This document shows positions 1 to 32,363 of a DNA stretch of 32,363 nucleotides, in pieces (position 1 is the first letter of the stretch; each line of letters begins with the position of its first letter). The notes below the pieces were generated by a model, which saw nothing but the letters and a program-made list of their open reading frames with translations, had not been told where the DNA came from and ran no database searches. The stretch is from contig JAURGC010000010.1 in assembly GCA_030833985.1 (NCBI GenBank), forward strand, positions 1 to 32,363, given 5' to 3'. This DNA comes from Algoriphagus sp. Its GTDB lineage: Bacteria > Bacteroidota > Bacteroidia > Cytophagales > Cyclobacteriaceae. The position numbers and the translations under genes are program-made.

Positions 1-256
1 AATGAAGCAATAAATCTTCTGAATTACTCTCGGGTTCAACTTCTTCTTTCTCTTCAACTTCAATACTAGAAAATAGTGCCTCAATCCCTTGGATGGAATC
101 ATGGGTTTGCTTTAGCTGCTCACCTGCTATGGAAGTGGAAACAGGTGTTTCTAATGCTATAAGTGTGGACCAGTCTAATGATACTACCTCCCCTGAACCT
201 TGAACCGAAAGGAACACCCGTAAAAGCAGAGTAAACAAACTGGAAATAAAAATCAT
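1..256 (-). CDS. Hypothetical protein, N-terminal part, truncated by the window edge (MIFISSLFTLLLRVFLSVQGSGEVVSLDWSTLIALETPVSTSIAGEQLKQ...)
   Basis: Open reading frame read on the minus strand from ATG (complement of 254-256) to the window start with no stop; hydrophobic, signal-like N-terminus. Not in the ORF track because it is truncated. Confidence 0.55.
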   Translation of the reverse strand, partial: MIFISSLFTLLLRVFLSVQGSGEVVSLDWSTLIALETPVSTSIAGEQLKQTHDSIQGIEALFSSIEVEEKEEVEPESNSEDLLLH

Positions 257-672
257 AATACCACGAAAATCGATGCAAATTAGAGTTAATCAATTAAAAA
301 CAAAACTAATTTAAATGATATTGATAATTTTGATAAATATCGATTGTAGATAAATGGATTTGAGGTCAAAATTGATTAACAAATCAATTCCATGGGCTCA
401 ACAAAAGACTATCTGAAATGGTATCTATCAGGCTAGATAGTGCTTTTTTAAGAATCAATTTAAAAAAAATTATCCCAACCCCTCCCTATCAATAGTTCAA
501 TTAAATTTACTAAAGAACCAAGAAGTAAATTTTAACCTATTAAAATTTCTCTTTTCCTCTCCATTACAGCTTTTGTTTTTCTTGTACAAAGGTCCTACCA
601 CAGGTAGTAGATTATTTATACCTTGCTTTTCTTCGTAAGAATTTTCTCAATTTCGATCTTCATTTAGGTAGA

Positions 673-1272
673 ATGAAACAACTAGGCATACTTATTTTTG
701 ACGAAGTGGAAGTATTGGATTTTGCGGGACCATTTGAGGTATTTTCAGTCGCTAACCAGCTGTCCAATTACCAACTTCTCCAAATACATACTCTGAGCAT
801 AGAGGAACAAAAAATCCATGCGAAAAACGGGCTTCAATTAGTGGCTGATCAACGGTTGGAACAAGTGGCAAGGCTGGACTACCTGGTTCTTCCCGGTGGG
901 GATGGGAGTAAATTTGTGATTCAAAATCAACTTGCTGTAGAAAAACTACAAAACTTAATTCAACATGCCCGTTGGACTATGTCCGTTTGTTCGGGTGCTA
1001 GAATCCTTGGAAAAGCTGGTTTTTTGGATAAAAAACCCTATTGCACGCATCGGGAGGTATTTGGTAGTATGCAGGAAATTGTGCCGACAGGCATTCCACA
1101 ACCTTCGCAGCGTTACGTACAAAGCGATGCCCGAATTTGGACCTCAGCAGGTGTCTCAGCAGGAATAGATCTTGCTCTAGACCTCACCAAACTTACCTTT
1201 GGAGAAGATTTGGCACTCAAAACAGCTACTTATATGGAATACCTTCCTTACCTCGAAAAACATGCTAGCTAA
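673..1272 (+). CDS. DJ-1/PfpI family (class I glutamine amidotransferase-like) protein
   Basis: 199 aa; MKQLGILIFDEVEVLDFAGPFEVFSVA start and the nucleophile-elbow motif SVCSGARILGKAG are typical of the DJ-1/PfpI family. Confidence 0.8.
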   Translation: MKQLGILIFDEVEVLDFAGPFEVFSVANQLSNYQLLQIHTLSIEEQKIHAKNGLQLVADQRLEQVARLDYLVLPGGDGSKFVIQNQLAVEKLQNLIQHARWTMSVCSGARILGKAGFLDKKPYCTHREVFGSMQEIVPTGIPQPSQRYVQSDARIWTSAGVSAGIDLALDLTKLTFGEDLALKTATYMEYLPYLEKHAS

Positions 1273-1579
1273 TACCCCTGCTCCTCCCTACTACGCGGTA
1301 ATTTTCACCACCTATCGAACAGCTACCGATTCAGCCTACGAAGAAATGGCAAAAGAAATGGTTCGACTTGTCACCTTGCAACCTGGTTATTTAGGTCATG
1401 AGAGTGCACGAAATGAACTTGGAATCACGATTTCTTATTGGGAGAGTCTGGAAGCTATCAAAGCCTGGAAAGTACAATCCTACCATCAACTGGCACAGAA
1501 ATACGGTAGAGAAAAATGGTATACTGCATTTAAAACACGCATAGCGTTAGTAGAACGAGATTATGGGATGAATACCTAA
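1262..1579 (+). CDS. Antibiotic biosynthesis monooxygenase (ABM)-domain protein
   Basis: Start moved to internal ATG at 1262 (MLANTPAPPYYAVIFTTYRT...); GYLGHESARNELGITISYWESLEAIKAWK matches the ABM ferredoxin-like family pattern; overlaps the end of the upstream gene. Confidence 0.75.
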   Translation: MLANTPAPPYYAVIFTTYRTATDSAYEEMAKEMVRLVTLQPGYLGHESARNELGITISYWESLEAIKAWKVQSYHQLAQKYGREKWYTAFKTRIALVERDYGMNT

Positions 1580-1587
1580 TGAGAGGA

Positions 1588-2106
1588 TCAACCTCCTAGT
1601 TCCAATTCCCGCTTGAGCTGCTTTACACGATCTCGAATATCTAGCGTAGCAGGATCTAAATGGAGAGAAGTTGCCTTTAAAAAGTCAACCACCGCACCTT
1701 CGTGATCCCTAGACTTGCCCTCCTCTAGGGTTACGTACCGCATAGTGGACCAAAGCACGGTCTTTAACTGGGTTTTGGAGTCATCGGTCAGGTAATATTC
1801 CACCATAATGGTATTGGTATTGTACCAGAGGATTCGGCTAAAAATCCTCACCCACTCCCCAACCATGGCCGGTTTTACATAACTGATGTTGTGATTGTAC
1901 ACCACCCAAGCCGCCTTATACACTCGAATTAAATCTACTATTTCCAATCCATATAGTTTTGGAACCTGGTCCTCACGGGCATTAAAAAAGTAGTCAAAAT
2001 ACTTCGCATTGTTGAGGTGACGCAGAGGATCGCAGTCCTGAAAGCGGATGACAACCCGACTTTCTGTTTCCTTCGGATACTGCTTCTGGGAATCGTAATT
2101 AAACAT
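1588..2106 (-). CDS. Acyl-CoA thioesterase, 4HBT/hotdog family
   Basis: RFQDCDPLRHLNNAKYFDYFFNAREDQ is the hotdog thioesterase signature; start overlaps the end of pncA. Confidence 0.8.
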   Translation of the reverse strand: MFNYDSQKQYPKETESRVVIRFQDCDPLRHLNNAKYFDYFFNAREDQVPKLYGLEIVDLIRVYKAAWVVYNHNISYVKPAMVGEWVRIFSRILWYNTNTIMVEYYLTDDSKTQLKTVLWSTMRYVTLEEGKSRDHEGAVVDFLKATSLHLDPATLDIRDRVKQLKRELELGG

Positions 2107-2740
2107 ATTTAGCTAAGTTTTTGCTTTCCAGACAAACAATGCCTGCTGCTTTCAATTCTTCAATGGCTAACTTCCCATCTCCCGGCTGGAGATTGACGGC
2201 TCGAGTAGCATCTGTAATCAAGAAGGTTTCAAACCCCAAAGTTTTAGCATCCAAAGCCGTGAATTTCACACAATAATCTAGCGCTAGTCCAGCAATAAAA
2301 ACACGACGAATACCTCCTAATAAAAGGTAATTTCTAAGTCCAGTATCTTCTCTTCGTGCATTGTCAAAAAATCCAGAATACGAATCCACTTGGGGATTTT
2401 TTCCTTTCTTAAAAATGGACTTCCACCGGCTTCGATCTAGACTTTCTGGAAAATCAGCACCTTTAGTGCCTTCTACACAATGGATTGGCCAAAGAATTTG
2501 GGACAATCCCTCCAAAATAATCTGTTCGCCAGGTTGAGTGCCTGCATGATTAGCAGCAAAACTTCCGTGCTGAGCAGGATGCCAATCTTGAGTAGCAACA
2601 ATTGAATCAAAATAGGGTTGCAAGGAGTCAATAATGGGCAAAATCTCATCTCCTTGAGGAACAGCCAATGCTCCTCCTGGGAGAAAATCGTGTTGAACAT
2701 CCACCAAAATCAAGGCAGTATCAGGACTCATTTTTTTCAT
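2099..2740 (-). CDS. pncA: Nicotinamidase (bifunctional nicotinamidase/pyrazinamidase type)
   Basis: ALILVDVQHDFLPGGALAVPQGDEI, TQDWHPAQHGSFA, FIAGLALDYCVKFTALDA (catalytic Asp/Lys/Cys context of PncA). Confidence 0.9.
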   Translation of the reverse strand: MKKMSPDTALILVDVQHDFLPGGALAVPQGDEILPIIDSLQPYFDSIVATQDWHPAQHGSFAANHAGTQPGEQIILEGLSQILWPIHCVEGTKGADFPESLDRSRWKSIFKKGKNPQVDSYSGFFDNARREDTGLRNYLLLGGIRRVFIAGLALDYCVKFTALDAKTLGFETFLITDATRAVNLQPGDGKLAIEELKAAGIVCLESKNLAKYV

Positions 2741-2741
2741 T

Positions 2742-4214
2742 TCAATTTGATTTAGCAGCTAGAACCAATTCCATACGGAGCTGATGAAGTTGCTCCTCCA
2801 ACCCCACCGGATATACATGAGGATTGATTAGGCGTTTGTGCGTTTTATCAAATGCTTCCAATTGAAGGGTAGCTCTCTCTCGAATTTCTAACAGGCTGGG
2901 AAGTGAGTAAACCAACTCCCCTTTTCTAAAAATAGGCTTTAATAGTTCTTCCTCCTCGTAAAAAGAAGGCATCAACCGCTTGCGCTGAGTGGCATCATTG
3001 GGGTCAATAATGATTATTCCTTGAGGATTTATTGACTGCCCCTCCAAATACAGCATATCCGCCACTGCCTTCCCTTTACTAAAGTAACGCCTCACCTTAT
3101 GAATGCCTGGGATATTGATTTTTAAAGATTGTTGGGACACTTTCACCTTCGGTTCCCAGATTCCATTTTCATTTTTTACTGCGGATAGTTTGTAAACCGC
3201 ACCCAAGGCAGGCTGATCAAATGCAGTGACCAACTTGGTACCCACTCCCCATACATCAATCGCCGCATCCTGTGATTTTAAGGAGGAGATGATGTACTCA
3301 TCTAGATCATTGGAGGCGTAAACTTTTGCATTTGGAAAGCCAGCATTATCTAGTAATTGTCGGGCCTGAACTGAAAAATAGGCCAAATCACCTGAATCAA
3401 TTCGAATTCCTAACATCTCCTTCCCCTTTTCACGGAGACTTAATCCTACTTGGATAGCATTTTTCACACCAGTGAGCGTATCGTAGGTATCTACCAAAAA
3501 CACACATTGGTCAGGAAAGGCTTCTGCATATGCATAAAATGCTTCTAATTCAGAATCAAAGGAAAGGATCCAGCTATGGGCATGGGTTCCTGAAACAGGA
3601 ATTCCAAATAATTTCCCAGCCATCACATTGCTGGTAGAACTGCAACCTCCAATATAAGAAGCCCTGCTAGCAGCAAGAGCACCATCAATCCCTTGCGCTC
3701 TTCGCAAGCCAAACTCCAATACCGGTGCACCTTGAGTCGCCAAATTAATACGTGCCGCCTTCGTCGCAATCAGCGTTTGAAAATTGAGAATATTGAGAAG
3801 CGGGGTCTCTAGTAATTGGCATTGAATCAATGTCCCTTTTACTTGTACCAAAGGAGCATTTGGAAATACCACCGTCCCTTCCTCTACCGCATCCATGTCA
3901 CAAGTAAATCGCAGTTCTTTCAGGTAAACCAAGAAGGCTTCCACAAATAGAGGACTCCCGTCTTTTTGCTTCATCTGTCGGAGGTATTCCAACTCAGATT
4001 CGCCGAATCGAAGATTTTTACAAAAATCCACTACGTAATCCAGTCCTGCAGCAAGCGTAAACCCTCCTTCAAAAGGATTCTTCCTGAAAAATAAGTTAAA
4101 TACCGCTTCTTGCTCCCCTTTTCCTGACTTCCAATAGGCATAGGCCATGGTCAGTTGGTAAAAATCTGTCAGCAGCACAAGGTTACTTTGATAGAGGTCT
4201 TTCGTGATTTTCAT
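2742..4214 (-). CDS. pncB: Nicotinate phosphoribosyltransferase
   Basis: 490 aa; LLTDFYQLTMAYAYWKSGK, EFGLRRAQGIDGALAASRASYIGG, GIPVSGTHAHSW, DTYDTLTG, RIDSGDLAYFS motifs. Confidence 0.93.
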   Translation of the reverse strand: MKITKDLYQSNLVLLTDFYQLTMAYAYWKSGKGEQEAVFNLFFRKNPFEGGFTLAAGLDYVVDFCKNLRFGESELEYLRQMKQKDGSPLFVEAFLVYLKELRFTCDMDAVEEGTVVFPNAPLVQVKGTLIQCQLLETPLLNILNFQTLIATKAARINLATQGAPVLEFGLRRAQGIDGALAASRASYIGGCSSTSNVMAGKLFGIPVSGTHAHSWILSFDSELEAFYAYAEAFPDQCVFLVDTYDTLTGVKNAIQVGLSLREKGKEMLGIRIDSGDLAYFSVQARQLLDNAGFPNAKVYASNDLDEYIISSLKSQDAAIDVWGVGTKLVTAFDQPALGAVYKLSAVKNENGIWEPKVKVSQQSLKINIPGIHKVRRYFSKGKAVADMLYLEGQSINPQGIIIIDPNDATQRKRLMPSFYEEEELLKPIFRKGELVYSLPSLLEIRERATLQLEAFDKTHKRLINPHVYPVGLEEQLHQLRMELVLAAKSN

Positions 4215-4249
4215 TAAAAAGGAAGAATAATGAACTGTAAAACTACAAA

Positions 4250-5188
4250 CTATTTTACCCGCAAATTCAAAAGGATGCCAATGAATACCAATACCATCCC
4301 AATATAGGACAGGATAGGGAAGGTCTCTCCAAATAAAAGAAATCCAAAAATTAAGGCATAGACCACTCCTAAGTAACTTAAACTAGAAATACGAGATACA
4401 TTTCCTGACTGGTAGGCCAAAGTCATAAAGTATTGCGCATTTTGCGTACAAAACCCAATCCACAACAAAATCAACCAATCCCATCCTAAAGGTGTTACCC
4501 AATCAAAATACATCAATACAGTCGCAATAGGTAGGGTAACCAAGGGGAAATAAAAAATAATTACCAAAGGATGTTCGATTCCTTTCAGTTTCCGGATCAG
4601 ATTGTATGCTATGCCAGAAGCTAAAGCGGATACCAACCCCATCGCAGCACTCAATCCGTCTACACGTGGATCGACTCCCTGAATCAATAAAACCCCGACA
4701 AAGGCTAAACCAAAATATACAAACTGCCTTGCCTTTACTTTCTCTTTGAGGATAAAAATACCCAAGATAGTCGTAAATATGGGAGACAAGTACTGCAAAG
4801 TTACCGCTGTAGCCAAGGGAATGCGTTGGAGGGTATAGAAAAATAAAATCAAACTAGTGGAACCGACAATACCTCTAGCTACCAAGCTAAGTTTCTGTGT
4901 TCCAAAAAGTGGGATTCCTTTTTTTCGTAAAACCAACACCGTAAATACGGCACTGAATACAGACCTAAACCATACAATTTCAATGGCCGGGATATGCGGG
5001 ATAAATTTGACTGACACATTCATCAGCGCAAAAAATACGCTTGCCAAGAGCATGGACTGTACTGGACTTAATTTTATGGTCAAAGCGTCAAACAAGTGAT
5101 AATTAGACAAAACTACATGATTCTTCCTAGCTTGACTTAGAAAAGTAAGGCTTTTGAAAAAACCTTCTACCATCAAAAACTGTTTCAA
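4250..5188 (-). CDS. DMT superfamily (EamA) transporter
   Basis: About 10 hydrophobic segments; EIVWFRSVFSAVFTV, LQYLSPIFTTILGIFILKEKV, GFCTQNAQYFMTLAYQ... typical of EamA permeases. The true start may be an internal Met. Confidence 0.85.
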   Translation of the reverse strand: MKQFLMVEGFFKSLTFLSQARKNHVVLSNYHLFDALTIKLSPVQSMLLASVFFALMNVSVKFIPHIPAIEIVWFRSVFSAVFTVLVLRKKGIPLFGTQKLSLVARGIVGSTSLILFFYTLQRIPLATAVTLQYLSPIFTTILGIFILKEKVKARQFVYFGLAFVGVLLIQGVDPRVDGLSAAMGLVSALASGIAYNLIRKLKGIEHPLVIIFYFPLVTLPIATVLMYFDWVTPLGWDWLILLWIGFCTQNAQYFMTLAYQSGNVSRISSLSYLGVVYALIFGFLLFGETFPILSYIGMVLVFIGILLNLRVK

Positions 5189-5197
5189 TTAAAAAAT

Positions 5198-5647
5198 ATG
5201 GCTTTATCTAGTGGAGCAATTGCTCCAGATTTTTCTCTTCCAGCTACGACAGTAGGTGAAATTTCGCTTTCCAAAGACTTGGGAGGTAAATCTGTGATCC
5301 TCTATTTTTACCCGAAGGATTTTACACCAGGGTGTACCACTGAGGCCTGCGAATTTCGAGACCAGTTTGCTGCCTTTCGAGATCTAGACATTCCTATTTT
5401 TGGAATCAGCCGAGATAGCTTAAGCTCGCACGAAAAATTTAAAAAAATTCATAACCTTCCCTTCGAACTCTTAGCAGATGAATCGGGGAAAGTTTGTAAA
5501 GCTTATGACGCACTTCTCCCTTTAATTAAAATGCCTACGCGAGTAACCTACCTTCTGGATAGCAACCATCGTATTGCTGGAGTATTTCAAGGTCTATTTG
5601 AAAACAAGGCTCACGTAGCAGCAATGATCAAGCAGCTCAAGCAATAA
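5198..5647 (+). CDS. bcp: Thioredoxin-dependent thiol peroxidase (BCP/PrxQ-type peroxiredoxin)
   Basis: GAIAPDFSLPATTVGEISLS, YFYPKDFTPGCTTEACEFRD (peroxidatic Cys plus nearby resolving Cys). Confidence 0.92.
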   Translation: MALSSGAIAPDFSLPATTVGEISLSKDLGGKSVILYFYPKDFTPGCTTEACEFRDQFAAFRDLDIPIFGISRDSLSSHEKFKKIHNLPFELLADESGKVCKAYDALLPLIKMPTRVTYLLDSNHRIAGVFQGLFENKAHVAAMIKQLKQ

Positions 5648-5773
5648 GGTGATTACCTTCGATCATGCCAATGGGATAAAAGTTGTATGACTTACTTCGA
5701 ATACTCATCAACAGACGCTTGCCCAAGTCCAAGGCTGGTTACTAATTCCCAAGCGGATAATTAGAAAATTTAA

Positions 5774-6430
5774 TTAACCACCGAAAATTCGTCCATCCTT
5801 CATAATTACCTTTCTGTCAGCCATGGCCGCCAACTCTTCGTTGTGTGTGACAATGACAAAAGAAAGTTGAAACTTATCTCGTAATTTAAAAAATAAGTCA
5901 TGCAGGGCTCTTGCATTGCTAGTATCTAGATTTCCACTCGGTTCATCTGCAAAAATAAAATCTGGATTATTGATCAGGGCTCGGGCCACGGCAACCCGCT
6001 GTTGTTCTCCCCCTGATAGTTCGGATGGCTTATGATCCAAACGATGTTCAATACCCAAAATTTCACCTAATTCTTTCCCACGGATTTTCAGGGCTTTCTC
6101 CTCTTTACCTTGAATAAAACCAGGAATACATATGTTTTCCAGTGCAGTGAATTCAGGGAGAAGGTTATGAAATTGAAAGACAAAGCCAATTCTAGAATTT
6201 CGAAATTCTGCCAATGAATCCCCTTTCAAAAGCAATAAATTTTGTTCATCAAGCGAAAGTTCTCCCAGATCTGGGCGATCTAAGGTTCCTAGGATATGAA
6301 GCAGCGTACTTTTTCCTGCTCCTGAAGCGCCTACTATAGACACAATTTCTCCCTTTGAAATTTCTAAATCCACCCCTTTCAAAACTTCCAGTGAACCGTA
6401 CGATTTGTGAATACCTTTGGCAATCAGCAT
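5774..6430 (-). CDS. ABC transporter ATP-binding protein, LolD/MacB-like
   Basis: Walker [13 protein letters not shown], signature [15 protein letters not shown], Walker [14 protein letters not shown]. Confidence 0.9.
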
Positions 6431-6518
6431 GCAAATAATTTTAATTTTTTTAAATGTAAAACAAATCCTTCTAAACCAGGAATTAACAGGCTGTTTTCCA
6501 AAAAATCAAGGATTCCAG

Positions 6519-6550
6519 TTTGCTATATTGCCATTACCCGCTTATCTTCG
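6519..6550 (+). promoter_or_regulatory. Candidate Bacteroidota promoter of sucC (TTTG-N20-TATCTTCG)
   Basis: TTTG at 6519-6522 and TATCTTCG at 6543-6550, one mismatch from the -7 consensus TAnnTTTG, 20-nt spacer, just upstream of the sucC ATG at 6568. Confidence 0.4.
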
Positions 6551-6567
6551 GGCAAAAATTTCCCCAG

Positions 6568-7776
6568 ATGAATATTCACGAATATCAGGCTAAAGAGGTA
6601 TTAAAAGGATATGGAGTTCGTATCCAAGAGGGTATGGTAGCCAGCACCCCAGAAGAAGCACATGAAGCAGCGATAAAGCTCAACGCGCAAACCGGTACTT
6701 CTTGGTTCGTGATCAAAGCACAGATTCACGCAGGAGGTAGAGGCAAAGGTGAAGTGCAAGAAACAGGCTCCAGAGGGGTAGTTCTTGCCAAGAAATTGGA
6801 GGAGGTAAAAGAAAAAGCAGCAGCTATATTGGGAGGAACCTTGGTAACCATCCAAACAGGCGCTGAAGGTAAGAAGGTAAATAAGGTATTGATCGCAGAG
6901 GATGTGTACTATCCTGGGGCATCCGAACCAAAAGAATATTACCTATCTATTCTATTGGATAGAGCCACAGGATCCAACGTGATCATGGCATCTACTGAAG
7001 GAGGAATGGATATCGAGGAAGTAGCTGAGCACCATCCTGAAAAAATCATCAAGGAATGGATAGACCCAAAAGTTGGATTACAAGGTTTTCAAGCACGCAA
7101 AATTGCCTTTAAGCTTGGCTTAAGTGGAACTGCGCACAAAGAGATGGTCAAATTTATCGCTTCCCTTTATGCTGCTTATGTAGGAACCGATTCCTCTCAA
7201 TTTGAAATCAACCCCGTGCTCAAAACTTCTGACGACAAAATTTTGGCAGTAGACGCCAAAGTAAACGTGGATGACAATGCACTTTACCGTCAGCCTAAGC
7301 TAGCTGAATTGAGAGACTTGGCAGAGGAAGATCCTTTGGAAGTAGAGGCAGGTGAGTCTGGTCTAAACTATGTGAAATTGGACGGTAATGTGGGCTGTAT
7401 GGTCAATGGAGCAGGTCTTGCAATGGCCACCATGGACATGATCAAACTTTCTGGTGGAGATCCTGCCAACTTCCTAGATGTAGGTGGAGGAGCGAATGCC
7501 ACTACGGTAGAAGCTGGCTTTAGAATCATTTTAAAAGACCCTAACGTAAAAGCCATCCTAATCAATGTATTCGGTGGAATCGTTCGTTGTGACCGTATTG
7601 CCAATGGAGTGGTAGAAGCATACAAATCAATTGGAGACATTCGCGTTCCAATTATTGTTCGACTTCAAGGAACCAATGCTGCCGAAGGAGCAAAAATTAT
7701 TGACGATTCAGGCTTGAAAGTTTTCTCAGCCATTACTTTAAAGGAAGCAGCAGAGCGAGTGAAAGCAGCACTATAA
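6568..7776 (+). CDS. sucC: ADP-forming succinate-CoA ligase, beta subunit
   Basis: Start moved to [61 protein letters not shown]. Confidence 0.95.
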
Positions 7777-7790
7777 CTATAATTAAGTAC

Positions 7791-7864
7791 GCAGACGTAG
7801 TTCAACTGGATAGAATATCGGATTTCGGCTCCGAGGGTTGAGGGTTCGAATCCTTCCGTCTGTA
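7791..7864 (+). tRNA. tRNA-Arg (anticodon TCG)
   Basis: Cloverleaf folds by hand: acceptor GCAGACG/CGTCTGT, D stem GTTC/GAAT, anticodon stem TCGGA/TCCGA with loop TTTCGGC, T arm GAGGG-TTCGAAT-CCTTC, discriminator A; no encoded CCA. Confidence 0.88.
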
Positions 7865-7868
7865 CTTC

Positions 7869-7898
7869 AAAGCTCAAACGAAAGTTTGGGCTTTTTTT
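7869..7898 (+). terminator. Rho-independent terminator downstream of the tRNA
   Basis: AGCTCAAAC-GAAA-GTTTGGGCT hairpin followed directly by TTTTTT. Confidence 0.85.
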
Positions 7899-8286
7899 AT
7901 TTTTCACTAAGGCAACAAAAAATGAAAGCGTGAGAAAGTAAAAAAGCAGGAGAAAATCTCCTGCCCTTTATTTGAAAACTAAACCAACTATTATTTTAAC
8001 TACCACAATAGATTCAAAAATAGCACAATTCTAACTAAATCAAAATTCAAGGGAAAAAATTGAACTATTTTATTATTTCAAACTGAATCAGCCAAAATAT
8101 AATCTAATTCAGAATAAAAAAAGATAATTACCCCACTTATACCCAAGTAAGTTCTGTTTGTTTTGTTTGGACTACTTTAGGTTTAAAAAATCATTTGAAT
8201 CGCTACAGCCTACCGAGTAATAGCAATTACCACTTCGGTAGCTACACACCAGACTTAGTTTAGAATACCGATTTGTAGCTTAAACT

Positions 8287-8324
8287 TCAGGTTCATTTTT
8301 TTTATTGCAATAAAAAAAGCCTGA
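8287..8324 (-). terminator. Palindromic terminator-like hairpin downstream of ppk1
   Basis: Perfect palindrome TTTTTTTATTG|CAATAAAAAAA (8297-8318) flanked by TCAGG/CCTGA, located just past the ppk1 stop on the minus strand. Confidence 0.6.
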
Positions 8325-8335
8325 CTAACTTGGAT

Positions 8336-10507
8336 TCAACTTAATTCTGTTGAACTCGTTTCTTCGATAGTTTCAAAAGGTTCCTTGTCTTCTACTAATT
8401 TAACTTGGAGTACTTCACTTGCTTCCACCTTAAAAAACTCTTGGTGAATATTAAACTTTGATTCACCCTCTTTTGGTGCCTTTGCTACGTACGTCCCATC
8501 TTCCTGCATGGAATACGAGTTGACATTATCTCTTAGGTTGTAAGATAGAATGTTAATCAACTGTTTTTCTAAAAGTGGTGCTTCCACTTTAAACAAGGAT
8601 TCCAATCGCTTATCAAAACTTCGAACCATCATGTCTGCACTACCAGAGTAGGTACGGGTATCGCCGTTGTTGTGAAAATGGTAAATGCGGCTATGTTCTA
8701 AGAAATCTCCCACAATGGAAAGAACTTCAATATTTTCACTCAATCCTATTCTTCCTGGGCGAAGGCAGCAAATACCTCGAACAATCAACTTGACCGGTAC
8801 TCCTTGTTGGGAAGCACGGTACAGGGCATAGATGATTTCCGAATCTTCCAAAGAATTTACCTTTATAAATATGCCGCTAGGAAGTCCGTTTTTGGCATGT
8901 ACTGCTTCTTTTTCAATAAAAGAAATTAGTTGATGCCGCATATCCCTAGGTGCTGTGATCAAATTGGTATAGTCTGTAGGCAGGGAATGACCTGTAATTA
9001 CATTGAAAAATTCAGATACATCATTGGCTAATGTCTCGTTGGTGGTAAGTAATCCAATATCCGTGTACAGACGGGCTGTATCCTCGTTGTAGTTTCCCGA
9101 CCCCAAATGCACATAGCGTGTAATCTCTTGATCATCTTTTTTTACGATGAGCAAGAGTTTGGTATGCGTTTTTAAATTGGAAATCCCATAAATAACAAAG
9201 CAACCTGCTTTTTGAAGTTTCTTCGCTTCCCGGATATTATTTTCTTCATCAAAACGAGCTTTGACTTCAAACAAAACAGAAACGTGTTTTCCATTTTCCG
9301 CTGCTCGAAGTAGGGCTTTGGTAATTCTACTATCCTTGGCAAGACGATAAATGGTCATTTTTATGGCCATTACATCGGGATCCTCTGCTGCATTCTCTAT
9401 TAGATCCAAAATCGAATCAATGTTATTGTAAGGATGGTGCAGTAGTATATCTCGCTCCTTGAGCGTTTCAAAAATATCTACACTTCCCTCCTCTTGGTAC
9501 GAGAGTGGTTTAACAGGATTGGGTATTTGGGGCAATCGTTCTTTAAAGCGTTTATTACCTACAATCTGCCAAAGTCCAGTAAAATCAATCATACTAGCCC
9601 TTTTTACAATAAATACCGCATCCGGACGCAAATTCCAACGTTCGAGTAAGGCATTTAACATCCACTTGGAGTACCCTTCCTCAATGTCAATCCGAACTAC
9701 ACGTCCAGTTTTTCGCTCCATCAACTTACGCTTCACCTCCTCAAGGAAGTTGGCATCCATGTCCTCACTTTCTTCTAAAGTAAAATCGCCATTTCGGGTA
9801 ATTCTAAAAAGACTGACCGATTCGATTTCCACATTTCGAAAAAGGGAAATCAAATTTTCTCGGATAACTTCTTCGATGGGAATAAGAGTTAACGAGTTTT
9901 CACGTTCAATCTCAAAGAATCGAGGAATATTGGCAGGAATTTGGACAAAGCTCATCTTCCGCATGTCTTTTCGTTCCCCTGGACTCGTAGTGACCACCCC
10001 AAAAACGAGCAGCTTGTTCATCAAAATCGGAAAAGTGCGGTAACCGTCGTACACCATAGGCGTCAGCATCGGATAGATCGCTTTTAAAAAATATTGTTTT
10101 ACTTTTTCTTGCTCTTCTGAGGAGATTTTTGATACGTTGACCAAAGAAATTCCTTCTTGATGCAATTCTGGTAGAATGGTCTGAATAAAATGTTGTTCTT
10201 GGTCACCATGAAATCGCTGGCATTCTTTCATTAACTTTTCCTTGAAAGGTTCTTCACGCAAACCCGAGTAATCCACCCGCTCTTTTTCATAGTCCAGGTA
10301 ATTGTACAAGGAGCCCACACGAATCATAAAAAACTCATCCATATTGGATGCGGTGATTGCCAAGAACTTTAATTTTTCAAAGATGCTTCGAAAAGTTTTT
10401 TTGGATTGATCAAGGACTCGTTCATTGAATTTCACCCAACTCAGATCTCTACTGATTAGGTCACTTTTTTGAATAGTCGGTTCGTATTTATCTGCTGCCA
10501 GTTTCAT
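8336..10507 (-). CDS. ppk1: Polyphosphate kinase 1
   Basis: 723 aa; RDLSWVKFNERVLDQ, LLHHPYNNIDSILDLIENAAEDPDVMAIKMTIYRLAKDS, KTHTKLLLIVKK, GSGNYNEDTARLYTDIGLLT. Confidence 0.95.
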   Translation of the reverse strand: MKLAADKYEPTIQKSDLISRDLSWVKFNERVLDQSKKTFRSIFEKLKFLAITASNMDEFFMIRVGSLYNYLDYEKERVDYSGLREEPFKEKLMKECQRFHGDQEQHFIQTILPELHQEGISLVNVSKISSEEQEKVKQYFLKAIYPMLTPMVYDGYRTFPILMNKLLVFGVVTTSPGERKDMRKMSFVQIPANIPRFFEIERENSLTLIPIEEVIRENLISLFRNVEIESVSLFRITRNGDFTLEESEDMDANFLEEVKRKLMERKTGRVVRIDIEEGYSKWMLNALLERWNLRPDAVFIVKRASMIDFTGLWQIVGNKRFKERLPQIPNPVKPLSYQEEGSVDIFETLKERDILLHHPYNNIDSILDLIENAAEDPDVMAIKMTIYRLAKDSRITKALLRAAENGKHVSVLFEVKARFDEENNIREAKKLQKAGCFVIYGISNLKTHTKLLLIVKKDDQEITRYVHLGSGNYNEDTARLYTDIGLLTTNETLANDVSEFFNVITGHSLPTDYTNLITAPRDMRHQLISFIEKEAVHAKNGLPSGIFIKVNSLEDSEIIYALYRASQQGVPVKLIVRGICCLRPGRIGLSENIEVLSIVGDFLEHSRIYHFHNNGDTRTYSGSADMMVRSFDKRLESLFKVEAPLLEKQLINILSYNLRDNVNSYSMQEDGTYVAKAPKEGESKFNIHQEFFKVEASEVLQVKLVEDKEPFETIEETSSTELS

Positions 10508-10580
10508 ACAGGTTCATTATTTTTTGGGTGATCTTACGAGATTAACGAATCTATGTTGGTGTTCTTTAATTTTTTTTTAG

Positions 10581-10605
10581 AAAAAAAAGGGGCTAAAAAG
10601 CCCCC
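10581..10605 (-). terminator. Rho-independent terminator of gyrB
   Basis: On the minus strand: GGGGCTTTTTAGCCCC hairpin followed by TTTTTTTT, just after the gyrB stop. Confidence 0.88.
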
Positions 10606-10610
10606 AGAAA

Positions 10611-12614
<2,004 letters not shown>

Positions 12615-12912
12615 TTACTACTTAGTTATGCCGCAATTTAGAAAAAAAAAGTGACTTACATGGGGGTTTTTAGAAAGACTTTTAAGCCAATTTTGAAGTA
12701 AAAACGATTATTTTTCTCCAAATTTTATTTCGTAATATTTCGTTTTACATATGCGCAAGTAATTTTTTATGTAATTTTTTTTAACCTATATCACTGGTTT
12801 TCAACACTTCATTTTTTTTGTTTATTTTTTTTTAATTTTTTTAAAACAAATTTTTTTCTGTAAACTTATGTTATTGTAAAAGTTAGTTAACATCAACCAA
12901 AACCAAACAACT

Positions 12913-13647
12913 ATGAATTACACGTTATTGGCGGATCTTGTTGGGTTAGACAAGATCATCAACTCAGATCCAGTAGCCATTACCTTCTTTATTGGGTACA
13001 TGGCTATGTTTGCCTCTGCAGTTTTCTTTTTCGCAGAAAGAAACTCAGTGGAAGGAAAGTGGAAGCTTTCCCTATTGGTATCCGGACTTATTACGGGTAT
13101 CGCTGCAGTACATTACTATTACATGAGAGATTTCTACCTACAAACAGGATCTAGCCCTACGGCTTTCCGTTATGTAGACTGGACCTTGACTGTACCTTTG
13201 ATGTGCGTTGAGTTTTACCTATTAACTAAGCCTTTCGGCGCAAAAGGTTCTACCCTTTTCAAGTTGATTGTTGCTTCCTTGTTGATGTTGGTAACAGGCT
13301 ACATTGGAGAAACCTCCGGCCTTGACAGCAATATCATGTGGGGTATTCTTTCAACAGTAGGCTACTTGTACATTGTGTACGAAGTATTTGCTGGTGACGT
13401 AGCCAAATTGGCAAGCAGCTCCAACAGCCCTGCATTAGGAAAGGCAATGTTCCTTTTGAAAATCTTCATCACTTTAGGATGGTCCATTTATCCTATAGGA
13501 TACATGGTACTTCCAGGAAACTTGCTTTCTGGTATGTTTGAAGTAAGCTCTATCGATCTATTCTACAACCTTGCTGATGCAATCAACAAAATCGGTTTTG
13601 GTTTGGTAGTTTACTCTGTAGCAGTTGCTGAAAGCAGCAAAAAATAA
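12913..13647 (+). CDS. Microbial rhodopsin, light-driven proton pump (proteorhodopsin-like, DTE motif)
   Basis: 7-TM, 244 aa; helix C RYVDWTLTVPLMCVEFY (D89/T93/E100, M97 at the tuning site), helix B AAVHYYYMRD, helix G NLADAINKIGFG (retinal Lys226, Asp222). Confidence 0.96.
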   Translation: MNYTLLADLVGLDKIINSDPVAITFFIGYMAMFASAVFFFAERNSVEGKWKLSLLVSGLITGIAAVHYYYMRDFYLQTGSSPTAFRYVDWTLTVPLMCVEFYLLTKPFGAKGSTLFKLIVASLLMLVTGYIGETSGLDSNIMWGILSTVGYLYIVYEVFAGDVAKLASSSNSPALGKAMFLLKIFITLGWSIYPIGYMVLPGNLLSGMFEVSSIDLFYNLADAINKIGFGLVVYSVAVAESSKK

Positions 13648-13657
13648 TTAATCTAAG

Positions 13658-13690
13658 AACTGCCTGTACGAAAGTGCAGGCAGTTTTTTT
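13658..13690 (+). terminator. Intrinsic terminator/attenuator between the rhodopsin gene and crtY
   Basis: AACTGCCTGTAC-GAAA-GTGCAGGCAGTT (12-bp stem with one G.T, GNRA-type loop) followed by a T tract. Confidence 0.88.
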
Positions 13691-13696
13691 GTACCT

Positions 13697-14836
13697 ATGA
13701 AAAAATACGACTACATACTAGCAGGAGGAGGATGCGCAGGCTTGAGCCTAGTCTACCATCTACTAGATAGTAGTTTGAAAGATTCCACTATTCTTATTCT
13801 TGAACCTACACTAGGTGAGGTTCCCAACAAAACCTGGTGCTACTGGAACACAGCAGCCCTCCCTATTCACCCAGTAGCAGCTAGATTTTCCTGGAACTCG
13901 TTTTACTTACAGCAGGGAAAGCAGCAACACCAACATGGGTTTGAAAAATTATCCTATTACCACCTCAACTCGCATGACTTCTACGCACACGTGCTCGAGA
14001 AAATTAAAAACTTTCCCAACGTACATTTTTTGAAAGAGGAGGTGAGTACCATTCGCTGCATCAAAAACGAAGTTTACGTAGAAACAAAAACCTCAGGAAC
14101 CTATAGCAGTAGTTACGTATTTGATTCACGTAATTTTGTAAGTACTGATACTCAAAACATTTTAAATCAGGTATTTATAGGATTACGAATTAAAAGTCAA
14201 ACCGCTGTATTTGACCCCAACTCCTTAGGCTTGATGGATTTCGACACGGCCTCATCTTCTGGATTTGATTTCATCTATACGCTCCCATTCTCTAGTCAAG
14301 AGGCATTGATTGAATACACGGCCTATACGAGTGAAGCCCGCGGGGAAGAGGCACTTCTAAATTCTCTGAAGGATTTTCTCAAACAAAAATATGGGGCACT
14401 AGCATACGAAATCACCTTTCAAGAATCTGGTCAGATTCCAATGACCACCCGAGTTCAGTCACAAACTTCTGGGCAACGCCATGTTCGAATCGGTACGGCA
14501 GCAGGTTGGACTAAGCCTTCTACGGGCTATACCTTCGCTCAAATTCAAGAAAACTGCAACCAACTAGTTACTCGCTTGGAAATGGGAGACAGTCAAGGCC
14601 TTCGATTCCCTCGGAAGTCACGTTTCATTTTCTACGACAACATCCTACTTAGCATTGCACACCACTGGCCCAAGCGCCTTCCTGGGGTATTTATCAATCT
14701 TTTTTCGACCTCTTCTCCCGACTTGGTATTTCGGTTTTTGTCTGAAAAAACAACCTTTTTGGAAGAAATCAAACTCTTATCACGCTTAAAATTTGGCATT
14801 TTTTTAAAAGGACTTACCCGATATGGCACGTATTGA
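13697..14836 (+). CDS. crtY: Lycopene beta-cyclase, CrtY family
   Basis: N-terminal FAD-type motif YDYILAGGGCAGLSLVYHLL, PNKTWCYW, IPMTTRVQ, GTAAGWTKPSTGYTFA; position between a rhodopsin and blh. Confidence 0.92.
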   Translation: MKKYDYILAGGGCAGLSLVYHLLDSSLKDSTILILEPTLGEVPNKTWCYWNTAALPIHPVAARFSWNSFYLQQGKQQHQHGFEKLSYYHLNSHDFYAHVLEKIKNFPNVHFLKEEVSTIRCIKNEVYVETKTSGTYSSSYVFDSRNFVSTDTQNILNQVFIGLRIKSQTAVFDPNSLGLMDFDTASSSGFDFIYTLPFSSQEALIEYTAYTSEARGEEALLNSLKDFLKQKYGALAYEITFQESGQIPMTTRVQSQTSGQRHVRIGTAAGWTKPSTGYTFAQIQENCNQLVTRLEMGDSQGLRFPRKSRFIFYDNILLSIAHHWPKRLPGVFINLFSTSSPDLVFRFLSEKTTFLEEIKLLSRLKFGIFLKGLTRYGTY

Positions 14837-15701
14837 ATACTTAGCCAAAGGTCTTGGATTAGGAATTGCTACCCTATTCCTAGTCCTTCCTAATCTCCCA
14901 CAAGAGATTCAATTATTTATTTTTGCTTTGATTATTTTATTTGTAGGTATTCCTCATGGAGGCATTGATCATTTGATTCATAATCCAACTATTACCCCAC
15001 GCGGATTAGCTAGATTTATCCTTCGGTACCTACTCCTGATGTTGGGCTATGGATTGATGTGGTGGTTTTTGCCTCTAGCCGCGTTAATTGCCTTTTTAGG
15101 AATGTCAGCTTACCATTTCGGTCAATCACATTTCCTGGAACAAGGAAAATTAGAAAATAAGGAAGGGCTGCTTTACTTACTTAAAGGCGCATTTTTTCTA
15201 TTCCTCATTCTCTTTGGAGATTGGAGCATGACCCAGAAAATCTTGAGTTCCATGATCTCCATAGACCTTTCTGAAGAATTTAGACTGGGATTTTTGGGTT
15301 TCTTGTTGGTTAGTTCCCTGATCGCTCAAGGCTTCAGTACCCAACCTTTCGGCTTAACTGATGGACTGGATTACCTGATCCTTGCCCCAATCCTTTATTT
15401 CAGCCCACTTTTAATTGGTTTTAGTGTGTATTTTGGATTCTGGCATTCCCTACCCAGCATGCTTGCGGAATATGCTTACTTGAGGAACATCCCGGCTTTT
15501 AACTCTCCCTTAAAATTCGGGAAACAATTACTCCCTTTTTCTGGAATTAGTTTGGTGGGAATAGCAGCTATTCTAGTTGTTGGTCTGGAATTTTTAGCAC
15601 CCAACCAACTTTACCTGCTATTTTTTGTGCTAATTTCACTGATTTCCCTCCCACATATCCTGTATATGGACACCTTTTTGAAAGAGAAACTTCAAAATTG
15701 A
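14823..15701 (+). CDS. blh: Brp/Blh-family beta-carotene 15,15'-dioxygenase (retinal synthesis)
   Basis: Multi-TM protein with FVGIPHGGIDHLIHN, SAYHFGQSHF, GFWHSLPSML conserved His motifs; overlaps the crtY end by 14 bp. Confidence 0.92.
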   Translation: MARIEYLAKGLGLGIATLFLVLPNLPQEIQLFIFALIILFVGIPHGGIDHLIHNPTITPRGLARFILRYLLLMLGYGLMWWFLPLAALIAFLGMSAYHFGQSHFLEQGKLENKEGLLYLLKGAFFLFLILFGDWSMTQKILSSMISIDLSEEFRLGFLGFLLVSSLIAQGFSTQPFGLTDGLDYLILAPILYFSPLLIGFSVYFGFWHSLPSMLAEYAYLRNIPAFNSPLKFGKQLLPFSGISLVGIAAILVVGLEFLAPNQLYLLFFVLISLISLPHILYMDTFLKEKLQN

Positions 15702-16078
15702 CCGGTAGTCAACAATACCAAGGTACAAGCTTCAAGCACCTCAATACCAGTTGATCTGGCTTGGGAATAAGCTTTTAGATTTTCAGTTCCAGGATTAAAA
15801 ATAATACGCTTAGGCCCAAGTCCGATCAGGTAATCTATCCATTCAGACTGGTTGGAAGGTCCTAAATACAAGGTTACCGTATGGATTCCTTCTAAAATGG
15901 GTTTTTGACGTAAGTCTAGGATCTCCTTTCCAAACACAATTCCTTTTTTGATCCCTATTGGAATAAAAGAGATTCCTTTGGATTGCAACAAGTCGGCAGC
16001 TCGGTAAGCATAGCGCTCAGGATTAGCTGTAGCGCCCACTACTAGCGTCAATTTGATCTTATTTGGCACGTTGTCCAT
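15692..16078 (-). CDS. CoA-binding domain protein (YccU-like)
   Basis: KLTLVVGATANPERYAYRAADLLQSKGISFIPIG...LYLGPSNQSEWIDYLIGLGPKRIIFNPGTEN; start chosen at MDNVPNK. Confidence 0.85.
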   Translation of the reverse strand: MDNVPNKIKLTLVVGATANPERYAYRAADLLQSKGISFIPIGIKKGIVFGKEILDLRQKPILEGIHTVTLYLGPSNQSEWIDYLIGLGPKRIIFNPGTENLKAYSQARSTGIEVLEACTLVLLTTGQF

Positions 16079-17042
16079 AGTGCCGATCTCGCTCAAAGGT
16101 GTCCATGTGACGGTGCTTTTTACTCTCGTAAATATCGTCTAACGAGAGTAAGATCCCGGTCTCCTCTACCTCTCCAAATTCGTCGTTCAGCGCAGTTCCA
16201 AAATTTCGCATACTTGGTGATAGGTTCATGTATGCATTGATCAGCGGTGGAATATTTTCTCCCAATGCCCGGATTCTCCCATTAAGTACCTTGTAACCCT
16301 CCTTGTAATCCAAACCTTCAAATGGATTGGGATGAGAAAGGATATCTGTTTCGTAGGTTAACTTTAACTTTTCTTTTGGTTTCACTAATCCTTGATTATC
16401 AGGGAAATAATGATTCATAAAGTAAAGTAAAAAATCGCGACCCTCCCGGTTGTAATGCGGGTACATAGTTACCTTTCCAAACAGGTATTTGACATGGGGA
16501 TGAAGAAGTACAAAGGCTCCCAATCCATCCCAAAGATTGTCTAGACTAAACATTCCTTTGCGGTTGTCCAAACTAGGCTGGTAACTGGGTTGAACAAAAG
16601 ACCTCCCCAACTCAATCGTATAGGGCAAGTAGTTTTGAATAAAATCTGTTGAAAAGTCAAATAAATGAGACGTAGAAAGTCGGATTTCTCCATCTACTCC
16701 TTGAGCATCTTTGCAACAAATAAGTCGGTATCCCGCTACAATTTGTTGGTCTTCCTCGTTCCAGGTGATGAGCTGTTCGTAGCAAGTTTCGCTCGTATCA
16801 TTTTCATCCAAATCCAATTCCCTACCTGTACCTCCCCCTGCTGCTCGAAAGGTCAATTCACGAAGTCTACCTATCTCACGCACCACATTCGGCGCATTGT
16901 GGTAATTGACCACGTACACAATATTGTCCCCATTGTTGGTATAACGAAGGAATCGCTCAGGACTAAGTTCTGCCTTCAATAGTTCACGATCCACCGCAGG
17001 AATAAGCGCTTTCACCTCAGGCATTCGTTTTTCCAAGTTCAT
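16059..17042 (-). CDS. GNAT-type N-acyltransferase (OlsB/GlsB-like, hemolysin-like acyl transferase)
   Basis: REIGRLRELTFRAAGGGTGRELDLDENDTSETCYEQLITWNEEDQQIVAGYRL, IELGRSFVQPSYQ are typical of the OlsB-like N-acyltransferase family. Confidence 0.85.
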   Translation of the reverse strand: MNLEKRMPEVKALIPAVDRELLKAELSPERFLRYTNNGDNIVYVVNYHNAPNVVREIGRLRELTFRAAGGGTGRELDLDENDTSETCYEQLITWNEEDQQIVAGYRLICCKDAQGVDGEIRLSTSHLFDFSTDFIQNYLPYTIELGRSFVQPSYQPSLDNRKGMFSLDNLWDGLGAFVLLHPHVKYLFGKVTMYPHYNREGRDFLLYFMNHYFPDNQGLVKPKEKLKLTYETDILSHPNPFEGLDYKEGYKVLNGRIRALGENIPPLINAYMNLSPSMRNFGTALNDEFGEVEETGILLSLDDIYESKKHRHMDTFERDRHYGQRAK

Positions 17043-17838
17043 ACACTTTTGATTTCATGTGGTCTGCCCACTCTGGATCGGATTTACTTCCGTCAAAATA
17101 GGTATAGGGCAACGGCTTTCCAAGTGTGAGGTGAATTTTGCCTTTGCGCTGTTTGTACATTTCATCCACTAACCAGAACATTTCTAAGTTAACCTTCAGT
17201 CCTATTTTTTTTCTAAAGTTGGCTAAATTGTAAAAAAACGAAGAATTTTTACCTGAAATATGAGTAGGAATCACCGGCATTTGGTATTGTTTTGCCTTGG
17301 CAATAAAGCTCTTTTTCCAGAGTAAATCTTTGATCCCTTGCTCTTGCTTACGAGAGACGAGGCCAGCAGGGAATATCAATACTACATAACCCTGAGAATA
17401 CACCTCTTCAATGCGTTGATTGGCCTCTGAGGAATTTTTTCCAAATTTATTAACTGGGACAAAAAGCGGTTCAAAATTATTGAAAGTCATCAGTAGATCA
17501 TTTACCAAAATGCGTACATCTGGACGAATTTTGCCAATAGCTTGAACAAAAGCGATTCCATCCATACCCCCTAGGGGATGGTTGGAAGCCAAAATTACCC
17601 CCCCAGTTTTTGGGATATTTTCTGCTCCACTTACCGTCACTTCCATCTCAAATTCTTGAATCAGTGCGTTGGCAAAGTCCCAGCCTTTTTTGGAAAGGTG
17701 CTTATTCAGCACCGAATTGAGCCATTCCTCGTGCGTCACCCGCTTCACGTAGCGAAGCAAAAATCCAGGAATCCACTTCAAGAGATTTGGGTTTTTTAAA
17801 GCAATCGCTTTTTCTATATCTATAAATTTTTGAGACAT
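17017..17838 (-). CDS. 1-acyl-glycerol-phosphate-type O-acyltransferase (PlsC-like)
   Basis: ILASNHPLGGMDGIAFVQAIG (NHxxxxD-type motif), LFVPVNKFGKNSSEANQRI, VLIFPAGLVSRKQ; overlaps the N-acyltransferase gene by 26 bp. Confidence 0.85.
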   Translation of the reverse strand: MSQKFIDIEKAIALKNPNLLKWIPGFLLRYVKRVTHEEWLNSVLNKHLSKKGWDFANALIQEFEMEVTVSGAENIPKTGGVILASNHPLGGMDGIAFVQAIGKIRPDVRILVNDLLMTFNNFEPLFVPVNKFGKNSSEANQRIEEVYSQGYVVLIFPAGLVSRKQEQGIKDLLWKKSFIAKAKQYQMPVIPTHISGKNSSFFYNLANFRKKIGLKVNLEMFWLVDEMYKQRKGKIHLTLGKPLPYTYFDGSKSDPEWADHMKSKVYELGKTNA

Positions 17839-17998
17839 GGCTCAATCAAAAACAAGAGTTAATTTCTTCCTACAACCCCACATAAGGGCTAATTAGTCAA
17901 AAATAGAAAAAAATCTAGCATACAAACCCCGAACAAGCCCCTGGTTTTCTAGTTTCCTGAAAACCAAGTACCTTGTTTTAAAATTGACCCCTAAAAAA

Positions 17999-18844
17999 AT
18001 GAACCTTGTTCTCACCGGAAGCACCTCCGGTATCGGATGGGAAACCCTCCTTGCATTATTGCCACAATTTGATCGGGTTTATCTACCCGTTAGAAACCTT
18101 GCCAAGGCAGAGAAGCTGATTCAACACCTTCCCGAAAAAGAAAAGATTGTTCTGATTTACCTAGACCTCAGCCAGCTCGCTTCGGTCAAGCAAGGTGCTG
18201 AGGAAATTTGCCGGCAAATCGATGAAATTCATGTCCTAATCAACAATGCTGGCGGGATGTATCCAGCAGGAAAAAGAAGCAGCGAAGGACTCGATCTCAG
18301 TTTCTGCAGCAATCATCTTGGACAGTTTCTCTTGTTTCAAGAATTGCTACCAGCTTTGATCAAAGGGCAAGCCAAGGTTATTCAAGTAAGTTCCGAAGCA
18401 CATCGCATCGCTGGTTATCCAGAAAAGGATTTTTCCCTGCGTAAATCTTTAAATACGGTATCTTCCTATGCAAAAGTTAAATTATATAATATCCTGTTTA
18501 CGAATGAGATAAAAATCAACTACGAAGAGGATGGGTTAAATGCTTATTCCCTCCATCCAGGAGCTGTTCGAACAGCCTTTGGCTCGGAAGCCTCTTCTTG
18601 GGCCAAAGGGATTATTACCTTGACCAAACTCTTTTTTATCTCTCCAAAAGAAGGTGCTGCCACCACCATTTTTTTGGCTACCACGCCAAAGGAAAATCTT
18701 AAAAATGGGGGCTACTACAAAAATAAAAAGTTAAGCACTCCCTCCACCCTTGGAAGGGATTCCAAACTTGGAAAAGCTCTTTGGGAGTTTAGCCTTACAG
18801 AAATTCAACGCGTAATGGCCAACAGGAGTACCAACAAGCAGTAA
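17999..18844 (+). CDS. Short-chain dehydrogenase/reductase family protein
   Basis: NLVLTGSTSGIGWETLLAL (Rossmann TGxxxGIG), NNAGGMYP; start set to the ATG at 17999. Confidence 0.88.
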   Translation: MNLVLTGSTSGIGWETLLALLPQFDRVYLPVRNLAKAEKLIQHLPEKEKIVLIYLDLSQLASVKQGAEEICRQIDEIHVLINNAGGMYPAGKRSSEGLDLSFCSNHLGQFLLFQELLPALIKGQAKVIQVSSEAHRIAGYPEKDFSLRKSLNTVSSYAKVKLYNILFTNEIKINYEEDGLNAYSLHPGAVRTAFGSEASSWAKGIITLTKLFFISPKEGAATTIFLATTPKENLKNGGYYKNKKLSTPSTLGRDSKLGKALWEFSLTEIQRVMANRSTNKQ

Positions 18845-18875
18845 GAAGCCCACGAAATTCTGTAGTTTTGTAGCA

Positions 18876-19772
18876 ATGAAAGACTTGATCCTATCCCTTT
18901 CTCCAGGACCTTGGAAAGAATACGAATTAATTGATACTGGAGGCTTCGAAAAATTGGAGCGATTTGGAAAATTTATTTTAAGTCGTCCTGAGCCACAAGC
19001 AATCTGGGATAAATCCTTGCCAGAAACAGATTGGAAAAAGTTGGCCCATGCCCACTTTGCCAAAGAAAAACACAATCCCGAAAAAGGGCAATGGCAACAA
19101 TTGAAGGCCATGCCTAACCATTGGCAACTCTCTTATAGCAATGCTGATGGCTTGGATATGACCCTCAACCTCTCCCAAACCTCTTTCAAGCACATTGGGT
19201 TATTTCCTGAACAGGCTGTCAATTGGGATTATTTGTACCGCAAATTGAAAGCCTTTCCTACACCAAAGCCGAAGGTCCTTAACCTATTTGGCTACACCGG
19301 AGCGGCAAGTGTAGCCGCAAGAGCCGCAGGCGCAGAAGTGGCGCACCTAGACTCAGTGAAGCAAGTAGTGACTTGGACCAAGCACAACATGGAATCTTCC
19401 GGCTTAGATGGTATCCGGTGGATCGTGGATGATGCAATGAAATTTATCAAACGCGAAGCTCGGCGCGGAAATGTCTACCAGGCGATTGTATTAGATCCCC
19501 CCGCCTACGGAAGAGGCCCAGAAGGAGAAAAGTGGATTTTGGAAGAGCAAATCAACGAAATGCTAAAAACCTGCGCAGAAATACTCGATCCCAAAGATCA
19601 TCTGCTCCTACTCAACATGTATTCCTTGAGCTTTTCTTCTTTAATCGCTGCCAATTTGATTCAAACAAATTTCGGACCGGTGAAAAATGCAGAACAAGGG
19701 GAATTGTATCTGGAAGAAAGTCAAGGGAAAAAACTTCCTTTAGGTATTTTTTACCGATTTTCAAGTTTTTGA
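18876..19772 (+). CDS. Class I SAM-dependent methyltransferase (RlmI/RlmK-like rRNA methyltransferase family)
   Basis: VLNLFGYTGAASVAARAAGAEVAHLDSVKQVVTW, IVLDPPAYGRGPEGEKW. Confidence 0.85.
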   Translation: MKDLILSLSPGPWKEYELIDTGGFEKLERFGKFILSRPEPQAIWDKSLPETDWKKLAHAHFAKEKHNPEKGQWQQLKAMPNHWQLSYSNADGLDMTLNLSQTSFKHIGLFPEQAVNWDYLYRKLKAFPTPKPKVLNLFGYTGAASVAARAAGAEVAHLDSVKQVVTWTKHNMESSGLDGIRWIVDDAMKFIKREARRGNVYQAIVLDPPAYGRGPEGEKWILEEQINEMLKTCAEILDPKDHLLLLNMYSLSFSSLIAANLIQTNFGPVKNAEQGELYLEESQGKKLPLGIFYRFSSF

Positions 19773-19784
19773 CCACTATTCAAA

Positions 19785-20969
19785 ATGATCTCCAATCGGC
19801 AACTTTTTCTATCTCATTTAGCCCAAACGACTGATTTCCCCTTAGGGATTGAAATTATAAAAGCTGAGGGAATCTATCTTTATGGACCTAATAGCGAACG
19901 GTATCTGGATCTAATCTCAGGCATTGGCGTAAGTAATGTAGGTCATTGCCATCCCAAAGTGGTAGCGGCCATCCACCAGCAAGTAGACCAATACCTCCAC
20001 GTCATGGTCTACGGAGAATACATACAATCCCCACAAACCCTTTTGGCCAAAGCCTTGGTAGACACTCTCCCTCCAAGTCTAGATAACGTATACTTAGTCA
20101 ATAGCGGTTCAGAAGCCATCGAAGGTGCCATGAAGTTGGCCAAACGCTACACCAATCGCTCCAACTTGATCTCCTGCACCAATGCTTACCACGGCAGTAC
20201 TCAAGGTGCGCTCAGTATCGGAGGCAACGAGGAATTTAAGCGAGGTTACCGCCCACTACTCCCAGGTACCTCACAAATTTTTTATGGAAGCTTCTCAGAT
20301 TTGGAAAAGATCACCAAAGCTACTGCCGCGGTAGTCCTAGAAACCATTCAAGGCGAAGCAGGAATTCGCGTAGCCTGTATGGCTTATTTTCAAGCCTTAC
20401 AAGCTCGATGTCAGGAAGTGGGTGCTCTACTTATCTTGGATGAAATTCAGGCTGGATTCGGAAGAACAGGTACCTTCTGGGCCTTTGAACAGATGGGGGT
20501 CGTGCCTGATGTGCTTGTTTGTGCAAAAGGAATGGGAGGCGGGATGCCCATAGGGGCTTTTATCGCCAACAAAGAGGTGATGGGGGTATTTAAATCCAAC
20601 CCCTTACTTGGACACATCACCACATTTGGTGGTCATCCAGTGTCAGCTGCTGCTTCTTTGGCGACCCTACAGGTACTGCAAGAGGAGAATTTGATCGAAC
20701 AGGTTGCCGAAAAAGCCAAATTATTCAAATCCCTACTCATCCATCCACAAATCAAAGCCATTCGCAACCAAGGGCTGATGATGGCTCTAGAGTTTGAGTC
20801 CTTTGACGTGCTCAAACCCATCATTGACCGAGCAATCCAATTGGGTGTCATCACGGATTGGTTCTTGTTCTGTGACGACAGCATGCGGATTGCCCCTCCT
20901 TTAACCATCAGTTTGGATGAAATTAGAATTGCCTGTGCGCTAATCTTACAGGCCATCGATGAAGCATAA
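19785..20969 (+). CDS. Class III (acetylornithine-like) PLP-dependent aminotransferase
   Basis: YLDLISGIGVSNVGHCHPKVV, VNSGSEAIEGAMKLAKRYT, LILDEIQAGFGRTG, VCAKGMGGGMPIGAFIA, TFGGHPVSAAA. Confidence 0.9.
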   Translation: MISNRQLFLSHLAQTTDFPLGIEIIKAEGIYLYGPNSERYLDLISGIGVSNVGHCHPKVVAAIHQQVDQYLHVMVYGEYIQSPQTLLAKALVDTLPPSLDNVYLVNSGSEAIEGAMKLAKRYTNRSNLISCTNAYHGSTQGALSIGGNEEFKRGYRPLLPGTSQIFYGSFSDLEKITKATAAVVLETIQGEAGIRVACMAYFQALQARCQEVGALLILDEIQAGFGRTGTFWAFEQMGVVPDVLVCAKGMGGGMPIGAFIANKEVMGVFKSNPLLGHITTFGGHPVSAAASLATLQVLQEENLIEQVAEKAKLFKSLLIHPQIKAIRNQGLMMALEFESFDVLKPIIDRAIQLGVITDWFLFCDDSMRIAPPLTISLDEIRIACALILQAIDEA

Positions 20970-21049
20970 GGCCAACACACAAAAAATTTAACCTACTCTT
21001 TTCCATTTTTTATTCTAATTTTCCAGAGTTTCAAAACAGTTCGAAATTG

Positions 21050-23446
21050 ATGAAAACAACCCTTCGCATACTCGGTATCCTTCTATTTGTAGTACTAGCA
21101 GCCCTTATCGGTTTTATCTACTGGAATAGCCCCCAGTACGATGGGGAAGTACAGGTAACTGGATTGAGCCAAGAGGTAGACATCCATTTCGATGACTATG
21201 GTGTACCCCATATCTATGCACAAAATGAGACGGATGCCTACCGAGCATTGGGCTACATCCATGCGCAGGAACGCTTATTTCAGTTGGAAATGATGCGCCG
21301 TGTTGGGTCAGGCACTCTTGCCGAGTTCCTTGGACCCGATGTGCTGGAAATAGATCAATTTTTTCACACCCTAGGCATCCCCAAACATGCTAAGGAAAGT
21401 ACCAAAGCTATGCTTGCTCAAGAAAATACTCCTTGGAGAAGTGCTGCGGAAGCCTATATCGCGGGGGTCAACCAGTTTATTGAGCAAGACAAACTCCCCG
21501 TAGAATACTTACTGCTTGGAAGTAAACCTCGTTCTTACACCTTGGATGACATGCATTCCATCTTGGGTTACATGACCTTTTCCTTTGGAATGGCATTGAA
21601 AACAGATCCTTTGGTAACCGAAATTGCCCGTAAATGGGGAGGTGACCATCTAGCTTCCTTGTCCGTTCAAACCCTTCCCTCCCATTTCGTCATTCCTGTT
21701 TATTACCCAGACTCTTTAGTGGCAGGATCTCATCCGGTTGATTCAAAACTCAATGCCTTGCTTGAAAAATTACCTACACCGCTTTTGGAGGGCTCTAATG
21801 GCTGGGTAATTTCAGGTAGCCGAACCAAGTCTGGCAAAGTTCTCTTTGCAAATGATACCCACATTGGATTCTCTTCCCCATCCGTATGGTTTGAAGCCCA
21901 CATAGAATATCCTGGTTACAGCTTTTATGGAAATCACTTGGCTGGCATCCCTTTTGGACTAGTAGGGCATTCAAGACACCACAGTGTTGGCTTAACCATG
22001 TTCGAAAACGACGATCAAGACTTTTTTGAGGAAAAATTAAACCCTTCCAATCCCAATGAAATCCTAGTTGGGGATTCTATTTTCCCCATCACCACACGCA
22101 CCGAAGTCATCCAGATCAAAGGACAGGAGTCAGTTGCTCAGGTAATCAAAGAAACAATTCATGGACCCATTATGAATGCGGTGGTCAAGGAAATCCAAGC
22201 ACTGACTCCCAACCCGGTGTCCTCTTGGTGGGTATACCTACTCGAGCCTACTCGTGCCTTGGAGGCTGTTTACCAAATCAATCATGCACAAACCATGCAG
22301 GATGTGGCAGATGCTGCTGCGCTTATCCATGCTCCGGGACTCAATATCATGTACGGCGATAATTCAGGTAATATTGCTTGGTGGGCTGCTGCAAAATTAC
22401 CTATCCGTGGTGAGGGGGTGCATTCCAAAATTTTTACTGATGGGTCAGCTCTGGCAGCACAACCTCGAGGCTGGTATCCATTCACCGAAAACCCACAAAG
22501 TGTCAATCCGGCTTCTGGCTTTGTTGCCTCTGCCAACAACCAGCCCGACTCAACTAAATCTGGAATCTTTTATCCTGGCTACTATTACCCAGGTGAACGG
22601 TGGAATCGAATTTCCAAGACCGTGACCGCAAGAAAAGATTGGGATCAAAACTCCATTCGCTCCTTACAATTGGAAACTCGCAATGAGCAATCTGTAAAAA
22701 ATGCAGCCTTCCTTTTGAAGCAAATAGAAGAGGGGAATTTTGAAAAATACGAAGACATTCTTGGTGAACTCGCAGCTTGGGAAGGGGAACATGATTTGAC
22801 TAGTACTGCCCCTACCCTGTATTACAAGTGGCTTTACCACACCTTACGACTGGCTATGGAAGATGAGTTGGGCAAAGAAGGATTTGAAAGTTACCTCCAA
22901 ACCTTCATGATGATCCGAAGCACTGCTTATTTTCTAACCCATGAATCAAACCAGTGGTGGAATAATAAAACCACGCAAGGGAAAGAAACACGGGAGGAAA
23001 TTGTAGGGGCAGCTTTAAAAGTAAGTTTGGAAGAACTTTCACTGCAGTTTGGCGAGAATCAGGAAAGTTGGAAATGGGAAAAAGCTGTAATTGTAGAACA
23101 TCCCCACCCTTTGGGTTCTCAAAAGCCTTTGGATAAGCTTTTTAATGTGCGGACCGAAGCCGTAGAAGCAAATGAGGAGGCGGTGAATAAACTGGCCTTT
23201 GATCTGAACGGAACAGGTATTTATAAAGTAACTTCAGGACCTGCGATGCGAATTTTGTTGGACTTTGAAAACGTGGAGGAATCCGTTTCGGTTTTACCTA
23301 CCGGAAACTCCGGAAATCGCTTTAGCAAGCACTATGCTGACCAAAAAGAATTGTATGTGGAAGGAAAGTACCGTCCTCAATTGATGAATAAAGAGGATAT
23401 TCTAAATGACGCAAAGGGAACGCTGAAGTTGAAACCTAGGAAATAG
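21050..23446 (+). CDS. Penicillin acylase family protein (Ntn-hydrolase), membrane-anchored
   Basis: N-terminal TM helix; GYIHAQERLFQLEMMRRVGSGTLAEFLG; autoprocessing junction LEG|SNGWVISGSRTKSGKVLFANDTHIG; ATG at 21050 preferred over the TTG at 21047. Confidence 0.92.
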   Translation: MKTTLRILGILLFVVLAALIGFIYWNSPQYDGEVQVTGLSQEVDIHFDDYGVPHIYAQNETDAYRALGYIHAQERLFQLEMMRRVGSGTLAEFLGPDVLEIDQFFHTLGIPKHAKESTKAMLAQENTPWRSAAEAYIAGVNQFIEQDKLPVEYLLLGSKPRSYTLDDMHSILGYMTFSFGMALKTDPLVTEIARKWGGDHLASLSVQTLPSHFVIPVYYPDSLVAGSHPVDSKLNALLEKLPTPLLEGSNGWVISGSRTKSGKVLFANDTHIGFSSPSVWFEAHIEYPGYSFYGNHLAGIPFGLVGHSRHHSVGLTMFENDDQDFFEEKLNPSNPNEILVGDSIFPITTRTEVIQIKGQESVAQVIKETIHGPIMNAVVKEIQALTPNPVSSWWVYLLEPTRALEAVYQINHAQTMQDVADAAALIHAPGLNIMYGDNSGNIAWWAAAKLPIRGEGVHSKIFTDGSALAAQPRGWYPFTENPQSVNPASGFVASANNQPDSTKSGIFYPGYYYPGERWNRISKTVTARKDWDQNSIRSLQLETRNEQSVKNAAFLLKQIEEGNFEKYEDILGELAAWEGEHDLTSTAPTLYYKWLYHTLRLAMEDELGKEGFESYLQTFMMIRSTAYFLTHESNQWWNNKTTQGKETREEIVGAALKVSLEELSLQFGENQESWKWEKAVIVEHPHPLGSQKPLDKLFNVRTEAVEANEEAVNKLAFDLNGTGIYKVTSGPAMRILLDFENVEESVSVLPTGNSGNRFSKHYADQKELYVEGKYRPQLMNKEDILNDAKGTLKLKPRK

Positions 23447-23462
23447 CAGAAAATTGTACAAG

Positions 23463-23501
23463 GTACCAGGTACCTGCCTTCCGCAGGCAGGTACCTGGTA
23501 C
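23463..23501. repeat. 17-bp perfect inverted repeat (hairpin)
   Basis: GTACCAGGTACCTGCCT - TCCGC - AGGCAGGTACCTGGTAC. Confidence 0.9.
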
Positions 23502-23517
23502 AAAACACTTGATATCC

Positions 23518-23922
23518 ATGTCAAAAAAAACTTACCCTATTCAAAAATCCGAAGAAGAATGGCAGGCACAATTGGATCCCCTATCCTACCAGGTCTTGCG
23601 TCAAAAAGGAACGGAGAAGCCCTTCACCGGTGCATATACGCTAAACAAAGAAACAGGCGTGTATTCCTGCAAAGGCTGTGGCAATCCTATTTTTCATTCC
23701 GATTTCAAGTACGACAGCGGTTGCGGATGGCCTAGCTTTACCCATCCTATCAAAGAAGAGGCCATAGAAGTGCACATGGACTACAGCCACTTCATGATTC
23801 GGGAAGAGATTCTTTGTGCTTCCTGTGGAGGTCACCTAGGCCACCGCTTCCCCGATGGACCATCGGACAAAGGCGGCATCCGGTACTGCATCAATTCGGT
23901 GAGTATGGAGTTTGAAAAGTAG
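23518..23922 (+). CDS. msrB: Peptide-methionine (R)-S-oxide reductase
   Basis: GVYSCKGCGNPIF, DSGCGWPSFTHPI, CASCGGHLGHRFPDGP, RYCINSVSMEF. Confidence 0.95.
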   Translation: MSKKTYPIQKSEEEWQAQLDPLSYQVLRQKGTEKPFTGAYTLNKETGVYSCKGCGNPIFHSDFKYDSGCGWPSFTHPIKEEAIEVHMDYSHFMIREEILCASCGGHLGHRFPDGPSDKGGIRYCINSVSMEFEK

Positions 23923-23995
23923 AAACGAGAAACAAGACCTTAGATTACATTTATTGGTTCTCGCTTCTTGACTCTTGGTTCTTGTTTCTTTTCTA

Positions 23996-24025
23996 TTGCA
24001 TTTCCCCAATACCACCTTATATTTG
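23996..24025 (+). promoter_or_regulatory. Bacteroidota-type promoter upstream of the his operon (TTG-N19-TATATTTG)
   Basis: TTG 23996-23998, exact TAnnTTTG match TATATTTG at 24018-24025, 19-nt spacing. Confidence 0.6.
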
Positions 24026-24033
24026 CTATCGAA

Positions 24034-24117
24034 ATGAAAAACACAGCAGCAAATCTTATTTTTTCTCTGCCAGCACAGGTACATTATCTGTTGCATCATT
24101 TCCATCATTCCTCTTGA
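24034..24117 (+). CDS. His operon leader peptide MKNTAANLIFSLPAQVHYLLHHFHHSS
   Basis: 27-codon ORF ending 100 nt before the hisG start; 5 His in the last 11 residues (HYLLHHFHHSS). Not in the ORF track because of its length. Confidence 0.8.
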   Translation: MKNTAANLIFSLPAQVHYLLHHFHHSS

Positions 24118-24217
24118 GAGGAAAGATACTACCCCCACCCCGGTGCTGCTGATGATAGGGATTCGGCCATTCACCACCCCTTCGCTCAACTAATTACGCA
24201 TTTAATAACTCCTCCTC

Positions 24218-25078
24218 ATGGAACAGATTGTACGTATTGCCGTTCAAAAAAGTGGACGATTATCCGATGACTCCCTCAGCCTAATTAAAGAATGTGGCAT
24301 CAAGTTTTACAATGGAACAGGCAAACTCAAGTCCAGCTCTACCAATTTCCCGGTTGAATTCCTTTTTCTAAGAGATGATGATATCCCCGGCTATGTAGCA
24401 GACGGCGTGGCAGACCTAGGCATTGTAGGTCAAAATGAGGTAGCCGAAAAAGACAAAGAAGTAGTTCTTCTCAAGAAACTAGGCTTTTCCAAGTGCCGAC
24501 TTTCACTCGCCATCCCAAAAGGTACTCCCTACAGTGGTATTGGGTATTTTGCAGGAAAAAATATTGCTACCTCCTACCCTAAAATCCTTGGAGACTACCT
24601 CCAATCTCAAAAAATCACTGCCTCCATCCACGAAATTTCAGGCTCTGTAGAGATTGCACCTAGCATCGGACTTGCCGAAGGAATTTGTGATATTGTCAGT
24701 TCCGGATCTACCCTGATGATGAATGGACTGAAAGAGGTGGAAGAGGTATTTACCTCGGAAGCGGTCTTGATTGCAAATACCAATTTGAGTGATTGGAAAA
24801 AAAGCATTGTCGATAAACTTCTTTTTCGAATCAATGCCGTGCAAACAGGAAAAAGCAATAAGTACGTGCTTATGAATGTGCCCAATACCGCCCTACCCAA
24901 GATCATCTCCCTAATTCCAGGCATGCGCAGCCCTACCATCTTGCCCCTAGCACAAGAAGGTTGGTCATCCGTACACTCCGTACTTAGTGAAGATCAATTT
25001 TGGGAAAATATGGACGAACTTCGTGCCGCTGGCGCAGAAGGTATCCTGGTGGTTCCCATCGAAAAAATGGTTATTTAA
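24218..25078 (+). CDS. hisG: ATP phosphoribosyltransferase
   Basis: IAVQKSGRLSDDSLSLIKECGI, VADLGIVGQNEV, GICDIVSSGSTLMMNGLKEVEEV. Confidence 0.96.
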   Translation: MEQIVRIAVQKSGRLSDDSLSLIKECGIKFYNGTGKLKSSSTNFPVEFLFLRDDDIPGYVADGVADLGIVGQNEVAEKDKEVVLLKKLGFSKCRLSLAIPKGTPYSGIGYFAGKNIATSYPKILGDYLQSQKITASIHEISGSVEIAPSIGLAEGICDIVSSGSTLMMNGLKEVEEVFTSEAVLIANTNLSDWKKSIVDKLLFRINAVQTGKSNKYVLMNVPNTALPKIISLIPGMRSPTILPLAQEGWSSVHSVLSEDQFWENMDELRAAGAEGILVVPIEKMVI

Positions 25079-25099
25079 ATAAACACAAGACTTCAATCG

Positions 25100-26395
25100 A
25101 TGAAATTGCTCGTTAATCCTAGTCCAGAAATATGGCAAAAGCACTTGGCTCGTCCAGCAATGGATACCAAAAAAATAAAAAAAATCATCAAGCCAATATT
25201 TGAAAAGGTGGCTAAATCAGGGGACAAGGCACTACGCAAGTTTGCCCAAGAATACGACCATGTACATTTAGATTCCTTACTTGCTACTACCGAAGAAATC
25301 CAAGCTGCAGCAAACCTACTTCCCCCTGAACTTATCAAAGCAATTGCACTAGCAAAATCCAATCTTGAAAAGTTTCATGCAGCTCAAGCCACACCGGAAT
25401 TGGTAGTAGAAGTGATGCCTGGAGTTACCTGCAGCAGAAAAAGCGTCCCTATCCAACGCGTGGGTTTGTATATCCCCGGAGGTACCGCCCCCCTATTCAG
25501 TACCGTGCTCATGCTAGGCATCCCTGCCCAGCTCGCTGGCTGTAGGGAAATTGCCCTGTGTACACCGACTAACCGCAAAGGAGAAATCCATCCTGCCATC
25601 CTGTATACTGCTCAGCTGGTTGGCATTACGAAAGTGGTAAAAATTGGAGGAGCACAGGCCATAGCCGCACTGACCTTCGGAACGGAATCGGTTCCCAAAG
25701 TGGATAAGATTTTTGGACCGGGCAACCAGTACGTGACCGCAGCCAAGCAAGAGGCGACCAAGTACGGGGTAGCCATTGACATGCCTGCAGGGCCTTCCGA
25801 AGTCCTTGTCTATGCCGACGAGACAGCCATCCCTGCATTCGTGGCCGCAGATCTTCTTTCCCAAGCAGAGCATGGAGTGGATTCTCAGGTTGTATTTGTT
25901 ACTAATTCAGAAAAATTTGCCCATAAGGTAATGGCAGAAATAAACCTGCAACTGGAAAAACTTTCCCGCAAGGAGATCGCTGCCAAAGCCCTGACCAACT
26001 CCTGTGCAGTAATCCTAGAAGATCAGGCAAGTGCCATTGCTCTAATCAACGAATATGCCCCCGAGCATTTGATCTTAGCGGTAAAAAAGGAAGAAGAAAT
26101 TACCCGCCAAATCCACTCGGCCGGTTCGGTATTTTTAGGAAATTACAGCCCAGAAGCAGCAGGCGATTATGCATCTGGCACCAACCATACCCTACCCACC
26201 TCTGGCTATGCTCGCAACTACAGCGGGGTATCCTTAGATAGCTTTGTAAAAAAGATTACCTACCAAAAGATCACTCCAAAGGGCCTCAAAACCTTAGGTC
26301 CTGCAGTAGAGATTATGGCTGCCAATGAACAACTGGACGCCCACAAGCAAGCTGTGAGCGTTCGACTCGAGTACCTCAAACAACAAAAAAAATGA
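25100..26395 (+). CDS. hisD: Histidinol dehydrogenase
   Basis: [87 protein letters not shown]. Confidence 0.97.
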
Positions 26396-27447
26396 GGATA
26401 GACATCACTAGCTTACTTCGGCCTCACTTGCGCCAGTTACAACCTTACACTTCAGCTCGAGACGAATACAGTGGCTCTGAGGGAGTATTTTTGGACGCCA
26501 ACGAAAATCCATTTGGATCGAGTACAAGTCAAGATTTTAACCGCTATCCAGACCCGTACCAAACGGCACTGAAGGAAGAAATAGCAAAAATCAAAGGCGC
26601 AAGCCCTGCACAGCTTTTTCTAGGCAATGGATCCGATGAGGCAATAGATTTGCTTTTCCGAGCTTTTTGCATCCCAGGACAGGACAATGTCATCCTACTC
26701 CCTCCAACTTACGGGATGTATGGTGTCAGTGCTGCCATCAATGGGGTAGAAGTTCGGAATGTTTCTTTGACACCTGAATTCCAGTTGCAACCCGAGAAAA
26801 TACTAGCGTCGATAGATGCACATTCCAAAATTCTATTCATCTGTTCCCCGAACAATCCCTCGGGCAATGCCGTCAAACGAGAGGATATTATTTTTCTTCT
26901 TGAGAATTTTTCTGGAATTGTGGTGGTAGATGAGGCCTACATCGACTTTTATGAAGGAGCTAGTTTGCTCACTGTTCTGGATCAGCACCCCAACCTGCTG
27001 GTCATGCAAACCTTGTCCAAAGCTTGGGGACTGGCTTCACTTCGACTAGGGATGGCCTTTGCAAGCCCAGAATTAATTCGGGTACTCAACCAAATCAAAC
27101 CTCCTTACAATATCTCGGGATTGACCCAGGAAACCGTCCTTTCGGCGCTTCAAAACAAGGAGAAAGTGGATGAATTTATTCAACTAATTCTCGAGGAGCG
27201 TGAATTTCTTCGAAAGGAACTAGAACGATTACCTTACATCCTTCGTGTTCACAACTCAGATGCCAACTTTCTTCTGGTCCAGTTTGAACATCCAAACCAG
27301 GTATATGAGGACTTGGTGAAAGAAAAGATTATTGTTCGTAATCGTTCCTCAGTATTGCACTGTACTGGTTGCCTTCGAATCACCGTGGGCACCCGAGCGG
27401 AATCTATCGCGCTACTACAGGCTTTGGATAAAGTATGTTCCTCTTAA
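26392..27447 (+). CDS. hisC: Histidinol-phosphate aminotransferase
   Basis: [68 protein letters not shown]. Confidence 0.96.
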
Positions 27448-27479
27448 ATCAATCAACCGAATTATTTCTAAGTGATTCC

Positions 27480-28577
27480 ATGAAAAAGAAAGTCCTATTT
27501 ATAGACCGCGACGGTACCATCATCAAAGAGCCTCCTACTGATTTTCAGGTAGATAGTCTGGAAAAATTAGAGTTTATCCCCAAAGCCATCACCAACTTAC
27601 GGAAGATTGCAGAGGAATGTGACTACGAACTTGTGCTGGTAACCAACCAAGATGGATTGGGTACGGACTCCTTTCCAGAGAAGGATTTTTGGCCTGCCCA
27701 GTACAAAATGTTAAAAACCTTGGAACAGGAAAACGTGCACTTTGCCTCCATCCACATTGACCGTAGTTTTGAACACGAGCAGGCACCTACTCGTAAGCCG
27801 AGAACGGGTATGCTTACCGCCTACCTATCTGAAGAATATGACCTTGCCAATTCATTTGTAATTGGCGATCGAATCACGGATATTCAACTTGCTCAAAACC
27901 TAGGTGCAAAGGCTATTTTCTATGGCGAACATCAATCAGATGCGGTTTTGTCCACTGAGGATTGGGACAGCATCTACACCTTCCTCAAGCTTCCTCCACG
28001 AAAAGCAATCGTCCATCGAAAGACCTCCGAAACGGACATTTCGATCGAATTGAATTTGGATGGATCAGGGGCATGTTCCATCTCTACAGGACTGCATTTC
28101 TTCGATCACATGCTCGAACAGCTGGGTAAACATGGAAGTACGGACCTATCCATTCAAGTAAAGGGAGACCTTCACATTGACGAGCACCACACCATTGAAG
28201 ACACCGCACTTGCCTTGGGCGAGGCCTATGCCAAGGCATTGGGTGACAAAAAAGGAATCTACCGCTATGGTTTTTTACTTCCTATGGATGATTCTTTGGC
28301 TCAGGTAGCCATTGACTTCGGAGGGCGACCTTGGTGTGTCTGGGATGCAAGCTTTACGCGTGAAAAAGTTGGAGATATGCCCACGGAGCTATTTTTCCAC
28401 TTCTTCAAATCCTTTTCGGATACCGCCAAATGCAACTTAAACATTCGTATAACAGGGGACAACGAGCATCACAAAATCGAAGCCACTTTCAAGGGCCTTG
28501 CGCGAGCCATCAAGATGGCTGTGCAACGAGATCCTAGAAACTTAAATCAGCTGCCTAGCACCAAAGGGGTGCTTTGA
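27480..28577 (+). CDS. hisB: Bifunctional histidinol-phosphatase/imidazoleglycerol-phosphate dehydratase
   Basis: N-terminal HAD phosphatase ([13 protein letters not shown]) plus IGPD domain ([31 protein letters not shown]); start set to [12 protein letters not shown]. Confidence 0.96.
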
Positions 28578-28608
28578 ATTATGTTCAATCGGACGTAGGC
28601 AAATTCCA

Positions 28609-28654
28609 GCTAGAGGAGCGAATTAATAAAAAATATTTTGCTCCTCCGGAGCAT
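28609..28654. repeat. REP-like hairpins R1 (degenerate, 28609-28619) and R2 (TGCTCC-TCC-GGAGCA, about 28639-28653)
   Basis: GCTAGAGGAGC and TGCTCCTCCGGAGCA; same GCTCC-nnn-GGAGC core as the units flanking the RAYT gene. Confidence 0.75.
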
Positions 28655-28732
28655 AGTTTCAAAACCAAATTTGAATAAACGATTTCCAAAACCAATTATT
28701 CAAATTTTTGCCTCTGAAATTAATAAAGCATA

Positions 28733-28801
28733 GCGCACCTCCAGAGCGCACTTGACATGATCCTGTTAGTTTTCTATTAACAAAATGCTCCTCTGGAGCA
28801 T
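28733..28801 (+). repeat. REP doublet 1 (forward): GCGC..CTCC..GCGC hairpin, 35-nt spacer, ATGCTCC-TCT-GGAGCAT hairpin
   Basis: Hairpins at 28733-28749 and 28785-28801; spacer ACTTGACATGATCCTGTTAGTTTTCTATTAACAAA. Confidence 0.85.
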
Positions 28802-28842
28802 ATTAAAACCTGCTTTTTGCGCAATTTCAGAGCACTAGATTC

Positions 28843-28911
28843 TTGCTCCAGAGGAGCAACATGTTAATAGAAATGGAATTTAGAATAGTTCGTTCGCTCC
28901 AGAGGAGCGAA
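28843..28911 (-). repeat. REP doublet 2 (inverted copy): TTGCTCC-AGA-GGAGCAA and TTCGCTCC-AGA-GGAGCGAA
   Basis: Hairpins at 28843-28859 and 28893-28911; spacer contains TGTTAATAGAAA, the reverse complement of the doublet 1 spacer motif. Confidence 0.87.
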
Positions 28912-28968
28912 ATATGAAAGTGAATAATTCAATTTTAAACTCTATATCAAACCCATCGATTGCTAGAA

Positions 28969-29430
28969 TTATTCAACCCAATCAAACAAATACTTTTCCT
29001 CAAACGTTACATTAAATCGCTGTAACAATTCAATGTATTCCTCTTTGAAGGATTTTCTTTGATGATGCTGCTCTTGGTTATTGATGTATTGAATCACATG
29101 ATCCAACTGTGATTGGCCATACGAAAAAGCACCATATCCTTCTTGCCAATAAAATTTTCCTTTAACAAATCCCCTTGAATTAATCCATTTGGAGGAATTG
29201 GTTTTTACTGAATTTACTAATTCGGAAACCATACAATTGGGCCTTGAACTAAATAAGATATGAATATGATCGGGCATACCTCCAATTGCAAACAGCTTCT
29301 GGTCCCTGCCATTAATTATTCCTGAAACATATTTAAAAAGTTCCTCTCTCCAAGTTTTATGGATTACGTTTTGCCTCCCTTTAACTGAGAATACGAGATG
29401 GATATAGATTTGAGAAAAAGTATCTGCCAT
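28969..29430 (-). CDS. REP-associated tyrosine transposase (RAYT / IS200-like Y1 TnpA-REP)
   Basis: Start set to MADTFSQIYIHLVFSVKGRQNVI; HUH motif GMPDHIHILF; catalytic Tyr context VIQYINNQEQHHQRKSFKEEY; flanked by REP-type hairpins. Confidence 0.9.
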   Translation of the reverse strand: MADTFSQIYIHLVFSVKGRQNVIHKTWREELFKYVSGIINGRDQKLFAIGGMPDHIHILFSSRPNCMVSELVNSVKTNSSKWINSRGFVKGKFYWQEGYGAFSYGQSQLDHVIQYINNQEQHHQRKSFKEEYIELLQRFNVTFEEKYLFDWVE

Positions 29431-29608
29431 ATTGAAAAAATATATTGATTGTGTTTTTACGGAAAAAATTAAAAATTGGATGAATTTTGGAAATAGAATT
29501 GAAAAATCATTTCTACTCACCTTACCTGAGTATTCGTTCAAACCCAATTTTTAAGCGATTTCAGAGAGCTTAATGCTATTTTATCGCCTCTAAATTCAAT
29601 AAATTGTA

Positions 29609-29677
29609 GCGCTCCTCCGGAGCGCGCCTGACATTGTTTTGTTGTTTTTCTATTAATATTATGCCCTTCTAGGGCAT
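29609..29677 (+). repeat. REP doublet 3 (forward): GCGCTCC-TCC-GGAGCGC, 35-nt spacer, ATGCCCT-TCT-AGGGCAT
   Basis: Hairpins at 29609-29625 and 29661-29677; spacer GCCTGACATTGTTTTGTTGTTTTTCTATTAATATT aligns with the doublet 1 spacer. Confidence 0.85.
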
Positions 29678-29807
29678 GATTAAATACGTTATTTTCAAAA
29701 AATAAAGCATTTAAATCCTCTAATTAAAAAGATCGATTGCAGCGATCCCTGCCTCGCAGAATTATGGGGCAACATGCAAACAGCAATATTTAATTAATTT
29801 GGAACCC

Positions 29808-29874
29808 TTACTCCAGAGGAGCAATATGTTTATAGAGATTAGATCACGATTACAGATGTGCTCCGAAGGTGCGC
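29808..29874 (-). repeat. REP doublet 4 (inverted, partly decayed): TTACTCC-AGA-GGAGCAA and GTGCTCC-GAA-GGTGCGC
   Basis: Same order and spacing (33 nt) as doublet 2; contains ATGTTTATAGA in the spacer. Confidence 0.75.
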
Positions 29875-29969
29875 AACAAAAAAACAGACATATTGCAAGC
29901 ACTTCTCCGGCATAAATTTCACTTGGAACTTAGCAGTCCCATTATGAATTTATAAAAATCAAAACTCCT

Positions 29970-30878
29970 TTAATTCCCCAATAGCCGCTTTTGCAGTGCG
30001 GCTTTGTAATTGGGAATTGCCTTGTCCGAAAGTCCTAAAAAGAGGTAAGGCTCGATTAATTCCAGTTCCATCAAGTGAAACACCCCATCCATCACTACCC
30101 CATCTACTCGGGCATACAGGCTGTCCTTTGCAAATTTAGTTACCAATGCCTGAGCGGAAGCGAGCATTTTTGAATCTGGCGTAATTTCTTGAATCGTCCC
30201 ACCATAATAATGCTGCACACGAAAGTCATCTGCGGCAGGGGACTTGAGCACGGCATGGGAAAATACTCCATTGAAAAAAATAAGCGAATACTCCCCCACT
30301 GCTACAATTTCAGGAATGTAGGGCTGCACCAAAAAATCTTCTTTTAGGACTAAATTTTGGATTTTTTCTTCCATTCCTCCCTCTTCCCCACGTGCAACCT
30401 TTAATGTATTCTTTGCTCCCCCGCTTACGAGTGGTTTCACCACCAAATGGTAGGCGTTCAACTCAGAATGCAATTGGTCCAAAATCACTTTACTGCCTTT
30501 GGAAAGGATCTTACCCGCGATACAAGGAAATCCTAGGGATTCAATTTCCATTAGGTACGTTTTGGAGGAATTCCAACGTAGCGTAGGCACTTCATTCAAC
30601 ACCTGCACACCTAGCGTTTCCAAGGTCTCCAACCAAACCAAAAATTCAGGATAAAAATCAAAATAATCCCAGATTGACTTGATTAGTACATGAGAAAAGC
30701 GGCTCCAGTCCACATCGGGGTCTGACCAAGCTTGCAGTTCATAGGAAACCCCCAACTCTTCCAGCAATTTGGAGAGCAAAGCATCCTCATCTACCGTATT
30801 GGTATCGTAGGCCCCAGTAGAGACATAAGTAGCAATGGCGACGTGTAGCAGCATATTTTTTTTGTGCAAAACTAGCAT
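29970..30878 (-). CDS. ATP-grasp domain protein (glutathione synthetase-like fold)
   Basis: YHLVVKPLVSGGAKNTLKV, FLVQPYIPEIVAVGEYSLIFFNGVFSHAVLK, YARVDGVVMDGVFHLMELELIEPYLFL (ATP-grasp metal-binding end). Confidence 0.82.
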   Translation of the reverse strand: MLVLHKKNMLLHVAIATYVSTGAYDTNTVDEDALLSKLLEELGVSYELQAWSDPDVDWSRFSHVLIKSIWDYFDFYPEFLVWLETLETLGVQVLNEVPTLRWNSSKTYLMEIESLGFPCIAGKILSKGSKVILDQLHSELNAYHLVVKPLVSGGAKNTLKVARGEEGGMEEKIQNLVLKEDFLVQPYIPEIVAVGEYSLIFFNGVFSHAVLKSPAADDFRVQHYYGGTIQEITPDSKMLASAQALVTKFAKDSLYARVDGVVMDGVFHLMELELIEPYLFLGLSDKAIPNYKAALQKRLLGN

Positions 30879-30949
30879 TTCCTTTTTTTAAAGATGACTG
30901 TTTGGGTAAAATCCGTCCGAAACCTTATTTTTGATTATCTATCCTCCCT

Positions 30950-31669
30950 ATGACTCATCGCAAACTCGTCATTGTTCCTACTTTTAATGAGCTAGAAAAT
31001 ATTAGCGACATGGTGCAAACCGTGATGGAGCTGGAGGGAAATTTTGAGTTACTCATCATCGATGACGGCTCTCCAGACGGAACGGCTGCAGTGGTAAAAA
31101 CACTCCAAAATTCATTTGAAGGAAGGCTTCACTTGATCGAACGAGCAGGAAAACTGGGCTTGGGCACCGCCTACATTACCGGTTTCCGCTGGGCACTAGA
31201 AAGGAATTACGACTTTATATTTGAGATGGACTGTGATTTTTCACACGATCCCAAGGACCTTATTCGACTCTACCAAGCTATTAAAGATCGAAATTTTGAT
31301 TTGGCCATTGGATCCCGATATATCACTGGGGTAAATGTGGTCAATTGGCCTATGGGAAGAGTACTCATGTCCTATTTTGCGAGTAAATACGTGAATTTTA
31401 TCACAGGTCTGCCTATTCAGGATGCTACAGCTGGATTTAAATGCTACCATCGATCCGTGTTGGAAAGAATCAACTTGGATGCTATCCAATTTATCGGCTA
31501 TGCCTTCCAAATTGAAATGAAGTTTACCGCTTGGAAACTAGGTTTCCAACTGATTGAAGTGCCAATTATTTTCACGGATCGAACCCGTGGACAATCCAAA
31601 ATGAGCCCAAAAATTTTCAAAGAAGCCGTTCTGGGAGTAATTTGGATGAAGTTGAAAAGTTTTCTATAA
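30950..31669 (+). CDS. Family 2 glycosyltransferase, polyprenol-phosphate mannosyltransferase-like (Dpm1 type)
   Basis: KLVIVPTFNELENISDMV, LLIIDDGSPDGTAAVVK, FIFEMDCDFSHDPKDL, AIGSRYITG, QDATAGFKCYHR. Confidence 0.92.
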   Translation: MTHRKLVIVPTFNELENISDMVQTVMELEGNFELLIIDDGSPDGTAAVVKTLQNSFEGRLHLIERAGKLGLGTAYITGFRWALERNYDFIFEMDCDFSHDPKDLIRLYQAIKDRNFDLAIGSRYITGVNVVNWPMGRVLMSYFASKYVNFITGLPIQDATAGFKCYHRSVLERINLDAIQFIGYAFQIEMKFTAWKLGFQLIEVPIIFTDRTRGQSKMSPKIFKEAVLGVIWMKLKSFL

Positions 31670-31679
31670 TCCCTGCCAA

Positions 31680-32363
31680 TTAGTCAAATCGAATGGATTT
31701 GATCGGGTCAACCCGTGAAATAATCCCAACAGGAATCCACAGCACCAAGGCGGTAAGTACCGTCACCCCTAAGTTGAGTAATAAAAATGCTGTCCAATTC
31801 CAATGAATAGGCACATAAGGCATGTAGTAGCTCATGGGATCCAAAGGAATAAGCTGGAAATAGGTTTGCAAAGCTCCAAAAAGCAACGCAAAGGAATTTC
31901 CAAAAAGCAGCCCTTTTCCCAAAATATGAATGCCATTCCAGAAAAACAGGGACATGATTTGAGAATTTTTTGCTCCCATCGCCTTGAGCAACCCAATCAT
32001 CTGTGTTCGCTCCATAATCAGGAGAAACAAAATCGCTCCCATATTGAAAATAGCCACAAAGCCAATCAAGGAGATAAATACAATTACGTTGGTGTCGAGC
32101 AACTTCAACCAATCAAAAATATCCAGGAAGCGATCTCGGCTATCCAGTAAGCGAAGATCGTAGTCCAATTCTTCTTCTAGTAAGGGAGCATAAGTATCAA
32201 GCTGACCTTCATCGGATACATGTAATTCCAATCCACCCACCTGATCAGAAGTCCATCCATTCAAATTCCGGATGGTCTGCAGCTCTCCAAGGACTACCTG
32301 CTCGTCAAAATTTTCAAGGTAGGTTTCAAAAATACCCACCACCTCCACCCGACGAAAACGAGG
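31680..32363 (-). CDS. FtsX/LolC/E-like ABC transporter permease, truncated at the window edge
   Basis: Reading frame continues upstream of the track start to the window end (PRFRRVEVVGIFETYL...); FMGAILFLLIMERTQMIGLLKAMGAKNSQI-type permease segment. Confidence 0.85.
   Translation of the reverse strand, partial: PRFRRVEVVGIFETYLENFDEQVVLGELQTIRNLNGWTSDQVGGLELHVSDEGQLDTYAPLLEEELDYDLRLLDSRDRFLDIFDWLKLLDTNVIVFISLIGFVAIFNMGAILFLLIMERTQMIGLLKAMGAKNSQIMSLFFWNGIHILGKGLLFGNSFALLFGALQTYFQLIPLDPMSYYMPYVPIHWNWTAFLLLNLGVTVLTALVLWIPVGIISRVDPIKSIRFD

Follow-up and report, generated by a model that had tools for sequence, protein, structure and literature searches.

A histidine-codon leader without an intrinsic terminator upstream of hisGDCB in Algoriphagus and related Cyclobacteriaceae

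The DNA analysed here (the window) is a 32,363-nucleotide stretch of contig JAURGC010000010.1 from an Algoriphagus-group genome (Cytophagales), the assembly of which is in fragments and has a completeness of 82%; close relatives of its hisG occur in Algoriphagus species, within the Cyclobacteriaceae. Four histidine biosynthesis genes, hisG, hisD, hisC and a bifunctional hisB, follow one another on the forward strand (Table 1), and presumably form an operon under the control of a leader. We inspected positions 24218-29547 and found no reading frames for hisH, hisA, hisF or hisI 3' of hisB as far as 29547, and the leader therefore appears to control hisGDCB only. The region immediately ahead of hisG, 24034-24217, is best explained as the control region of this operon. 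Elsewhere in the neighbourhood, a near-perfect palindrome (GTACCTGCCTTCCGCAGGCAGGTAC, 23470-23494) lies ahead of msrB, similar palindromes are also present near hisG of one sister genome, and an IS200-like (Y1_Tnp) transposase gene is located 3' of hisB (28972-29547, reverse strand); palindrome and transposase are possibly a REP/RAYT pair.

Table 1. Features of the his locus, in window positions, and the trp leader of a second Algoriphagus genome used for comparison
Feature	Position	Strand	Basis
Bacteroidota sigma-A promoter: TTG (23996-23998), 19 nt, -7 box TATATTTG (24018-24025)	23996-24025	+	sequence, box conservation
His leader peptide ORF, 27 codons and TGA stop	24034-24117	+	conservation; reading frame (94/94 distinct sequences)
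Hairpin P1, within the leader ORF, 3' end at first His codon	24073-24094	+	z -2.05 in window
His block CAT CAT TTC CAT CAT (HHFHH), presumed stall site	24094-24108	+	conservation of CAYCAYTTYCAYCAYTCC
Hairpin P2, TTCCTC-TTGA-GAGGAA, stop codon TGA (24115-24117) in loop	24108-24123	+	z -2.55 in window
Hairpin P3, near-invariant loop GATGAYAGGGATTC, no U-tract after it	24142-24175	+	36 versions compared
Candidate Rho-loading region: 45 nt ahead of hisG, C-rich and G-poor (18 C, 2 G)	24173-24217	+	composition only
hisG	24218-25078	+	Pfam, ORFs
hisD	25100-26395	+	Pfam, ORFs
hisC	26392-27447	+	Pfam, ORFs
hisB, bifunctional	about 27480-28577	+	Pfam, ORFs, position
trp leader MKTIANKYWWWHSYSFQKEV, Algoriphagus genome G008, locus L161	about 1501-1636		RF01692 match

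The leader ORF translates to MKNTAANLIFSLPAQVHYLLHHFHHSS, has five His codons among its last 11, and ends 100 nt before the hisG start. It had been proposed in a first-pass annotation, made from the window alone, as the His-codon leader peptide of the his operon, and both the ORF and its His codons are present as described there. Comparison with relatives bears the proposal out. Among 80 further genomes assigned to the same GTDB family, 78 have a short His-cluster ORF ahead of hisG, and in 69 of the 80 it contains at least four His per 10 codons, as against 0.7% of dinucleotide shuffles; by the same cluster count the next residue after His is Leu, with 38/80, the sampled genomes being related to one another. 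The hisG upstream regions of Algoriphagus carry the leader, the shortest of these regions being interrupted by a contig end, and CAYCAYTTYCAYCAYTCC is present in 55 of 61 Algoriphagus genomes, usually once in each, compared with 1 for a control pattern. Belliella, Cecembia, Aquiflexum, Echinicola and further genera also have the leader.

Conservation of the reading frame was assessed with nucleotide anchors only, by measuring how far the His block lies from the promoter-linked ATG. This distance ranges from 30 to 75 nt and is a multiple of three in all 94 distinct sequences; most of the 94 have a length of 60 nt, which lowers the number of independent cases, and the other lengths are all multiples of three. 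The distance from the His block to the hisG ATG, in the same 94 sequences, is spread over all three phases (40/28/26). On these comparative grounds the leader is specific for His and its reading frame is under selection, from which we infer that it is translated. That the ORF arose by chance has a practically negligible probability given the conserved frame and His codons, and we found nothing in its favour.

The promoter and the leader ATG are 8 nt apart, and the promoter box lies 7-10 nt before the ATG in nearly all leaders of both the Algoriphagus and the Belliella-type sets. A transcriptome map of Flavobacterium psychrophilum places the corresponding TAnnTTTG box between -12 and -5 relative to the transcription start (PMC9723704), and this spacing predicts a leader 5'UTR of 3-6 nt, or about 4 nt in the window, with transcription starting near 24030. 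The leader mRNA is thus predicted to be nearly leaderless; leaderless mRNAs make up only about 5% in the F. psychrophilum map (PMC9723704). A second conserved box, TAnnTTGY (GTAACTTGCC / GTATATTGCA), is found at exactly -12 to -5 of the hisG ATG in 67/120 and 22/58 ATG-starting hisG upstream regions of two sets (loci L010-L034 and many of L093-L158), and is absent from the window's own subclade. This is also where F. psychrophilum has its SM5 alternative promoter box (PMC9723704); should the TAnnTTGY box be a promoter, the hisG mRNA made from it would be leaderless and would bypass the leader.

Three hairpins can be drawn in the leader RNA. P1 is kept as a hairpin despite sequence change, with a mean z of -1.75 over 60 Algoriphagus-group sequences. 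P2, which the first-pass annotation had also recognised, together with the stop codon in its loop, has support both in the window and in the family: its sequence varies widely from genus to genus, its mean z in 40 distinct terminator-less family members is -1.82 as against -0.34 to -0.87 for slid windows, and it is supported as well across the 60 Algoriphagus-group sequences. P3 in the window alone folds no better than shuffles (not significant); when 36 distinct versions are compared, 90.8% of cells are paired, versus 23-56% when the structure is slid, and compensatory changes are seen. A phylogeny-aware G-test for covariation (our own script) on MAFFT alignments gave zero significant pairs, probably because P1 is unalignable by sequence and the set is shallow, and we regard covariation of the leader hairpins as suggestive. 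Two further pairings had been put forward as alternative folds, GCTGCTG with CAGCAGC and GTGCTG with CAGCAC; both can be formed by the window sequence, but they are kept in none of nine close sisters. The family set likewise contains no conserved antiterminator pairing of the 2:3 type.

Two short motifs accompany these structures. The P3 loop motif was considered as a general module and discarded, as it occurs about once per genome in Algoriphagus. In many genera (Belliella, Cecembia, Aquiflexum and others; L151, L156, L210 and L224 are examples) a strongly conserved AYATATYGCCC follows P2, about 15 nt past the leader stop; a C-rich stretch mostly takes its place in Algoriphagus, where the P3 loop is invariant, with L128 retaining the motif. 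This motif too was rejected as a general leader module, there being few matches per genome away from hisG.

No terminator-like site is present at 23900-24400 of the window, as the first-pass annotation had noticed for the sequence before hisG, and none was found in 35 Algoriphagus hisG upstream regions, which supports its suggestion of a non-classical output. The terminator test is our own heuristic and is positive in 2 of 200 shuffles. With this test an intrinsic terminator was detected in 9 of 80 genomes of the window's family, in one of 15 other Cytophagales upstream regions, many of them without a recognisable leader, and in 34 of 40 genomes from other sampled Bacteroidia families (Fisher's exact test for family versus other Bacteroidia, p = 3e-16, using 8/80 for the family and ignoring relatedness). 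Most hisG upstream regions of these 40 genomes have a His run in the leader followed by a strong hairpin and U-tract, and this coincidence of leader and terminator at the same place in 34 of the 40 indicates that attenuation of his genes is the usual state in the class. Nor has Algoriphagus lost intrinsic attenuation as such, since its trp leader, which matches RF01692, retains a true intrinsic terminator before a trpE-like coding sequence.

Leaders with and without a terminator also differ in architecture. In 170 of 179 terminator-less leaders the last His is at most three codons from the stop, whereas most of the terminator-bearing leaders, of which this comparison includes only nine, have an HHHHH-type run and then more codons before the stop; P2 is found in terminator-less leaders and missing from terminator-bearing ones. 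This pattern is most simply read as loss of the terminator and a shift of the His codons to the stop within this part of the Cytophagales, with the direction of loss taken from the distribution rather than from a tree. A leader that is a relic of a terminator-bearing ancestor, with histidine sensing gone, would fit the prevalence of terminator-bearing leaders among the other sampled families of the class, and one that merely recruits ribosomes for the operon would fit the proposal that leader genes raise translation of the next gene (PMC4833913). We judge both very unlikely: the frame, the His codons, their placement beside the stop and P2 are kept over many genera, unlike what is seen in a relic, and the gap of roughly 100 nt before hisG greatly exceeds the 11-14 bp peak given for Bacteroidetes (PMC4833913).

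The interpretation that we favour, with a probability of about 0.85, is that the leader senses the charging of tRNA-His through ribosome-mediated attenuation, in a derived form without a terminator. Sensing by a stall on HHFHH is proposed because attenuation of this kind is established and the leader is conserved, and the His-codon cluster points to a stall caused by tRNA charging rather than to nascent-peptide arrest by the free amino acid. A ribosome would start on the nearly leaderless mRNA and translate the leader. A shortage of charged tRNA-His would make it stall on HHFHH beside the stop codon, where the His codons are positioned such that a stalled ribosome would cover the RNA adjoining the stop; it would thereby hold P2 open and mask the RNA just past the stop, and RNA polymerase would continue into hisG. 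With ample histidine, the ribosome would arrive at the stop and depart, P2 would close, and the C-rich, G-poor spacer would be exposed, allowing premature termination. Both the response to histidine and the direction of the switch are inferred here.

In the absence of an intrinsic terminator, the termination step is most likely to involve Rho, and Rho-dependent termination in the tract before hisG is our leading guess for the output, at somewhat less than even odds; it is one of the two outputs named in the first-pass annotation. The composition of the last 45 nt before hisG is consistent with that expected of a Rho-loading region, with a G content of 0.07 and a C/G ratio of 3.1 across the 179 terminator-less leaders; a G-poor 5'UTR could alternatively result from translation-initiation preferences in Bacteroidota. 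The missing terminator would also suit translational attenuation, in which a ribosome on the leader refolds the RNA so as to expose or hide the hisG start and transcription is not terminated. There are precedents, such as toiL/topAI (PMC12121999), and in the window GAGGA past the leader stop can pair with TCCTC directly before the hisG ATG. However, in folding calculations on 60 Algoriphagus-group sequences the accessibility of hisG positions -20 to +15 stays at 0.52-0.54 whether the ribosome is absent, at the stop or stalled, it is likewise unaffected in 18 other sequences, and in the terminator-less family set leader segments have no conserved pairing to the hisG start. We consider this mode unlikely, and coupling through altered accessibility of the hisG start, a possibility raised in the first-pass annotation, finds no support in these calculations.

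P3 offers a different output, as a hairpin that pauses or terminates RNA polymerase without a U-tract and competes with pairing of the His block to the P3 5' arm and loop. Its conservation with compensatory changes and an invariant loop would accord with such a role, as would the complementarity of the His block to this 5' half in Algoriphagus (mean z -1.36), an arrangement reminiscent of classical attenuators. This complementarity is not seen in terminator-less leaders of the remaining family (z -0.11), though, P3 has no U-tract after it, and the Algoriphagus trp leader has a normal terminator; moreover, a stalled ribosome would favour P3 rather than prevent it. A switch operated by P3 is accordingly improbable. 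Returning to termination governed by the ribosome and P2, we suggest tentatively, with the odds a little against so broad a statement, that most genomes of this Cyclobacteriaceae-type family have swapped the classical terminator-based his attenuator of Bacteroidia for a switch responding to tRNA-His charging, in which a ribosome stalling beside, or leaving, the stop codon in its hairpin governs Rho-dependent or other non-intrinsic termination.

The leader is an RNA element outside Rfam; its kind of attenuation is known and the terminator-less variant is new. A search of the literature, which covered few subscription papers, found no paper on a Cytophagales his leader. Many genome annotations stand to gain an element missing from Rfam, and the leaders constitute a large natural set in which the sensor is kept and the terminator missing. 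The same family also contains terminator-bearing leaders for comparison, and how the output step evolved, and whether Rho exerts control in Bacteroidota, can be tested directly.

Leader-peptide attenuation has long been known, and attenuation by a stall at uncharged tRNA is usually described with an intrinsic terminator. As in such classical attenuators, a short ORF, enriched in codons for the operon's end product and presumably translated, precedes the biosynthetic operon, but no intrinsic terminator precedes the first gene. The enterobacterial his leader (RF00514), which the first-pass annotation had named for comparison, shares with that of Algoriphagus a His-codon leader peptide directly upstream of hisG and presumed sensing of tRNA-His by stalling. 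It differs in that RF00514 at its gathering score has no match in the window or the whole genome (the E. coli control was positive), and in that the Algoriphagus leader has His codons abutting the stop, a stop inside a hairpin and a predicted nearly leaderless mRNA. Because the Algoriphagus leader lacks the terminator and an RF00514 match, while its sensing side should resemble that of a his attenuator, we class it as a variant rather than as the classical type. Searched against all Rfam families, neither the window's leader nor eight leaders of both types matched any.

Within the class, his leaders of other Bacteroidia have a His-rich ORF at the same place, and a common origin is probable; in the sampled leaders the His run is central and is followed by a strong hairpin plus U-tract, whereas the window's family mostly lacks the terminator. 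In Flavobacteriaceae a structured element without an Rfam hit has been reported upstream of hisG, along with 'strong clues' of leader-peptide attenuation at amino-acid operons (PMC9723704), and the F. psychrophilum hisG 5' element is likened to the window's leader by its description (PMC9723704). The Bacteroid-trp leader (RF01692) in Algoriphagus similarly has its leader peptide (WWW) close behind a TAnnTTTG box, 10 nt ahead of the ATG, and differs in having Trp codons and a normal intrinsic terminator; RF01692 has no match in the window or the window's genome, and the his leader is without Trp. For the output, the closest parallel would be E. coli tnaC, where Rho terminates transcription in the spacer once the ribosome has left the leader stop and is kept from doing so by a stalled ribosome (PMC3902921). 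In both, a ribosome at or near the leader stop would block termination and its release would permit Rho. In tnaC the stall is caused by free tryptophan acting through the nascent peptide, whereas in the his leader it would come from uncharged tRNA-His, and abundant amino acid would lower, not raise, expression of the his operon. If this reading is correct, the leader reads tRNA charging as trp and his leaders do and acts on transcription in the manner of tnaC.
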